This document shows, piece by piece, positions 1-64,000 of a DNA stretch of 64,000 nt. A program made the translations under genes and the position numbers. Each line of letters opens with the position of its first letter. Position 1 is the stretch's first letter. The DNA is from SAR202 cluster bacterium (lineage in GTDB: Bacteria > Chloroflexota > Dehalococcoidia > Lucifugimonadales > Lucifugimonadaceae). The notes beneath the pieces are model-generated. The model searched no databases, was not told the origin of the DNA, and saw nothing but the letters and a program-made list of their open reading frames with translations. Where the stretch lies: positions 1 to 64,000 of the forward strand of contig VGZT01000007.1 in the NCBI GenBank assembly GCA_016872495.1, written 5' to 3'.

Positions 1-14
1 TGTATCCGTGAGAG

Positions 15-89
15 TGGTGCTGGGGGCCAGATTTGAACTGGCGGCCCACGGATTTTCAGTCCGTTGCTCTACCGCTGAGCTACCCCAGC
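15..89 (-). tRNA. tRNA-Phe (GAA)
   Basis: On the minus strand the sequence folds as a complete cloverleaf. The acceptor stem is GCTGGGG paired with CCCCAGC, followed by a D-arm of GCTC/GAGC and an anticodon stem-loop whose loop reads CTGAAAA, giving anticodon GAA. The T-arm is GCCAG-TTCAAAT-CTGGC. Discriminator A is followed by a genomically encoded CCA at 15-17. The total is 75 nt with CCA. It bounds the left side of an accessory-looking stretch that ends at the tRNA-Gly gene. Confidence 0.95.
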
Positions 90-146
90 ACCGTTCAAAA
101 TCGTACCACCGCCAGCAGGATTCAGGGATCCTGGCGAGTGATCCGA

Positions 147-548
147 TCAGCGGGTCAGGCGCCGGAAGGCCCGGAGTGGGGCCGCCTGCAGGCCCAAGCC
201 CATGATCCCGATGGCCAGCAGCGCCTTGCCTGGTGCGTCCCGGTCGTACCCCGTGACCACCAGGGAGCGGATCACCTCGAACGGGTAGGTGATCGGGTTC
301 CAATCGTTGAAGATCTGGATCCACCGCGGCACCAGGGATTCCGGCACGAATGCGGTCGAGGTAACCATTCCGTCAAAACGAGCTGCCTGGGAACTTCGTT
401 GGGGTGCTCCGCCACATCGATGCCGGCGACTTTCGCGGTGCCAGGTGTGGCACGGAGTGAACTGCCCCCAGGTGCGGTACCGCTCATTATCTCGATGCCG
501 GGGGGCGTGAATCTTGCCAAAGCTGCGCGCTCCGGCCAAATTGATCAC
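147..548 (-). pseudogene. Collapsed remnant of a DrrA/DrrB-type ABC transporter
   Basis: Two pieces of a drug-export type ABC-2 system are fused and frame-broken here. At about 364-466 one minus frame reads PGTAKVAGIDVAEHPNEV, which resembles the post-Walker A segment of DrrA-like ATPases. An FGKI fragment lies just upstream in another frame. From about 365 down to 147 a different frame reads AFVPESLVPRWIQIFNDWNP, then PITYPFEVIRSL. This matches the C-terminal loop and last membrane helix of DrrB-like permeases. The Walker A motif, the signature motif and most permease helices are missing. The simplest reading is a large internal deletion joining the ATPase start to the permease end, followed by frameshifts. 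The family match is by eye. Confidence 0.55.
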
Positions 549-625
549 CGGCGCTGGCCACCGCCGTGGCGATGGCCAGCGCCGTCAACCTCTGTCAGGT
601 GATCACGTTGGACCGAAACGCCGGA

Positions 626-1153
626 TCACTTTCGGCGAGGTGCGCACTGAACTCCTCGTAGTGGCGAGATTGCCTTCTTGTCCGCAGTGTCCGGGTCGAG
701 ATGGCGTTGGAACACCCCATTCATCTCACCGGCCTCGTACTCGCCGACCAGCATGGTCGTCTCTGAGATGGCTGTATCCAGTCTCTGCCGTACATGGTCT
801 GCCGGCCCTTGTTTCGCCTGGAATACCATCCACTGCTCTCGCTTTCCCCGCGTCAGGAACCGCACTCCGTCCCATGAACGAGACGTTACTTCCAGTCGCG
901 ACACTACCTCAGCCCACCGGCAAGGATGCAACACCCGGCAGAGCACGTACGCGGCCCCCGTATCTTCCTGCCAACTTCGTGATTCCGGGTGCCCTCCGCA
1001 AGAGGAGAGTGTTTCCACCAGATCGGTACAGTTCAGTGCGTACACGAGTCCTCTGACGGACTCGTCAAGCTTCGAGTAATCCAGATACCAGGGGTGCATG
1101 AGCTGCACCTCCGGTTCGGTCCGATGCAACACCGCCTGTTTGAACCACCACAT
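626..1153 (-). CDS. Hypothetical protein, second gene of accessory operon
   Basis: A 175-residue protein of unrecognised family. Residues about 40-57 contain NCTDLVETLSSCGGHPES. A similar SSCxGH segment occurs in various small uncharacterised and phage or plasmid proteins, but no function can be assigned. No signal peptide or membrane segment is visible. The start follows the stop of the upstream 67-residue gene after one base (TGA-T-ATG), which indicates translational coupling. The two genes lie between two tRNAs beside a decayed transporter gene and are probably acquired DNA. Confidence 0.5.
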   Translation of the reverse strand: MWWFKQAVLHRTEPEVQLMHPWYLDYSKLDESVRGLVYALNCTDLVETLSSCGGHPESRSWQEDTGAAYVLCRVLHPCRWAEVVSRLEVTSRSWDGVRFLTRGKREQWMVFQAKQGPADHVRQRLDTAISETTMLVGEYEAGEMNGVFQRHLDPDTADKKAISPLRGVQCAPRRK

Positions 1154-1154
1154 A

Positions 1155-1358
1155 TCAGGCTTTCGGCTTGGTCTTCACTTCTGGCACCTTCAAGGCGTCC
1201 CAGGTGTTCTTGCTGACAATCCGGAACAGCTTGACGCCGTCCTTCGTGGCCGTCACACCGTACACCTTGCGGGTAGGCGATTGCTGGATGACGGTTTTCT
1301 GGAGTTGCCCGTCGGGAACTGTGACCTTCTTCCGGCGCCTGAAATCGTAGAACTCCAT
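1155..1358 (-). CDS. Small basic hypothetical protein, first gene of accessory operon
   Basis: A 67-residue lysine-rich protein (begins MEFYDFRRRKK, ends VKTKPKA) with no recognisable domain. The start is supported by an AAAGGA ribosome-binding site about eight bases upstream (minus strand, near 1367-1372). A promoter-like pair and palindromic operator-like repeats lie upstream at 1393-1464. It is coupled to the 175-residue gene that follows. The upstream DNA is much more AT-rich than its surroundings, which fits recent acquisition. A small DNA-binding or host-modifying role is possible but is only a guess. Confidence 0.5.
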   Translation of the reverse strand: MEFYDFRRRKKVTVPDGQLQKTVIQQSPTRKVYGVTATKDGVKLFRIVSKNTWDALKVPEVKTKPKA

Positions 1359-1392
1359 GCCAGTGTCCTTTCTGACTTTGGGCCTATGATGT

Positions 1393-1464
1393 GATACTCA
1401 GTATCTGCCCAAATCTACACCGAGTATCTGCTAATAAAAAGATTATTGAGATTGTATCTCAATA
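1393..1464. promoter_or_regulatory. AT-rich control region with palindromic operator-like repeats
   Basis: A nine-base inverted repeat with a three-base centre lies at 1444-1452/1456-1464 (arm TATTGAGAT). A second palindrome, GATACT-C-AGTATC, is at 1393-1405. A 13-base direct repeat (11 of 13 identical) is at 1396-1408 and 1419-1431, 23 bp or about two helical turns apart. All of these lie just upstream of the 67-residue gene and overlap or follow its predicted promoter, the usual position for repressor sites. The repeats are seen directly. The operator role is inferred. Confidence 0.5.
1434..1462 (-). promoter_or_regulatory. Candidate sigma70 promoter of the accessory operon
   Basis: On the minus strand, -35 TTGAGA (1457-1462), a 17-base spacer and -10 TTTTAT (1434-1439). 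Transcription would start near 1427, leaving a leader of about 70 nt that includes two of the operator-like repeats. The -10 matches only four of six consensus bases. Confidence 0.4.
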
Positions 1465-1500
1465 TCAATGATCGCAGGTTAAGAGTCCCCTGCACCTGTG

Positions 1501-1698
1501 TCAATAGACCGCCGGAGCGCAAGGAGCTCGGGCAGCCGTACCCCAACCTGGATCCGCGCAAGCTGCGGCGCGCGATCGAAGTTGAGCTCGCAAGGCTATT
1601 GCAGATTTACACGCCAGCGATCGGCACGGGACCAGATCGGGATTGGCCGGGTACCCGCGACTTATCAGGCGCGTCGTCGGCGCCAGGATGCCCTCGGC
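1501..1698. other. Stretch with no recognisable gene
   Basis: Between the AT-rich control region and the tRNA-Gly promoter, no reading frame has convincing homology or a ribosome-binding site. A plus-strand frame from about 1500 to 1610 gives a charged helical peptide (LDPRKLRRAIEVELARLL). It could be a fragment of a lost gene, but the family is not recognised. A long minus-strand frame through this region is rejected because it crosses the tRNA gene. Confidence 0.4.
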
Positions 1699-1728
1699 TT
1701 GAACCAATGATGCCCGGGGGGCTATCCT
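1699..1728 (+). promoter_or_regulatory. Candidate tRNA-Gly promoter
   Basis: -35-like TTGAAC (1699-1704), an 18-base spacer and -10-like TATCCT (1723-1728). The -10 ends 11 bases before the first tRNA base, which suits direct transcription of the tRNA. Confidence 0.45.
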
Positions 1729-1739
1729 AAGCGGTGCGG

Positions 1740-1814
1740 GCGGAAGTGGCTCAGTGGTAGAGCATCTCCTTGCCAAGGAGAGGGTCGTGGGTTCGAATCC
1801 CATCTTCCGCTCCA
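1740..1814 (+). tRNA. tRNA-Gly (GCC)
   Basis: A full cloverleaf: acceptor GCGGAAG with CTTCCGC, D-arm GCTC/GAGC, anticodon loop TTGCCAA (anticodon GCC), T-arm GTGGG-TTCGAAT-CCCAT. Discriminator T is followed by an encoded CCA at 1812-1814. A terminator follows directly. Confidence 0.95.
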
Positions 1815-1831
1815 CAGAGTACATCCCTGCG

Positions 1832-1857
1832 AGACCTCCCCCGGCGGAGGTCTTTTC
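1832..1857 (+). terminator. Rho-independent terminator after tRNA-Gly
   Basis: Perfect eight-base stem AGACCTCC / GGAGGTCT with loop CCCGGC, followed by a short T run (TTT, then CGCG). It lies 17 bases beyond the tRNA 3' end. Confidence 0.8.
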
Positions 1858-1898
1858 GCGTCCTTTGAGTTCAGCCAACGACCCTGGTCCACTGGCGG

Positions 1899-2414
1899 TC
1901 AGCGGTGCCTCGGCTCCGATCGGGCCGCGAACCAACTTCGCAGGCGATCCTTGAAGACGGGCACCGAGCGAACCAGGGCGTCGTAGGAATCGCGCCGCTC
2001 GTTGGGTAGGATCTTCCTGGAATCGAACTTCAACACCGCGCGCGCCAGCAGCGAATACGAAAACCATCTGGCCTGGTTGGCGGCCTGATCGGCCCCGATC
2101 TGCATGAGATAACCAAGCGTGACCGCGAGCATCCACGGCTCTGGAAAGACGAACAAGTACAGCGCCGAGGCCAGGGCGAAGTATTCCCAGCCGTGGAGCA
2201 GCAGGTAGATCCGTCGCCAGTCCCGGCGGATGTAGCGGTTGTAGTAATCAAGCGCGTGATCGACGTCAGGAAGCACTCCCGCCGCGATTGCGATCGGGAC
2301 GGTAATGGCGTGACCGGTGACCGCCCAGAGGACCCCGCCCACCGCGCTGGACAGGGCGAGATGTTGAGGTCCAGTCACGGCGTAGAGCAACCCCCGAGGT
2401 TCGAATGAGAGCAC
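1899..2414 (-). CDS. Membrane protein of the DUF457/YdjM-like type
   Basis: A 171-residue protein with about three hydrophobic segments in the first 110 residues. Conserved-looking polar motifs are QHLALS near residue 17, GVLPDVDHALDYY near residue 46 and LLHGWEY near 72. The PDxDH and His pattern resembles DUF457, annotated as membrane-bound metal-dependent hydrolases; LexA-regulated YdjM belongs to that family. The substrate is unknown. It is divergent from the dehydrogenase gene at 2509. Family placement rests on motif spacing. Confidence 0.6.
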   Translation of the reverse strand: MLSFEPRGLLYAVTGPQHLALSSAVGGVLWAVTGHAITVPIAIAAGVLPDVDHALDYYNRYIRRDWRRIYLLLHGWEYFALASALYLFVFPEPWMLAVTLGYLMQIGADQAANQARWFSYSLLARAVLKFDSRKILPNERRDSYDALVRSVPVFKDRLRSWFAARSEPRHR

Positions 2415-2508
2415 ACAACGACTAGGTTACGATGTGCGCCCGCCGCCGTGGCCCGCCTGGCACCGGCGGGTTCGAGAAGGTAACCAGGGCCGGGACTGTG
2501 AGGGCCGT

Positions 2509-3528
2509 ATGAGAGCCGCTGTGTACAAGGGCAACCGCCGGATAGAGGTCGAGGAAGTGGAGACCCCCAGGCCGGGCTTGGGCCAGATCCTGATGCGAAT
2601 CAAGTACGCGGGCATCTGCGGATCCGACGTTCACCGGTTTCAGTTCGGCATGCTCCGGGCCGGTGTGGTCCTGGGCCACGAGTACAGCGGCACGATCGCC
2701 GCGCTGGGCGAGGGCGTCACTGGCTGGCAAGTTGGCGACCGCATAGTCGGCGGCGGTGGCGTCGCCCCTGGGGGCCAGCCTGCGCGATCGACCTCGTCGC
2801 CGCGCTACACGGCCAAGCAGGCCGGATTCAATCCGGCCATCACATACGGCGGGTTCGCAGAGTTCATATGTCTCGACGCCTGGCGACCGCTCAAGACCCC
2901 GGACGAGGTCCCGGACGAGGCTGCCGTGCTCGCCGAGCCCTGCTCGGTTGCGGTGCACGCGGTCCGCATGTCCCGGCTGAGGGTGGGTGACTCCGTTGCC
3001 ATACTCGGTGCTGGTCCTATCGGCCTGCTTACCCAGCAGGTGTGCAGGGCGGCCGGTGCTCGCCAGATCCTGGTTTCGGAGCCGGCGCCGGCAAGACGAC
3101 GGGCTGCGACGGAACTAGGCGCCGATCTCGTCCTCGATCCGCGCAGCGAGGACGCTGTGGCCCGGTTCCTGGAGGAGACCGGCGGACTCGGCCCGGACGT
3201 CGTATTCGACTGCGCGGGCGCCCGCGGGACCCTGCAACAGTCGCTCGACATGGCTCGTCGCGGTGGGCAGGCCGTCGTCGTGTCACTCAACTGGGAACCG
3301 GACCAGGTGATGCCGGTCGATTGGGTCGGACGCGAGGTCAACCTCCAGGCGACCTACGGCTCTTTGCCGGAAGACTGGCGCATCTCCCTCCACCTGATGG
3401 GCAGGGGAGATGTCCGCCACGGCCCGATGGTCAGCGAGGCAGGGATCATCCCGTTGGAGGGAACCCAGGCGGCCTTTGAGTCGCTGATACGTCCCGGCGA
3501 CCAGGTCCAGGTGGTCGTGGCGCCCTGA
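2509..3528 (+). CDS. Zinc-type medium-chain dehydrogenase (threonine/sorbitol dehydrogenase-like)
   Basis: A 339-residue member of the MDR family that would oxidise an alcohol or polyol with NAD(P). Catalytic-zinc residues are visible as GICGSDVH (near residue 36) and GHEYSG (near 60). The Rossmann fold follows with ILGAGPIGLL. The usual four-cysteine structural zinc loop after GDRI is absent, replaced by a Gly/Pro/Ser-rich segment, so this is a divergent branch. The reading frame is open upstream to 2434, but the ATG at 2509 starts at the family's typical N-terminus (MRAAVYKGNRRIEVEEV). It stands alone between divergent and convergent neighbours. The substrate is not determinable. Confidence 0.85.
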   Translation: MRAAVYKGNRRIEVEEVETPRPGLGQILMRIKYAGICGSDVHRFQFGMLRAGVVLGHEYSGTIAALGEGVTGWQVGDRIVGGGGVAPGGQPARSTSSPRYTAKQAGFNPAITYGGFAEFICLDAWRPLKTPDEVPDEAAVLAEPCSVAVHAVRMSRLRVGDSVAILGAGPIGLLTQQVCRAAGARQILVSEPAPARRRAATELGADLVLDPRSEDAVARFLEETGGLGPDVVFDCAGARGTLQQSLDMARRGGQAVVVSLNWEPDQVMPVDWVGREVNLQATYGSLPEDWRISLHLMGRGDVRHGPMVSEAGIIPLEGTQAAFESLIRPGDQVQVVVAP

Positions 3529-3663
3529 GCAGAGTCGCGCGCGACCGGCATGAGATCGTGTCGGTGGCATGACGACACAGAACGACTAACAGGCGTCTGG
3601 ACCGGGCGTCGCGAAGCGGCCGCAGCCGCCAGGCCCCCAGGAAGCCGTGGTGAAAGTCTGGGG

Positions 3664-5331
3664 CTAGACCGCCCCGTCTATCACAACATCCACGACCGCC
3701 GGTTTCCCTGACTCAAGCGCTTTCCTGACGGCTGGCCCGACGCCGGCCGGATCTTCGACCCGTTGCCCGGCCACTCCGAACGCCTGGGCGATCCTGGCGA
3801 AGTCGAACGGCATCGTGAAGTCCATGCCGATGTGGCTGCCGGTACCGGTCGGGTCGTTCAGGATCAGCTGGTGGTAAACCTTCATATTGACCTTGAGCAC
3901 CCGGTACGACGCGTTGTTGCAGATTACGTACACGACCGGGATGCCGTAGTTGGCGGCGGTCCAGAGGCCCTGGACCGTCATCATGGCGCTGCCGTCGCCG
4001 ACCACCGCAACCACGGGCTGTTCGGGTCGTGCCAGCTTCACGCCGAGCGCGCCGCCCATGCCCCAGCCGATCGCTCCGCCACGCTGGCCGATCATGCTGC
4101 CAGGCTTGTCGAACTTGATACCGCTGAGCAAGGCCGCGCGGGAGCTGATCGAGTCGTCCACGAGCACCGAGTCCGCCGGCAAGACCTTGCCGATCTCGAA
4201 CATCATCCGGCCAGGCAGCATCGGTCGCCGGTCACCCGCCTTCTTTAGCGTCGCCCGGAAGGCTTCGTCACGGGCCCTGGCCTGCTCACCGAGCCCGCGC
4301 GCTCGCTCTCGCGCAGCCTCCATCGCCGACCCCGACATGCCGCCCGATGCCAGCGCATCCGCGAGGTCGCGCAGCGCGAGGGCCGGATCGGCGTAGATTC
4401 CCACCTCAGTTCGCTCGGTACGGCCGAGTTCCCGGGGGTCGCTGTCGATGTGGACCAGCTTCGCGCCGGGGGGCAGCGCGCTCTGGCCCTGGTAGAAGAA
4501 ATCGCCAAACACCTTGACGCCGACTGCCAGGACGGCGTCGGCTTCGTTCAGGGCCTTCCGGGCTGCGGGATTGCGCAGGCTGAACGGTCCGACGTACTGG
4601 GGGTGGCTGGTCGGGAAGCAGACCTCGGCCGAGGTGCCCATGTAGACCGGCGCACCGATCAACTCGGCGACCCTGACCGCCGAGTCGACCCCTCCGGCCA
4701 TTGCCACCCGATCGCCGACCAGCATCAGGGGGCGTGCCGCCTTTGCCAGCACGGCGGCTGCCGATTCGATCGCCGCCGGGTCCGGGGCCACGGTGACGAA
4801 GTAGTCCGCCGACGGCCGGATATCGGCTTCGCCCTCCTCGTCGAAGGCGTTGGCCGCAAAGGCCAGGAAGGTCGGACCGGAAGGAGGAGTGCGCGCTTCC
4901 TGGTAAGCCCGCCTCACCGCCGCCGCCATCTGGTCGGCGTGCGTTACCTCGGCGCTCCACTTGGTAATCGGCTTCGGGAATTCGGTGAGGTCGCTGCGAC
5001 CCTCGACCAGCTTCCTGATATCCGAGTTGCCGGCGGTCATCACGACCGGCGTATTTCCAGAGAAGCTGTCGTAGAGCAGGCTCAGCCCGTTGAGCATGCC
5101 GACGTTGATGTGGAGGCTCAGGAACGAAGGCTTGCCGGAAGCCCTGGCGTAGCCATCCGCCATGCCTGCGGCCACGCCTTCCTGCACGGCCAGCATGTAC
5201 TCCATCTCGGGGTAGTCGGCCAGCGTATCGATCATGGCCGCCTCGGCGGTTCCCGGGTTGCCGAAAATGTACCTGGTCCCTTCGGCGCGCAGGACCTCGA
5301 ACAGCGCCTTCTTACCTGACATGCGCGGCAT
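3664..5331 (-). CDS. Thiamine diphosphate enzyme, benzoylformate decarboxylase-like
   Basis: A 555-residue three-domain ThDP enzyme. The N-terminal PYR domain has IFGNPGTAEAAM and the cofactor-activating glutamate in AVQEGVAAGMADGYARA (about residue 51). The central domain is followed by the PP domain with the cofactor motif GDGSAMMTVQGL ending at NN (about 447-475). The GNPGTxE start and KPITKWSAEV segment resemble benzoylformate decarboxylase more than acetolactate synthase. No small regulatory subunit is adjacent. It would decarboxylate a 2-oxo acid; the substrate is inferred only by family. The start may be ATG 5331 or the in-frame ATG at 5322. It is divergent from the stress-protein gene. 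Confidence 0.8.
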   Translation of the reverse strand: MPRMSGKKALFEVLRAEGTRYIFGNPGTAEAAMIDTLADYPEMEYMLAVQEGVAAGMADGYARASGKPSFLSLHINVGMLNGLSLLYDSFSGNTPVVMTAGNSDIRKLVEGRSDLTEFPKPITKWSAEVTHADQMAAAVRRAYQEARTPPSGPTFLAFAANAFDEEGEADIRPSADYFVTVAPDPAAIESAAAVLAKAARPLMLVGDRVAMAGGVDSAVRVAELIGAPVYMGTSAEVCFPTSHPQYVGPFSLRNPAARKALNEADAVLAVGVKVFGDFFYQGQSALPPGAKLVHIDSDPRELGRTERTEVGIYADPALALRDLADALASGGMSGSAMEAARERARGLGEQARARDEAFRATLKKAGDRRPMLPGRMMFEIGKVLPADSVLVDDSISSRAALLSGIKFDKPGSMIGQRGGAIGWGMGGALGVKLARPEQPVVAVVGDGSAMMTVQGLWTAANYGIPVVYVICNNASYRVLKVNMKVYHQLILNDPTGTGSHIGMDFTMPFDFARIAQAFGVAGQRVEDPAGVGPAVRKALESGKPAVVDVVIDGAV

Positions 5332-5466
5332 GCATCACCTCGATCACGACCTTGTTTGCCCGGGCGCATTCTAGGTGAAATCGAGATTCGGAACCGGGAT
5401 GGACAGGCGGCAGGTATTAGAATCTGGACCAGCCTTGCGCGGGGGACCGCGCCATCACAGGGGACC

Positions 5467-6462
5467 ATGCAATCGACGACCCAGGCGGCACGGAGTGGTC
5501 GCCGATCCGACGCCGACCGGCAGGTTCGGCGTGTCGTCGTTCCGCTCGACGGCACTGAGAACGCGGAGCGCGTCCTGCCCTACGTCCAGTTCCTTGCCCG
5601 CTGGTATCGGGCGGATGTCACCCTTCTCCATGTGCTGTTCCGCCCGCAGCGGCCACAATCCGGTCCGGATAGCATCATCTACCCCGACAGCCTGCACGAT
5701 CGCGCCCACAGCCTGGCGACCGAGTACCTTGCCGAGGTAGCCCGCAAGCTGATGGAGACCGGGCTTAACCCGCGTACCGTGGTCGTCTCCGGAGACCCCG
5801 TGCGGGTGATTGCCGCACACGCGACGCATGATGCCTTCGAGCTCACCGCAATGGGGACCAATGCACGCTCGCTGCTCAGCCGGATGTGGCGCGAGAGCGT
5901 ATTCGAGAAGCTGCTCGCCACTTCGAAGGTCCCCCTGTTCGTGGTGAATGCCCGCCAGAATCGGGCACGCTACGAGGTGCCATCCGAGCCACGCGGGCTC
6001 CTGGTGGTGCTCGACGGCACCGGGGTCGCTCGGCGGTCGATCCCCTATGCGATCGGCCTCGCCAGGGCGGGATCGCTGCGGGTCACGTTGCTCCACGTGG
6101 TGAAATCAAGGCGCTCGCCCCCGGGGGCCGGAAACGCTTCTGCCGCACAGCAGGTCCAGGAATCGGTCGCGCGCCGGCTGGAAGCGGCAGCGACCCAGTT
6201 CAAGGCCGCGGGCCTGTCGGTCACCATCGAGATCCGCTTCGGTCCTCCGGCCGACACTATCGTCCAGGTGCAGAACGAACTCGGTGGGTACATCGCGGTA
6301 ATCGCGTCGAGGGTACGCCGGGGCTGGCGCCGGACCGTGTTCGGAAGCGTCCTGGACAGGGCGATTCGAAGCTCACCCGATCCGTTGCTGGTCGTTCCGG
6401 TGCGCGGCTGGCGCCAGCGCGACACCTCGGCAGCCGACAACGTGGCGCCCTGGCCGGCCTAG
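5467..6462 (+). CDS. Tandem universal stress protein (UspA x2)
   Basis: A 331-residue protein with two UspA domains. The first begins RRVVVPLDGTENAERVLPYV and ends FEKLLATSKVPLFVV. The second begins GLLVVLDGTGVARRSI and ends DRAIRSSPDPLLVVPV. The ATP-binding signature is degenerate in both (MGTNARSLLSRM; ASRVRRGWRRTVFGS). The frame is open further upstream, but ATG 5467 sits shortly before the first domain. The 3' end overlaps the convergent lipoprotein gene by four bases. A general stress or nucleotide-sensing role is inferred from the family. Confidence 0.8.
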   Translation: MQSTTQAARSGRRSDADRQVRRVVVPLDGTENAERVLPYVQFLARWYRADVTLLHVLFRPQRPQSGPDSIIYPDSLHDRAHSLATEYLAEVARKLMETGLNPRTVVVSGDPVRVIAAHATHDAFELTAMGTNARSLLSRMWRESVFEKLLATSKVPLFVVNARQNRARYEVPSEPRGLLVVLDGTGVARRSIPYAIGLARAGSLRVTLLHVVKSRRSPPGAGNASAAQQVQESVARRLEAAATQFKAAGLSVTIEIRFGPPADTIVQVQNELGGYIAVIASRVRRGWRRTVFGSVLDRAIRSSPDPLLVVPVRGWRQRDTSAADNVAPWPA

Positions 6463-7406
6463 CCGGGCGTCAACGCTGCCTTCAACGCCGGCTCCAGTTC
6501 GTCGAAGCTGGCGAAAGACTCGAAACGGGCGGAGATGACTCCCTGCCGGTCGATCACGAACGTCCATTCGTCGGTGACGATGCCCCATTCCTCGACCACA
6601 GGCGACCTCACCGCACGCGTGAGGTCCCCCTTGATTTCATGCGGGTTGTCGAAGATGTCTACGTGGATGAAGTTGGCTTTGTCGCCATACCTGGCTCTCA
6701 ACTCGCTGACGACTTCCACCTGTGGCCCGCACAGGGGCGTGGTACAGAAGGCCGGGCTGGCGAAAACGATCATTGTTGGCCGGCCCGACGCCACGGCGTC
6801 GGCGATCGTCTGCGCATAGAGGGACGGGTCCGGCTCCGATCCCGTCGTCAATTCTTCGAGGGTCGCGTCGGCGACCGTGCGGTTGCGGCTGGGCGGGGCC
6901 GGTGTTCCGACCGCGCGCGTGACTGGCACCGGCGGCACCGGGGTGTCGAATTCGATCGCTGCAACCGTCCCGTCCGGCCTGGGCAGCCGCACCCTGAAGG
7001 CCCAGCGCCCAGCGCGGTCGATGTCGAACTGCGTGACATAACTGCCGCGCGCGCCGAGCGGAAACTCAAAGAAACGGGCGGTGTGGGTCTGGACCGGACC
7101 CTCACGTGTTCCGTCCGATGGCAATCGGAAGGTTTCGACCGTGACGACCGGAAGCCTTACGAATCCTTCGAACGTCGTGATCGCGAAAGCGACCCGATTG
7201 CGACCGATGCCCAGGTCGGGGGTGCCGAAGTACAGGGTCAGGCCGGTCGCGGGGTCGTGAACCTCGGGGTACTGGCCGACCTCTGCGGCCGCGAACGCCG
7301 ACGAGGTCGGGGACGGAGCGACTGTGGCCGGCGCTCGCCCATCGCCCGCGCAGGCCGCCATGAGGATCGCCAGCACCGTCACGAGAAGGCTGGCGGTGGA
7401 CTTCAT
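6459..7406 (-). CDS. Lipoprotein with C-terminal thioredoxin-like domain
   Basis: A 315-residue exported protein. The N-terminus MKSTASLLVTVLAILMAAC is a lipoprotein signal with lipobox MAAC. The middle (about 35-165) is a beta-rich domain. The C-terminal part has a redoxin-like fold: PTMIVFASPAFCTTPLCGPQ, then HVDIFDNPHE and WTFVIDRQG. The CxxxxC spacing differs from classical CxxC and is like SCO/peroxiredoxin relatives. ATG 7406 lies one base after the stop of the redox lipoprotein upstream, so the two are coupled. It probably acts at the outer face of the membrane in thiol or metal redox chemistry. Confidence 0.75.
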   Translation of the reverse strand: MKSTASLLVTVLAILMAACAGDGRAPATVAPSPTSSAFAAAEVGQYPEVHDPATGLTLYFGTPDLGIGRNRVAFAITTFEGFVRLPVVTVETFRLPSDGTREGPVQTHTARFFEFPLGARGSYVTQFDIDRAGRWAFRVRLPRPDGTVAAIEFDTPVPPVPVTRAVGTPAPPSRNRTVADATLEELTTGSEPDPSLYAQTIADAVASGRPTMIVFASPAFCTTPLCGPQVEVVSELRARYGDKANFIHVDIFDNPHEIKGDLTRAVRSPVVEEWGIVTDEWTFVIDRQGVISARFESFASFDELEPALKAALTPG

Positions 7407-7407
7407 G

Positions 7408-8562
7408 CTAGGCACCGTCCTGATAGACGCCAAAGGTGAACGCGTATACGGCAAACGCGTCTGAATTCGAGCGGAGCTTTATCTCTCGAATCCCGAACTC
7501 CGGGAGCTCAAGAAATCGGTAGAGCCGGGCCTCCTCGACCTTAAGAATGCTGCGCCCTTGATCGTCGAAGACGATGTCCGCGCCTGCCTCGTCCTGTTGC
7601 AGAGGACGGCCATCGATCTCGACCACGACATCGAACGCAACCGGCATGGCGGGACTGATCACGACATTTCCGCTTCGTCCGGCCACCCGGACCGCGATGT
7701 AGTCCTCCCAGTCCTCGGTCTGGCGCGCGTGGACGATGGCCTGTGCTTCATTGCGCCAGAGCCCCGACAGATACCACTTGTTGTGGGCGTGCCTCTCGTT
7801 GTCTTCGTAAAGATGAGTCTGGTCGGGCGCCTTGTAGTACAGCTCCTGGCCGGCATACGAGCCGAACGGGCCGTAGTTACGGTCGTAACCACCATAGAGC
7901 TCACGGGTGACGGTAATCGCCCGGGGGTCGGTCGCCGGCAGTTCGTAGCCGCCTTCGGGGATACCGGAGACGTCCCGGCCCGCCTCCTGGAGGGCCAGCC
8001 GGATCTGGCGTTCAGTCGCGAGGTATTCGCCCTCGCCGAAGTGCTGGTAGCGAATGCCGCCGCCGGAGTCGATCAGGTACTTGGCCGGCCAGTACGCGTT
8101 CTTGAACGCCCGCCATGTTGAGAATTGGTTGTCCTGGGCGACCGCGTACTGGATCCCGAAATCCTTGACCGCCATTCTCACATTGGCGGTGATCTTTTCG
8201 AACTCGAACTCGGGTGAATGAACCCCGATGATCGTCAGGCCGTGATCACGGTATCGCTCGTCCCAGACCTTCAGGTAGGGCAGCGTCCGGATGCAGTTCA
8301 CACAGGTGTAGGTCCAGAAGTCGATCAAGACGACACGCCGCTCGGACAGGAGCTGTTGAATCGTGACCGGCTCGGAGTTGATCCAGGGCGACAGTCCCGC
8401 CAGCTCCGGTGCAGCGCGGAATACGGACGTCGGCCGTGGCAGGAACCGCTCCTCGCCGGTGCCGGCCTGGCTGGGAGTCGGCGCCGCGCCCCCGCCACAC
8501 GCCAGCGCGAGGACGCTCAGAGCAAGTGAAGCTGCAATCAAGGATTCGCGCAGTAATCTCAT
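7408..8562 (-). CDS. TlpA/DipZ-like redox lipoprotein
   Basis: A 384-residue protein with lipoprotein signal (lipobox LALAC near residue 22) and a thioredoxin-fold domain. The active site is DFWTYTCVNCIRTLPYL (CVNC, near residue 88), followed by GVHSPEFEFE and WPAKYLIDSGG, as in the extracytoplasmic domain of DipZ-like proteins. A C-terminal beta-rich extension of about 170 residues follows. ATG 8562 has AGGGGTG seven bases upstream; the TTG two codons earlier is less likely. It sits 87 bases after the UGA-containing rhodanese gene on the same strand, making a three-gene redox/sulfur operon. Confidence 0.8.
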   Translation of the reverse strand: MRLLRESLIAASLALSVLALACGGGAAPTPSQAGTGEERFLPRPTSVFRAAPELAGLSPWINSEPVTIQQLLSERRVVLIDFWTYTCVNCIRTLPYLKVWDERYRDHGLTIIGVHSPEFEFEKITANVRMAVKDFGIQYAVAQDNQFSTWRAFKNAYWPAKYLIDSGGGIRYQHFGEGEYLATERQIRLALQEAGRDVSGIPEGGYELPATDPRAITVTRELYGGYDRNYGPFGSYAGQELYYKAPDQTHLYEDNERHAHNKWYLSGLWRNEAQAIVHARQTEDWEDYIAVRVAGRSGNVVISPAMPVAFDVVVEIDGRPLQQDEAGADIVFDDQGRSILKVEEARLYRFLELPEFGIREIKLRSNSDAFAVYAFTFGVYQDGA

Positions 8563-8649
8563 CGGCAAACACCCCTGTCGCGCGGACGCGCCGGAGGGCG
8601 TGCCTCCTGAAAAAAGGCACGTCAGGCGAACCGGTTCGGACGGGTCAGC

Positions 8650-9492
8650 CTACTTTTCGATCGGGGCTTCCAGCGCGTTGCCGTATTCGCCCCAGGAGGC
8701 GTCGTAGTTGCGGACCGAGCGGTAACCGAGCAGTTTGAGGACGAACAGTCCGTGCGCCGCACGGATGCCTCCCTGTCAGTAGGTGATCACATTCTTGTCG
8801 GGTGTGATGCCGTGCCTTGCCAGCAGGGAGCGCAGTTCGTCTCCGGCCTTTAGCGTTGGAATTTCGCCCCAGTCGACAAAGTTTTTCCACTCGAGGTGCA
8901 CCGCGCCCGGGAGCCTGCCCCCGCGCCTGGTGCCGCGGGCGTTGGCCCCCGTCCATTCTTCGTCGGTCCGGACATCCAGCAGAAGCGCGTCAGGCTTCCT
9001 GATGCAGCTGACCACCTGCTCCTTGGTCGCAATCCAGGAGGCGTCGGCCCTGGGACTGAAGCGTCCGGCCAACGGCTTCGGCACGGTCCGCGAGATTGCA
9101 CGGCCTTCAGCCAGCCACTTGGGGAACCCGCCATCGAGCACCTTGACCTTGCGGTGCCCGTAGTAGTTGAGCGCCCAAAACAGGCGTGGGGCGAAGTGCA
9201 GCTCGGAGTCGTAAGCGATCACCAGGGTGTCGTCAGAGATGCCCAGCGCGTTCATGGTCGAGGCGAACTCGGCCGGGCCCTGGACGTGCACGCGGTCCGG
9301 TCCCGCCTTGTAATAGTTGTCGCTGACCCCGACGGCGTTGGTGATGTGGACCCGCGCGTACGCGTCCGGGCGATCGGTGTCGACGACCCGGACCCCGGGG
9401 TCATCGATGTGCCGGGCAAGCCATTCAGTGGTAACCAGCAGGTCCGGGTCGACGTACCCGCGATCGCCAGGGGGCGCGGCTGACTGATTCAC
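8650..9492 (-). CDS. Rhodanese-type sulfurtransferase with in-frame UGA at the catalytic cysteine (probable selenoprotein)
   Basis: Two tandem rhodanese domains, 280 residues counting the UGA. The N-terminal domain has [19 protein letters not shown]. The C-terminal domain has [13 protein letters not shown] and then [18 protein letters not shown]. In thiosulfate/mercaptopyruvate sulfurtransferases the residue at the UGA (8776-8778) is the sulfur-carrying cysteine. The frame stays open and homologous for 41 more codons ([17 protein letters not shown]) to TAG at 8650-8652, the usual family length. A strong hairpin sits ten bases after the UGA. The GTG start at 9492 has GGAGGTGA a few bases upstream. 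Selenocysteine insertion is the best reading; a recent Cys-to-stop mutation or sequencing error remains possible. No Sec machinery lies in the window. Confidence 0.8.
8749..8765 (-). promoter_or_regulatory. SECIS-like hairpin after the UGA codon
   Basis: On the minus strand a perfect seven-pair stem, UCCGUGC / GCACGGA, closes a GGC loop. It begins ten bases after the UGA. Bacterial SECIS elements are short hairpins directly downstream of the Sec codon with G in the apical loop, and this spacing and 17-nt size fit that pattern. Weaker GAGG/CCUC pairing could extend it. Function is inferred; SelB binding cannot be judged by eye. Confidence 0.55.
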
Positions 9493-9576
9493 CGGTCACC
9501 TCCAGTGACTTGGCGTTTTCGAGCGGCCCGGAGCGTAGCACAGCATGGCTTCGGGCCGGATACGGCCCGCTAACTT

Positions 9577-9592
9577 TGTGATGGGAATCACA
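9577..9592. promoter_or_regulatory. CRP/FNR-family operator-like palindrome
   Basis: TGTGA-N6-TCACA is a perfect match to the CRP-type consensus half-sites. It sits in the divergent region between the rhodanese start (9492) and hemA. It is flanked by the direct repeat GCTAACTT at 9569-9576 and 9597-9604, the second copy being part of the palindrome GCTAA-C-TTAGC. It could control either or both directions. Which regulator binds is unknown. Confidence 0.6.
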
Positions 9593-9671
9593 TTGTGCTA
9601 ACTTAGCGATTATTGGACTCTTGATGAGACCGGGTCTCCGCGCGCAGCCGGATTCCATCCAGGGGTGGCTC

Positions 9672-10958
9672 TTGCAGTACTACATGGCGGGACTGAATCA
9701 CCGCACCGCTCCAGTCGAGCGGATCGCACGCGTTTCGGTTGGCTCCGAGGCGCTGCCCCACGTCCTCGACCGCCTCACGCGGATGGCCGGGGGCGGCGTT
9801 ATCGTCTCCACCTGCAACCGGACCGAGATCTACTCGGCGGCCGCCGATACCGGCCTCCTGCACCGCCAGGTGACCGAATTCTTCCGGGCGCTCGATGGAC
9901 GTTCGCCGGGCGCGGTCGACGACATCGCAGATCACCTCTACAGCTACACAGGCGATGGCGCGATTCGGCACCTTTTCCGGGTGGCGACGGGGCTCGACTC
10001 GATGGTTCTGGGCGAGGCGGAGATCGCCGGCCAGATTGCTGCTGCGCTGCGCTACGCCGGTGAGGCCGGCTCGGTGTCCGTGCCAGTATCGCGACTGTTC
10101 CACTACGCCCTCCGCGTCAGCCGGCGGGCCCGCAACGACACCGGTCTGGACCGGAACAGCCTGTCGGTGTCATCGATCGGCGTCCAGCTCGTAGAGCGTG
10201 CGACCGGCGGTCTGTCCGACAAGGACGTGCTGCTGGTGGGCGCCGGGGAGACCGGAAACCTCGCGGCCAGGACGCTCAAACATATCGGGATTCGCTCGCT
10301 CACGGTGACCTCGCGCCGGCCCGCCAAGGCGGCGGAGGCTGCCCGCGAGATGGGCGGGACGGCGATTCCGATGTCTGAACTGCCGTCGGCTCTGGCTGCC
10401 GTCGACGTGGTCATCACGTGCACGGCCTCGCCGGTGCCGATCCTGACCGGTTCGATGGTCCGTTCTGCGATGGAAGCTCGGCCGGGTCGGCCGCTGTTCG
10501 TTCTCGACCTGGCCGTTCCTGCCGATGTAGAGCTGGAAGCGCGCGCGGTTTCCGGCGTCCAGTTGTACGGGCTTGCGGACCTGCAGTCGGTGGCCGACGA
10601 ACACCGCGCCGTACGTCAGGCCGCTGCTGAGGCCGCCGACCGGTTCATCGCCGATCAGGTGACGCGGTTCAACGCTACTCTGACAACCGCCCACGCCGAG
10701 CCGGTTATCCGGACCATGGGCGAACGAGCCGAGGTGGCGCGGCAGCGGGAGCTCGCCCGTGCGCTGCGGCGGCTCAAGGGTCTGACGCCTGAGCAGATAG
10801 CCGTGCTCGACGCGATGACGAAGGCGATCGTGAACCGGCTGCTCGCCGATCCGATTGCGTCGTTGCGCGCCGGGGACGACCAGCAAGCGCTGGCTGTCAT
10901 CGCGCGCATTCTGGATCTAGAGGACGCGCCGGGACAGTCGGCACCCGATAAGGCGTGA
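9672..10958 (+). CDS. hemA: Glutamyl-tRNA reductase
   Basis: Catalyses NADPH reduction of glutamyl-tRNA to glutamate-1-semialdehyde, the first step of C5 tetrapyrrole synthesis. The N-terminal catalytic domain starts MAGLNHRTAPVE and carries the nucleophile in VSTCNRTEIYSA. GEAEIAGQI follows, then the NADPH-binding Rossmann domain (LLVGAGETGNLAARTL) and the C-terminal helical dimerisation domain (LTPEQIAVLDAMTKAIVNRLL). TTG 9672 preceded by AGGGGTGG gives the usual N-terminus; ATG 9684 is the alternative. hemL follows after 19 bases. The CRP/FNR-like site lies about 80 bases upstream. Confidence 0.93.
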   Translation: MQYYMAGLNHRTAPVERIARVSVGSEALPHVLDRLTRMAGGGVIVSTCNRTEIYSAAADTGLLHRQVTEFFRALDGRSPGAVDDIADHLYSYTGDGAIRHLFRVATGLDSMVLGEAEIAGQIAAALRYAGEAGSVSVPVSRLFHYALRVSRRARNDTGLDRNSLSVSSIGVQLVERATGGLSDKDVLLVGAGETGNLAARTLKHIGIRSLTVTSRRPAKAAEAAREMGGTAIPMSELPSALAAVDVVITCTASPVPILTGSMVRSAMEARPGRPLFVLDLAVPADVELEARAVSGVQLYGLADLQSVADEHRAVRQAAAEAADRFIADQVTRFNATLTTAHAEPVIRTMGERAEVARQRELARALRRLKGLTPEQIAVLDAMTKAIVNRLLADPIASLRAGDDQQALAVIARILDLEDAPGQSAPDKA

Positions 10959-10977
10959 CAAGCTGTCCACCGGCAAG

Positions 10978-12270
10978 GTGCCGTCGACGGTGAAGACCAC
11001 CCGATCTTCGGAACTGTTTTCACGCGCCAGGCGCCGCCTTCCAGGGGGCGTCAACAGCCCGGCCCGATCCTGGGGGAGTGTCGGCGGTGAGCCCCTCTTC
11101 TTCGCGCGCGGCCAGGGCGCGCACGTATGGGACGCCGACGGCAATGAGCTGATCGACTACGTCTGCTCATGGGGCCCGCTGATACTCGGGCACGCGCATC
11201 CGGCCGTCGTCAAAGCCGTAACAGAGGCGGCGGGCCTCGGGACGAGTTACGGTGCGCCGACCGAGGCAGAGGTTCAGATGGCCGAGCTGGTGTGCTCGGC
11301 AATGCCGTCGCTGGAGATGGTCCGGTTCGTGAACTCCGGCACCGAGGCGACGATGAGCGCCCTGCGGCTCGCGCGTGCAGCCACCGGGCGGCACAGGATC
11401 GTCAAATTCGAAGGCGCCTACCATGGCCACGAGGATGCGCTGCTGGTCAAGGCCGGGTCCGGCCTGGCGACCCACGGCGTCCCAACCAGCGCCGGCATCC
11501 ATCCCGGCTATGCCGCCGATACCCTCGTCGCGCCGTACAACGACCTCACGGCGGTCGAAAAGCTCTTCCGGGACAACCCGAAAGAGATAGCCGCGGTCAT
11601 CGTAGAACCGATTGCCGGGAACATGGGGGTCGTGCTGCCAGTGGCCGGCTACCTCGAGGGGCTGAGGGCGGTGACCCGCAAGCACGGGGCGCTCCTGATC
11701 TTCGACGAGGTTATCTCCGGGTTCAGGCTCGGCCTCGGTGGCGCCCAGGCCGCATATCGCGTAATGCCAGACATCACGACGCTCGGGAAGATCATTGGCG
11801 GCGGCCTACCGGTAGGCGCCTACGGCGGATCGGCGGAGGTCATGTCCCGGGTCGCGCCACTCGGGCCGATGTACCAGGCCGGAACGCTCTCCGGGAACCC
11901 ACTCGCAATGGCGGCCGGGCTGGCCACCCTGAGGGAGCTACAGAAACCGGGTACCTACGAGCGGCTTGAAGCGAAGGGATCTCGACTCGAAACGGGCCTG
12001 CGTAAGACCCTTGCACGCCGACAGGTTCCGGCGACGATCACGAGGGCGGGTTCGCTGCTGACGCTGTTCTTCAACCCGGGTCCGGTGACCGGCTGGGACA
12101 GCGCTTCAAGGTCGGATACCAGAGCATTCTCGAAGCTATTTCACGCCCTGGCCCGGAGCGGGGTTTACATCCCACCCTCCCAGTACGAAGCGTGGTTTCT
12201 CTCGCTGGCGCACTCTGAGGCAGACATCGACGCGACCATCGCGGCGGTCGACAGGGCCCTGGCCGCCTGA
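10978..12270 (+). CDS. hemL: Glutamate-1-semialdehyde 2,1-aminomutase
   Basis: A PLP-dependent enzyme that converts glutamate-1-semialdehyde to 5-aminolevulinate, the step after hemA. It is about 430 residues, normal for the family. Motifs are LPGGVNSPARSW near the N-terminus, RFVNSGTEATMSALRLARA, the PLP aspartate region LLIFDEVISGFRLG, and the Schiff-base lysine in TTLGKIIGGGLPVGAYGG. The start is GTG 10978; GTG 10990 would give the more family-like MKTTRSSELF and is a real alternative. It is co-transcribed with hemA. Confidence 0.93.
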   Translation: MPSTVKTTRSSELFSRARRRLPGGVNSPARSWGSVGGEPLFFARGQGAHVWDADGNELIDYVCSWGPLILGHAHPAVVKAVTEAAGLGTSYGAPTEAEVQMAELVCSAMPSLEMVRFVNSGTEATMSALRLARAATGRHRIVKFEGAYHGHEDALLVKAGSGLATHGVPTSAGIHPGYAADTLVAPYNDLTAVEKLFRDNPKEIAAVIVEPIAGNMGVVLPVAGYLEGLRAVTRKHGALLIFDEVISGFRLGLGGAQAAYRVMPDITTLGKIIGGGLPVGAYGGSAEVMSRVAPLGPMYQAGTLSGNPLAMAAGLATLRELQKPGTYERLEAKGSRLETGLRKTLARRQVPATITRAGSLLTLFFNPGPVTGWDSASRSDTRAFSKLFHALARSGVYIPPSQYEAWFLSLAHSEADIDATIAAVDRALAA

Positions 12271-12391
12271 CCTGGCCGTCCGCTTCCCCCCGTACCCGTT
12301 CGCTGGCCGGGCGTCCGCCCGCTTCTGCCCGGGGGCCACGCGGGCCGGACCGATTCGCGACTGCACCCGCTGAAGGGCGCCGGTAATTGAA

Positions 12392-12422
12392 GAGGCCGGT
12401 CCGGGAGGGGTTGACCGGCCTC
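12392..12422. terminator. Hairpin between convergent hemL and secreted-protein gene
   Basis: Ten-base stem GAGGCCGGTC / GACCGGCCTC with an 11-base loop lies between two convergent stop codons. There is no clear T run, so it is a candidate bidirectional terminator rather than a textbook one. Confidence 0.5.
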
Positions 12423-12454
12423 AAGATCGCCTGGTCTGGCAGGCTGGGCTAGAG

Positions 12455-12967
12455 CTAGATGTCGGGCTGAGCCGTACGGGGCGCAAAGAAGAAGGGTTCA
12501 GTCCCGGGAAGCGGGATAGCCGGGAACCACATCTCGGCTTCGTGCCCGGGGCCCGGCTTGAATCGGAAGTGGTGGAAATGCCGAGGCTCTCCGAGCTTTG
12601 GCAGCATGAACTCGTGCTCGAATGGGCTCCTGTGGAAGCCCGGGCCGAGCTTGTCGACCGCAGCCGGCCTGGCCTCGATCCACTTGCTGATGTCGTCGGC
12701 TTCCTGCTGCTTGAGCTTGCCGGCCTCAACCATGGCCTGCAGCATAGCCTTGACGCCTTCGGACGCAAGCGAAGCACGCGCTTTCGCGAGGGCATCCGAG
12801 AGTCTTTCCGGCTCGACGCCGAGATACTCGGCAGTGCGTTCGATGACTTTCTCTCGGGGTTTTCCGCCATCCCACGGCGGCGAAGCAACTGCGACACCCG
12901 CGACGAGCGCACCGGTTGCCGCCAGGCCGGTCACGGCCAGAACGATGACTCGCTTCCTCAGCCGCAT
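12455..12967 (-). CDS. Secreted small helical protein, DUF2680-like
   Basis: A 170-residue protein with a signal peptide (MRLRKRVIVLAVTGLAATGA, cleavage near AVASPP). A helical domain follows, with KVIERTAEYLGVEPERLSDA and KLKQQEADDISKWIEARPA. The tail is His/Pro/Phe-rich. The helix-turn pattern ending in KxxQQEADxI resembles DUF2680-type exported proteins. ATG 12967 has AGGAG six bases upstream; the longer open frame upstream is not needed. It is a paralogue of the next gene, sharing the helical segment and the following RPA..KLG stretch. The function is unknown. Confidence 0.7.
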   Translation of the reverse strand: MRLRKRVIVLAVTGLAATGALVAGVAVASPPWDGGKPREKVIERTAEYLGVEPERLSDALAKARASLASEGVKAMLQAMVEAGKLKQQEADDISKWIEARPAAVDKLGPGFHRSPFEHEFMLPKLGEPRHFHHFRFKPGPGHEAEMWFPAIPLPGTEPFFFAPRTAQPDI

Positions 12968-13050
12968 GTTTGACTCCTGTCCGGTCATCGAACATCGACG
13001 CGGCCGACTGTAGCGGCGGTTTCTGCAGAAATTTTCAAGGAATACCTTAA

Positions 13051-13090
13051 GAATTGACCGGCCCCGTGCGAACACGGGGCCGGTCAATTC
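13051..13090 (-). terminator. Long perfect hairpin after the duplicated-repeat secreted protein gene
   Basis: A perfect 18-base inverted repeat (13051-13068 and 13073-13090) around a CGAA loop starts 23 bases beyond the stop of the gene at 13113. It is very stable. Only a weak T-containing tail follows, but position and stability favour termination before the next paralogue. Confidence 0.7.
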
Positions 13091-13112
13091 GGGGCGGGGA
13101 GGGCAGGGCAGA

Positions 13113-13670
13113 TCAGGGCGTTGGGGACGGCTTAGCCGGCTGTTCGAACGGTGGCATCCGGTGCTTCCCGTGCCCTTTGAAACCACCTCGGCCGTGGCCG
13201 TGTCGGCGCTCCTTGCCTGTGCCGACATCACCAATCCCGAGCTTCGAGGTTGCTGCGGGACGGCCTTTAAGCCACGCCTGGATGGCGTCGGATTCCTGCT
13301 GCGTTATCTTTCCCTTTTCGACCGCGGCAGCGAGCTTTGCCGAGATCCGCTCTTGTCCTACCGCGGCGCGGGCCCTGGTGATGGCGCCGGTGAGCGCCTC
13401 AGGCGCGATCCCCAGCTCTCCGGCCGCCTTTTCCACGACCTGGCTCTGCGGCCTTCGATCGCCCGAAGCGGCTTTCACCGCGGCGCGGGCCCTGGTGATG
13501 GCGCCGGTGAGCGCCTCAGGCGTGATCCCCAGCTCTCCGGCCGCCTTTTCCACGACCTGGCTGTGCGGCCGCGGATCACCCGGAGCGGCCATGGCGGTGC
13601 CGCCGGTGATCGCCACCAGCGCCGCCAGCGCTACGACGGGGCCGAGGACCATTCGCCTGCGAATCTTCAT
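13113..13670 (-). CDS. Secreted small helical protein with internal 39-residue duplication
   Basis: A 185-residue protein with a signal peptide (MKIRRRMVLGPVVALAALVA, cleavage near AMAAPG). It has two near-identical 39-residue modules containing SQVVEKAAGELGITPEAL and then TGAITRARAAV. A GKITQQESDAIQAWLKGRPA segment shared with the neighbouring paralogue follows, then a His/Gly/Lys-rich tail. It resembles DUF2680-type exported proteins. The start has an AGGGGG site just upstream. The pair may be stress or envelope proteins; nothing shows a biochemical role. Confidence 0.7.
   Translation of the reverse strand: MKIRRRMVLGPVVALAALVAITGGTAMAAPGDPRPHSQVVEKAAGELGITPEALTGAITRARAAVKAASGDRRPQSQVVEKAAGELGIAPEALTGAITRARAAVGQERISAKLAAAVEKGKITQQESDAIQAWLKGRPAATSKLGIGDVGTGKERRHGHGRGGFKGHGKHRMPPFEQPAKPSPTP
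13360..13590. repeat. Tandem 117-bp duplication inside a coding region
   Basis: Positions 13360-13476 and 13477-13590 are two tandem copies with a 117-bp period (39 codons), so the frame is kept. About the first 85 bases of each copy are identical except for one base. Divergence is concentrated at the downstream end of each copy, indicating a recent duplication. Confidence 0.85.
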
Positions 13671-13838
13671 CTTGACCCCCTTGGATGCCTGTCGTCGGAC
13701 TCGATGGAACTATACTGCGAAGGAAATCTGAAGAAAATATCATGGGCCGCCGCCAATGGAGCCGTTTTCAGCAACGACCCGTTCGCCCGCGACGAGATCG
13801 GCGACCTGGAGCGCGTTTGTCCGCGTGATCCCGTCAGG

Positions 13839-14747
13839 CTAGCGGGCTATCTCTTTGGCCGCGCGTGGGGGGATGACCAGGACCGGGTGCCGCGCCGATC
13901 GAACCACGCGGTCGGTGACGCTGCCGAGCACCCATCCGGTCCGGCCCGTGAAGCCCCGGGTGCATAGCGCGATGATTGCGGACTCTTCCCCGTTCGCGGC
14001 ATTGACAAGCTCCTGTTCGGCCGGCCCGCTGAAGACCTCACAGCGCGTTCGGATGCCGAGCTCGCCAACCTGAACGGCGACCTTCTTCAGATACTCCATG
14101 GCGACGTCGGCCGGGGACTGGTAGTAGCGGGCCGCGCCGCCCAGCGTGACCGGCTTCTCGGTTGCACGCACCAGCACGATGTCGCTCCCAAGACGCCGGG
14201 CGTAGCTGGTCGCGTATTCGAGCGCGGTGGCCGCCAGTGCGGACCCGTCCAGGCCAACGATGAAGGAGGGGGGCTTTGTCCAGTGCCGGAGGGTACTGCG
14301 TACCAACTCAGGTCGAATCAACATGACGGGGACCTTGCTCGACTTGATCACACGGTCGGCCGTGCTCCCGACCAGCTCGACTCCTCCGTCGACCCGGGCG
14401 TGCGGGGACATCACGATCAGTTCGCAGCGCGCGCGCTCGGCCGCGGCCGCGATCTCGTCCGCCGGGTCGCCTTGCTGCGCAAGGACCTCGTGGTGCACGC
14501 CCTTTGCGCCAAGGCCACTTCCGATGACGCCCAGATAGTCGTTCGCCTTCATCTGGCCCTGGTCGTTACCCGCAACGTTCAGGAGGATCAGCCGGGCGCG
14601 AAACTTCTGGGCCAGCTCGATCGCATAGGTGAGGATCGAAGCGCTGATCTCCGACCCGTCGAGCGGGACGAGAACGCTGGTTTCGGGCGGCGGAATGCCG
14701 GGTGCCTTTCGCCCCCGCTGCATTCCCGGCCGCCGCCCTGTTGGCAT
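13839..14747 (-). CDS. Tandem universal stress protein (UspA x2)
   Basis: A 302-residue protein with two UspA domains. The first has TSVLVPLDGSEISASILTYA, ending in SPHARVDGGVELVGSTADRV. The second starts FIVGLDGSALAATALEYA and ends LCTRGFTGRTGWVLGSVTDR. The G-2x-G-9x-G(S/T) nucleotide motif is recognisable in both, so it may bind ATP. Its ATG follows directly on the stop of the FAD/Fe-S oxidase gene (TAG-ATG), so it is the last gene of a three-gene operon. A stress role is inferred from the family. Confidence 0.85.
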   Translation of the reverse strand: MPTGRRPGMQRGRKAPGIPPPETSVLVPLDGSEISASILTYAIELAQKFRARLILLNVAGNDQGQMKANDYLGVIGSGLGAKGVHHEVLAQQGDPADEIAAAAERARCELIVMSPHARVDGGVELVGSTADRVIKSSKVPVMLIRPELVRSTLRHWTKPPSFIVGLDGSALAATALEYATSYARRLGSDIVLVRATEKPVTLGGAARYYQSPADVAMEYLKKVAVQVGELGIRTRCEVFSGPAEQELVNAANGEESAIIALCTRGFTGRTGWVLGSVTDRVVRSARHPVLVIPPRAAKEIAR

Positions 14748-17639
14748 CTAGTCGCCTTTCAGAGCATCAGCCAGCACCTCAGCCAGGTGTCTGGCCTTCC
14801 TGCCGGCGCCGAACTCGGTCTGCTCTCGACAAGACACCCCGGTGACCGCGATCTGGGTGTCGGCGGAAGCGCTGCGGATGAAGGGAAAGAACCGGTCTTC
14901 ACCGACGGCCAACGAGACCGCCACATGCTCCTTTTCGTAGCCGAATGAGCCCGCCATCCCGCAGCAGCCGGCGTTGATCTCGGTGACGCGGTACCCGGCA
15001 GGCATGCGCAGGGCCTTGAGCGAGGAGGCGGTGCCGGTCAACGCCCGCTGGTGGCAGTGGCCAAGGAACGCGACGTCTCGCTTCAGGTCCGTGAACGTGG
15101 GCTGCGTGCCGCCGTCCCCTGCGATCCCGGTTAAGAGGTCTTCGAGCATCCTCGTGCCGGCCGCGACCACCCGTGACCGGTCGTCGTCAAGCAGGTCCGG
15201 ATATTCGTCCTTGATCGCCATCACGCAACTCGATTCACAGCCGACCACCGGAATGCCTTGCTGGACGTACGGATACAGCAGGTCAACATTGTGACGGGCG
15301 TTGGCGGTCGCCCGCCCGAGCATGCCCTTCGAGACCATCGGCCGCCCGCAGCATTTGCGATCGCGGAGCACGACCACTTCGAAGCCGGCCGCCTCGAGCA
15401 GCCTGGTGGCGGATACGCCGATCGACGGATAGTTGAAGTTCATGAACGTGTCGTGGAACAGGACGACCTTCCCACGGGTCCCCCCGCGCACCGGAGCGCG
15501 GGCGTCCCACCATTTCTGGAACGTCCTGTGCACCACGCGTGGTATCGGGCGGCGATGGTCAAAGCCAACGAAGGTCTCGAGAAGCCGCCTCGCCGGCGCG
15601 GACCGGTTGACCAGGTTGGCTACCGGCGCCAGCGGCGCGGCCGCTGCGTTGAGGCCGTGAATGTTTCCGATCATGCGGTTGCGCAGAGGGATCCGGTGCG
15701 ACTTGTAGTAGCCGTCGAGGAACTCGTACTTGATCTTCGCCATGTCGACGCCGGAGGGACATTCGGACTTGCACGACTTGCACTCCAGGCAGAGGTCCAG
15801 GACATTGAACATGCGCTTGGAGTGAAGCTGGTCGAGCGGCAGCGCGCCGGACAGCGCGGCTCGTAACGCGTTGGCGCGGCCGCGCGTCGAGTGTTCCTCT
15901 TCCCTGGTCGCCATGTAGGAGGGGCACATCGCGCCGGCATTCAGCTTCCGGCAGGCGCCGACCCCGTTGCACATCTCGACGGCGCCGGCGAAGCCGCCCT
16001 CTTTCGCAAAGCTCATCCTGGTCGCTACGGGTTGCGTCTTGTAGGCGTCGCCGTAGCGGAGATTCGAAAGCAGGTGGGGCGTGTCGAAAATCTTGCCGGG
16101 GTTCATGATGCCGCGCGGGTCGAACGCCTTCTTGACGTCCCGGAACGAAGCGGTCAGCTTCTTGCCGAACATCTTCTCGGTCCAGAAGCCGCGCACGATG
16201 CCATCGCCATGCTCAGCCGTGTTCGCGCCGCCAAACTCCAGGACCAGGTCCGCCACGTCTTCGGCGATGGCATAGAGGCCCTCCATCCCCTCCCGGGTCT
16301 TGAGATCGATCACCGGGCGGATGTGGAGGCAGCCGACGCTGGCGTGGCCGTAGTAGCCAGCTTCATTGCCATGTCTTTTCATGAGCTCGTCGAAACGGCG
16401 GACATACTCGGGCAACTTCTCAGGCGCAACCGCCGTGTCTTCTACGAAGGGCAGTGGCTTGGCCGGGCCAGGGACGTTCATCATCAGGCCGAGGCCCGCC
16501 TGTCGCATCGCCCACACCTGCCGCTGGTCCGCAGGGGACAGCACGCGCGTCGTCGCATAGCCGAGGGCGGCACGCTTGAGGCGCTGATCGAGCGCGTCCA
16601 GTCGGGCCACGACCTCCTTTTCGGAGTCGCCCGCGAACTCGACCACGAGGATGTCACTGGGATCGTCCTGCAAGAAACCGAGGTTGCGAGCGAAGCCGAG
16701 CGAGCGCCGGGCTTCGCGGATGATCATTTCGCCGATGTGCTCGACCGCAGTGGGCTTATCCTCGAGGATGGCCACGGTCGCTTCCATCGCTTCGATGATC
16801 CCGCGGAAGTGGACCACGGCAAGGCCCCTGGCCTTTGGAATGGGTTCCAGGTGGAGTCGAGCGGCCGTGATCGCAGCCAGGGTCCCTTCTGAGCCGACCA
16901 TAATCTGCGTGAGGTCCATGCCATCCCCGCGCAAGACCCGGTCCAGGTTGTAGCCGCCGTTCCGCCGCAGGATCTTCGGGAACCGCCGTTCGACCTCATC
17001 GCGGCTCGCCTCGGCGATCTGTTGGACCGAGCGATAGATGTCGCCTTCCAACCCCCGGGCGCTCAGTTTCGACTCGAGTTTGCTACCTGCCAACTGCTCG
17101 AACACCGCGCGTGTGCCATCCGACAACACGGCGTCGATCTGCATGACGTGATCGACCGTCTTCCCGTAGCGAATCGAGGTCGCGCCGCATGAGTTGTTGC
17201 CCATCGCGCCGCCGACGTTCGCCCGGCTCGTGGTCGAGGGGTCCGGGGTGAAGAAGAGGGAGTGAGGGCGCAGCTGGCGGTTGAGCTCGTCGATCGTGAC
17301 GCCCGGCTCAGTCCTTACCCAGTTCTCCTCGGGACGTATTTCGAGCACGTTGTGCATGTACTTCGAGAAATCGAGGACGACGGCATGGTTTACCGTCTGG
17401 CCGGACAGACTCGTGCCGCCACCGCGGGGCAGCACTGGGACACCGTTGCTGCCGCAGACCTCCATGACCGCCTGCACGTCGTCTGCATTGCGCGGCAGTA
17501 CGACGCCTACGGGTTCGATCTGGTAGATCGAGCCATCCGTGCTGTACATGGCGCGCGTGTAAGGGTCGAATCGCACCTCGCCGGAGACCACGCGCTCGAG
17601 CGCGTGGCGAAGGTCATCGGACGGATTTCTGGTGCTCAC
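14748..17639 (-). CDS. FAD-linked oxidase fused to Fe-S/CCG-domain reductase (GlcD-GlcF/Dld-II type)
   Basis: A 963-residue fusion. The N-terminus is a PCMH-type FAD-binding domain (VPVLPRGGGTSLSGQ; MGNNSCGATSIRYGKTVDHV), followed by the FAD-oxidase C-terminal domain. A ferredoxin-like module (CLECKSCKSECPSGVDMA, near 612) and two CCG-type cysteine domains follow (RKCCGRPMVSKG; NAGCCGMAGSFGYEKEH). Such proteins oxidise D-lactate, glycolate or other 2-hydroxy acids and pass electrons to the quinone pool; the substrate here is unknown. The GTG start overlaps the exchanger stop (GTGA). The length is typical of the fused family. Confidence 0.85.
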   Translation of the reverse strand: MSTRNPSDDLRHALERVVSGEVRFDPYTRAMYSTDGSIYQIEPVGVVLPRNADDVQAVMEVCGSNGVPVLPRGGGTSLSGQTVNHAVVLDFSKYMHNVLEIRPEENWVRTEPGVTIDELNRQLRPHSLFFTPDPSTTSRANVGGAMGNNSCGATSIRYGKTVDHVMQIDAVLSDGTRAVFEQLAGSKLESKLSARGLEGDIYRSVQQIAEASRDEVERRFPKILRRNGGYNLDRVLRGDGMDLTQIMVGSEGTLAAITAARLHLEPIPKARGLAVVHFRGIIEAMEATVAILEDKPTAVEHIGEMIIREARRSLGFARNLGFLQDDPSDILVVEFAGDSEKEVVARLDALDQRLKRAALGYATTRVLSPADQRQVWAMRQAGLGLMMNVPGPAKPLPFVEDTAVAPEKLPEYVRRFDELMKRHGNEAGYYGHASVGCLHIRPVIDLKTREGMEGLYAIAEDVADLVLEFGGANTAEHGDGIVRGFWTEKMFGKKLTASFRDVKKAFDPRGIMNPGKIFDTPHLLSNLRYGDAYKTQPVATRMSFAKEGGFAGAVEMCNGVGACRKLNAGAMCPSYMATREEEHSTRGRANALRAALSGALPLDQLHSKRMFNVLDLCLECKSCKSECPSGVDMAKIKYEFLDGYYKSHRIPLRNRMIGNIHGLNAAAAPLAPVANLVNRSAPARRLLETFVGFDHRRPIPRVVHRTFQKWWDARAPVRGGTRGKVVLFHDTFMNFNYPSIGVSATRLLEAAGFEVVVLRDRKCCGRPMVSKGMLGRATANARHNVDLLYPYVQQGIPVVGCESSCVMAIKDEYPDLLDDDRSRVVAAGTRMLEDLLTGIAGDGGTQPTFTDLKRDVAFLGHCHQRALTGTASSLKALRMPAGYRVTEINAGCCGMAGSFGYEKEHVAVSLAVGEDRFFPFIRSASADTQIAVTGVSCREQTEFGAGRKARHLAEVLADALKGD

Positions 17640-18880
17640 TTTTCCGGAGCCGAATGTCTGTGGCCCATTCCTGCGCGCTCCCTGACCAGGTCGACGAACT
17701 CGACGGTTCGACTCCGGAGGGAGCTGATGTGGACCGGGGCGAAGATCAGCATTCCGGCCGCCATCGCCAGGAACAGTATTCCCATGGCGTAGCGTTCGTG
17801 TGTCGTGTTGAAGAAGAGGTTCAGGCCGAACAGGCCGATCAGCGCGAGGGCGCCGAGGGCGCCGATCCGGAGCTTCGAGATCAGGATGACGGCGAAGACG
17901 ATCTGCGCCATCGTGAGGAATACCTCGGCCTGCTGACGATGGTCAAGTGGGAGGGCCAGCGCGTGGCCTACCGAGATGCTGAAAACGACCGGCAGGGATG
18001 CGACCAGCAGGCTCCACTGGTTGACGGCGGCTGATATCAGCGCTGCTATCCCCAGCACCGGCTTCCCGCGCATGGTAAAGATCACGGCGACCAGCATCTC
18101 TGGTGCTTCCGAGGCAAGCGGGGCGACCCACTGGACCAGGATGAATTCGTCGATCGCGAAGCTGTGGCCGGTCTCCACGAGACCTTCTGCGAACGGCCCG
18201 GCGAACATTACCACCGCCACTCCGGCGAAAACGAACAAGGCTCCGATAACCGCCTTGCGAAGCATCGGGCGCAGCTTCACGATCTCGGCCGGCGGGCCAG
18301 GCAGTTCCTCGTCCTCGTGGCCGCCGGTCCGAGAGACCAACCAGAGGTAGGTTGCGAAAAGGGCCAGCAGCACGGCGGCGTCGTGAAGGGCGATTTCCGA
18401 GCGAACGAACATCCACGTGGAGTAAAGGGCGGCCAGGCCCAGCACGAAGATTTCCGGCGTCAGGGCAGGCGTGAGTTGAACCGACTTCCTGCTCCTGAGC
18501 CAGTAGAGGAGGATCACGAGGGGCCAGCCGAAACCCGACAGCAGGCGGTTGGCGCCCGTCAGGTTGGCCGCGGGCAGTGCGAATGCGGCGGGTGCAGGAC
18601 CGCCTTCCAGGTACGAACTGACGCCTGGATCGGCGCCGGCCTTCCACGCGAACGCCATGTCCACTGCGTATTCGGGGAGGATCGTCAGCAGGGCTACTGC
18701 CGCGATGGCCAGCCCCGCCGAGATCATTGTTTGCGCCGCTTCTGCGCCCCACGCCAGCAGGAGCGCGGCACCGAGGATTCCGACCCCGAAGATCGAAGAT
18801 GCAACCGCCGGCTGGTGGATGTCCACGAAAGTGCGGATGCAGATCGCCGGCACGGTCACGAGCAGGGCGGCAATCAGCAA
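17636..18880 (-). CDS. Sodium/calcium exchanger-family membrane protein
   Basis: A protein of about 414 residues with roughly ten hydrophobic segments and two inverted-repeat signatures. These are AIAAVALLTILPEYAVDMAF in the first half and VAPLASEAPEMLVAVIFTMR in the second. They correspond to the alpha repeats (ion-binding acidic residues in L-PE and SEAPE) of the Ca2+/cation antiporter superfamily. The central loop is hydrophilic (GGHEDEELPGP). The start is a TTG at 18880; no better in-frame ATG is close, so the N-terminus is uncertain. It heads the operon with the FAD oxidase and the stress protein. Confidence 0.75.
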   Translation of the reverse strand: MLIAALLVTVPAICIRTFVDIHQPAVASSIFGVGILGAALLLAWGAEAAQTMISAGLAIAAVALLTILPEYAVDMAFAWKAGADPGVSSYLEGGPAPAAFALPAANLTGANRLLSGFGWPLVILLYWLRSRKSVQLTPALTPEIFVLGLAALYSTWMFVRSEIALHDAAVLLALFATYLWLVSRTGGHEDEELPGPPAEIVKLRPMLRKAVIGALFVFAGVAVVMFAGPFAEGLVETGHSFAIDEFILVQWVAPLASEAPEMLVAVIFTMRGKPVLGIAALISAAVNQWSLLVASLPVVFSISVGHALALPLDHRQQAEVFLTMAQIVFAVILISKLRIGALGALALIGLFGLNLFFNTTHERYAMGILFLAMAAGMLIFAPVHISSLRSRTVEFVDLVRERAGMGHRHSAPEK

Positions 18881-18963
18881 CGCCCAGTTCTTGTTTATCG
18901 CAGCACTCCGATTTGGCGGCGGCGGGCGATTGCCCGCCCGGTGCGGACGCGGAGCTTGAGCCG

Positions 18964-19806
18964 CTACATCGTCCTAACGATCAGGTAGGTTTGCAACCCC
19001 CTGGGCGTCTTGACACGAATCTGGTCGCCGGGCGCCCGGCCAAGGACCGCCGAACCGACCGGGGACGCGCTGGAGATCTTTGCCTGGAGCGGGCTGGCCT
19101 CGTTCGGCGCCACGATCTGGAAGGTCGTAGTCCGGCCGGTGCCCTTGTCCTCTAGCACGATGGTGCTGCCGAGGCCAATGCGGGCGCCCGCGGTGTCGAT
19201 CGACTCGTCGATTACGGAAGCGGCGCGCAGCGTGGCCTCGATCTCATTGATCTTGCTCTGCAGCATCCCCTGGGCCTCCCGGGCGGCCTCCAGCGGGGCG
19301 TTCTCGCGCACGTCCTTGTCGGCCGCGGCGCGGTGGATGTCGTCTGCGATCTGGCGGCGCTCTTCGCGGTACTCAGCGAGCTTGGTCGTGAGCTCCTGGT
19401 AGCCCTGCTTGGTCAGCCGCACGACCGTCCGTTCGACGGTGGTCTGGTTACTGCGAGCTGTGCTGGTGCGCCCCTTGCGGAGACGCAGGTGCTGGGCCAG
19501 CGAGACCTCGATGACGCCTTGCTTCTTGAGGTAGCCGAGGAACTTCTTGACGATTTCGAGGCGGGCGACGGCATCGGGCGCCGTGCCGCGCGCGCTCACC
19601 AGGTCGCTGTATTCGCCAATTTCGGGCGCTGCGAGGGTCGTGGCCTTGCGGCCGCCGCCCACCCAGCGGAGGAACCGAGAAAGTTCCGCCTGGACGCGCT
19701 TGCGGTCTTCGGCAGGGATCTCACGCATGTAGACGACCAGGGCGTCGTTGAGTCCCCTGGACTCTGCATGGCCGTTAGTCTCTACTGTGTCAGTAACAAC
19801 CGCCAT
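18964..19806 (-). CDS. GreA/GreB-type transcript cleavage factor fused to a recombinase core-binding-like domain
   Basis: A 280-residue protein of two parts. Residues about 18-112 look like the SAM-like core-binding domain of tyrosine recombinases (VQAELSRFLRWVGG; VARLEIVKKFLGYLKKQGVI; SLAQHLRLRKG). Residues about 125-280 are GreA-like: a coiled-coil (LTKQGYQELTTKLAEYREER) whose tip carries the acidic DKDVRENAPLEAA, then the FKBP-like domain (IGLGSTIVLEDKG; SPVGSAVLGRAPGD). GreA rescues backtracked RNA polymerase by stimulating transcript cleavage. The N-terminal domain lacks any catalytic domain and may bind DNA or protein. It is divergent from rpmH. The fusion is seen directly; its role is inferred. 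Confidence 0.8.
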   Translation of the reverse strand: MAVVTDTVETNGHAESRGLNDALVVYMREIPAEDRKRVQAELSRFLRWVGGGRKATTLAAPEIGEYSDLVSARGTAPDAVARLEIVKKFLGYLKKQGVIEVSLAQHLRLRKGRTSTARSNQTTVERTVVRLTKQGYQELTTKLAEYREERRQIADDIHRAAADKDVRENAPLEAAREAQGMLQSKINEIEATLRAASVIDESIDTAGARIGLGSTIVLEDKGTGRTTTFQIVAPNEASPLQAKISSASPVGSAVLGRAPGDQIRVKTPRGLQTYLIVRTM

Positions 19807-19856
19807 GCCTTGAACCCTCTTCTCTTATTGTCATAAGCGCGTCAGATCCTCTCTTG

Positions 19857-19885
19857 ATTCTAGAAATCAGCCCGATGGGAGTCAA
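19857..19885 (-). promoter_or_regulatory. Promoter of the GreA-fusion gene
   Basis: On the minus strand, TTGACT (19880-19885), a 17-base spacer and TAGAAT (19857-19862). Each hexamer matches five of six consensus bases, and the -10 is about 50 bases upstream of the ATG at 19806. Confidence 0.65.
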
Positions 19886-19906
19886 ATCTTGACAATGCGG
19901 TCTGCT

Positions 19907-19936
19907 TTGACACTCGATTCCGGCAGCACGTATAAT
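19907..19936 (+). promoter_or_regulatory. Consensus sigma70 promoter of the rpmH operon
   Basis: TTGACA (19907-19912), an 18-base spacer and TATAAT (19931-19936). Both hexamers are perfect consensus, 25 bases upstream of the rpmH start. It is back to back with the promoter of the GreA-fusion gene. Confidence 0.85.
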
Positions 19937-19961
19937 CATCACGTTTGAGCAAGGAACGAAC

Positions 19962-20099
19962 TTGACAGTAAGAACGTACCAACCGAAGAAACGCCGCCGG
20001 GCCCGAGTTCACGGTTTCAGGACACGCATGCGCACGCGCGGCGGACGTACGGTTTTAAGCCGGCGCCGGGCGCGTGGCCGGCAGAAGTTGACCGTTTAA
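19962..20099 (+). CDS. rpmH: Ribosomal protein bL34
   Basis: A 45-residue, extremely basic protein of the large ribosomal subunit. The core [19 protein letters not shown] and the ending [12 protein letters not shown] are diagnostic for bL34. The TTG start is preceded by AAGGA at a suitable distance. As in most bacteria it is followed by rnpA, and it is driven by the consensus promoter at 19907-19936. Confidence 0.95.
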
Positions 20100-20127
20100 T
20101 AGCCGCTGCTAGAAAAGCGCGGTCTCG

Positions 20128-20511
20128 TTGCGACGGGTACAGCGCCTGACACGGCGCTCTGAATTCGAACACACGCGGACCCACGGTGTTCGCGCTGGTG
20201 ACCGTCTCTTCGGGGTCGTGGCAGCGCGGAGCGATCAGGACACTACGCGGTTTGGGCTGGCGGTTAGCAAGCGGGTCGGCCGCGCGGTCGTGCGCAACCG
20301 AATCAAGCGGAGAATCAGGGCGGCGCTCGACGGAATGCCGTTCTCGGAGGGTTGGAACGTAGTCGTTTCTGCGAGGCCAGCAGCAGCCGGCGCAGATTTC
20401 AGCGACATCGCCGAATCATTGCGCAAGCTGAGCAGCCGACTCAAGCTGCTCAGACTTGAAGGGCAGGCCGGAACCACCGAGCCCCCACGATCGGCGACGA
20501 CAGCTCGTTAA
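20128..20511 (+). CDS. rnpA: Ribonuclease P protein component
   Basis: A 127-residue protein partner of RNase P RNA in 5' processing of tRNA precursors. The N-terminus is [19 protein letters not shown]. The RNA-binding signature [20 protein letters not shown] is clear. The C-terminus is longer and less conserved than usual. TTG 20128 gives the normal family start. It sits between rpmH and yidD in the classical order. Confidence 0.93.
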
Positions 20512-20518
20512 TCCAGAT

Positions 20519-20791
20519 ATGAAGCAAACGATCCTGACCCTCTTACGTCTCTACAAGGCGGCGATCTCACCCTACTGGCCCGGTGCCTGCCGGTATGAGC
20601 CGACTTGTTCCGCCTACGCGACGGAGGCGGTCTCAACTCACGGGGGCCTGAAAGGTTCGTGGCTTGCGATCAAGAGGGTCGCCCGCTGCGCGCCCTGGGG
20701 CGCAGGCGGATTTGACCCGGTCCCGGAGCGCGCCGGCGCGCGCCCGGACGTTAAGTCAGCTGGAAGATACGCGGGCTCCACCAACAGATAA
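20519..20791 (+). CDS. yidD: Membrane protein insertion efficiency factor YidD
   Basis: A 90-residue protein with the family hallmarks [30 protein letters not shown] and [15 protein letters not shown]. YidD proteins are small amphipathic membrane-associated factors that assist YidC-dependent insertion. The open frame extends upstream into rnpA, but ATG 20519, seven bases after the rnpA stop, gives the conserved start [13 protein letters not shown]. The C-terminal extension past the PVP motif is unremarkable. Confidence 0.92.
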
Positions 20792-20822
20792 CAAGTTCCG
20801 CCCGGACCAACGGGCGAGATTC

Positions 20823-22121
20823 ATGTGTCCAACGACCCGGAGGGTCGCCACGCAAGCCAAAGCAGTGCCAAGGAAAAGGGGATTGAGCGCGCGCGGGGCG
20901 GCCATCGCATTTGCATTGCTGGTCGCGCTGAGCACGGTCCTCGCGTGTACCGGGAACTTGAGCCCAAGCGGCGGGTGGGCATCACCGGTGACCTCCGGCG
21001 ACTGGGTATACCAGGCGACCCGGCAGGGATCGCTCATCAGGGTCGACGCGAAGACCGGCCTCCGGGATCCAGCGTGGCAGTTTCCAACGGAGGACCAGAA
21101 GTTTGGCGTCATCTACGGGACGCCTCTGGTCACCGATAACGCCGTATACGCCGCCGCATACACCTGCCGTGGCGACAAGTGCGAGGCAAGGGTCTACGCA
21201 GTTTCGACCCGCGACGCGACACCGCTGTGGAGCGAACGGCATTTCGCGCTCGAAACGCAGATCGTCGGGCCGCTCGCCCTGAGCGGCGAGACGCTGCTCT
21301 TCGGCACGGCCGATATCGAACGGGATCGCGGCCGGCAGGGCTACCTGTACGCGATCGACGCGCGTCCCGATGCCGACAAACCCCTGTCGGAGCGGATCGG
21401 CAACCGCTTGAAGTGGCGAGTGCCGGTCGGCGGCAAGATCTGGGGCGGGGTGACCGTCGCGAATGGCGTTGCGTACTTCGGGTCGATGGACCGGAGCATC
21501 TATGCCGTGAACATCTCGGACCAGCTTGCCGCCGGCGCGAGCCGGGTCCTGTGGACGTTCGAGGCCGAAGGGGCGTTCGTTGCGCGTCCGGTCGTGGCCG
21601 GCACGAAGATCTATGTAGGCGACTTCCGGGGCCAGTTCTACAAGCTGGACGTCGAAGCGCGCGCAGCAGACAGGACCCGGCGTACGCTGGACGCCCGGCG
21701 CGAATGGTCCACGGAACTCGAAGGATGGGTCTGGGCCGAGCCGGCGATCGGCGACACAGCGGTCTTCGCGGGCACGCTTGGCGGCAAGGTGTACGCGCTT
21801 GATATCGCGACCGGCAGGTCGTCCTGGGCCACGCCAACCCAGATCGAAGGGCAGGTGATCGGATCGCCGACCATCCTCGGGGCACCGGGGACGCCCACGC
21901 TGGCGGTCCCGTCCAGCAAAGAGGACGTCTGGCTGCTGGACCTTCGCTCTGGAACGGTGCTTGGCGAGTTCAACACCAGGGCGGCGGTCGACGCCACGCC
22001 CGTAGTGCGTGACGGCTTCGTCTACATCCACAGCCGCAACGACCAGCTCCAGACCTTTGCGATTTCGAGCCGGGCGCGCGTGAACTGCATCCAGACGATC
22101 GGCGCGAAGGCATGCTCATGA
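20823..22121 (+). CDS. PQQ-type beta-propeller lipoprotein between yidD and yidC
   Basis: About 432 residues. A basic N-terminal stretch precedes a hydrophobic signal (FALLVALSTVLAC) with a lipobox cysteine, so the mature protein is probably membrane-anchored outside the cell. The rest is repeated beta-propeller strands with PQQ-like blade motifs such as GDWVYQATRQGSLIRVDAKTG, YAIDARPD and GKVYALDIATGRSSW. It resembles BamB-like scaffolds, but no outer-membrane assembly genes are seen. ATG 20823 is chosen because the longer frame overlaps yidD. Its place inside the insertion-factor operon suggests a role in folding or assembly of exported proteins, which is inference. Confidence 0.75.
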   Translation: MCPTTRRVATQAKAVPRKRGLSARGAAIAFALLVALSTVLACTGNLSPSGGWASPVTSGDWVYQATRQGSLIRVDAKTGLRDPAWQFPTEDQKFGVIYGTPLVTDNAVYAAAYTCRGDKCEARVYAVSTRDATPLWSERHFALETQIVGPLALSGETLLFGTADIERDRGRQGYLYAIDARPDADKPLSERIGNRLKWRVPVGGKIWGGVTVANGVAYFGSMDRSIYAVNISDQLAAGASRVLWTFEAEGAFVARPVVAGTKIYVGDFRGQFYKLDVEARAADRTRRTLDARREWSTELEGWVWAEPAIGDTAVFAGTLGGKVYALDIATGRSSWATPTQIEGQVIGSPTILGAPGTPTLAVPSSKEDVWLLDLRSGTVLGEFNTRAAVDATPVVRDGFVYIHSRNDQLQTFAISSRARVNCIQTIGAKACS

Positions 22122-22161
22122 CGTCGCACCGCCTTCGCATTACCGGGGCACGGAGGTCCTG

Positions 22162-23106
22162 ATGGAGTTCCTGGGGATCCTCTGGACCGAGATCATCATG
22201 CGGCCGATGATCAACAGCATCGCGCTGCTCCACGTGTTGCTGTTCGACAACCTGGGGCTTGCGATCATCGTCTTCACGGTCATCATCAGCCTGCTGATGT
22301 TGCCCTTAACGATCCGTCAGACCAATCAGATGAAGGCGATGTCTGCGCTGCAGCCAAAGGTCAAGGCGCTGCAGGAGAAGTACAAGGCGGGCGGTGATCG
22401 CCGGAAGCTCTCGTCTGAGACGATGGCGATGTACAAGCAGGCGGGCGTCTCGCCGATCGGGTGCCTTGGCCCCATGTTCATCCAGATGCCGATCTGGATC
22501 GGCCTTTACCAGGCGATCTTCCGCGTGGTCCCGCCCACGCCAGAGGGCCTGGCTTCGCTGGCCAAGGCGTTCTACTTCTGGAACCCGGCTCAGACCAGCG
22601 TCCCTCTCGGCAGCGACTTCCTTGGCATGGACCTGGTAGGCCTGGTCTCGGGCCAGCCGATCCCGTTCAACTTCCTGTTCCCGGTGCTGGTTGGCGTCTC
22701 GATGTGGATTCAGCAGAAGATCACGACGATGCCTTCGCCGGATCCGAAGCAGGCCCAGACCAACATGATGATGCTCTGGATGCTGCCGATCATGTTCGCG
22801 TTCTTCGCGTTCCAGTTCCCGGCCGGGCTGGCCCTTTACATACTCTTCTCGAACGTCATCAGAGTTGGGATTCAGTGGTTTGTGACGGAGCCTGCGCAGC
22901 GCTCGCAGCTATTCAAGCTTCGCAACTCCGCGCCCCAGCCGACGGCAGCTGCCGTCGAGCCTGCACGCGGAACGTCCGATTCGGACAAGGAGAAACAGAC
23001 CGATGGCGACTCGTCAGTTCACAGCGAAGACGGTGGCCGAAGCAACCGACCTCGCGCTCGTTACGCTCGGACTCAAGCGCGAAGAAGTCGAAATCGCCGT
23101 CGTTAA
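22162..23106 (+). CDS. yidC: Membrane protein insertase YidC/Oxa1
   Basis: A 314-residue insertase. Transmembrane helices start at about residues 25 and 120, with further ones after residue 165. The cytoplasmic helical hairpin is rich in Lys/Met/Gln (TNQMKAMSALQPKVKALQEK). It shows the conserved PIWIGLYQAIF and FPAGLALYILFSNVIRVGIQ. It lacks the large periplasmic domain of Gram-negative YidC, like monoderm-type insertases. The C-terminal tail is strongly basic (RYARTQARRSRNRRR), as expected for ribosome contact. The last 104 bases overlap the start of jag in another frame. Confidence 0.93.
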   Translation: MEFLGILWTEIIMRPMINSIALLHVLLFDNLGLAIIVFTVIISLLMLPLTIRQTNQMKAMSALQPKVKALQEKYKAGGDRRKLSSETMAMYKQAGVSPIGCLGPMFIQMPIWIGLYQAIFRVVPPTPEGLASLAKAFYFWNPAQTSVPLGSDFLGMDLVGLVSGQPIPFNFLFPVLVGVSMWIQQKITTMPSPDPKQAQTNMMMLWMLPIMFAFFAFQFPAGLALYILFSNVIRVGIQWFVTEPAQRSQLFKLRNSAPQPTAAAVEPARGTSDSDKEKQTDGDSSVHSEDGGRSNRPRARYARTQARRSRNRRR

Positions 23107-23974
23107 CCCCGGCCGCGCCGGGATACTGGGATTCGGTGGCGAGCCTGCAGTGATCTCGGTGACGTCCCTGGACACACGCGAGGGCGCCGCAACGGCGGTA
23201 CGTGCCGCTCCACGCACCGAAATCGAGCCCCCTCGTCGACGCAATGAAGCGCCGGTCGCGATGCCCGCTGAAACCGATGATGACGACGACGCGGATGACG
23301 ATGAAGACCGCGACGAATTCGATTCCGACGAGGACGGCGACGACGAGGCGGTCGCGTCCGATGACGACGATGAGGTCGACGAGACCGATTCCGACGATGA
23401 CGACGACGTAGAGGACGACGAGCACCGGCAGGAATCTGCCGACGAGCCGCACAGCCCCCGCACGCAGCGTGAGCGGGCGCCGGTGGCGGTTGCCGACCGT
23501 CCGCAGGGCGAGCCCGATCCAGAAGCCGAACAGCTGGCGACCGAGATCCTGGACTTCTTCCTTGGCACGATGGGCGTCGTGGCCACGACCTTCATCCGCG
23601 AGGACTCGCCCGAAGGCGTCACCGCGTTCGAGATCGAGGGCGAGGACGCAGGCCTCCTGATCGGCCGCCGCGGCGAGACGTTGCAGGCCCTCCAGTTCCT
23701 CGTGAACCTGATCGTCAACAAGCAACTCGACCGGCAGGTCTACATCACGATCGATGTGGAAGGCTACCGGGAGCGCCGGCAGGAGTCGCTTCGCACGCTG
23801 GCCCAGCGGACCGCGTCGAAGGTGGCCGATTCGGGACGTCCGGTCCAGCTTCAGCCGATGCCTGCATCGGAGCGGCGTGTGATTCACATGACCCTGGCCG
23901 ATCATGCCGAGGTGCGGACCGAGAGCAAGGGCGATGGCGATCAGCGCCGGGTGGTGGTGCTGCCGAAGCGCTAG
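23003..23974 (+). CDS. jag: Jag/KhpB RNA-binding protein
   Basis: A 323-residue protein with the standard Jag order. The Jag_N domain is RQFTAKTVAEATDLALVTLG, then GRAGILGFGGEPA. A very acidic Asp/Glu-rich linker spans about residues 90-145. The KH-like domain is GLLIGRRGETLQALQFLVN and the R3H domain is YRERRQESLRTLAQRTASKV, ending with ERRVIHMTLADHAEV. It binds RNA in partnership with KhpA in other bacteria. The start lies inside yidC, and Jag_N requires it, so the overlap looks genuine. The linker is longer and more acidic than in many homologues. Confidence 0.92.
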   Translation: MATRQFTAKTVAEATDLALVTLGLKREEVEIAVVNPGRAGILGFGGEPAVISVTSLDTREGAATAVRAAPRTEIEPPRRRNEAPVAMPAETDDDDDADDDEDRDEFDSDEDGDDEAVASDDDDEVDETDSDDDDDVEDDEHRQESADEPHSPRTQRERAPVAVADRPQGEPDPEAEQLATEILDFFLGTMGVVATTFIREDSPEGVTAFEIEGEDAGLLIGRRGETLQALQFLVNLIVNKQLDRQVYITIDVEGYRERRQESLRTLAQRTASKVADSGRPVQLQPMPASERRVIHMTLADHAEVRTESKGDGDQRRVVVLPKR

Positions 23975-24104
23975 CCTGCGCTCGGTTTCCGTCCGGTCAG
24001 GGAGCGGCGCAGGCGGCCAGAATCCCCTCTGAGTGAACGAACGCTTGCCTGTGTACAATGCCGTGCGGCAGGCCTGATTCGGATTCACACTCGGAGCCTT
24101 TCGC

Positions 24105-25136
24105 GTGGACGCTTCCGAAGCCCCAATCCCCACCGGTATGGACAGGATCGAAACGCTCGGGCCGACCGTGCTCGACCAGATCTCCAGGGCCGTTTCAGAG
24201 GTCGTCGAGGCGACCGCGCGGGCGATCGTCAGCGTGCGCATCAGCCGCCCGGGACCCGTTCCGTCGCCCTCCAGCGTCAGCGCGCCCGGGATCGGGAGCG
24301 CCGGTTCGGGGGTCGTCATTGAGCCCGGCGGGCTCATCCTTACCAACGCCCACGTGGTCAGCCTCGCCAGTTCGGTGCGGGTTACGTTCAGCGACGGCCT
24401 GACGCTCCCCGCCGAAGTCGCCGGCAGCGATGCCGATACCGACCTGGCCCTGCTTCGGGTCCGGCAGAAGGGCCTGCCGCACCTTCACTGGGCGCTGCCA
24501 GAAACCATGCGGCCCGGCATCTTCGTGCTCACCCTGGGAAGGCCAGGCGGCGGGCAGATTGCGGTGACGACCGGAATCGTGAGCGCAATTGGCCGTACGC
24601 TGCGGGTGGCGTCTGGCGAGCTGCTCCAAAACGTGATCCAGACGACCGCCTCCTTGATCCCCGGCACCAGTGGGGGAGCGCTCGTCGATGCGAGGGGCCG
24701 CCTGGTCGGCCTGAACGTGGCCGCCCCCCTTCCAGCCGCGAGCGCGGTGGCATTCGCGATCCCCGCCGACACGGCGCAGTGGGTCACCGAGCGCCTGCTC
24801 GCGGATGGCCGGATCGTGCGGCGCAATCTGGGCTTTGCCGGCCAGGCGACGCCGGTGAACCCGTGCCTTGCGGGGCGAATCGGGCTCGCGATCACGCGCG
24901 GCGTCTCGGTCGAATATCTCGATACCGACGGTCCAGCCGAGCGCGCAGGGCTGGCGCGTAAGGACGTGATCGTCGAGATCGCCGGCCGTCCGGTACACGA
25001 CCTCGGGATGATCCAGCGGATCGTCGCCGAGCCGGACCTGAGCGACGCCCTTAGCGTGGTCGCTATCCGGGCCGACCGCCGCATCGACCTGATGCTCGAA
25101 CCACAGGACGCTTCTCCGGTCGCAGCCGGATCGTGA
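24105..25136 (+). CDS. HtrA/DegP-like trypsin-fold serine protease with PDZ domain
   Basis: A 343-residue protein with a complete catalytic triad: His in LILTNAHVVS (about residue 83), Asp in DADTDLALLRV (about 113) and Ser in IPGTSGGALVDARG (about 189). A C-terminal PDZ-like domain follows (VEYLDTDGPAERAGLARKDV). Unlike most HtrA proteins there is no hydrophobic signal or membrane anchor at the N-terminus, so it may be cytoplasmic or the start may be misjudged. The start is GTG 24105. It precedes the crotonase/acyl-CoA ligase genes by 12 bases and may be co-transcribed with them. Confidence 0.85.
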   Translation: MDASEAPIPTGMDRIETLGPTVLDQISRAVSEVVEATARAIVSVRISRPGPVPSPSSVSAPGIGSAGSGVVIEPGGLILTNAHVVSLASSVRVTFSDGLTLPAEVAGSDADTDLALLRVRQKGLPHLHWALPETMRPGIFVLTLGRPGGGQIAVTTGIVSAIGRTLRVASGELLQNVIQTTASLIPGTSGGALVDARGRLVGLNVAAPLPAASAVAFAIPADTAQWVTERLLADGRIVRRNLGFAGQATPVNPCLAGRIGLAITRGVSVEYLDTDGPAERAGLARKDVIVEIAGRPVHDLGMIQRIVAEPDLSDALSVVAIRADRRIDLMLEPQDASPVAAGS

Positions 25137-25148
25137 ACCGGTCCTGAT

Positions 25149-25895
25149 TTGGCCGGCCAAAGCCTGGTCGCCATCGAGGTCGCGCGTGGTGTCGCCCGCA
25201 TCGCGCTGCACGGCTCACGCGCAGGGTCACACGCGAACTTGCGGCTGGCCGAACAACTGCGTGCCACGCTTGAAGAGATCTCCGTCCTGGACACTGCGCG
25301 GGTCGTGCTGTTGAGTTCCGACGGACCAGATTTCTGGCGCGGCGGCGCTGGAAGGGTCGCGACCACAACGGACGTCAATCGATACCGCATCGCATCGCAC
25401 CTGGCGGCAGTGCCGCAGCCGGTGGTTGTTGCGATCCAGGGCCGCGCGTTCGACCAGGGACTGGAGTTTGCTCTCGCGGGTGACATCCGGATCGCGGCCG
25501 ACGACGCCCGATTCGCGCTCAGGCAGCTAACGAGGGGCCAGCTCCCGTTCGACGGGGGTACGCAACGCCTGTCGCGCGTGGTGAGACGGGGCGTCGCGAC
25601 CGACATGCTGCTCACCGGGCGGGAACTCACCGCAGCGGAAGCGCTCGCGTGCGGCCTGGTGAGCGAGGTTGTTGTTCCCGGCCGGCTGCTGGCCAGGGCG
25701 ATCGATATCGCAGAAGGTATCGCCATGCGCGGCGCCGCAGCCACCCGCTTCGCGCGCGAGGCCATCAGACGGGGCAGCGATCTGCGGCTGGACGACGGGA
25801 TGCGCCTGGAAGCCGACCTGAACTTTCTTCTCTTCCCGGACGAGGACCGCCGGGCTGGCCTGGATGCCTTCCGGAAACGACGCAAACGGACATGA
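25149..25895 (+). CDS. Divergent crotonase-family protein
   Basis: A 248-residue protein with the enoyl-CoA hydratase/isomerase fold: QPVVVAIQGRAFDQGLEFALAGDIRIAA region, FDGGTQRLSRVV, and ELTAAEALACGLVSEVV. One catalytic glutamate position (GLEFALAGD) is kept. The second, normally in a PE(x)LG motif, reads LRQLTRGQL, so the standard hydratase acid/base is missing. The oxyanion loop is also altered. It probably catalyses another crotonase reaction or is regulatory. TTG 25149 starts the frame, and the end overlaps the next crotonase gene by four bases (ATGA). Confidence 0.7.
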   Translation: MAGQSLVAIEVARGVARIALHGSRAGSHANLRLAEQLRATLEEISVLDTARVVLLSSDGPDFWRGGAGRVATTTDVNRYRIASHLAAVPQPVVVAIQGRAFDQGLEFALAGDIRIAADDARFALRQLTRGQLPFDGGTQRLSRVVRRGVATDMLLTGRELTAAEALACGLVSEVVVPGRLLARAIDIAEGIAMRGAAATRFAREAIRRGSDLRLDDGMRLEADLNFLLFPDEDRRAGLDAFRKRRKRT

Positions 25896-26614
25896 GCGCA
25901 GCTTTCAAGACGATCGAGTATCGGAAGGATGGCCCGCTCGCGTGGGTGATCCTGAACCGGCCCGACAAGGTAAACGCTTACAACCTCCAGATGCGGGACG
26001 ACCTCTGGGAGGTGCTCTTCGCGATCGAGGCCGATAGCGAGGTGAAAGCGGCCATCCTGTGCGGCAACGGAGAGCGCGGCTTCTGCGCGGGCGCCGATCT
26101 TTCCGAGTTCGGAACCGCTCCGTCACAGATCGCCGCTCGACGCGTGCGCTGGGAACGTGACGTGTTCGGGAAACTTGCCGCATTGCGTGTACCCTCGATC
26201 GCGGCGGTCCACGGGCACGTCATCGGCTCCGGCCTGGAACTTGCCCTGCTGTGCGACCTGCGGATCGCCGCGGCCGACGCGCAGTTCTCGATGCCCGAGA
26301 CGGGGCTGGGCCTGATCCCGGCGGCAGGCGGCACGCAAACGCTCGCCCGTGTCGTCGGTGTGCCCGCCGCGCTCGATATGATCCTGAGGGGCACGCTACT
26401 CGGCGCCAGCTCCGCGCTTGGGATCGGGCTGGTCGGCCGGGTCGTCGACCGCCAACGGCTGAGGCCGGCGGCAGAGGCGCTGGCGAGGAAGCTTGCTTCA
26501 ATCCCGCCGGACGTTCTTGCGCGCGGGCGTTCATGCATGGCGGCGGCTGAAAACCTACCGATCGATCTGGGGCTTGAGTTCGAGGCCAGGCAGGTACACG
26601 CTCTTCAGCAATGA
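25892..26614 (+). CDS. Enoyl-CoA hydratase/isomerase
   Basis: A 240-residue crotonase with canonical motifs: LNRPDKVNAYNLQMRDDL, the oxyanion CAGADLSEF, both catalytic glutamate regions (HVIGSGLELALLCDLRIA and MPETGLGLIPAAGGTQTLAR), and LGASSALGIGLVGRVV. It is likely to hydrate 2-enoyl-CoA in a beta-oxidation-like route. ATGA overlaps on both sides tie it to the preceding crotonase and the following acyl-CoA ligase in one operon. The exact substrate is not known. Confidence 0.85.
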   Translation: MSAAFKTIEYRKDGPLAWVILNRPDKVNAYNLQMRDDLWEVLFAIEADSEVKAAILCGNGERGFCAGADLSEFGTAPSQIAARRVRWERDVFGKLAALRVPSIAAVHGHVIGSGLELALLCDLRIAAADAQFSMPETGLGLIPAAGGTQTLARVVGVPAALDMILRGTLLGASSALGIGLVGRVVDRQRLRPAAEALARKLASIPPDVLARGRSCMAAAENLPIDLGLEFEARQVHALQQ

Positions 26615-28233
26615 ACACCCTCGATCTTCTGGAGATCGCTTCGTCGATCGTGCCGGACCGCATCGCCTTGCTGGAGAGCTCAGGCGATCAGCGGCAGGCC
26701 ACGTATTCCGAGTTGCGCATGCGGGTTGGTCGGCTGGCAAGTGCCATGGAGGGCCTCGGTGTGAAACGGGGCGACCGCGTCGCCCTTCTCGATGTGAACT
26801 CGCCGGCCCACGTGGAAACCTACTTCGCATGCGCCGCCATCGACGCCATCTTTGTACCGGTCAACTTCCGGGCGCGCCCGCGCGAGCTCGCCGGGATGCT
26901 GGCATCGGTGGAGCCAGCGCTCGTAGTCGCCTCGCCGAGATACGTGGATGTGGTCGACGAGGCCGTGAGGCAGGTGCGCCCCGGTGCCATACGGATGTCG
27001 ACCGGCCCGACGGGCGCACAGGGCTGGGTCGACTACGAAACGAAGCTGGCCGCGCGGGATCCCATGGATCGGCCGCCGGACGGTGGCGACGAATCCCCTA
27101 CGATGGTCATGTTCACTTCGGGGACCAGCGCCAGGCCACGCGGGGTCACGCTGACCCATTCGAGCTTCTGCTCCTACGTACTCGGAAATGTCACGCCCGC
27201 AGAACCGACCTCCGAGGAGCGGGTCGCCATTACCGTCCCGCTCTATCACATTGCGGGCGTACAGGTGTTGATGGCCGGTGTCTACGGAGGGCGCGTGCAC
27301 GTACTGCAGCCGCAGTTTGAGCCGGCGGCATGGATGCAGCTGGTCGAGCATCACCGCATATCCAGGGCGATGCTGGTCCCGACCATGATGCGTGCGGTGG
27401 TCGAGCACCCCGATTTCGACAGGTATGACCTGAGTTCACTCCGCTTCATCACCTACGGCGCCGCGGCGATGCCGGTCGACGTCCTCGAGAAGGCGATCGA
27501 GCGGTTCCCCAACGCGAGCTTCATCAACGCGTTCGGGCAGACCGAATCTGCGGCGACGATCACGATGCTCGGCCCCGAGGACCACCATCTCCGAGGAGAC
27601 CCGGTCGAGGTAGAGAAGAAGCGCCGCAGGCTGCGTTCGATCGGGAAGCCATTGCCAGATGTCGAAGTCCGGATCGTGGGAGAGTCTGGCAACGATGTGG
27701 CGCCCGGCGAGACCGGGGAGATCGTGGCGCGCGGCGCACGCATGATGAAGGGTTACTGGGGCAGCCCGGATGCGACCCGGACGGCGCTCCAGGGTGGCTG
27801 GCTGCATACGGGCGACCTCGGTTATCAGGACGGAGACGGGTACATCTTCCTGGCCGGCAGGGCTCGCGAGTTCATCAAGCGCGGCGGCGAGATCATCTCG
27901 CCTGAGGAGGTCGAGGAGGTACTCTCATCGCATCCGGCGGTCCTTGAAGCGGCGGTGATCGGGGTGCCTGATCGTGCCTGGGGGGAGGTCGTCCACGCGG
28001 TCGTTGCCCTGCGGCCGGGCGCGGCAGTGGCGGCAGCCGAGCTGATCGAACACTGCCGCAGGAGTATCGCCAGCTTCAAGAAGCCCGAACGCGTCCATTT
28101 CGTGGACCAGCTGCCGCGCACCCAGCTGGGCAAGATCATGCGATCGGAGCTGCGCGACCGGTTTGCGCCCCCTGCCGCGGCTTCGGGCCCGTGTCTGCCA
28201 GAATCCGGAACGAAGGGGCGCGCCAGCGAGTGA
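26611..28233 (+). CDS. AMP-forming acyl-CoA ligase
   Basis: A 540-residue member of the ANL adenylating superfamily. Motifs in order are the P-loop MFTSGTSARPRGVTLTH (Arg replaces the usual Lys), YGAAAMPVDVL, INAFGQTESAATITM, WLHTGDLGYQDGDGYIFLAG, the hinge REFIKRGGEIISPEEVE, and the catalytic C-terminal lysine in RTQLGKIMRSELR. It activates a carboxylic acid as an acyl-CoA using ATP. Its start overlaps the hydratase stop (ATGA). Substrate chain or ring type cannot be read from the sequence. Confidence 0.87.
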   Translation: MNTLDLLEIASSIVPDRIALLESSGDQRQATYSELRMRVGRLASAMEGLGVKRGDRVALLDVNSPAHVETYFACAAIDAIFVPVNFRARPRELAGMLASVEPALVVASPRYVDVVDEAVRQVRPGAIRMSTGPTGAQGWVDYETKLAARDPMDRPPDGGDESPTMVMFTSGTSARPRGVTLTHSSFCSYVLGNVTPAEPTSEERVAITVPLYHIAGVQVLMAGVYGGRVHVLQPQFEPAAWMQLVEHHRISRAMLVPTMMRAVVEHPDFDRYDLSSLRFITYGAAAMPVDVLEKAIERFPNASFINAFGQTESAATITMLGPEDHHLRGDPVEVEKKRRRLRSIGKPLPDVEVRIVGESGNDVAPGETGEIVARGARMMKGYWGSPDATRTALQGGWLHTGDLGYQDGDGYIFLAGRAREFIKRGGEIISPEEVEEVLSSHPAVLEAAVIGVPDRAWGEVVHAVVALRPGAAVAAAELIEHCRRSIASFKKPERVHFVDQLPRTQLGKIMRSELRDRFAPPAAASGPCLPESGTKGRASE

Positions 28234-29913
28234 ATGGACCAGATGATGACGGCTGGCGAACCAGCTGAGCCCGGGATCACCCCGATCCCGGTTCCTCCCG
28301 GCTTCCCGGTGAAGTGGGATACCGAGGAAGAAGCGAACCTGCTGTGGAGCTGGGACGAGTTCCACGCCCCGCTCCCGCGCTCGCCCATGAGCCAATCGCT
28401 CGCCGAGATCACGCGGGTGGGGATGAACCGGGCGACCCGGGAGACCGGGCGCTACACGTCTAGCCTGCGCAAGACCTTCAACGGTTACCCGTATTCGGCG
28501 GCGTTGCCGAAGGACGAGACCGCGGAAGACAAGCAGCTCAAGCAAGCCTTGATCGACAAGGCGATTGAAAGCGCGTGGGACCGGTGGCAGCACGAATGGG
28601 AGCCGAAGCTGGTCGCCGACCTGGAGCAGATGAAGTCGGTCGACCTTTCGAAAGGGTCCGATATTGCATTCCTTGCGACGCTCGACCGATTCCTGGCGCT
28701 GCACGGGGAGCACTGGTATCTGCATCACCTGATCGTGATGCCGACGATAGAGGCGGCGAGTCGCCTTGAGCAGGCCTACGTGGAGGCGGTCGGAGAGAAG
28801 GGAAAGGCGGACGCGCACAAGCTCCTCCATGGCACGGAAACGAAGACCGCCCGGTCGATTCGAGCGCTCGACGCGCTGGCCACGGCCAGCCGGAAGGCCC
28901 GGGGAGTCAAGGAGGCCGTCGACGATGCGCGGGACGTGGATGATCTGCGGCGTCGACTCGCGACCACGCCTGCCGGCCGGGCCTGGCGCCGCAGGTTTGA
29001 GGGCTACCTGTCCGAGTTCGGCTACCGCACCACCGGATTCGACTTCATCTATCCGACCTGGATCGAGGACCCGTCCTTCGTGCTGATGAATATCAGGGCA
29101 AGGGTCGCGAGCGGCGCGGCGGTGGATCTCTGGGCAAAGGGCCACCGGGAGTTGGGCGCGGAGCGCGCTCGCCTGCTGGCGGCAGTCGAGGAACGACTCG
29201 CCGCCGAGCCGGAGCGACTGGCCCGGTTCCGGCGGATATACGAGACGGCCCAGCGGCTCTGGCCGCTGAAGGAGGACCACTCCTTCTACATCGACCAGGC
29301 CAGCACTGCCCTGGTGCGACACGGCATCGCCGAGCTGGGCCGGCGCCTTGCAGGACACGGGCTGATAGCGCGTCCAGAGGACGTCTACTTCCTGGTGTTC
29401 GCCGAGGCGAGTGGCGCGCTGCGAAACAGCGCGACCCCTGGTACAAAGGCTGACGGACTCGACAGGCTGGCGCGCACCCGTCGAGCGGAACGCGAAGCAT
29501 GGTCGCGACTCAGACCTCCGAAGTACCTCGGGGCGTATCCAGCTGATTACAAGGGCGAGCGGGAATCATCTCCGGCCATCACGGAGGCGTTCCGCGAATT
29601 GCGTGGAACTGCGGCATCGGCGGGCAGCGGCACGGGTCGGGCGGTAGTAGTCATGTCCCCGGACGACTTCGACAAAGTCCGGAAGGGCGACGTACTGGTC
29701 TGCCGTTCCACGGCGCCAATGTGGACGCCGCTTTTCGAGATCGTCGCGGGGCTGGTTTCAGAAGCCGGCGGGATGCTTTCCCACCCTGCCGTAGTGGCCC
29801 GCGAGTTCGGACTGCCCGCGGCGGTCGGGGTGCGGGGCGCCACCGCTCTGATAAGGGACGGCCAGGTGATCAATGTGTCCGGGACCGAAGGGATTGTGCG
29901 GCTGGTCGAATGA
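28234..29913 (+). CDS. PEP-utilising enzyme with phosphohistidine swivelling domain (split PEP-synthase-like, part 1)
   Basis: A 559-residue protein. The N-terminal 440 residues are mainly helical and charged, resembling the middle domain of rifampicin phosphotransferase-like or phenylphosphate synthase proteins. The C-terminal about 90 residues are the phosphohistidine swivelling domain: VCRSTAPMWTPLFEIVAGLV then EAGGMLSHPAVVAREFGLP, with His517 as likely phosphorylation site. No ATP-grasp domain is present; it is encoded by the next gene. The two would together transfer a phosphoryl group from ATP to an acceptor. The start follows the ligase stop without a gap (TGA-ATG). The acceptor is unknown. 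Confidence 0.75.
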   Translation: MDQMMTAGEPAEPGITPIPVPPGFPVKWDTEEEANLLWSWDEFHAPLPRSPMSQSLAEITRVGMNRATRETGRYTSSLRKTFNGYPYSAALPKDETAEDKQLKQALIDKAIESAWDRWQHEWEPKLVADLEQMKSVDLSKGSDIAFLATLDRFLALHGEHWYLHHLIVMPTIEAASRLEQAYVEAVGEKGKADAHKLLHGTETKTARSIRALDALATASRKARGVKEAVDDARDVDDLRRRLATTPAGRAWRRRFEGYLSEFGYRTTGFDFIYPTWIEDPSFVLMNIRARVASGAAVDLWAKGHRELGAERARLLAAVEERLAAEPERLARFRRIYETAQRLWPLKEDHSFYIDQASTALVRHGIAELGRRLAGHGLIARPEDVYFLVFAEASGALRNSATPGTKADGLDRLARTRRAEREAWSRLRPPKYLGAYPADYKGERESSPAITEAFRELRGTAASAGSGTGRAVVVMSPDDFDKVRKGDVLVCRSTAPMWTPLFEIVAGLVSEAGGMLSHPAVVAREFGLPAAVGVRGATALIRDGQVINVSGTEGIVRLVE

Positions 29914-30016
29914 CTGCCCTTGCCCGGGCTCGCCGAGTCCGGTCGCGTCCGGGCGCGCTATTCAACATCGAGATGGACGCAGGCCGGCCGGCCTCGTCTC
30001 TACTTGAAAGCATGGG

Positions 30017-31048
30017 GTGCGAGGTGCCTCACCTGTGATCCCTGGCGCAGCGCGAGGTGGACACGAACGCCTGGTTGTGAACCTGGCGGAGGCCGCTGAC
30101 CCATCGCGCGCGGGTGGCAAGGGGCACGGCCTGTACTCGTTGTTGAAGCTCGGATTCAACGTGCCGCCCGGATTCGTCGTTACGAGCGCGGCCTACCGCC
30201 GAGCCGCCGCCGCCGCTGCGGTGCGGGCCGCCATCGGCACTTTTGAATCGCATGCAGCAGCCGCACGCGTGCCGTCCCCTCAGGCAAGCGCTGCCCTGGA
30301 AAGAGTCCGGTCGGCGTTCATCGACACCGCGATCGACGTTGAGGTCCGCGCGGAAATCGACGCCGCCTGGGAGCTTCTGGTCGAATCGGCGCCTGGAGAA
30401 ATCGTCGTCGCCTGCCGCTCCTCTGCGATTGGTGAGGACTCACGAGACGCCAGCTACGCGGGGCAACACGCGACGCGCCTGGGACTGCGCGACATCGCCG
30501 GTGTGCTCCGGGCGATCGGGGAGTGCTGGGCTTCCTACTGGACCGACCAGGCGGTCGCCTACCGTCGACGGGTCGGCGCCGGGCCGCTTGCCATGGCAGT
30601 TGTTGTTCAGCGCGTGATACGCGCCGAGCTATCCGGCGTCGCGTTCACGGTGAACCCGGTGACCGGGGATCCCGGGGAGGTCGTCGTTAACAGCACCTAC
30701 GGGCTTGGTGAGTCGGTGGTCTCGGGCAGTGTCACGCCCGACACTTACGTCGTCAGGAAGTCGGACGGCGAGCTGCTGGCGAGCGAGATCTCGGAATCGA
30801 AGTCGGTGATGCTTGAGGTCGGCAAGTCGGGCGGGACGGTCGAGCGGGCGGTTGAGCCCGCGCTCGCCGCAGCCTCATCGCTCTCTCCCGGGCAGCTGGC
30901 CGAAGTGGTGGCGAGGGCGATCGAGATCGAGTCCAGGTCTGGTTCCCCGCAGGATATCGAATGGGCGATCGAGAACGGCGAGCTGTTTCTACTCCAGGCG
31001 AGGCCCGTTACGACCACCTCCCCACGGTCGGGATCCCGAGGTCTTTGA
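30017..31048 (+). CDS. ATP-grasp (PPDK_N-like) subunit of a PEP-synthase-like enzyme (part 2)
   Basis: About 343 residues corresponding to the N-terminal ATP-binding domain of PEP synthase: AGGKGHGLYSLLKLGFNVPP, VACRSSAIGEDSRDASYAGQ, AELSGVAFTVNPVTGDPGEV and QDIEWAIENGELFLLQARPV. It lacks the histidine swivelling domain, which is supplied by the preceding gene. This division resembles the alpha and beta subunits of phenylphosphate synthase. The start is uncertain: GTG codons at 30017, 30035 and 30077 are all possible. It ends the operon, with an 82-base gap before the DUF1800 gene. Confidence 0.8.
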   Translation: MRGASPVIPGAARGGHERLVVNLAEAADPSRAGGKGHGLYSLLKLGFNVPPGFVVTSAAYRRAAAAAAVRAAIGTFESHAAAARVPSPQASAALERVRSAFIDTAIDVEVRAEIDAAWELLVESAPGEIVVACRSSAIGEDSRDASYAGQHATRLGLRDIAGVLRAIGECWASYWTDQAVAYRRRVGAGPLAMAVVVQRVIRAELSGVAFTVNPVTGDPGEVVVNSTYGLGESVVSGSVTPDTYVVRKSDGELLASEISESKSVMLEVGKSGGTVERAVEPALAAASSLSPGQLAEVVARAIEIESRSGSPQDIEWAIENGELFLLQARPVTTTSPRSGSRGL

Positions 31049-31130
31049 ACATGGCCGCCGACACGAGGGCCGTTATAAGATGCCACCGTTTCGCGCCTTG
31101 TGGCCCGGCTCCGTATCAGGAGGATTGGTT

Positions 31131-32531
31131 ATGACCGCGCCCAGTCGCACCGTGACCGGCAGGCAGGCTTCGGCCGGCGAGGCCGACCTGGTCGGCCACC
31201 TGATGCGTCGAGCCGCTTTCGGCGCACGTGCCGAAGAGCTGGAAGCACTGGCCATGCGTGGGTATGAGGCGGTCGTCGACGACCTGGTGAACCCGGAACG
31301 GCTCCCGCCACTGGCCGAGGATGTGATCGAGCGCTTCCATTCGGACCAGGCGGATGACGAGTCGACCGCGTGGACGGCCACCCGTTGGATCTACCACTGC
31401 ATCAACTCGAGCAGGCCGCTCGAGCACAAGATGGCGCTGTTCTGGCACGGCCTGTTCGCCACCGCCGTGTCCAAGGTCACGAACAACCCCATGATGCGGG
31501 ACCAGTTCGCGATGCTGCGTGACAACGGGCTCGGGAACTTCCGCACGATTCTGCAGAAGCTGGCGCGCGACCCGGCGATGATCTACTGGCTTGACCAGCA
31601 GCAGAACCACTCGGCGGCCGTCAACGAGAACTGGGGGCGCGAGCTGCTCGAGCTCTTCAGCATGGGTCGCGGCAACTACACGGAAGACGACGTCAAGGCA
31701 GCGGCGCGCGCTTTCACCGGATGGACGATCGACCAGACGTTCCCGCGCTACCCGTCCGGCTACTACGACGCCCGCTTTATCTATCGACCCGAGGACCATG
31801 ACGAGTCGGAGAAGGAGTTCCTGGGGCGCCGTGGGAACTTCAACGGCGACGACATCATCGACATCATCCTCGAGCAACCGGCCACCGCCCGCTACCTGGC
31901 GTTGCATCTCAGCAAATTCTTCGTCGCCGACGAGCCGGAGAATGCCCAGGTGGAGGCGCTGGCCAGGATCCTGGTCGATACCGGCTACGACATAAGGGCG
32001 TCGATGCGTGCGCTGTTCCTTTCCGAGCACTTCAAGGGTGCCCGGTTCAAGCGGGTCAAGTGCCCGGCGGAACACGTGATCGGTACGATCCGGATCGCCG
32101 GCCGGTACAGCGAGCCATGGGAGCCGGGGATCGACATGCTTGAGGACGTGATGACCCGCATGGGACAGCAACCGCTCAATCCGCCTACGGTTGAGGGCTG
32201 GCACCCGGGGCGGGAGTGGATCGACTCGGCGTTCCTGATCGAGCGCGTCAACTTCGCTGCGGGGATCCTGGGTGATCCGGCGGCGCCTGGCGTGGTGGCC
32301 ATGGCGAGGCGCATCGCATCCGGGCGCAAGAAGATCGAGGCGCGCCGGCTCGTCGAGGCGGTGCTTTACGAGATGGGCTCGCTCTCGCTGCCGGACGCGG
32401 CAAAGCAGCAGATCCTGGAGAACCTCGAACTGGTTGGCGACGTCTCGTGTGCCCCGGCCGCCGGATTTGCCGAGGTGGTGGCGCGCGTGAGTCGCACCAT
32501 AGCGACGTCCCCGGAGTTCCAGCTCGAATAG
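31131..32531 (+). CDS. DUF1800 family protein
   Basis: A 466-residue protein with the DUF1800 hallmarks: HLMRRAAFGARAEELEALAM, KMALFWHGLFATAVSKV, AVNENWGRELLELFSMG, YTEDDVKAAARAFTGWTI and PPTVEGWHPGREWIDS. The family's biochemical function is not established. It is nearly always paired with DUF1501, as here. A strong ribosome-binding site (AGGAGGAT) fixes ATG 31131; the longer upstream frame overlaps the ATP-grasp gene. No clear signal peptide is seen, although many family members are exported. Confidence 0.85.
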   Translation: MTAPSRTVTGRQASAGEADLVGHLMRRAAFGARAEELEALAMRGYEAVVDDLVNPERLPPLAEDVIERFHSDQADDESTAWTATRWIYHCINSSRPLEHKMALFWHGLFATAVSKVTNNPMMRDQFAMLRDNGLGNFRTILQKLARDPAMIYWLDQQQNHSAAVNENWGRELLELFSMGRGNYTEDDVKAAARAFTGWTIDQTFPRYPSGYYDARFIYRPEDHDESEKEFLGRRGNFNGDDIIDIILEQPATARYLALHLSKFFVADEPENAQVEALARILVDTGYDIRASMRALFLSEHFKGARFKRVKCPAEHVIGTIRIAGRYSEPWEPGIDMLEDVMTRMGQQPLNPPTVEGWHPGREWIDSAFLIERVNFAAGILGDPAAPGVVAMARRIASGRKKIEARRLVEAVLYEMGSLSLPDAAKQQILENLELVGDVSCAPAAGFAEVVARVSRTIATSPEFQLE

Positions 32532-32574
32532 TCAACCGGCCGGGGTAAGTGGAACGAAAGGCGTAGAGAGGCGG

Positions 32575-33759
32575 ATGGCAGCCAACAAGACGAATGGAAC
32601 CAGTGGTCAGCGGTCGGCAAGCGGGAAACCGCCCGTGCTGGTCGTGCTTCAGCTTTCCGGCGGAAACGACTTCATGAGCACGGTCGTGCCCTATGGCGAC
32701 CCGCACTACTACGACTTCCGGAAGACGGTCGGGATCAAGGAAGCCGATGTCCTGCGGGTCGACGGGCGAATAGGTTTCCACCCGGCGCTCAAGACACTGA
32801 AGAGCATGTACGACCAGGGGCAGGTTGCGATCATCCAGGGGATCGGTTACCCGAACCCGGACCGGTCGCACTTCCGCTCGATGGACATCTGGCACACCGC
32901 GGAGCCATCGAAGATCGTCGCCGACGGTTGGCTCGGGAAGGCGATTCACGACCTGGACCCGCAGAAGCAGAACGTTTGTACCGGCGTCAGCTTTGGCCAG
33001 GGGCTGCCGCGGGCGATGTATTTCTCGGGCACTCCGGTCATCTCGGTCGCGCACCTGGAGAGCTACGGCCTGCTGACCACGTTGTCGGGGCGCGAGCAGC
33101 GGGCTGCGCTGAACGCATTCACGCGCATGTATGCTCCGGAAGAGTTCGGCGAGGCCAGCCTGGTCCTCGGCCACATCGGTCAGACCGGCCGTGACGCAAT
33201 GACGGGCGCGGACATGCTCAAGGTCGCCCCCCAGAAATACCAGTCCAGCGTGGAGTACGCGAGCGACACCCTGGCGCAGAGCCTGCGGGGCATCGCCCAG
33301 GTCCACCTGTCCGGCGTGGGGACGCGCGTGTTCTATGCGCAGCACGGTGGGTACGACGTCCACGGTTCACAGATACAGACCCAGCCCAAACTGCTGGGCC
33401 AGGTCTCCCGTGCCGTCAACGACTTCTTCGCTGACCTGCGCGACCACGATGCCGCGGAGAATGTCGTGATGCTGATCTTTTCCGAGTTCGGCCGTCGAGT
33501 TCGCGACAACGGGAACGGGACCGACCACGGTTCGGGCGGTGGCGCGTTCCTGCTTGGCGAGCGCGTGCGAGGCGGGCTGTATGCCGAGTACCCCTCGCTT
33601 GCCCCCGAGAGACAGTCGAGCGGTGACCTGGCATACAACAACGACTTCCGGGTGCTGTACTCCACGATCCTCGAGCAGTGGATGGGCCTCGACGCGGTGC
33701 CGATCGTGAATGGCACCTTCGAGCAGTTTGACGGCCTGCTCAAACCGGCTGCCGCATAG
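32575..33759 (+). CDS. DUF1501 family protein
   Basis: A 394-residue member of the DUF1501 family, distantly sulfatase/alkaline-phosphatase-like. It shows VLVVLQLSGGNDFMSTVVPY, IIQGIGYPNPDRSHFRSMDI, QHGGYDVHGSQIQTQPKLL, and MLIFSEFGRRVRDNGNGTDH then GSGGGAFLLG. The DHG-like motif near residue 322 could bind metal. It is partner of the DUF1800 gene 43 bases upstream and is followed after 11 bases by an NHL propeller gene. No export signal is visible at the N-terminus. The substrate is unknown. Confidence 0.85.
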   Translation: MAANKTNGTSGQRSASGKPPVLVVLQLSGGNDFMSTVVPYGDPHYYDFRKTVGIKEADVLRVDGRIGFHPALKTLKSMYDQGQVAIIQGIGYPNPDRSHFRSMDIWHTAEPSKIVADGWLGKAIHDLDPQKQNVCTGVSFGQGLPRAMYFSGTPVISVAHLESYGLLTTLSGREQRAALNAFTRMYAPEEFGEASLVLGHIGQTGRDAMTGADMLKVAPQKYQSSVEYASDTLAQSLRGIAQVHLSGVGTRVFYAQHGGYDVHGSQIQTQPKLLGQVSRAVNDFFADLRDHDAAENVVMLIFSEFGRRVRDNGNGTDHGSGGGAFLLGERVRGGLYAEYPSLAPERQSSGDLAYNNDFRVLYSTILEQWMGLDAVPIVNGTFEQFDGLLKPAAA

Positions 33760-33770
33760 GAGAGAGGCGA

Positions 33771-34910
33771 ATGACTGGCATCGCTGAGCGACGAACCGCC
33801 CCGCCCCTTTCAGACGCGATCCCCGCGCCGCGTGCGCCGGTGCAGCCCGGATATCCCACCCTGTTCAGGCGGGGCCACCAGTTCGAGATAGCGCTCGGCC
33901 AGCGATTGGCGCTCGGCGGGTTCAAAGGGCCGATGGACGTGGCGTTCGGGCCCGACGGCTGGCTCTATGTCATGAATCGCTACCCAAACGACGGACACCT
34001 TGCCGGCGTTCGGTGGGTGCAGGTGAACGTGCAGGACGATGGCTACGAGTTCGAGGTTGTCCCGAAAGATCCGCCAGGGAAACCAGGCTCGACCGGCCGC
34101 GAGTGGCTATCCGGGCTCCAGATGACCGTGTGCGACAGCGAGGGTGTCCTGTATTCGGCCGACGAGTACCGGCACATGGTGGTCCGCTGTCGTGTGACCG
34201 GTGAGACGATCGGCCACTGGGGCGACCCGGGGACGAGGCCGGGGCAGTTGAACGGTCCGACCGGCATGTGCCTGGACGCCGACGAAAACCTGTGGATCGT
34301 CAACACCCTGAATCACAGGGTCGATCACTACACCCGGGACGGGCAGTGGCTGGGCGGTTTCGGGAAGTTCGGATCTGCCCCGGGCGAACTGAACCTGCCG
34401 TGGGGCGTGGCCGTCGATCCGATCAACGGTACGATCGTGGTGGCCGACTGGCGCAACGACCGCGTGCAGCGGTTCTCCACCGCTGGCAAGCACCTGCAGA
34501 CGATCGGCCGTCCGGGGCACGGGGTCGGCGAGTTGCATCGCCCGGCCGGGGTAGCGGTCGACAGCCACGGCGACATCTATGTGGCCGATCGCGGGAACAA
34601 CCGCGTGCTGTCGTTCAACTATCGCGGGATGTTCGTGGAGTCGTTCATCGGCGACGCCGTGATCAACGAGCGGGGCATGAAGAAGGTGCTCACGAACCTG
34701 GACATGGTGCGGATGCGCGACAACATCGAGAACCTCGACCGCGAGAAGAGGCTCAAGTCGCCCGGCTCGGTCCGGGTCGACAACAAGGGCCGGGTGTACA
34801 TCGTCGACACCGGCCGCTACCGAATCCAGGTATACCGCAAGTGGTGCAAGGTGCTGGGCGACGATGAAGTTGATCCGCCCACCCTGCACGTGGATCCCGT
34901 ACTGACCTGA
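33771..34910 (+). CDS. NHL-repeat beta-propeller protein
   Basis: A 379-residue protein made mostly of NHL-type blades: GFKGPMDVAFGPDGWLYVMN, LNGPTGMCLDADENLWIVN, LNLPWGVAVDPINGTIVVAD, LHRPAGVAVDSHGDIYVADR and KSPGSVRVDNKGRVYIVDTG, about six blades. NHL propellers serve as binding scaffolds or lyases; no catalytic site is recognised. A GGAGAGAGG stretch precedes the ATG. Tight spacing after DUF1501 suggests a three-protein complex or pathway. Confidence 0.8.
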   Translation: MTGIAERRTAPPLSDAIPAPRAPVQPGYPTLFRRGHQFEIALGQRLALGGFKGPMDVAFGPDGWLYVMNRYPNDGHLAGVRWVQVNVQDDGYEFEVVPKDPPGKPGSTGREWLSGLQMTVCDSEGVLYSADEYRHMVVRCRVTGETIGHWGDPGTRPGQLNGPTGMCLDADENLWIVNTLNHRVDHYTRDGQWLGGFGKFGSAPGELNLPWGVAVDPINGTIVVADWRNDRVQRFSTAGKHLQTIGRPGHGVGELHRPAGVAVDSHGDIYVADRGNNRVLSFNYRGMFVESFIGDAVINERGMKKVLTNLDMVRMRDNIENLDREKRLKSPGSVRVDNKGRVYIVDTGRYRIQVYRKWCKVLGDDEVDPPTLHVDPVLT

Positions 34911-34936
34911 GAATTCGCACCGGCTGGCTCAGCACT

Positions 34937-35101
34937 TTGAAGCCGCCGGAGACTGAGGCCGCCGCCGCAGTGTCCGCCGACCTGGAGGCCGCGCTGCATT
35001 ACGCCAGGGCGATCGATGCCGCCCGGCGGTCCGGGGTTTCGGAAGCCGAGCAGGGCCAACTGCTTTCCAGGAGAGCTACGCTCCTGGTTTCACCAGCCTG
35101 A
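34937..35101 (+). CDS. Possible small helical protein
   Basis: A 54-codon frame starting at TTG: MKPPETEAAAAVSADLEAAL, then HYARAIDAARRSGVSEAEQG, ending RATLLVSPA. The composition is that of an amphipathic helix pair, and no alternative explains this stretch. There is no strong ribosome-binding site, and it follows the propeller gene by 26 bases. Its last 12 bases overlap the convergent phosphodiesterase gene. It may be a real small protein or chance. Confidence 0.35.
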   Translation: MKPPETEAAAAVSADLEAALHYARAIDAARRSGVSEAEQGQLLSRRATLLVSPA

Positions 35102-36544
35102 AGCCTCCCTCGAGGCATGCGCCTGGTCGAGGTACCTGGTATTGCCGACTTCCCAGATCGAGGCGGTCTGGGAGTACCGGACCTTTTCGACCACGCGGCT
35201 TGCCGAGTAGGTTTTCAGCACCACGCCAGGGGGCGTCGGCGAGCGGCCTTCGGAGAGTGCTTCAGTGAGCACGCGTCCATCCATCGGCTCGGCATCCATG
35301 CCAAGGAGCGAGAGGACGGTCGGGGCTATGTCAACGTTGCCGGATGGCATCTCCGATCTGAATCCTGATTTGAAGCCGGGTCCGGCTGCGATCAGGATAT
35401 TTCGCATTTCCTGCGGGCTGGCGGATCCATGGTCGCCACGTCCCGGACCGATATCACCCGCCGAATAGGAGCGTCCGGCGTACTCGCTCCCCGCGGGAGT
35501 CACCAGGTCCCAGGCCATCGACACCGCCAGGTCAGGGCCACGGGGACCGTCGATCCCGAGCAGGTCGCCGGGTAGCGTCCCTTCGATCTTGCCGAGCGAA
35601 GGCGAGAGGAACAGCGCGCCGCACCACTGCTGGGTGGCGCACCAGGCAACGAAGCGGTCGGCGGTCGCCCGATCGCCACTCCCGAAGTAACAGAGAAACG
35701 AACCGCCGTTGGGAGCAATAGCGACGCCACCGGCGGCCGGCAGTTCGGGGAATCCGGCGGCGCGCGCGGCCGCAACGACATCGATCTTCCCAAGACTGGT
35801 TGAGTAGCCGTGATCGGATACGACCAGTATGTCGGTCGTTTGCCGTTGCCCGGCTCCGTCGATCGAATCGAGGATCCGTCCGAACTGGGCGTCGGCTGCG
35901 GTGAGCGCCCCGTTTGCCACGCCGGCGCCAACGCCGTGAGCGTGCTGGGACTTGTCTGGCTCCGAGTACCAGACGAACGCGACCGCAGCATTACGCTCGT
36001 GAATGGCGTACTTGATCAGGAGGTCCGTCGCGTGCCGGACCCGGAGATCGTTCGGTACCTTCTCGGCAGGCCAGCGGCCGTAGCTTGCCTCGATAGCGCG
36101 GGCGAGGTCGTCAGGCAGGGTGAAGTCCGGGTGGAGAACGGCGCCCCCCAGCCTGCTGGCATTGGGGTTGTGACAGTAGGCATTGCCGGAAGTCCCAGAA
36201 ATGACGGCAACGTAGTCCTTGCCGAACCTGGCAAGGATATCGGCAAGCGTGGGTACGAGCAGGACCCGGCCCCGGGTCCTGGCCTGGACCGTCCTGAGCT
36301 GGGGTTCCAGCACATCCAGCGGCCGGTCAGGGTCCACATCCCTGAACACGAATCGATTTCCGGCGATGCCGTGCGTTCCCGGGTAGCAGCCCGTGACCAT
36401 CGACGCCGCGTTCAGGCGCGTGACGCTGGGGAAGACGGCGTGGTGCCTGGTAAAGCGGACACCGCGGTCTGCGAAGGCGCTCAGCCTGGGCATGAGCCGC
36501 GGGGTGACTTGCGACGGCTGCAGACCGTCGAACGCGACGACCAC
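35090..36544 (-). CDS. Alkaline phosphatase-superfamily phosphodiesterase/pyrophosphatase
   Basis: A 484-residue protein with the metal-binding plan of type I phosphodiesterase/nucleotide pyrophosphatases: VVVAFDGLQPSQV at the N-terminus, the likely threonine nucleophile in FPSVTRLNAASMVTGCYP, then WYSEPDKSQHAHG and DILVVSDHGYSTSLG, and a later GDHGSASPQEMRNI. It hydrolyses a phosphodiester or related ester; the substrate is unknown. The open frame runs upstream into purK, but GTG 36544, 11 bases after the purK stop, begins just before the conserved strand. No signal peptide is seen with this start. Confidence 0.75.
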   Translation of the reverse strand: MVVAFDGLQPSQVTPRLMPRLSAFADRGVRFTRHHAVFPSVTRLNAASMVTGCYPGTHGIAGNRFVFRDVDPDRPLDVLEPQLRTVQARTRGRVLLVPTLADILARFGKDYVAVISGTSGNAYCHNPNASRLGGAVLHPDFTLPDDLARAIEASYGRWPAEKVPNDLRVRHATDLLIKYAIHERNAAVAFVWYSEPDKSQHAHGVGAGVANGALTAADAQFGRILDSIDGAGQRQTTDILVVSDHGYSTSLGKIDVVAAARAAGFPELPAAGGVAIAPNGGSFLCYFGSGDRATADRFVAWCATQQWCGALFLSPSLGKIEGTLPGDLLGIDGPRGPDLAVSMAWDLVTPAGSEYAGRSYSAGDIGPGRGDHGSASPQEMRNILIAAGPGFKSGFRSEMPSGNVDIAPTVLSLLGMDAEPMDGRVLTEALSEGRSPTPPGVVLKTYSASRVVEKVRYSQTASIWEVGNTRYLDQAHASREASGW

Positions 36545-36555
36545 GACCCTGCGAG

Positions 36556-37740
36556 CTATTTCATCCTGCCTTTGACGCTGCCCGTGCCTTCGAGCCGGGT
36601 GCGCGCGTCGAGCGCCCGCTCCAGCGCGGTCGCGACGTCGTTGGCGATAACGGTTATGTGGCCCATCTTGCGTCCCGGACGCGCTTCGGACTTGCCGTAG
36701 AGGTGGAGGTGCGTACCAGGGACTGCGAGCGCGGCTGCGAAGTCCGGGTCGCCCCCGGACCTGGTCCAGATATCGCCGAGGAGATTGACCATGACGGCTG
36801 GGATCGTTGGGCGGGTGTCCCCGAGCGGGAGGTTGCACATGGTGCGAACCAGCTGCTCGAACTGCGACGTCGTACCAGTGTCGAGGGTCAGGTGGCCCGA
36901 GTTGTGCGGTCGCGGGGCCAGCTCGTTCACCAGCAGCCCGCCGTCACGTGTGACGAACATCTCCACGCAGATCAGGCCGAAGGAGTCGAGCCGCTCGATG
37001 ATGCCAGACGCCATTTGCTCGGCGGCACGGAGGACCTGTCCCGGTAACCTGGCAGGCGCAATCGTGACATCCAGGATCCCGTCTCGGTGGATGTTCTCGA
37101 ATGGCGGGAAGCAGCGGATCGAACCGTCGAGCCCCCGCGCCGCGATCACCGATATCTCATGGGTGAACGCCACGAACGACTCGTAGATGAGCGGCTCGGC
37201 GCGCGGTGCCAGTCGGGCGCAGGCTGCGCGGGCGTCGCCCGCCTGCCTGATCACCTGTTGTCCCTTGCCGTCGTAGCCCATGGTCGCGGTCTTCAGCACG
37301 CCCGGCAGCCCGATCGCCTCGATAGCGGCGTCCAGCGAGCGTTGATCAAGCACCGCCGCGAAGTCGGGGACCGGAAATCCCAGGGCGCGGAGCGTGGTCT
37401 TCTCCTTGATGCGGTGTTGTGCGATCCGGAGCACGCGGGCGGGCGGAAAGACGCGCGTCGTCCTTTCCGCCACCTCGAGGGCAGCCGCGTCGACGTTCTC
37501 GAATTCGCAGGCGATGGCGACCGTGCTGCCGGCAAGATCACGTGCGGCCTGCAGGTCGGTATAGGAGGCGACCAGGTGGTCACGGGTGACCTGGGAGGCA
37601 GGGCAACCCGGGACGGGATCCAGGACACGGGTCGCGTACCCCATCCGGCTGGCCGCAACGGAGATCATGCGTCCGAGCTGGCCGCCCCCGAAGATCCCCA
37701 GGGCGGCTCCGGGGCGAACCGGTTCGAGCGCGGGCGTCAT
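36556..37740 (-). CDS. purK: N5-carboxyaminoimidazole ribonucleotide synthase
   Basis: A 394-residue ATP-grasp enzyme converting AIR, ATP and bicarbonate to N5-CAIR in purine synthesis. Motifs are [20 protein letters not shown] at the N-terminus, [50 protein letters not shown] and [18 protein letters not shown]. The ATG overlaps the purE stop (ATGA), so purE-purK form an operon with the phosphodiesterase gene downstream. Confidence 0.95.
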
Positions 37741-38216
37741 CTCGATTCTTCGACCGCCCTGGCCGCCGCCTCTCGAAACTGCGAGACCCGCTGCTGGATC
37801 CGGGGGTGCTTGATGCCCAGGATCATTGCCGCCAGGAGGCCGGCGTTGGTCGCGCCCGATTTGCCGATCGCTACCGTGGCGACGGGTACGCCGCGCGGCA
37901 TCTGGACGATCGACAGTAGTGAGTCGAGGCCATTGAGCGCCTGGCTCTGAACGGGGACGCCTATCACCGGAAGGACCGTCTTGGCCGCCGTCATACCGGG
38001 CAAGTGGGCCGCGCCTCCGGCCCCGGCGATGATGACCTCGAGCCCGCGCTCGATGGCGGTCGCCGCATACTCGAACATCCGGTCGGGCGTCCGGTGGGCC
38101 GAGACCACTTTCATTTCATAGGGAACGTCGAGTTGAGCAAGCATGTCGGCGGCATGCTGCATCGTTTCCATGTCGGACTTGCTGCCCATGATGATGCCGA
38201 CGAGGGGGTTGGCCAA
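37737..38216 (-). CDS. purE: N5-carboxyaminoimidazole ribonucleotide mutase
   Basis: A 159-residue class I PurE that converts N5-CAIR to CAIR. Motifs are [36 protein letters not shown] (His in SAHRTP), [17 protein letters not shown] and [18 protein letters not shown]. The TTG start at 38216 with AGGAG eight bases upstream gives the family's normal N-terminus; the longer frame has no support. It is the first gene of the pair with purK. Confidence 0.94.
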
Positions 38217-38649
38217 CGGGTTCGCTCCTGTCGTGCGGTGTTCGGCGCAAGTATATGGCAGGCATGCCGGGTATTGACCCGCGCTCTGTACCGGGAGCAG
38301 GCTCCCGCCGCTGCGCACCGGGTCGCAGGCGGGTTCACTTCGCTCTCGCCTCGGGCGAACCGGACGTCCAGTAGCGCGACCTGCAGGAAGGAAGCGAGCC
38401 GCCTGCTAATAGCGGTGGACGACCGTCCCGGACGCGACGGTGTAAATGATCTTTGTCAGCGCTACGGCGACCGCGCCCAGCGCCATTGGATTGAGCGTGC
38501 CTCCAGGCGCGCGGGCGGTCGCCATTTGAGCGGCTGGTCGAAAACTCCCTGACCCTGGGTCGATTCTAGATTTCCCGTGGCCGGCTGCGACACGGCGCCA
38601 GCGCCAGTGGGCCGGGTTCAAGAGCCCGATCGAGGGGGCCGGCCCGGGT
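38217..38649. other. Intergenic stretch upstream of purE
   Basis: 433 bases with no confident gene. A TATACT hexamer lies about 40 bases upstream of purE on the minus strand, without a good -35. A minus-strand 39-codon frame at 38406-38525 encodes a hydrophobic peptide ending IIYTVASGTVVHRY, but it lacks a well-placed ribosome-binding site and is not called. No riboswitch fold is recognised. Confidence 0.4.
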
Positions 38650-39576
38650 CTAGGTCGGCGACTTCAGAGCCGACTCGGCGAGGGCCGCCGCGATCCGTGT
38701 CTCGGCCCTGCCGGCGTACTCCTCGGACAGCTCGTAACCCACGAAGTGCCTTCCATCCCGCAGCGCGGCCACGGCCGTCGTGCCGGTCCCCATGAACGGG
38801 TCCAGGACGACCTCGCCCTCGTAGGTGTAGAGCTGGATCAGTCGATGGGGCAACTCGACCGGAAATGGGGCCGGATGGCCTACTCTCCGTGCGGACTCAG
38901 GGCTGAACGACCAGACGCTCTTGGTGAATTGCAGGAAATCAGCCTGAGAAATGGTCGCCGCCTGGCCTGCTGCGGGCTTGCGAAGGAAAGGCGGCTTGCA
39001 GAAGACGAGGATGTACTCGTGCGTGTCGCGCAAGGTCGGGTTGCTGGGTGACCGCCAGCTGCCCCACGCCGTGGACACGCCGGCACCGGGTCCCTTGTCC
39101 CAGATGATTTCGCCCCGCATCTGGAATCCAAGCGCGGCTGCGTCCTGGATCACGTACGAGTGGATCGGGATGTAGGGCTTGCGTCCGAGGTTGGCGACGT
39201 TGACGCAAGCCCGGCCGCCATCGACGAGGACGCGAAAGGTCTCGGCCAGGACGGATTTCAAGAGCGCGCGATGCTCGTCGAGAGTCAGGTCCTGGTCGTA
39301 GTCCTTGCCGACGTTGTAGGGCGGCGAAGTGACCATCAGGTGAACCGAACGATCGGGCAGCTCGGTCATCGACTCGCTGGAGGACCTGAAGATCCGGTCG
39401 AGGGACTCCGGCGGGACCGGCTGTTCCGCCTGCGGCGTGGACGCCGGCTGCGCGGCCGACTGCTGAAGTGCGCGCCGGTAGTAGGCGGACGCATCGTGGC
39501 TAATCCGTCCGTTCGTGCCGAAGCTGCTGGTGGTAGTCCGCTGGCGGCGGCTCGCCCGGGGAGTCATCGGGTTCAA
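38650..39576 (-). CDS. Solitary DNA methyltransferase (amino-methyltransferase, TSPPY type)
   Basis: A 308-residue DNA N4-cytosine/N6-adenine methyltransferase. The catalytic motif IV, LMVTSPPYNVGKDYD (near residue 83), comes before the AdoMet-binding motif I, VVLDPFMGTGTTAVAAL (near 256), giving the beta-type order. The N-terminal 50 residues are Ser/Gln-rich and not conserved. No restriction enzyme gene is adjacent, so it is probably an orphan enzyme with a regulatory or housekeeping role. Target sequence and methylated base cannot be deduced. Confidence 0.85.
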   Translation of the reverse strand: MNPMTPRASRRQRTTTSSFGTNGRISHDASAYYRRALQQSAAQPASTPQAEQPVPPESLDRIFRSSSESMTELPDRSVHLMVTSPPYNVGKDYDQDLTLDEHRALLKSVLAETFRVLVDGGRACVNVANLGRKPYIPIHSYVIQDAAALGFQMRGEIIWDKGPGAGVSTAWGSWRSPSNPTLRDTHEYILVFCKPPFLRKPAAGQAATISQADFLQFTKSVWSFSPESARRVGHPAPFPVELPHRLIQLYTYEGEVVLDPFMGTGTTAVAALRDGRHFVGYELSEEYAGRAETRIAAALAESALKSPT

Positions 39577-39600
39577 ATGTTACGTGTTCCCAGCAGCCCT

Positions 39601-41712
39601 TCAGGGGCTGGCAGTGGACTCGTCCAGGATCTCGAGGAGGTCCCGGGCTTGTCGCTTGCCTGCAAGCCCCTGGGCTGAGATCCCTTCCTCGAACATCTGG
39701 AGGCAGAAGGGACAGGACACGGCGACCGTCTTGCTTTCGGTATCCAGGAAGTGTTCGGTCCGGATATGGTTCACCCGCCGGCCGGTTTCTTCCATCCACA
39801 ACCTGCCGCCGCCTGCGCCGCAGCAGAAGCCTCGCTCCCGGTGGCGCTTCATCTCGGCGAGTTCCAGGCCGGGGACCGCGGCTGCGATCTCCCGCGGGGA
39901 GTCGTACACCCCGTTGTGCCGCCCGAGGTAGCAGGAGTCGTGGTAGGCCACCTTGCCGGGGGCTGAGTCCGGGCCTGCCTCCGGGCCGCCCACGGTGGCC
40001 AGCACTTTCAGCTTCCCTGACTTGATCAGCCCTGCGACGAAGTCCGAATAATGTTCGACCGTGAACCGACCCCCGAACTGGGGATACTCGTTGCGCAGCG
40101 TGTTGAAGCAGTGCGGGCACGTGGCGACGATCCTGCGCACCTGGTGCCGGCCCAGCGTCTCGATGGTCTGCCGGGCCAGGATCTCGAACAGGTACTCGTT
40201 GCCCAGCCTGCGCGCCGGATCGCCGGTGCAGCCCTCCTCGGCGCCCAGCACCGCGAAGTTGACTTTCGCCTTCTTCAGGACCGAGGCCATGGCCCGGGTT
40301 ACCTTGACGTTGCGCTCGACCAGCGCACCGGCGCAGCCCACCCAGAACAGGACCTCGGCGCCCGGGTTCTCGGCGATCGTGGGCACGCCAAGGTTCTTGA
40401 GCCAATCGGTGCGGGTGAGCGAGGTACCCCGGAAAGGGTGGCCGCGCTGTTCCAGGTTTTCAAGCGCCGCCTGCGCGGTCGGAGGCAACCGTGACTCCTC
40501 CATGACGAGGTAGCGGCGCATGTCGACGATCGTGTCGATGTGCTGGATCGACACCGGGCAGGCATCGACGCAGCCGCCGCAGGATGTACACGCCCAGATC
40601 GCGCCCTCGCCAACGGCGTCCGACACCATCGACCGCGCGGGCGCCGGCGGCTCGGACCCGGCGGGAGCCGCGAGCAACGCGGGGGAGCGCTCGACCATGT
40701 AGGTCTTGAGGTCCTGGATCACCTTGCGGGGCGACAGCGGCTTGCCGCTGGCAAATGCCGGGCACTGGTCCTGGCAACGGCCGCAATTGGTGCACGCGTC
40801 GAGGTCCAGCAACTGCTTCCAGGTCAGCCCGGGCAGGTCACGCGCGCCGAAAGTCGTCAACTTCTCTAGATCGCCCATCGGCGCCAGCGCTCCCGATGGA
40901 CGAGCCGGCTTGAAGAAGATGTTTACCGGGCTCACGATGACGTGGGAAAGGAACTTGAAACCGATCGCAACGTAGGCGAAGCCGGCGGTGTAGATCGCGA
41001 TGTGGATCCACCACGTCGCGACGTGGGCGGTCGTCATCCCTCCCGGCGTCATCCCGAGTCCGCCCATTGCCCTGGCAAACGCCCAGCCGACCGGCGACCA
41101 CACCGCCGCGTCGGGCGCGTAAAGGGGGTCCGCGGGATTCAGCTCCGTCGCGCCAATCCGCAGCCCCTCCAGGACGAAGCCGGAGAGCAAGAGCAGGCCG
41201 AGCAGGGCCAGCATGAAGCCGTTATCGAGGAACGTGTTGAGGCGCGTGGGCCGCAGCACGTAGCGACGGAACGCGGCCATGCCGACCCCGACCGTGGCGA
41301 GCAGCCCGCCAAATACGTCCCAGACAAAGCCGGCCTGGAGCCGGTAGGCCACGGTCGGCAGGGTCCAGCCAAGATAGCGCTCGGCATTGAACTCGAGGGC
41401 GCTCAGCGTGGTTGCGATCAGCAGGACCAGGAAGCCCCAGAAGATCGCGAAATGCATCAGGCCCGGGTACCACTCGTGGCGTGTGAATTTGCGATGCGCG
41501 AACAGGTCGAAGGCGGCGAGGCGGACGAATCGGCGCAGCCTTGAACCGGTCGGGCCGAGGTCGTTCGGGTCAACGGGGCGGCCCAGACGCCACATGCGCG
41601 CCCGCTGGTAGAGCCCCCACGCGATCGCGGCAGCCAGAATGAGCGCGGTCGTATAGGCGAGCGCGCCCAGCAGCGGGTAGCCGATGTTCCAGAAGTCGAT
41701 ACGACCGCTCAT
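39601..41712 (-). CDS. Membrane Fe-S oxidoreductase, HdrB-like / ETF:menaquinone oxidoreductase-like
   Basis: A 703-residue protein. The N-terminal half has about five to six transmembrane helices resembling nitrate reductase gamma-type cytochrome b (conserved His in HEWYPGLMHFAIFWGF and TTAHVATWWIHIAIY). Two 4Fe-4S clusters follow (CTNCGRCQDQCP; CTSCGGCVDACPVS), then two CCG-type cysteine domains (ATCPHCFNTLRNEYP; HDSCYLGRHNGVYD; GFCCGAGGGRLWMEE). Proteins of this build pass electrons, often from electron-transfer flavoprotein in acyl-CoA oxidation, to menaquinone. No etf genes are adjacent, so that partner is inferred. The methyltransferase gene follows on the same strand. Confidence 0.8.
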   Translation of the reverse strand: MSGRIDFWNIGYPLLGALAYTTALILAAAIAWGLYQRARMWRLGRPVDPNDLGPTGSRLRRFVRLAAFDLFAHRKFTRHEWYPGLMHFAIFWGFLVLLIATTLSALEFNAERYLGWTLPTVAYRLQAGFVWDVFGGLLATVGVGMAAFRRYVLRPTRLNTFLDNGFMLALLGLLLLSGFVLEGLRIGATELNPADPLYAPDAAVWSPVGWAFARAMGGLGMTPGGMTTAHVATWWIHIAIYTAGFAYVAIGFKFLSHVIVSPVNIFFKPARPSGALAPMGDLEKLTTFGARDLPGLTWKQLLDLDACTNCGRCQDQCPAFASGKPLSPRKVIQDLKTYMVERSPALLAAPAGSEPPAPARSMVSDAVGEGAIWACTSCGGCVDACPVSIQHIDTIVDMRRYLVMEESRLPPTAQAALENLEQRGHPFRGTSLTRTDWLKNLGVPTIAENPGAEVLFWVGCAGALVERNVKVTRAMASVLKKAKVNFAVLGAEEGCTGDPARRLGNEYLFEILARQTIETLGRHQVRRIVATCPHCFNTLRNEYPQFGGRFTVEHYSDFVAGLIKSGKLKVLATVGGPEAGPDSAPGKVAYHDSCYLGRHNGVYDSPREIAAAVPGLELAEMKRHRERGFCCGAGGGRLWMEETGRRVNHIRTEHFLDTESKTVAVSCPFCLQMFEEGISAQGLAGKRQARDLLEILDESTASP

Positions 41713-41771
41713 GGCGGGATCATGCTAGCGCAGCCGGCCGGGCCGGGGGGAAGTGCCCGCGGACCTGGCGT

Positions 41772-42761
41772 TCAACTATTCGCCAGTAGGACGCCCGCCG
41801 CCGCCGCCAGCCAGAGGACGATCGTGATCAGCATCGGGCGGTCCGTGAGGAGGACCTCCTCAGGCGTCTCACCACGGTTCTTCAGGTAGACGAGGTACAG
41901 GTAACGGAAGATCCCGTAGGCGACGAACGGGATCGTGACCATCATGGAGTTGTTGTCTGGGACGTTGGCGCCTTCGGCCAGGTTCCCGCCAAATGTGTAC
42001 AGGGAGTAGGCGACCAGCGCAGCCGGGGTCACGATCGCGATCAGCAGGTCGAGGAACTGCGGCGAGTACTGGGCCAGGATCGCTCGCTGGATCGGAGATC
42101 CCTCCCCGGCCTCGATGATCTCGGCGCGGCGCTTCGCAAGCGCGATGAAAAGCGCCCCGAGCGCCGTGCAGATGTACAGCCATGGCGAGATCGACACTTC
42201 CAGCGGCGCGCGTGGCGCGCCCACGAGCGCACCCTCGATGGCGAGGGAACCGGCGACCGCCCGGATCACGAATCCCGCCGAGACCGCCATGACGTCGAGG
42301 AGGACGATCTTCTTCCAGATCAGGGTGTACGTCTGGGTGAGCACCAGATAAGCGACGACGGCCAGCACGAACGGGTACCCGATCAGGAACGAGAGCCCGA
42401 GCCCGAGTCCGCCCAGGAGGCTACCGGCAGCGAAGGCGACCGGCAGGGGCACGATTCCCGCGGCAACAGGCCGGAACCGCTTGCGTGGGTGCGCCCGATC
42501 TTTGTCGACGTCGAGCGCGTCGTTGATCAGATAGTTGGCGCCGGAGACGATGCAGAAGATGGCAAGCCCGAGCAGGCTGCGAGCCACGAGCCCCGACATC
42601 CCGCTAACATCGTCGACGTCCCACCACCGGTTGACCGTGAAGAAGAGGGCGACCAGCAGGAGGCCGTTTTTCGACCACTGCCGCGGCCGCGTCGATCTGA
42701 TCAGACCGCCAAGGGTAGCAACCGGACCTCGTGAAGCCGTTTCGACGGCGGTGTTGGACAC
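41772..42761 (-). CDS. UbiA-family prenyltransferase, decaprenyl-phosphate phosphoribosyltransferase-like
   Basis: A 329-residue integral membrane protein of about nine helices. The first Asp-rich motif is NYLINDALDVDKDRAHPRKR and the second is in YTLIWKKIVLLDVMAVSAGF. Both fit the UbiA branch that transfers phosphoribosyl to polyprenyl phosphate rather than quinone prenyltransferases. In mycobacteria that reaction begins decaprenyl-phospho-arabinose synthesis. No DprE1/DprE2 homologue is visible in the window, so the sugar fate is open. It is divergent from tlyA with only 36 bases between starts. Confidence 0.75.
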   Translation of the reverse strand: MSNTAVETASRGPVATLGGLIRSTRPRQWSKNGLLLVALFFTVNRWWDVDDVSGMSGLVARSLLGLAIFCIVSGANYLINDALDVDKDRAHPRKRFRPVAAGIVPLPVAFAAGSLLGGLGLGLSFLIGYPFVLAVVAYLVLTQTYTLIWKKIVLLDVMAVSAGFVIRAVAGSLAIEGALVGAPRAPLEVSISPWLYICTALGALFIALAKRRAEIIEAGEGSPIQRAILAQYSPQFLDLLIAIVTPAALVAYSLYTFGGNLAEGANVPDNNSMMVTIPFVAYGIFRYLYLVYLKNRGETPEEVLLTDRPMLITIVLWLAAAAGVLLANS

Positions 42762-42797
42762 GGCACGGATGATATGTAGCCTTCCGAGGTACGGTCA

Positions 42798-43592
42798 ATG
42801 AGAGAACGGTCGGGATCGCGCATGAAGCCAGGCAAGGTGAGGCTCGACGACCTCCTGGTAATGCGCGGCAGCGCCGATTCGAAAAGCAAGGCGCGCGCCC
42901 TCATCCTGGCCGGGGAGGTCAGGCTCCCGGGCCGCCCATCAGCGCGTCCCACTCCAGGCATGCAGGTGAGCGCGGAAGAAGAGCTGGTCCTCGTCGAGAA
43001 GCCCCGGTTCGTCTCACGCGGGGGCGAGAAACTCGCTCACGCGCTCGACCGGTTCGGCGTCGACCCCGCAGGGAAGACGGCGCTGGATGTCGGCGCGTCC
43101 ACGGGCGGGTTTACCGACTGCCTCCTTCAACGTGGCGCCCGGCGGGTCTACGCGGTCGATGTCGGCTACGGCCAGCTCGACGACTCCCTCCGGCGCGACG
43201 AGCGTGTGGTGGTCATGGAGCGTGTCAACGCCCGCCACGACTACGAACTGCCCGAAGCGGTCGACCTGGTGGTCGCCGACGTGTCCTTCATCTCGCTTCG
43301 GCTGATCGTGCCGGTCGCTCTCCGGCACCTTTCGCCCGGCGGCGTCGCGGTCGTCCTCCTGAAGCCTCAATTCGAGGCTGAACGAGGCGAGGTCGGGCGC
43401 GGCGGGATCGTTCGGGACCCGCAGCTACATGCCAGGATCATCGGGCGATTCGTGGCCTGGGCGGTCGCTTCGGGAGTGCGAGTGCGCGACCTGGCCAGTT
43501 CCCCGATCCTAGGCGACAAGGGGAACAGGGAGTTCTTCCTGAAACTTGATCCGCAGCGGGCGACGGGAACAGGCGGGAACCTGCCCGTATAA
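42798..43592 (+). CDS. tlyA: TlyA-family rRNA 2'-O-methyltransferase
   Basis: A 264-residue protein. The N-terminal S4 RNA-binding domain is VRLDDLLVMRGSADSKSKAR. A FtsJ-like AdoMet domain follows: FVSRGGEKLAHALDRF, TALDVGASTGGFTDCLLQRG, VYAVDVGYGQLDDSLRRD, VVADVSFISLRL and LLKPQFEAERGEVG. TlyA methylates 16S and 23S rRNA cytidines in mycobacteria. ATG 42798 has GAGGT nearby; ATG 42822 is an alternative closer to the S4 domain. It heads a plus-strand run that includes the purine genes. Confidence 0.9.
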   Translation: MRERSGSRMKPGKVRLDDLLVMRGSADSKSKARALILAGEVRLPGRPSARPTPGMQVSAEEELVLVEKPRFVSRGGEKLAHALDRFGVDPAGKTALDVGASTGGFTDCLLQRGARRVYAVDVGYGQLDDSLRRDERVVVMERVNARHDYELPEAVDLVVADVSFISLRLIVPVALRHLSPGGVAVVLLKPQFEAERGEVGRGGIVRDPQLHARIIGRFVAWAVASGVRVRDLASSPILGDKGNREFFLKLDPQRATGTGGNLPV

Positions 43593-43683
43593 TTCATTAC
43601 AGGTGGTGACTGTGTGCCCGCCCGTCGCGCGAATCCGCGCTTCCACAGTTGCAGCCAAAACAAACCCGATCTAGGCTGAACGC

Positions 43684-45162
43684 GTGCCTTCGCAATCTCG
43701 ACTGCGAACAGGAACTCCCGACACCGGACGCCCCCGCGAGGCGTGCGGGATCTTTGGCATATTCGCTCCCGGCGAGGACGTAGCCAGGATCAGCTTCTTT
43801 GGCCTCTTCGCGCTGCAGCACCGTGGGCAGGAGTCCGCGGGGATCGCAGCGGCCTCACGCGGCGGTTCGATTTCCATTCACACCTCCATGGGACTGGTAA
43901 GCCAGGCCTTCCGCGAGGGTGACCTGGAGGCGCTCAAGGGCGACATCGCGATCGGCCACACCCGGTACTCCACGATGGGTGCGCCCAAGCGTGCGAACGC
44001 CCAGCCGATCCTGGCCCGCGGGCCCAACGTGACGCTCGCGCTCGGCCACAACGGAAATGTGATCAACGCCAGCGATCTGCGCAACGAGCTGACCGGCTGG
44101 GGCCTGTCCTTCGATGGCAGTTCGGACAGTGAGGTCATCGCCCAGCTCTACGCCAACGCTCCGGCCCGTAACTGGCCCGATCGTTCCGCCTATTGCATGC
44201 GCCGGCTGCGTGGCGCGTACTCGCTCGTGATGATGACCGGCACCGAGTTGGTCGGCGTCCGCGACCCGCTCGGGATCCGGCCGCTGTGCCTTGGGAAATT
44301 CGGCGATGGCTACGTCATCGCATCTGAGAGTTGCGCCCTGGACCACATCGGCGCCGAGCTGATTCGCGAGATAGAGCCAGGCGAAACCGTGGTCATCGAC
44401 CAGGCCGGCGTCCACTCGTTCGTCTGGCCGGGGGCCCGGAGCCAGCACGCGATGTGCGTCTTCGAACACATCTACTTTGCCCGGCCCGACAGCATCCTTG
44501 ACGGGAAGCGTGCCTACGCCACTCGCCTCGCAATGGGCGCCGAACTGGCCCGGCTGCACCCGGTCGACGTCGACCTCGTGATCGGCGTGCCCGACTCTGC
44601 AACCGCTGCCGCGGTCGGTTATTCGAGGGAGTCCGGCACCCCCTACGGCGAGGGGCTGGTCAAGAACCGGTACGTGGGGCGGACGTTCATCCAGCCCGAC
44701 CAGAAGCTGCGCGATTTGGGCGTACAGCTGAAGTTCAACCCCGTTCCGGAAGCGATCGCCGGCAAGCGCCTGGTCGTGGTCGACGACTCGATCGTGCGGG
44801 GCACGACCACCCCGCGTGTCGTCAAGCTGCTGCGCAAGGCCGGGGCCTCGGAGGTCCACCTCCGGATCTGCGCGCCGCCCATCATCTCGACGTGCCACTT
44901 CGGCGTGGACATGGGCCGGATGACCGAGTTGATCGCAGCCCAGCGCAGCGTAGAGCAGATCAGGGCCTTCGTTGGCGCGGACACACTCGGGTTCCTGGAC
45001 ATGCCCGGCCTGATGCGTGCCGTCGATGTCGATGACAATCGCTACTGCCGCGGCTGCTTCACCGGCATCTACCCCATACCGGTGCAACTGGACATGGACA
45101 AGCTGCAGCTCGAGCGCCCGACCGCGGTGGCTGCTCCGAAACCGATCGGGGTCCGTTCCTAG
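43684..45162 (+). CDS. purF: Amidophosphoribosyltransferase
   Basis: A 492-residue first enzyme of purine synthesis. A short propeptide precedes the N-terminal nucleophile Cys in REACGIFGIF. The glutaminase domain follows (FGLFALQHRGQESAGIAAAS), then the PRPP-binding phosphoribosyltransferase motif LVVVDDSIVRGTTTPRVVKL. Cysteines in HAMCVFEHIYF, ISTCHFGVDM and YCRGCFTG match the ligand positions of the Fe-S-containing Bacillus-type enzyme. A GTG start is at 43684. Downstream come purM and purH. Confidence 0.95.
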   Translation: MPSQSRLRTGTPDTGRPREACGIFGIFAPGEDVARISFFGLFALQHRGQESAGIAAASRGGSISIHTSMGLVSQAFREGDLEALKGDIAIGHTRYSTMGAPKRANAQPILARGPNVTLALGHNGNVINASDLRNELTGWGLSFDGSSDSEVIAQLYANAPARNWPDRSAYCMRRLRGAYSLVMMTGTELVGVRDPLGIRPLCLGKFGDGYVIASESCALDHIGAELIREIEPGETVVIDQAGVHSFVWPGARSQHAMCVFEHIYFARPDSILDGKRAYATRLAMGAELARLHPVDVDLVIGVPDSATAAAVGYSRESGTPYGEGLVKNRYVGRTFIQPDQKLRDLGVQLKFNPVPEAIAGKRLVVVDDSIVRGTTTPRVVKLLRKAGASEVHLRICAPPIISTCHFGVDMGRMTELIAAQRSVEQIRAFVGADTLGFLDMPGLMRAVDVDDNRYCRGCFTGIYPIPVQLDMDKLQLERPTAVAAPKPIGVRS

Positions 45163-45222
45163 CCTGCTCCGCCCGTTCCGGAGGCGGTCGATCGGACAGA
45201 CGGCGCGGCTATACTTGCCATC

Positions 45223-46299
45223 ATGCCGCCCGAACGCCGCAATCGCGCCCCCACCCCAGCCAGCAAACCCACCGCAGTGCCGGCCGGCCTGACGTATCGT
45301 GACGCTGGCGTCGACCTGGCCGCGGCCGCCAGCACTAAAGAGATCATCAAGCGCCTGGCCCTCACAACGCACACGGCACAGGTCAAGGGCCCGGCCGGCT
45401 TCTTTGCCGGCGCGATGGAATTTCCGCCGGGCAGCGACACCCTGCTCGTGGCCAGCACCGACAGCGTCGGGACGAAGGTCAAGGTGGCTGCCGCGGCCCA
45501 CAGATACCGCGGGCTCGGGATCGACGTAGTCAACCAGAACGTGAACGACATCCTGGCGGCAGGCGGGGAACCGATCTTCTTCCTCGACTACATCGGGCTT
45601 GGCAGGATGGACTCGAAGGTTGTCGCCGAGATCGTCGAGGGCGTCGCCGAGGCTTGCCGTGCCGCGGGATGCTCGCTCATCGGAGGGGAGACGGCAGAGC
45701 TTCCCGGAATGTATGCCCCGGGCGAGTTCGACCTGGTGGGGTTTGTGGTCGGCGCGGTGCGCAAGGACAGGATCATCACGGGCGCCGATGCGGCGCTCGG
45801 CGACGCCTTGATCGGACTGCCCTCGAGCGGCCCGCACACCAACGGCTTTTCGCTGATACGCAAGGTGTTCGGGACCGACCAGGACCCGGGCGCAATCAAC
45901 GAATCACCGCGGGAACTGGAGGGGCTTTCCCTGGCGGACGCCTTGCTGGCGCCCCACCGTAGCTATCTGTCAGACCTGCGGCCGGTGCTCAGGGACGTGC
46001 GTGGGCTTGCCCACATCACCGGGGGCGGCTTCTTCAAGAACCTGCCAAGGTCGATCCCGCCCCACTCAACCGCGGTCATAGAACGCGATTCTTGGGCGGT
46101 GCCCCCGCTGTTCAGGCTGATCCAGTCCCGCGGGAGGATCCTGGACGAAGAGATGTACCGGGTGTTCAACATGGGGATCGGGATGGTGGCCGTTGTCGAC
46201 CCCGAACGCGCGGATTCAGTTTGCTCAAAGCTTCCCGGCGCCCGGATCATCGGCCGGCTCGAAAAGAAGACCGGCAGCGCCACGGTCCGATTCCAATAA
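45223..46299 (+). CDS. purM: Phosphoribosylformylglycinamidine cyclo-ligase
   Basis: A 358-residue AIR synthetase. Motifs are LTYRDAGVDLAAAASTKEII at the N-terminus, LLVASTDSVGTKVKVAAAAH, GIDVVNQNVNDILAAGGEPI, SLIGGETAELPGMYAPGEFD, GLPSSGPHTNGFSLIR and HITGGGFFKNLPRSIP. A TATACT hexamer lies about 10 bases before the ATG, hinting at an internal promoter, but no good -35 is present. It is between purF and purH. Confidence 0.95.
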   Translation: MPPERRNRAPTPASKPTAVPAGLTYRDAGVDLAAAASTKEIIKRLALTTHTAQVKGPAGFFAGAMEFPPGSDTLLVASTDSVGTKVKVAAAAHRYRGLGIDVVNQNVNDILAAGGEPIFFLDYIGLGRMDSKVVAEIVEGVAEACRAAGCSLIGGETAELPGMYAPGEFDLVGFVVGAVRKDRIITGADAALGDALIGLPSSGPHTNGFSLIRKVFGTDQDPGAINESPRELEGLSLADALLAPHRSYLSDLRPVLRDVRGLAHITGGGFFKNLPRSIPPHSTAVIERDSWAVPPLFRLIQSRGRILDEEMYRVFNMGIGMVAVVDPERADSVCSKLPGARIIGRLEKKTGSATVRFQ

Positions 46300-46329
46300 C
46301 GCGTTTCCAGTACTCGAGGACGTTTCCGA

Positions 46330-47850
46330 TTGAGAGCTCTACTCAGCGCTTCTGACAGGGTCGGACTGGTCGATTTCGCTCGGCAACTGTCGGCGATCGG
46401 CTACGAGTTGGTCAGCACCGGCGGCACCGGGCGCGAGCTTGCCGCGGCCGGGCTCAAAGTTCGGCAAGTAGCCGATGTGACGGGTGCGCCCGAGATCCTG
46501 GATGGGCGTGTCAAGACGCTGCACCCGAAGATCCACGGCGGGATCCTGGCGCGGCGCGGATCGGCAGACCACCGCGCGCAGATGGAGGCACATGGGATCG
46601 TCGGCATCGACGTGGTCGTCTGCAACCTCTACCCGTTCGTGCGCACCGTGGGCCGCCCCGGCGTGTCGATCGACGACGCGCTGGAAAATATCGATATCGG
46701 TGGACCGGCGATGGTACGGGCTGCCGCAAAGAACTACCCGGATGTCGTAGTCGTGGTGGATCCCGGCGACTACGCCGCCGTGGGCGACCTGCTGCAGCGC
46801 AAAGCCATGACAATGGAGATGCGGCGCAAGCTGGCGGCCAGGGCGTTTGCGCACGTGTCCACGTATGACGCTGCGGTGGCAGAATTCCTACGGCGTGACG
46901 ATCCCGACGCGTTGTTCCCGAAGGAGCTCGCGATCGGCATGCACAAGGTGAGGGGGCTGAGGTACGGCGAGAACCCGCATCAGAAGGCCGCTCTGTACGC
47001 CTACCCGGGCGAATCCGGAGGCGTGGCCGGCGCCGTCCTCCACCACGGCAAGGAAATGTCGTACATCAACTACCTGGATGCCGACGCGGCCTGGAAGGCG
47101 GCCGCATTCATGCCGGGGACCGCGGTCTCGATCGTGAAGCACGCCAACACGTGCGGCCTGGCGGTGAACGATGACCAGGTGGCCGCCTACCGCCTGGCGC
47201 TTGAAGGTGATCCGGTCTCTGCGTACGGTGGGATCGTTGGTTTCAACTCTGCACTGACGAAAGCCACCGCCGAGGCGATGCGCAAGCGGTTCTATGAGGT
47301 CGTCGTCGCACCAGGCTACGAGCCGGAGGCGCTCGAGATACTGAAGACGAAGAAGGACATCCGGCTGCTCGAAGTCCAACCCCAAACCCGGCAGGCCCTC
47401 GGCCTCCATACCGTGGTTGGGGGAGTGCTCGTTCAGGAGAACGACGACCGCCCGGATGAGACATCTGCCTGGAAGGTCGTCTCGAAGCGAGCGCCGTCGG
47501 AGGCGGAACGGGCCGACCTCGACTTTGCATGGCGGGCGTGCCGTTACATCAAGTCGAACGCGATTGTGTTCGCACGGGAGCGAGCAATCGTGGGGATGGG
47601 CGCGGGCCAGCCCAATCGACTTGTAAGCGTGCACCTGGCCGCAAGAGCAGCCGGTGAGCGATCGAAGGGCGCCGTCGCAGCGTCGGACGCGTTCTTCCCG
47701 TTCGCCGATGGCCTGGAAGAGGCGGCCAGCGCGGGGTGTACCGCGGTGATCCAACCTGGCGGTTCGATCCGGGATGCCGAGGTTATTGAGGCCGCCGATC
47801 GTCATGCCCTTGCGATGGTCTTCACCGGTACGCGCCACTTCCTTCACTGA
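46330..47850 (+). CDS. purH: Bifunctional AICAR transformylase / IMP cyclohydrolase
   Basis: A 506-residue enzyme that makes the last two steps to IMP. The MGS-like cyclohydrolase domain starts RALLSASDRVGLVDFARQLS, with YELVSTGGTGREL and RVKTLHPKIHGGILARR. The transformylase domain has LRYGENPHQKAALYAY, VSIVKHANTCGLAV, YGGIVGFNSALT, KSNAIVFARERAIVGMGAGQ and ASDAFFPFADGLE. The start is TTG 46330. It is close behind purM. purN and purL are not in the window. Confidence 0.95.
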   Translation: MRALLSASDRVGLVDFARQLSAIGYELVSTGGTGRELAAAGLKVRQVADVTGAPEILDGRVKTLHPKIHGGILARRGSADHRAQMEAHGIVGIDVVVCNLYPFVRTVGRPGVSIDDALENIDIGGPAMVRAAAKNYPDVVVVVDPGDYAAVGDLLQRKAMTMEMRRKLAARAFAHVSTYDAAVAEFLRRDDPDALFPKELAIGMHKVRGLRYGENPHQKAALYAYPGESGGVAGAVLHHGKEMSYINYLDADAAWKAAAFMPGTAVSIVKHANTCGLAVNDDQVAAYRLALEGDPVSAYGGIVGFNSALTKATAEAMRKRFYEVVVAPGYEPEALEILKTKKDIRLLEVQPQTRQALGLHTVVGGVLVQENDDRPDETSAWKVVSKRAPSEAERADLDFAWRACRYIKSNAIVFARERAIVGMGAGQPNRLVSVHLAARAAGERSKGAVAASDAFFPFADGLEEAASAGCTAVIQPGGSIRDAEVIEAADRHALAMVFTGTRHFLH

Positions 47851-47864
47851 GGCACCCAGCACAG

Positions 47865-48605
47865 ATGCCCGTCTCGGTCGAGGTTGTCATTCCGGTCTTG
47901 AACGAGGAACGCCAGCTTCCGGAGTCGGTCCGCAAGCTGAACGACTTCCTGGGGCATTACCCGGAACGCGACTGGCGCATCGTGATTGCCGACAACGGCT
48001 CGACCGATCGCACGCCCTCAGTCGCGCAAGAGCTGTCCCGGGAACTGCCGGCGGTCCGCCTGCTGCGGCTGGAGCAGCGCGGGCGGGGCCGTGCGCTGAA
48101 GCAGGCGTGGCTGGGGAGCAAGGCCGACGTCCGCTGCTACATGGACGTTGACCTTTCAACGGAACTGCGTTTTCTGCCCGACATGGTGACGGCCATCGCC
48201 GACCAGGGATTCGACATCGCGATCGGGTCAAGGCTGGCCAGGGGAAGTGTCGTGGTCGGGAGGCCCCTGAAGCGGGAGATCACGTCGCGCGGCTACAGCG
48301 CGCTGTTCCGTACGATGTTCTTCACGAAGTTCAAGGACGCCCAGTGTGGCTTCAAGGCGGTGAGCGCCGAGGCAGCGGCCGCGATTCTGCCGCTGGTCAA
48401 GGACAACGGCTGGTTCTTTGACACCGAGATGTTGATCATCGGCCAACACTCCGGGTTTCGGATCCGGGAGATCCCGGTCAAGTGGATCGACGACCCCGAC
48501 TCACGGGTCAAGATCCTCAAGACGGCGATCGAGGACGTGAAGGGGCTGCTCAGGCTGCGGTTCGGCGGGACTCCCAGGGCGGATCGGAGGGGTCGCCCGG
48601 GGTAG
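47865..48605 (+). CDS. Family 2 glycosyltransferase (dolichyl/polyprenyl-phosphate hexose synthase-like)
   Basis: A 246-residue GT-A fold enzyme: SVEVVIPVLNEERQLPESVR, VIADNGSTDRTPSVAQEL, the metal-binding DVD in RCYMDVDLSTELRFLP, FDIAIGSRLARGSVVVGRPL, and DAQCGFKAVSAEAA with DNGWFFDTEMLI. The pattern fits eukaryote-like dolichyl-phosphate glucosyltransferase homologues in bacteria. No membrane helices are seen. It follows purH by 14 bases. Donor and acceptor are inferred only from the family. Confidence 0.82.
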   Translation: MPVSVEVVIPVLNEERQLPESVRKLNDFLGHYPERDWRIVIADNGSTDRTPSVAQELSRELPAVRLLRLEQRGRGRALKQAWLGSKADVRCYMDVDLSTELRFLPDMVTAIADQGFDIAIGSRLARGSVVVGRPLKREITSRGYSALFRTMFFTKFKDAQCGFKAVSAEAAAAILPLVKDNGWFFDTEMLIIGQHSGFRIREIPVKWIDDPDSRVKILKTAIEDVKGLLRLRFGGTPRADRRGRPG

Positions 48606-48684
48606 GTGTTCACACCGGCGCCCCACTTGACCCATTCAGAGCCGGCCAATGTAGAGTGAGCCGACACCAAAAGGGGAGCGTTGC

Positions 48685-49707
48685 TTGGAACGAAGACCAC
48701 ACGGCGGGCTGATACCCCGCGAATTCGAGATCGGACGCCAGGTCCTGGTCGGCGATACCGCCGATGCCTTCTATCACCGGACGCTGGCAATCCTCCGCAA
48801 CGAGGGCATCAACCCCGAGGTCGTGATCGAGTTCATGCCCGAGCGGCGCGGGATCCTGTGTGGGATAACGGAAGCGCGGGCGCTGCTGACCAAGGTGCTG
48901 CCGGAGAACTCACGCGAGGTCTGGGCGATGGACGATGGCGCGGAGATCGAGCCCGGCTTTCCAGTGCTTCGCATACGCGCACCGTACGCTTCGTTCGGAC
49001 TCTACGAGACGGCCCTCGCAGGCATGCTGGCGTCCTCGAGCGGGTGGGCCGGCGCGGCTCGGGAGTGCGTCGAAGCTGCGGCCGGGATCCCGGTCGTCTC
49101 GTTCGGCGCCCGGCACGTGCACCCGACCGTTGTCGGGCACATGGACTACGCCGCCATCGTCGGGCGGTGCGTGTCAGCCACTTCTGTCGTCGGATCCAGA
49201 ATGGCGGGCCTCACCCCTTCGGGGACGATGGCGCACGAGCTGGTCCTGATCATGGGCGACACCCTCAAGGCCGCCACGGCGCTCGATCGTCACATGCCAC
49301 CGGAAGTGCCCAGGGTGGCGCTGGTCGACACCTTCCGCGACGAGGCCGAGGAGGCGATCGAAGTCGCGCGCGCGCTCAAGGAGAAGCTGCGTGGCGTCCG
49401 CATGGATACCGCGCTCGAGCGGGGCGGGGTCACCCCCGCGCTCGTGCGTGAGGTGCGTGCGCGACTCGACCAGGCGGGTTTCAGCCACGTCGATATCTTC
49501 GTTACGGGCGGGCTCAATCCGGAACGCATCCGCGGGTTCGTCAACAGCAAATCACCGGTCAGCGTCTTCGGGGTTGGTGCTTACATCGCCGGCGCCATGC
49601 CAAACTTCATGACCGCCGACATCAAAGAGGTCAGCGGCAAGCCAGTGGCCAGGCGCGGGCGCGTGCCCGGCATCACGCAGAACCCGAAACTGGTCAGGAT
49701 CCTCTGA
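48685..49707 (+). CDS. Nicotinate phosphoribosyltransferase, short type
   Basis: A 340-residue enzyme of the NAPRTase/QAPRTase superfamily. It shows AILRNEGINPEVVIEFMPER, YETALAGMLASSSGWAGAAR, SFGARHVHPTV, GTMAHELVLIMGDTLKA, ALVDTFRDEAEEAIEVARAL and DIFVTGGLNPERIR. It makes nicotinate mononucleotide for NAD salvage, which links functionally to nadE at 54761. The TTG start at 48685 is preceded by AAGGGGAG. It is shorter than the PncB of Escherichia coli and closer to the archaeal-type form. Confidence 0.87.
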   Translation: MERRPHGGLIPREFEIGRQVLVGDTADAFYHRTLAILRNEGINPEVVIEFMPERRGILCGITEARALLTKVLPENSREVWAMDDGAEIEPGFPVLRIRAPYASFGLYETALAGMLASSSGWAGAARECVEAAAGIPVVSFGARHVHPTVVGHMDYAAIVGRCVSATSVVGSRMAGLTPSGTMAHELVLIMGDTLKAATALDRHMPPEVPRVALVDTFRDEAEEAIEVARALKEKLRGVRMDTALERGGVTPALVREVRARLDQAGFSHVDIFVTGGLNPERIRGFVNSKSPVSVFGVGAYIAGAMPNFMTADIKEVSGKPVARRGRVPGITQNPKLVRIL

Positions 49708-49750
49708 TAGAGGGGCGCTGGCCCAGGGCGCGGTCCATGTCCCCGATGAG

Positions 49751-50424
49751 TCATTCACGCTCCTCCGGGATGCCTTCGCCGAGCCGGGCCACAGCCGTCA
49801 CGATCCTGCACGCCCCGGCCTCCCCTCGGGCCATCTGCGTCACAACCACGTAGCGGGACACGCAGAGCGACGGCAGCTCGGGCCGGGGGCTGTAGAGGCG
49901 AAGGAGCATCTCCGCCCGGGCACCATCCGCCGCGGGTGATCCAGGGGTGGCGTCGTTCCAATCGATGATTACCGGACCTCTCGAGGTCCGTAGCACGTTC
50001 CCGGGTGAAAGCCCCCATGGCACACCACCTCGCCCGCAGGCAGTTCCTTCAGAGGTTCCGCTATCCGTGCGAACCGGGAGCCAGGCTGAGGTATCGCCCA
50101 GGGTGTTTCCTACGCGAGCCAGTCACGGCGGTCGGGCAATTCCGGCGGCCGATGCCGGTGCAGTCCTGCGCGTATCGCTGCTAATTCGGTCGCAAGTTCC
50201 GGCGGCCTCTACGGGTCTGCAAAGAACTCGTCGAGCACGGGGCGACCGTCGACTTCCACGGTGCCGCAAGTAAGCGGCGGTCTCACGCCCGCCCAGGCGG
50301 CCAGTTCGGTGTACCTGGCCTCTCTTCGCAGGTCACCGGGGCGAAGACCAGGGCGCAGAAACATGACCACGTTCGAGTCGCCCCACGCGGAGATCTCGGC
50401 CGTCCGGCCCTCGGCGATGCTTAC
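49751..50424 (-). pseudogene. Decayed aminoglycoside phosphotransferase-family gene
   Basis: The N-terminal part (from about 50424) reads VSIAEGRTAEISAWGD, then NVVMFLRPGLRP and TVEVDGRPVLDEFFADP, and meets a stop near 50211. Further downstream in the same strand, homologous pieces in shifted frames include LAAIRAGLHRHRPPELPD and then GEVVCHGGFHPGNVL and RGPVIIDWNDATPGSPAADG. The conserved HGDxxPGN and IDW region of APH/choline kinase-like enzymes is therefore recognisable but interrupted by stops and at least one frameshift. It lies 29 bases after tilS on the same strand. Confidence 0.75.
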
Positions 50425-50453
50425 CCGATCGTGGCCAGGTGGTTCTTGGGCCG

Positions 50454-52004
50454 TCAGCCGGCGCGGGCGATGGTGAGGCGCACCGCAGGACGACGGGATT
50501 GTGGTATCACCCTTGCCCAGTCCGCGATTCGCTGGCCGGCTACCCACGCGATCCCTCGTTCGGCCGCAACCAGCGGAACGCGATCCCGCCACTCACGGGG
50601 TATGCGCGCGTCGACGAGCACGTCTTGAAGCTTGCGCTCCCCGGGCGCGCCGAGCGGAAAGAAGCGGTCGCCCGGCCTTCGGTTTCGGAGCGTGACCGGA
50701 TTCCCCAGCGATTCGGCGTCGAAAGTTGCTGCATAGCGTCCGGGCGATTCTGGTCCATCGGCCGGCGGACCGGCGGGACCGATCCCGCCCCTCGGCAGGA
50801 TTTCTACGACCAGCTGGTAGCCACCGCCCAGGGGACTTGTGGATTCGGCGGCGAGATCCACCCTCGTGTCCGCTACTTCCGGCGGGTAGGGGCAGTCGGA
50901 GGGCGCACCGTCGAACGTGAGCAGCAGTTCTCGATACCGCACTGCGAATCGCACTCCGCCAGGAAGTAGCGTGGTCGTTCCGCTGCGACCGAAGGAAAGG
51001 TCGGACAGTTCAGAGACGTTGGCGGTGGTCAGGTAACCGTCCGGCAGCAGGGCGCGGTAAGCACGGATCAAGACCCGGGCCTGGATCGCCGCGTGGAGTT
51101 TCGAGAACGCCGCACGGTTGATTACGGTCCGTCCAGGCTCTTCGGCAGCAACGGTCGCGCGCCACGCTGCCTCGACCGCGTCGTCAAGGTAGCGCTCGTC
51201 GTCGGCCGCAATTGCAGCGAGACGCACCAGCGCGTCCGACACGGACGGATTGATCTTCCGCAGGGCGGGCAGGATCTCGTGCCGGGTCCGGTTGCGCGGC
51301 ACCGTGATGTCGTCGTTGGACGGGTCGTGGCGGGGCAGGATGCCTGATTTCTCGCAGAAAGCAGCGGTGTCGCTGCGACTGAGCGCCAGCAGGGGACGGA
51401 CGATAAGCACGGGTGTCGGAAAAGCCTCGCCTTTGGCGTTACTGCCGGCGAGGAGGTTGGGCGGCAGCCTGGAGAGGAGCGCCATGCCGGAGAGGCCGGA
51501 AGGTGACGACCCGCGGATGACACGCAATAGCACCGTCTCCGCCTGGTCGTCGGCGGTGTGGCCGGTCGCAATCACGGTGCCGCCGGCGTCCCGCGCGGCA
51601 CGGGCGAGGAATCGGTAGCGCAGGGTCCGCGCTCTGGCTTCGGGCGACAAATCCTGCACCGAGTCCCAGGCCGCTCCGTCCGCGGTGCCGGTCACGCATG
51701 GCACGCGGTTTGACCGACACCAGGACGCGACCGCCGCCTGGTCGAGGTCGGACTCGCGATCACGCAGGGCATGGTTGAAGTGAGCGACCAGGAACTCCAG
51801 CCGTTCGGTCTCTCGGAGCGCCAGCAGCGCGGCGGCCAGCGCCATCGAGTCCGTTCCCCCTGATACTGCCGCAACCAGGGGCTGATCGAAGTCAAAGCCT
51901 GCTTCACGCAGCCTGGTCCCGACTTCGTCCACCAGGCCGGTGGCACCGCGTGGGCGGCCTGGCTTCGTGCGCCTCCCGCGCGTCGATTGACCTGGGGGGT
52001 TCAT
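50454..52004 (-). CDS. tilS: tRNA(Ile)-lysidine synthase
   Basis: A 516-residue enzyme that modifies the wobble cytidine of tRNA-Ile (CAU). The N-terminal PP-loop ATPase has VAAVSGGTDSMALAAALL, FLVAHFNHALRDRESD, TGHTADDQAETVLLRVIRG and RTRHEILPALRKINP. The C-terminal TilS domain has LRNRRPGDRFFPLGAPGERK. ATG 52004 is chosen seven bases after the CNNM/CorC stop; the longer frame would overlap that gene. It lies in the minus-strand run ahead of the decayed phosphotransferase. Confidence 0.92.
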   Translation of the reverse strand: MNPPGQSTRGRRTKPGRPRGATGLVDEVGTRLREAGFDFDQPLVAAVSGGTDSMALAAALLALRETERLEFLVAHFNHALRDRESDLDQAAVASWCRSNRVPCVTGTADGAAWDSVQDLSPEARARTLRYRFLARAARDAGGTVIATGHTADDQAETVLLRVIRGSSPSGLSGMALLSRLPPNLLAGSNAKGEAFPTPVLIVRPLLALSRSDTAAFCEKSGILPRHDPSNDDITVPRNRTRHEILPALRKINPSVSDALVRLAAIAADDERYLDDAVEAAWRATVAAEEPGRTVINRAAFSKLHAAIQARVLIRAYRALLPDGYLTTANVSELSDLSFGRSGTTTLLPGGVRFAVRYRELLLTFDGAPSDCPYPPEVADTRVDLAAESTSPLGGGYQLVVEILPRGGIGPAGPPADGPESPGRYAATFDAESLGNPVTLRNRRPGDRFFPLGAPGERKLQDVLVDARIPREWRDRVPLVAAERGIAWVAGQRIADWARVIPQSRRPAVRLTIARAG

Positions 52005-52011
52005 GGCCGGC

Positions 52012-53292
52012 CTACGCGGGCACCGGCTCGCTGGACGGGACGCGCCGGCGCACCCTGACCCGTGCAATCTTGTTGTTGTTCATCGCCGTAATGCGGAGGC
52101 GCAGGTCGTTATAGCGCAGGCGATCGCCGTTCTTTGGGACCCTCTGCAGCTCTTCGAGGATGAAGCCGGCAAGCGTGTTGTAGTCGCCCTCCGGGATGCC
52201 GAGGTTCAGGCGGTCGTTCGCCTCGTCGATCGACATCGCGCCGTCCACCTCAAAGGTGTTGGCGTCCACGGCGACGAACATTTCGCGGGGCAGGATGCCC
52301 TCCTCGCCGGTCCTGCCGATCACGCGCTCGACCACGCTGTTGAGGGTCACGAGGCCGGCGATGCCGCCGAACTCATCGACCACAAGCGCCATCTTGTGCC
52401 CCCCTTGCTTGAACAGGGCGATCATCTCGTCGAGCCGTTTCGTTTCCGGGACGAACAGGGGCGGGCGCATCAGCGAAGTTACCGGGAGCTCGAGCTGGTT
52501 CGGGGTGTCGGACATCCCCCGGATGGCGTCCTTGATCGAGATGATGCCGACCACGTCATCGGTGTCGTCCTCGTATACGGGGTACCTGGTGTGCGGGAGT
52601 TCACCGTACCTGGCGAGCATGCCGCCAAACGTCATGTCGGCCTCAACCCACTGGATCTCGTTGCGCGGCGTCATCACGTCCCTGACCTCGGCCTCGGCGA
52701 TCCGGAAGACGTTCTCGAGCATGGTCCCGGAATGGCGCTCCACGGTGCCTTCCTCTTTGCCGACGTCGATCAGCATGCGCAGCTCCGCCTCTGTGATCGA
52801 GGGAGTCATGAGCGCTTTCTTGCCGCCAAGCAAGTGGATCACGATGCGAGGCAGGAAGGCGAGGATGTTGACCAGCGGGCTTGTGATGATCATGGTCAGG
52901 CGCATGGGCCGTGCGATCAGCATCGACCAGCGTTCGGAGGCGTGTACTGCGAGGGACTTGGGGATCAACTCGGCGAAGATCACGAGCACGACCGTGGTGC
53001 CCAGTGAGGCGAGCGCGATCGCGGTCCCGGTGTTGCCCCATAGCTGGATCGCGAGTGCTGCTCCCATCGATGCGACGATCACGTTCAGCACGTTGTTGAG
53101 CAGGAGGATGGTGCCGAAGAACTTCTCGTGCTCGTCGACGATCTTGATTACCGCTGCGGCTCTGCGGTCGCCCTTTTCAGCCAGGTGGCGGACCCGGAAC
53201 TTGCTTACCGAAATCAGGCCGGCCTCGGTCGCGGAGACGATTGCGCTTCCGGCCAGACCGCCGACGATCAGGATGATTGCGAGAGCGGTCAC
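52012..53292 (-). CDS. CNNM/CorC-family membrane protein (hemolysin C-like)
   Basis: A 426-residue protein: an N-terminal DUF21 membrane domain of about four helices (ATEAGLISVSKFRVRHLAE; LLNNVLNVIVASMGAALAI; VIFAELIPKSLAV), a tandem CBS pair (VRDVMTPRNEIQWVEADMTF; YPVYEDDTDDVVGIISIKDA; ALVVDEFGGIAGLVTLNSVV) and a C-terminal CorC/HlyC domain (DVDGAMSIDEANDRLNL-like). The family is linked to Mg2+/Co2+ efflux and cation homeostasis. It is followed after seven bases by tilS. Confidence 0.88.
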   Translation of the reverse strand: MTALAIILIVGGLAGSAIVSATEAGLISVSKFRVRHLAEKGDRRAAAVIKIVDEHEKFFGTILLLNNVLNVIVASMGAALAIQLWGNTGTAIALASLGTTVVLVIFAELIPKSLAVHASERWSMLIARPMRLTMIITSPLVNILAFLPRIVIHLLGGKKALMTPSITEAELRMLIDVGKEEGTVERHSGTMLENVFRIAEAEVRDVMTPRNEIQWVEADMTFGGMLARYGELPHTRYPVYEDDTDDVVGIISIKDAIRGMSDTPNQLELPVTSLMRPPLFVPETKRLDEMIALFKQGGHKMALVVDEFGGIAGLVTLNSVVERVIGRTGEEGILPREMFVAVDANTFEVDGAMSIDEANDRLNLGIPEGDYNTLAGFILEELQRVPKNGDRLRYNDLRLRITAMNNNKIARVRVRRRVPSSEPVPA

Positions 53293-53415
53293 CGGCGCCT
53301 CCTGTGCCTGGGACTGAGGGGTAGCTCAGCCTGAGTCTAACCGAATCAGGACTGTGATCAGGCAGAGGCCCCGCTCAAGGCGAGCAGCAGTAGCTCCAGG
53401 CGGGAGGTGGCAGGG

Positions 53416-53441
53416 GGCCGGCGGGAGAAATCCCGCCGGCC
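53416..53441 (-). terminator. GC-rich hairpin after recA
   Basis: A perfect 11-base stem with a four-base loop (GAAA on the plus strand) begins 12 bases beyond the recA stop. It lacks a T run, so termination is likely but not certain. Confidence 0.6.
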
Positions 53442-53453
53442 ATGAGACAGGCG

Positions 53454-54584
53454 TTACTGGTCGTCGGAAACAGAGACCGGGTCGTCCTGGCCTTCCGACT
53501 CGTCTGATGCTCCAACAGGGAGAGGGGTACCGGCCTTGGCCGCGAAGTTGGCGCGGATTCCCCGGTCGATCTCGTCACGCACGTCGGTGTTCTTCTTAAG
53601 GAACTCGCGGGCGGCCTCGCGTCCCTGCCCGAGGCGGGTGTCGCCAAACGAGTAGAAGGCGCCGCTTTTCTTCAGGATCCCCATTTCGGTGCCCAGGTCC
53701 AGGATGCCGCCTTCCTTGCTGATCCCTTCCTTGAACAGGATCTCGAGCTCGGCGACGCGGAATGGCGCGGCGACCTTGTTCTTGACCACCCGGGCGCGGA
53801 CCCGGTTTCCGATGATCTCGGTTCCCGACTTGATCGGCTCCATGCGGCGCATGTCGATCCGGACCGACGAGTAGAACTTGAGCGCGCGGCCGCCGGGCGT
53901 CACTTCCGGGTTGCCAAAGACGACGCCGATCTTCTCGCGCAGCTGGTTGATGAAGATCACCGAGGTGTTGGTGCGGGAAGCGGTGCCCGTCAGCTTGCGC
54001 AGGGCCTGTGACATGAGCCTGGCCTGGAGGCCGACGTGGGCATCGCCCATCTCACCTTCCAGCTCGGCCTGCGGTACGAGCGCCGCCACGCTGTCGATGA
54101 CAACGATGTCGAGCGCGCCGCTGCGGACCAGGTAGTCGGTGATCTCGAGGGCCTGCTCCGCCGAGTCGGGCTGCGAGATGTAGAGCGTGTCGACGTTCAT
54201 GCCGCAGATGGCCGCGTAGGCAGGATCCATGGCGTGCTCGGCGTCGACATAGGCGGCGGTGCCGCCCATGCGCTGGCACTCGGCGATGATGTGGGAGGCC
54301 AGCGTGGTCTTGCCGCTGGACTCGGCGCCGAAGATCTCGATGATGCGCCCGCGCGGGATGCCCCCGACACCCAGGGCCATATCGAGGGAGATCGCGCCGG
54401 TCGGCACCGCCTGCACGGCCTGAACGCCGGATTCGCTGAGGCGCATGATCGCCCCGCGACCGAACTCCTTCTCGATCTGGGAAAGCGCCAGTTCGAGGGC
54501 CCTGGTTCGTTCTGACTGGTTGCCGTTGGACGAGGCGTTCGAGCGGGCGGCGGCCATGTTTGCCCTCGCGGAGTTATTGGCCAT
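53454..54584 (-). CDS. recA: Recombinase RecA
   Basis: A 376-residue strand-exchange ATPase. Walker A is [20 protein letters not shown] (about residues 82-101), Walker [21 protein letters not shown], with L2 loop region [20 protein letters not shown] and [20 protein letters not shown]. The N-terminus has an extra Asn/Ser/Ala-rich 20 residues before [23 protein letters not shown] 54584 is preceded by GGGAGAA. No SOS box type could be identified by eye upstream. It has its own transcript between two hairpins. Confidence 0.96.
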
Positions 54585-54707
54585 GAGTCGGGATTCTCCC
54601 TGAGTGCGAGCGTAGCACAGTGTAGGTACAGGTTTTGCTCTCGCCGGTGGCGCCGGGATCGGCGCGGTCCGGCGTATTGAGCGAAGCAACATTAGCACGG
54701 ATGTTCT

Positions 54708-54726
54708 ACAGCCCGAAGCGGGCTGT
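54708..54726 (-). terminator. Hairpin after nadE
   Basis: Eight-base stem ACAGCCCG / CGGGCTGT around a three-base loop, between the nadE stop (54761) and recA start. A second smaller stem (GGTCC/GGACC) lies beside it. There is no T run. Confidence 0.45.
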
Positions 54727-54760
54727 GGCAAGGTCCGGAAAGGGACCCCCGGAGGGCTCT

Positions 54761-56539
54761 CTAGCGCGGGCGGTAGCGCGAGGCGATCGGCAGCCGGCGG
54801 TCCCGGCCGAAAGCGAGTCCGGTGATCTTCACGCCGGGTGGCGCCTGCCGCCGCTTGTACTCGGTACGATCGACCATCCCGATGACCCGACGAACGGTGG
54901 CTTCGTCGGCCGTGGGTTCGGGGGAAGTGGCTTCGGCCTCAAGGATCTCCTGGACCGATTGCCGCTTCTCGATGTAGCGCTCCAGCACCCGGTCCAGCAC
55001 GGGGTATGGCGGCAATGTGTCCTGGTCGAACTGGTCCGGCTTCAGCTCGGCCGACGGCGCCTTGTCGATCGATGGCTGGGGTATCGGCGGCTGGGCTCCG
55101 CGCCGTCGCGCATCGTCGTTGCGGTAGTTCGCGAGCCGGTAGACGAGGGTCTTGGGCACGTCCTTGATGACGGCAAACCCGCCCGCCATGTCGCCGTATA
55201 GCGTGGCATAACCGGTCGCCATTTCCGACTTGTTGCCGGTCGTCAGGACGATCCAGCCGAACTTGTTGGCGATCGCCATCGCGATGTTGCCGCGCAGCCG
55301 CGACTGAACATTCTCCTCCGCGGCATTGGGCTCGGTGCCTTTGAAGATGTCCCCGAGCATCTCCTCGAAGGCGCGGTGGCCGGGTTCGACAGGCACGGTC
55401 CACATCTTGATCTTCAGTCGCCGGGCCAGCTCCGCCGCATCGGTCATCGATCCTTCGCTCGAGTAGCGGGACGGTAGGGAAAGGCCGGTCACATTGTCAC
55501 TGCCGAGCGCATCGACCGCGATCGCGGCCGTCAGGGCGGAGTCGATGCCGCCGGAAAGGGCGATCAGGGCATGCTTGAACCCGGTCTTGCCGAGGTAGTC
55601 GCGCGTGCCGGTTACCAGCGCCGCGTAGACCTCGGCATCGCCGGTAACCGGAGACTGGACCGGCCGATCGGGCAAAGGCGACCTTCCGTCCTCAGATACG
55701 AAGATCCTGGCGGCGACCCGAACCGGCCTCCCGATCGCGGCCAAGGTTGTGGGATCGCCCTTCCAGCCTTTGACCTTGCGTGCCTCGCGCACCATGGCGA
55801 GGTCGAGATCGACGAACACGATGTCTTCCTCGAAGCTCCTGGCGAGGACCAGCGGGGCGCCGTCCGGTCCGAAGACCATGCTCCCGCCGTCGAACACCAG
55901 TTCATCCTGCCCGCCGACCTGGTTCACGTAGACGGCGAACGCGCGGTTGCGCGTCGCCACGCCGCGCACGAGCCGCCTGCGGACCTCCGACTTGCCCATC
56001 TCATAGGGGGACGCGTTGATGTTGATGATGATCTCGGCGCCCGCCGCGCACTGGACCTCGCTCGGTCCCCGGTCGGTCCAGACGTCCTCACACACGTTCA
56101 TGCCGATCTGCGCGCCGGCCAGCTCGAAGATCGGGCAGTCGCTGCCCGGTGCGAAGTAGCGTTGCTCATCGAACACGCCGTAGTTGGGCAGGCGGATCTT
56201 GTGATAGACGTGGGCGATCTTCCCATCGGCCAGCAGTGCAGCGGCGTTGTAGGCGGGATCTCCCGCCGCGTTGAAGCCGTCCACGAAGCCCACGATGGCG
56301 GCGATCCCGTGTGCCGCCTGCGCGACTTCGCTCAGGCGTGCGCGATTGTCCGCGACGAAGCTGCGATGGAAGACCAGGTCTTCGGGCGGGTAGCCGGTGA
56401 TCGTCAGCTCTGGGAAGGCGACGATGTCGGCGCCCGCGCCACGGGCCTCTTCGATGCCTCTAATGGCCAGGGCGGCGTTCCCGTCGAGGTCGCCAACGGT
56501 CGTGTTGAGCTGTGCCAGGGCAACGCGAAGCGGCCGCAT
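54761..56539 (-). CDS. nadE: Glutamine-dependent NAD+ synthetase
   Basis: A 592-residue two-domain enzyme. The N-terminal nitrilase-like glutaminase has catalytic Glu in [18 protein letters not shown], Lys in [14 protein letters not shown] and Cys in [13 protein letters not shown]. The C-terminal synthetase has the PP-loop [30 protein letters not shown]-like [20 protein letters not shown] and [18 protein letters not shown]. It amidates nicotinate adenine dinucleotide to NAD+. ATG 56539 gives the family start [18 protein letters not shown]. It lies between gltD and recA on the same strand. Confidence 0.95.
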
Positions 56540-56674
56540 CTGTATCGTTTTTCTCCTCGGTCCTATGCGACGGTACCAGAGGCCGCAAAGCTGGCACAAT
56601 GCGCCCGCAAAAAGCGCTCATGCGGGATTGTGACGGAATGCACGGTCGCCGTCGCTTGTTTCACGAAGCCGAAG

Positions 56675-58165
56675 CTAGCGGACCGGCCTCGCTACCGAAA
56701 GCAGGTTGCGCGCGTATTGCTGGACCGCGGGCAGGTCCGATGAGCCCATCAGCCACTCGTCAACATCACGCGCGCACTGGCGGCCGCTGGCGATTGCCCA
56801 GACCACCAGCGATTGTCCGCGCTGCATGTCGCCGCAGGCGAAGACGCCATCCTGCGAGGTCATGGACTTCCGAAGCGTCTTGACGTTGCCACGCGGGTCG
56901 AGTTGCACGCCCAGGTCCTTGAGCATCCCCTCGTGCTCCGGATGCACGAACCCGAGCGCCAGGAGCACCAGCTCGGCCCTCACCGTGAACTCGCTGCCCG
57001 GGACCTCGACCATCTGCGGGCGACCGCCATTGACAGGCGCCTTCCATTCGATCCGGACCCCGTGGAGGAACTTGACCTTGCCGTTCTCGCCGGAGAACGA
57101 CTTGGTCAGGATGTTGTAGCCGCGCTCGCCGCCTTCTTCGTGCGCGGATGAGGACCGCATGATGATCGGCCACTGTGGCCAGGGGTTGCCCGCGCCCCGA
57201 ACATCGGGTGGGCGAGGCATGATTTCGTACTGCCAGATGTGCTCTGCGTTCTGGCGGTGAGCAGTGCCCAGGCAGTCGGCGCCCGTGTCTCCCCCGCCCA
57301 GAATGATGACGTGCCTGGCGTCGGCGGTGATGGTCTCCTCTGGCGAGAACTCGGCCCCCTCGCCCCTTCGGTTCTGCTGGGTGAGGTAGTCCATCGCGAA
57401 GTGAATGCCGTCGAGTTCCCGGCCGGGCACCGGCAGGTCGCGCGGCGCGGTCGATCCGCCCGCCAGCACAATGGCGTCGAACTGCTCTCGGAGCTGGCTG
57501 GTCGGTACGTTCTTCCCGATGTGAGCGTTGGTCTTGAACACGACCCCCTCTGCCCGCATCTGGTCGATCCGGCGCTTCACGATCCTCTTCTCGAGCTTGA
57601 AGTCAGGTATGCCGAGCGACAGGAGACCGCCGATGACTTCGGCCCTTTCGAAGACCGTCACTGCGTGCCCGACCCGGCGGAGTTGCTGCGCAGCCGCGAG
57701 GCCGGAGGGGCCGGAACCGACCACCGCCACCTTCTTGCCGGTGGTGCGCGTCGGCTTCTGCGGCGTGATCCAGCCCTCTTCCCAGGCCTTTTCGGAGATG
57801 GCCTTTTCGATCATCTCGATGGTCACGGGGTCCTGGTTGATGGACAGGGTGCAGGCCGGCTCGCAAGGCGCGGGACAGATGCGGCCCGTGAACTCCGGGA
57901 AGTTGTTGGTGGCGTGCAGCTGTTCGATGGCAGCGCGCCACTGGCCCCGATAGACCAGGTCGTTCCAGTCGGGGATCAGGTTGCCGAGCGGGCACCCCTT
58001 ATTGCAGAAGGGGATACCGCAATCCATGCAGCGGGCTGCCTGCTGCCGCGCTTCCTTCTCCGGCCATGGCTGGTAAACCTCTTGCCAGTCCCGGAGGCGC
58101 TCGTCGACTGGACGGCGTTTGGGACCCTGACGCGGGTGCTCGAAGAAACCGGTCGGCTTACCCAT
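56675..58165 (-). CDS. gltD: Glutamate synthase small subunit
   Basis: A 496-residue beta subunit that supplies electrons from NAD(P)H to GltB. N-terminal Fe-S motifs are [20 protein letters not shown] and [14 protein letters not shown]. The first FAD/NAD Rossmann motif is [20 protein letters not shown] and the second is [20 protein letters not shown], with the closing [19 protein letters not shown]. The ATG overlaps the end of gltB by eight bases, so expression is coupled. Confidence 0.95.
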
Positions 58166-61100
58166 GTCGCGCCAGCTCCGGTTCGGAGGTCGCGGTCCGC
58201 TCCGCCATCTCCCTGAGCGTGCGCTTGTAATCGCGCGGCATCACCTTGACGAATTTCTGCCGCGTGGCGCCCCAGTCCTCGAGCACCTGCTGCGCCACCG
58301 AGCTGGCCGTGTAGCGTGCGTGCCTCGAAAGGAGATCCCTGACCAGTGATTCGTCCTCTGATCCTGGCTCGACCCTCTCGAGTTCGACCATCCCTGGATT
58401 GCACCGCACTGCGAAGTCGCCATCCAGGTCAAGTACGTAGGCGATGCCACCGCTCATGCCGGCGGCGAAGTTCCGCCCCGTCGGACCGACTACGACGACG
58501 CGACCACCGGTCATGTACTCACAGCCGTGGTCGCCTACGCCTTCGACGACTGCGTGGGCCCCGCTGTTCCGGACCGCAAAACGCTCCCCGGCTACCCCAC
58601 GGATGAACGCCTCACCGGAGGTCGCTCCGTAAAGGTTCACGTTTCCGGTAATGACGTTCTCTTCCGGCGCGAACGTGGCGTCCCTGGGTGGGATCAAGAT
58701 CAGACGGCCGCCGGAGAGCCCCTTCCCGAAATAGTCGTTGGCATCGCCTTCGACCTTGAAGGTTGCGCCCTTCAGGAGGAAGGCGCCAAAGCTCTGCCCG
58801 GCCGACCCGGTGAAGTTGAAGTTGATGGTGCCGTCGGGCAGGGCGGCGCCGCGTTCCTTGATCACACGGCCGCTCATCATCGCGCCCACCGTCCGATTAC
58901 GGTTCCGGATCTGGAACGTGGCGCTCACGCGCTCGCCCTTCTTGATCGCCGGCCGCGCGGCCTTGATCAGCTCGTGGTCGAGCGCCTGTTCGAGCCCGTG
59001 GTCCTGGGTTACCGCCTGGTAGCGTTTGCCGTCGGCCAGGACCGGCAGCTGCTCAAGTAGCGGCGAGAGGTCGAGCCCGCGCGCCTTCCAGTGCGTAATT
59101 ACTCGGCGAGGTTCCAGGAGGTCGGTCCGGCCCACCATCTCGTCGATGGTCCGGCACCCGAGCCTCGCCATGTAGCGGCGCAGGTCTTCAGCAAGCATGT
59201 TGAAGTAGTTGATGACGTGCTCTGGCTTGCCCGCGAAGCGCTTGCGCAACTCGGGGTCCTGGGTCGCGATGCCGACCGAGCATGTGTTCAGGTGGCACTT
59301 CCTGAGCATGATGCAGCCGAGCGCGATCAGGGATCCCGTTGCGATCCCCCACTCCTCGGCGCCTAGCAGCGTCGCAACAGCCACGTCGCGTGCCGTCTTC
59401 AACTGGCCGTCGGTCTGGACGACGATGCGGTCGCGCAGACCGTTGGCGCAGAGGACCTGCTGCGTTTCCGCGACTCCCAGTTCCCACGGCAGGCCGGCGT
59501 GTTTGATCGACGATAACGGCGACGCGCCCGTTCCCCCGCTGTCGCCGCTGATCAGGACGACGTCGCCCTTGCCCTTGGCGACTCCAGCTGCGATCGTGCC
59601 CACGCCGACTTCGGCGACCAGTTTGACGTGCACGCGGGCGTCGGGATTGGCGTTCTTCAGGTCGTGGATCAGTTGCGCGAGGTCTTCGATCGAATAGATG
59701 TCGTGGTGCGGCGGGGGCGAGATCAATTCGACCCCCGGCGTCGTCAGCCGGATCTTCCCGATGTATTCGGTGATCTTGTGCCCCGGGATCTGTCCGCCTT
59801 CGCCCGGCTTCGAGCCCTGCGCCATCTTGATCTGGAGGTCGGTCGCCGACGACAGGTACTCGATCGTGACCCCAAAGCGGCCCGAAGCAACCTGTTTGAT
59901 TGCGCTGCTGCGCGAGTCGCCGTTGGCATCCGGCTTGAAGCGAGCGTGATCCTCACCTCCCTCGCCGGTATTGCTGCGTGCGCCTATCCTGTTCATTGCG
60001 ATCGCAAGCGTCTCGTGGGTCTCCCTGCTGATCGAGCCGAGCGAGATGGCGCCGGTGGCGAACCGCCGCACGATCTCGATCGCGGGTTGAACCTCCTCGA
60101 GCGGGACAGGCTTCACCGATGCGAGGTTGAAATCCAGGAGGCCACGGATCGTGCACAGCCGCTCCGCCTCGTCGTTGGCGACCTGCGAGTACTCCTCGAA
60201 CGTCTTGGAGTCGTTCCGGCGTACGGCGTCCTGCAGCAGGGCAACGGCGTCGGGGTTGTGCATGTGCTTCTCGCCGGTTGCGCGCCAGAGGTACAGCCCG
60301 CCGACATCGAGCGCCAGGTTTGCCGGGACCTTGAGCGGCGGATAGGCCTGGCGATGATTCGCAAGGACGTCCTCTGCGATCTCGTCAAGTCCGATGCCCT
60401 GGATCCTGGTGTTCGTCCAGGTGAAGAATTCGTCGACCAGCGCCTGGGATATGCCGAGGGCCTCGAAGATCTGGGCGCCGCCGTAGCTCTGGAGGGTCGA
60501 GATGCCCATCTTGGACATCACCTTGACGACCCCCTTCTGGCACGCCTTGATGAAGTTCGACGGCGCCTTCTCGGCGTCGATCGTAAAGCCGTTTTGGTCG
60601 GAGTCCTGTGCGAGGGCGGTGAGCGTCTCGACTGCCAGGTACGGGTTGACCGCCCCGGCGCCATAGCCGAACAGGACCGCGAAATGATGCACCTCGCGCG
60701 GTTCGCCCGACTCGAGGACGATGCCGGCACGCAGCCGGGTCCCCTCTCGTATCAGGTGATGGTGCACGCCTGCAGTGGCCAGTAACGACGGGATGGGCGC
60801 GTGTGTGGCATCGACGCCCCGGTCCGACAGGACCAGGATCGACGCGCCTTTGCGGACCGCCTCGGACGCCTCGGCCCGGACCCGGTCCAGCGCCTTGCGC
60901 AGCCCGGAAGCCCCATCGGCCACGTCGAATACGATGGAGATCGTGTGGCTGCGCAGCCCGTTCAGCTTGAGGTTCTTGATCCTGGCAAGTTCCTCATTGC
61001 TGAGGATCGGGTGGTCGACGCGCAGCAATCGGCAGTGCTCGGGGGTCTCGTCGAAGAGATTCTGGTGGGTCCCCAGCGTGACCGAGGCCTGCGTTACGAG

Positions 61101-62762
61101 TTCCTCTCGAATCGCGTCGAGGGGTGGGTTGGACACCTGGGCGAACAGTTGCTTGAAGTAGTTGAATAGCGGCAGCGGGCGGTCGGAGAGCACCGCGATC
61201 GGTGTGTCGTTGCCCATTGAGCCAATCGGCTCGGAGCCGTCCCGGCCCATGGGTTCGATCAGCAGCCGCAAGTCCTCCTGCGTGTAACCGAACGCCGCCT
61301 GGCGGGACAGCAGGGTATCGAGCTCCAGACCCGGTACTTTCCGGGGCGCAGGCAGGTCTTCGAGGCTGACCTGGTTCTTGCGCAGCCACTCGCCGTAGGG
61401 CTTGCGCTCGGAGAGCCGGGTCTTGATTTCGTCGTCGGCGATGATCCGCCCCTCGCTGGTATTGAGCAGGAACATCCGCCCGGGGCGCAGCCTCGACTTG
61501 TAGGCGACTCTCTCGGCGGGCATCTCGAGCACGCCGGTTTCCGATGCCATCACCAGGAGCCCGTCGCGGGTCACCCAGTAGCGGAACGGCCGCAGGCCGT
61601 TGCGGTCCAGAGTGGCGCCGATGCTGATACCGTCTGTGAAGGCGATGAGGGCCGGGCCGTCCCACGGCTCCATCAGGCTCCCGTGGTACTCGTAGAAGTC
61701 CTTCTTGGCCTGCGACATCGCCTCGTGACCGAACCACGGCTCCGGGATCATCATGGCCGCTGCGTGTTCGACATCGCGCCCGCCCAGGACGAGCATCTCG
61801 AACGTCTTGTCGAACGAGGCGGTATCACTGTCACCCGACGTGTGGGTCGGCCCTAGCTTCTTCAGGTCGTCGCCGAATAGCGTCGAGGAAAGACTTTCCT
61901 CGCGCGCCGCCATCCAGTTGATGTTCCCGCGCAGGGTATTGATCTCGCCGTTGTGGCAGATCATGCGGTAGGGGTGTGCCAGCTTCCACTTGCCGAGCGT
62001 GTTGGTGCTGAACCGCGAGTGCACCATGGCGAAGGACGAGGTCATCGCACTGTCACCGAGGTCGGCGTAGAAGCCTCGCATCTGGTCGGCCATCAGCAGG
62101 CCCTTGTAGACGACCGTGCGGGCCGAGAATGAACAGATGTAGAAATCGTCCCACCCGGCCGCCGGTGTACTCCGGGCCGCGACCGCCGCCCGGTTCTCGA
62201 TCTGCTTGCGGGTCAGGAAGAGCTTGCGTTCGAACGCCGCATTGTCGAGCTTTGCCGGCGCCGTCACGAAGTACTGCCGGATCACGGGCATGACCTCGCG
62301 CGCTAGCCACCCCGCGGCCGACGCGTCCGTGGGGACGTCGCGCCATCCGATCGCAGTCAAACCTTCCTCGAGAGCCACGGCCTCGATGATCTTCTCTGCG
62401 GCTCGCCGCAACGCCGAGTCCTGTGGAAGGAAGGTCATCGCGACGCCGTAGCGGCCCGCCGCAGGGAGACTGAGCCCGGCCTTCTGGGCGGCCCGGGCCA
62501 TGAACGCATGGGGCATCTGGAGCAGGATCCCGGCGCCGTCGCCGGTACGCGGATCACAACCGCAGGCCCCTCGATGTCCCAGGTTGATCAGGACGTCGAG
62601 CCCGTTCTGGATGATCTCGTGGGACGCCTTCCCTGCGATGTTCGCGACGATTCCGACGCCGCAAGCGTCGTGTTCGTGGTCGGGGCTGTAGAGGCCCTGT
62701 TTGGCGGCGCGCCGCACCTGGGCGCGTGCAGGCTCGGACACGAAAAGAGAATCAGGAGTCAT
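58158..62762 (-). CDS. gltB: Glutamate synthase large subunit
   Basis: A 1534-residue alpha subunit that converts glutamine and 2-oxoglutarate to two glutamates. A 33-residue propeptide precedes the nucleophile Cys34 in [15 protein letters not shown]. The class II glutaminase domain has [20 protein letters not shown]. The FMN-binding synthase domain carries [35 protein letters not shown] and [19 protein letters not shown], with a 3Fe-4S motif in [20 protein letters not shown]. The C-terminal beta-helix has [20 protein letters not shown]. It stands between glnA and gltD, forming a nitrogen-assimilation operon. Confidence 0.96.
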
Positions 62763-62783
62763 CTAGGTCAACGGTTCTCCGGG

Positions 62784-64000
62784 CTAAAGCTTGCCCAGGT
62801 ATTCGGCGATCTCGTAGTCGGTAACCGCGCGTTCGTACTGCCCCCACTCAATCCGCTTGTTGCGGAGAAAGCTGTCGAACACACGTTCGCCAAGGGCGTT
62901 CCGTACCAGGTCGCTGCGTTCAGCCAGTTCGATCGCCTGCGCCAGGTTGGATGGCAGTCGGCTGACGCCCACCTCGGCGAGGTCGGCGTCTGACATGCGG
63001 TAAATGTCGCGCTTGATGGGTTCGGGCAGCGGGTACTGGTGCTCGATGCCTGCGAGCCCTGCCGCCAGCATCACGCTGAAGGCGAGGTACGGGTTGCAGG
63101 CCGGATCGGGCGCGCGGTACTCGATTCGAACGGACGACTCCCGCCCGGCGCGATAGGCCGGAACCCGGACGAGGTCCCCCCAGCTGCCCTGCGTCCACGA
63201 GGCAAAGACCGGGGCCTCGTAGCCGGGAACCAGCCGCTTGTAGGAGTTCACCCACTGGTTCGTGACCACGGTGATCTCCGCGGCATGACGGATCAGGCCG
63301 GCCAGGAATCGCCGGCCGGCCACCGACAGATTCATCTTGTCGGCGGGGTCGAAAAAGGCATTCTCCTCGCCCCTGAACAGCGAGAGGTGTGTGTGCATCC
63401 CGCTGCCGTGGCGGTTCGCCAGTGGCCTGGGCATGAAGCTGGCATATACGCCACGCTGCGCGGCGATCTCCTTGACGGTCAAGCGGAAGGTCACGATGGC
63501 GTCGGCCATGGCCAGCGCGTTGGTGTGGCGAAGATCGATCTCGTGCTGTCCGGCGGCGACCTCGTGATGGCTGTGCTGGACCGGGATCCCGATCTCCTCG
63601 AGTGCAAGCACCGTCTCGCGCCGAAGATCGGGGCCGGAGCCGACCGAAGACTGGTCGAAATAGTCGCCTTCGTCGAGCGGCTCGGGTCCCTGGCCGTTCC
63701 GGTCGCGACTCTTGAAGTAGAAGTACTCGATCTCGGGGCCGACATAGAACGTGAAGCCAAGTTCCGAGGCCCGCTTGAGGTTCCGGCGGAGGACTTCCCG
63801 GGAGTCGAACTGCGCAGGTTGCCCCTCCGGGCCCAGGATGTCGCAGAAAACACGCGCCACCGCGTTCTCACGCGGGCGCCAGGGCAGGACCTGGAAGGTC
63901 GTCGTGTCCGGCATGGCGACCATGTCCGCCTCGTCGGAGCGGGCGAAGCCTTCGATCGAAGCTCCGTCGAAGGTAGCGCCGTGGCGCAGGACGTGCTCGA
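62784..64000 (-). CDS. glnA: Glutamine synthetase type I, 5' end beyond window
   Basis: The C-terminal about 405 residues of a type I glutamine synthetase are present; the N-terminus lies past 64000. Visible motifs are TFDGASIEGFARSDEADM at the window edge, GPEIEYFYFKSRD, EEIGIPVQHSHHEVAAGQHE, ASFMPRPLANRHGSGMHTH, VNSYKRLVPGYEAPVFASWT and SVRIEYRAPDPACNPYLAFS. The adenylylation-site region of the beta subtype is not evident at the C-terminus, and the size suggests a Bacillus-like form. gltB starts 21 bases after its stop, so ammonium assimilation genes are contiguous. A variant using another amine cannot be excluded. Confidence 0.92.
   Translation of the reverse strand, partial: EHVLRHGATFDGASIEGFARSDEADMVAMPDTTTFQVLPWRPRENAVARVFCDILGPEGQPAQFDSREVLRRNLKRASELGFTFYVGPEIEYFYFKSRDRNGQGPEPLDEGDYFDQSSVGSGPDLRRETVLALEEIGIPVQHSHHEVAAGQHEIDLRHTNALAMADAIVTFRLTVKEIAAQRGVYASFMPRPLANRHGSGMHTHLSLFRGEENAFFDPADKMNLSVAGRRFLAGLIRHAAEITVVTNQWVNSYKRLVPGYEAPVFASWTQGSWGDLVRVPAYRAGRESSVRIEYRAPDPACNPYLAFSVMLAAGLAGIEHQYPLPEPIKRDIYRMSDADLAEVGVSRLPSNLAQAIELAERSDLVRNALGERVFDSFLRNKRIEWGQYERAVTDYEIAEYLGKL

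Follow-up and report, generated by a model that had tools for sequence, protein, structure and literature searches.

Evidence for a two-component small-molecule dikinase in a SAR202 lineage whose gene neighbours do not reveal its substrate

The window, a stretch of 64,000 nucleotides from a SAR202 cluster bacterium, carries two genes that together resemble a divided PEP synthase, behind two crotonase genes and a gene for an AMP-forming acyl-CoA ligase (ECH1, ECH2 and ACS). This arrangement raises the question of what the kinase pair phosphorylates and whether it acts together with the CoA genes. The original prediction saw one operon, in which a split, permuted kinase may phosphorylate an unusual alcohol or phenol and the product is processed as a CoA ester. 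We consider it highly probable that these two proteins form a two-component small-molecule dikinase, that the pair stands behind ECH1-ECH2-ACS only in this lineage, and that its neighbours do not reveal its substrate.

The five open reading frames were confirmed at their predicted positions in the ORF list of the window, and Pfam assigned both the swivelling and the ATP-grasp protein (Table 1). The pair had been described as directly behind the CoA genes with ATGA overlaps. Such overlaps join ECH1 to ECH2 (at 25892) and ECH2 to ACS (at 26611), and the swivel gene follows the ACS stop with a zero-base gap, but the ATP-grasp gene begins ~100 bp past the swivel gene, without overlap. Its start is uncertain between GTG 30017 and an in-frame GTG at 30077, the latter being the better fit to relatives. 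On the 5' side of these genes lie rnpA, yidD, a PQQ-repeat protein gene, yidC, jag and an HtrA-like protease gene (named by sequence recognition), and on the 3' side genes for DUF1800, DUF1501 and NHL-repeat proteins (Pfam); every gene named shares one orientation. The three 3' genes (31131-34910) were not found in the ACS loci of relatives.

Table 1. Genes and catalytic codons of the kinase locus, in window coordinates.
Feature	Coordinates	Strand	Basis
ECH1, crotonase-fold	25149..25895	+	Pfam ECH_1
ECH2, enoyl-CoA hydratase-like, both catalytic Glu present	25892..26614	+	Pfam ECH_1
ACS, AMP-forming acyl-CoA ligase	26611..28233	+	Pfam AMP-binding plus C-domain
Swivel protein, 559 aa	28234..29913	+	Pfam PEP-utilizers only, residues 483-553
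Glu347 codon, RPH Glu667 equivalent, motif KEDHSFYID	29272..29274	+	Alignment, RPH comparison
His517 codon (CAC), catalytic phosphohistidine in SEAGGMLSH, RPH His825 equivalent	29782..29784	+	Alignment, RPH comparison
Standalone ATP-grasp subunit (RPH/PEPS/HpeI type)	30017..31048	+	Pfam PPDK_N only, 31-337
Lys35 codon, RPH Lys22 equivalent, invariant	30119..30121	+	Alignment
Arg134 codon, RPH Arg117 equivalent, invariant	30416..30418	+	Alignment

The swivel protein is made up of an acceptor domain resembling the RIF-binding domain of rifampin phosphotransferase (RPH) (residues ~20-440) and a C-terminal phosphohistidine swivel domain (~455-559). Its AlphaFold2 model (mean pLDDT 90.4) aligns with RPH residues ~290-867 over 501 residues (Z 30.9, rmsd 4.6), with ~20% identity over the acceptor domain and 21-22% over the acceptor and swivel parts. 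The PPDK_N domain is located on a separate protein of ~340 residues (Pfam), whose AlphaFold model (pLDDT 86.9) matches RPH and the solved HpeI structure 9goj. Since the PPDK_N match has an E-value of 6e-79 and the RPH match a Z of ~31 over ~500 residues, these similarities are not due to chance. The structural comparison with RPH, suggested along with the original prediction, matched both halves and found the catalytic residues intact. His517 and Glu347 are invariant in an alignment of 32 homologues, as are Lys35, Arg134 and Thr153 (the RPH Thr136 equivalent) among 15 aligned ATP-grasp proteins; the roles of RPH Lys22, Arg117, Thr136, Glu667 and His825 were either mutation-tested in RPH or deduced from its structure (PMC4844700). 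The T/SxxGGxxxH motif is satisfied by SEAGGMLSH, in which Leu515 occupies the -2 position, so that there is no regulatory Thr two residues before the His, and the position of RPH Arg666 is taken by Lys346. Alignments and predicted models establish how the pair folds, how its domains are ordered and which residues are catalytic, and its anatomy is that of HpeHI, CreHI and PpsAB, to which we liken it by domains and motif.

The evidence supports a split dikinase of the PpsAB type whose catalytic residues are intact and which likely targets a small organic acceptor. The predicted resemblance to phenylphosphate synthase holds to this extent, but no UbiD-type carboxylase lies alongside. The identification as a kinase is sound, and the kind of kinase is already known, not new. 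From the analogy with these systems we infer its reaction and substrate, following the mechanism described for two-component small-molecule dikinases (HpeHI/CreHI/PpsAB; PMC12167813). The ATP-grasp subunit would bind ATP and the swivel domain would dock onto it, whereupon His517 would accept the beta-phosphate, the gamma-phosphate being lost as Pi and AMP left. The swivel would then return to the acceptor domain, in which Glu347 and its neighbours would position the phosphohistidine for transfer to a hydroxyl (or an amine) of the acceptor, a small organic molecule that is most likely an aromatic or another catabolic substrate.

As the sole PPDK_N and sole PEP-utilizers proteins of a 2.34 Mb, 98% complete genome, the pair could be taken for a diverged PEP synthase making PEP for central metabolism, and its ATP-grasp part does score well against PEP synthase models. 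We regard such a role as extremely improbable: neither protein contains the PEP/pyruvate-binding barrel, PEP synthase and PPDK structures match just the last ~105 residues of the swivel model, and the swivel protein has its domains in the same order as RPH, which reportedly does not use pyruvate (PMC4844700). The gene order, described originally as reversed and permuted, is indeed opposite to that of the fused enzymes PEP synthase and RPH, but the published hpe cluster is arranged in the same way, hpeH then hpeI, so no permutation is involved. Neither protein is rearranged internally, and the family contains either order: the swivel gene comes first in G000, G012 and G014, and the ATP-grasp gene in G019, G036, G060, G108, G109, G112 and G113. 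An adjacent pair in swivel-then-ATP-grasp order is also found in two relatives (L074, L076).

A tree built from 53 swivel-type proteins places the window protein in a group with L073-L077, five proteins of Chloroflexota (support 100/99). This group is separate both from the fused, RPH-like proteins that the same family contains and from a Pseudomonadota/Acidobacteriota/Bacillota group, the deepest joins of the tree being weak. Identity to homologues from aromatic-degrader lineages is 25-28%. A search with the swivel protein gave no match in viral contigs, and plasmid records yielded distant matches only (27% identity or partial). With RPH as the closest solved structure, and with the NCBIfam models for RPH, RedH and PigC scoring well, though far below their cut-offs, the pair might inactivate an antibiotic or activate a group for condensation, as RPH and PigC/RedH respectively do, instead of starting a catabolic route. 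We judge this unlikely, as RPH is a fused enzyme with Arg666 where the window protein has Lys, acceptor domains vary widely among paralogues, and the surroundings of the pair showed no recognisable resistance or biosynthesis genes.

The favoured assignment, a small-molecule dikinase, leaves the question of its link to the CoA genes, and here the relatives are informative. Those that carry names in the contig collection are MAGs of Chloroflexi/Dehalococcoidia, UBA1151 and a SAR202 MAG among them. The block rnpA-yidC-jag-HtrA-ECH1-ECH2-ACS is conserved over the order, with ACS orthologues 42-65% identical. In 12 of the 13 relatives' ACS loci examined, ACS has ECH2 and ECH1 next to it or close by, and where the flank of these is long enough, yidC and jag follow in most cases. 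Kinase genes adjoin ACS in none of the 13, and none contains a swivel gene; an ATP-grasp gene occurs in three, ~12-13 kb from ACS and beyond rnpA. The genus mate G002 (61% complete) has an opposite-strand ORF after ACS and kinase genes as fragments only. The window ACS has 540 residues, against 520-531 in relatives, and its last ~20 residues fall outside the aligned region. Conversely, the closest swivel orthologues (40-51% identity) lie among unrelated genes, and the neighbours of the ten closest swivel proteins encode MFS, MR_MLE, xanthine-dehydrogenase-like/molybdopterin-binding oxidoreductase, radical SAM, lactamase-fold and Ldh-type dehydrogenase proteins. Because of these relatives' ACS loci and varied swivel neighbours, the juxtaposition is seen as a feature of one genome only.

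Several observations from the CoA genes stand apart from the kinase. Throughout an order of Chloroflexota, two crotonase genes and an acyl-CoA ligase gene remain neighbours of rnpA-yidC-jag(-HtrA), a membrane-insertion/RNA cluster (window 20128-28233; L131-L138, L142, L143). In ECH1, the second catalytic Glu of hydratases is replaced by other residues in the window and in 12/12 relatives' copies, while ECH2 keeps both, so that one complete and one altered crotonase form a conserved pair (orthologues in L131-L143).

That kinase and CoA genes form a single Hpe-like pathway, in which an alcohol or phenol is phosphorylated and the product handled as a CoA ester, now appears doubtful at best. The ATGA overlaps and the zero-base gap speak for it, as does the published Hpe pathway, in which hpeHI is joined by an AMP-forming ligase (hpeE) and a beta-ketoacyl-CoA hydrolase (hpeF). 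The conserved ECH1-ECH2-ACS block without an adjacent kinase, the opposite-strand ORF in G002 and the nearest swivel orthologues without CoA-gene neighbours all argue against it. Neither the HpeCBA carboxylase nor the HpeD phosphatase was found beside the pair, where the neighbours are the DUF1800, DUF1501, NHL and HtrA genes; the genome's single UbiD and its one carboxyltransferase are encoded on other contigs (C14 and C1, respectively). A CBS domain, which the original prediction suggested looking for in a third subunit, had no Pfam match in nine proteins scanned around the pair. A functional operon of kinase pair, crotonases and ligase is thus not supported, and the finding of homologues apart from CoA genes counts against the CoA coupling and leaves the kinase claim intact. 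The position of the kinase behind the CoA genes is probably incidental, co-transcription of ACS and the swivel gene is possible given the zero-base gap, and the gene neighbours are weak evidence on the substrate.

Distant relatives show another arrangement. In three other Chloroflexota loci (L086, L087, L089), of Limnocylindrales type and about 30% identical to the window swivel protein, ACS lies in a cluster with ATP-grasp, amidohydrolase_2, swivel protein and cupin genes. These clusters possibly encode an undescribed aromatic pathway starting with phosphorylation. Since they contain an ACS and the Hpe pathway includes a CoA ligase, an acyl-CoA context remains admissible for this kind of kinase.

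A stronger lead than the CoA coupling, and the part worth following, comes from the distribution of the two subunits. To survey the family, we collected Pfam matches in 76 genomes and classed them by open-frame length, a classification of our own. Twenty genomes carry 48 intact standalone swivel proteins versus 21 standalone ATP-grasp proteins; the remainder have neither, except for fragments in G002 and G045. Fragments aside, no genome among the 76 has an intact swivel without an ATP-grasp, and this co-occurrence argues for the ATP-grasp as the partner even in the 8 of 20 genomes where the two genes are non-adjacent. In 13 genomes there are two to six swivels, every time outnumbering the ATP-grasps. 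The expansion is seen in G004, G019, G023, G054 and G060 (L046, L150-L164), with up to six intact swivels and one ATP-grasp per genome; G019, which is 94% complete, combines six swivels with a single PPDK_N protein of any kind. MAG fragmentation could hide ATP-grasps, yet exactly one was recovered repeatedly by the same search. The catalytic His is kept in 32/32 swivel-type proteins that reach the site (of 34 aligned, the other two end before it), and the acceptor-site motif is variable (EDHNWWID, EDHNYYID, ENHNYWID, REARAFW, KDERGLY). Fused RPH-like dikinases (870-980 aa, ATP-grasp first) also occur in the family, in genus g12 (e.g. L020, L022, L023, L025, L028), and in G108, G109, G112 and G113 a fused dikinase exists alongside a separate split pair.

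As controls, 19 genomes of other lineages, reached through loci, were counted in comparison. They contain 44 swivels and 38 ATP-grasps, and in 10 of 16 multi-swivel genomes the ATP-grasps at least equal the swivels; the difference from the family gives a Fisher p of 0.0004, without correction for relatedness. Outside the family there is an exception, G077, where the swivel is accompanied solely by a protein of the fused PEP synthase type. A test for extra constraint on the swivel domain in genomes with one ATP-grasp and many swivels was not discriminating, the swivel/acceptor identity ratio being ~2.0-2.5 among their paralogues versus ~2.0 in control genomes with one ATP-grasp per swivel.

From these gene counts we tentatively propose that in this Dehalococcoidia-related family a single standalone ATP-grasp subunit charges several different swivel/acceptor subunits whose genes lie elsewhere in the genome, a suggestion that we hold at slightly less than even confidence. 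With the same reserve, the phosphoryl donor may be common to a set of interchangeable substrate modules, much as the PTS is divided into general and sugar-specific parts, and the window genome would then represent the smallest, one-to-one version. No shared-subunit dikinase was found in one open paper collection, and the passages of SAR202 papers that were covered make no mention of this kinase family. If the proposal is true, new phosphorylation chemistry could evolve by duplicating the acceptor half alone, and a single purified ATP-grasp protein could screen a whole family of kinases without assigned substrates. Independently of it, two-component small-molecule dikinases are extended to an uncultured Chloroflexota lineage, in which gene neighbours guide poorly to their substrates.

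Among known systems, PEP synthase and PPDK have ATP-grasp and swivel domains in common with the window pair, which differs in having no PEP/pyruvate domain and in its C-terminal His domain. RPH of Listeria monocytogenes has the same three domains and residues equivalent to Lys35, Arg134, Thr153, Glu347 and His517, but it is one chain with the ATP-grasp first, while the window encodes two separate ORFs and a Lys for Arg666. HpeHI (the hydroxyphenylethanone kinase of Rhodococcus rhodochrous GD02), CreHI and PpsAB share the division into an acceptor protein with C-terminal swivel and a separate ATP-grasp protein; among themselves, HpeH, CreH and PpsA are about 45% identical. HpeHI is further alike in its swivel-first gene order, the T/SxxGGxxxH motif without a regulatory Thr before the His, and the match of the ATP-grasp model to HpeI; it differs in phylum, in the size of HpeH (71 kDa, against the smaller 559-aa window protein) and in its adjoining carboxylase and phosphatase genes. 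Phenylphosphoamidate synthase Pas-alpha/beta of Desulfatiglans anilini is a two-component kinase of the same kind, which illustrates that such kinases can use N-acceptors and that ~27% identity between alpha subunits is compatible with shared chemistry (PMC7500099). D. anilini has distinct alpha/beta pairs for phenol and aniline.
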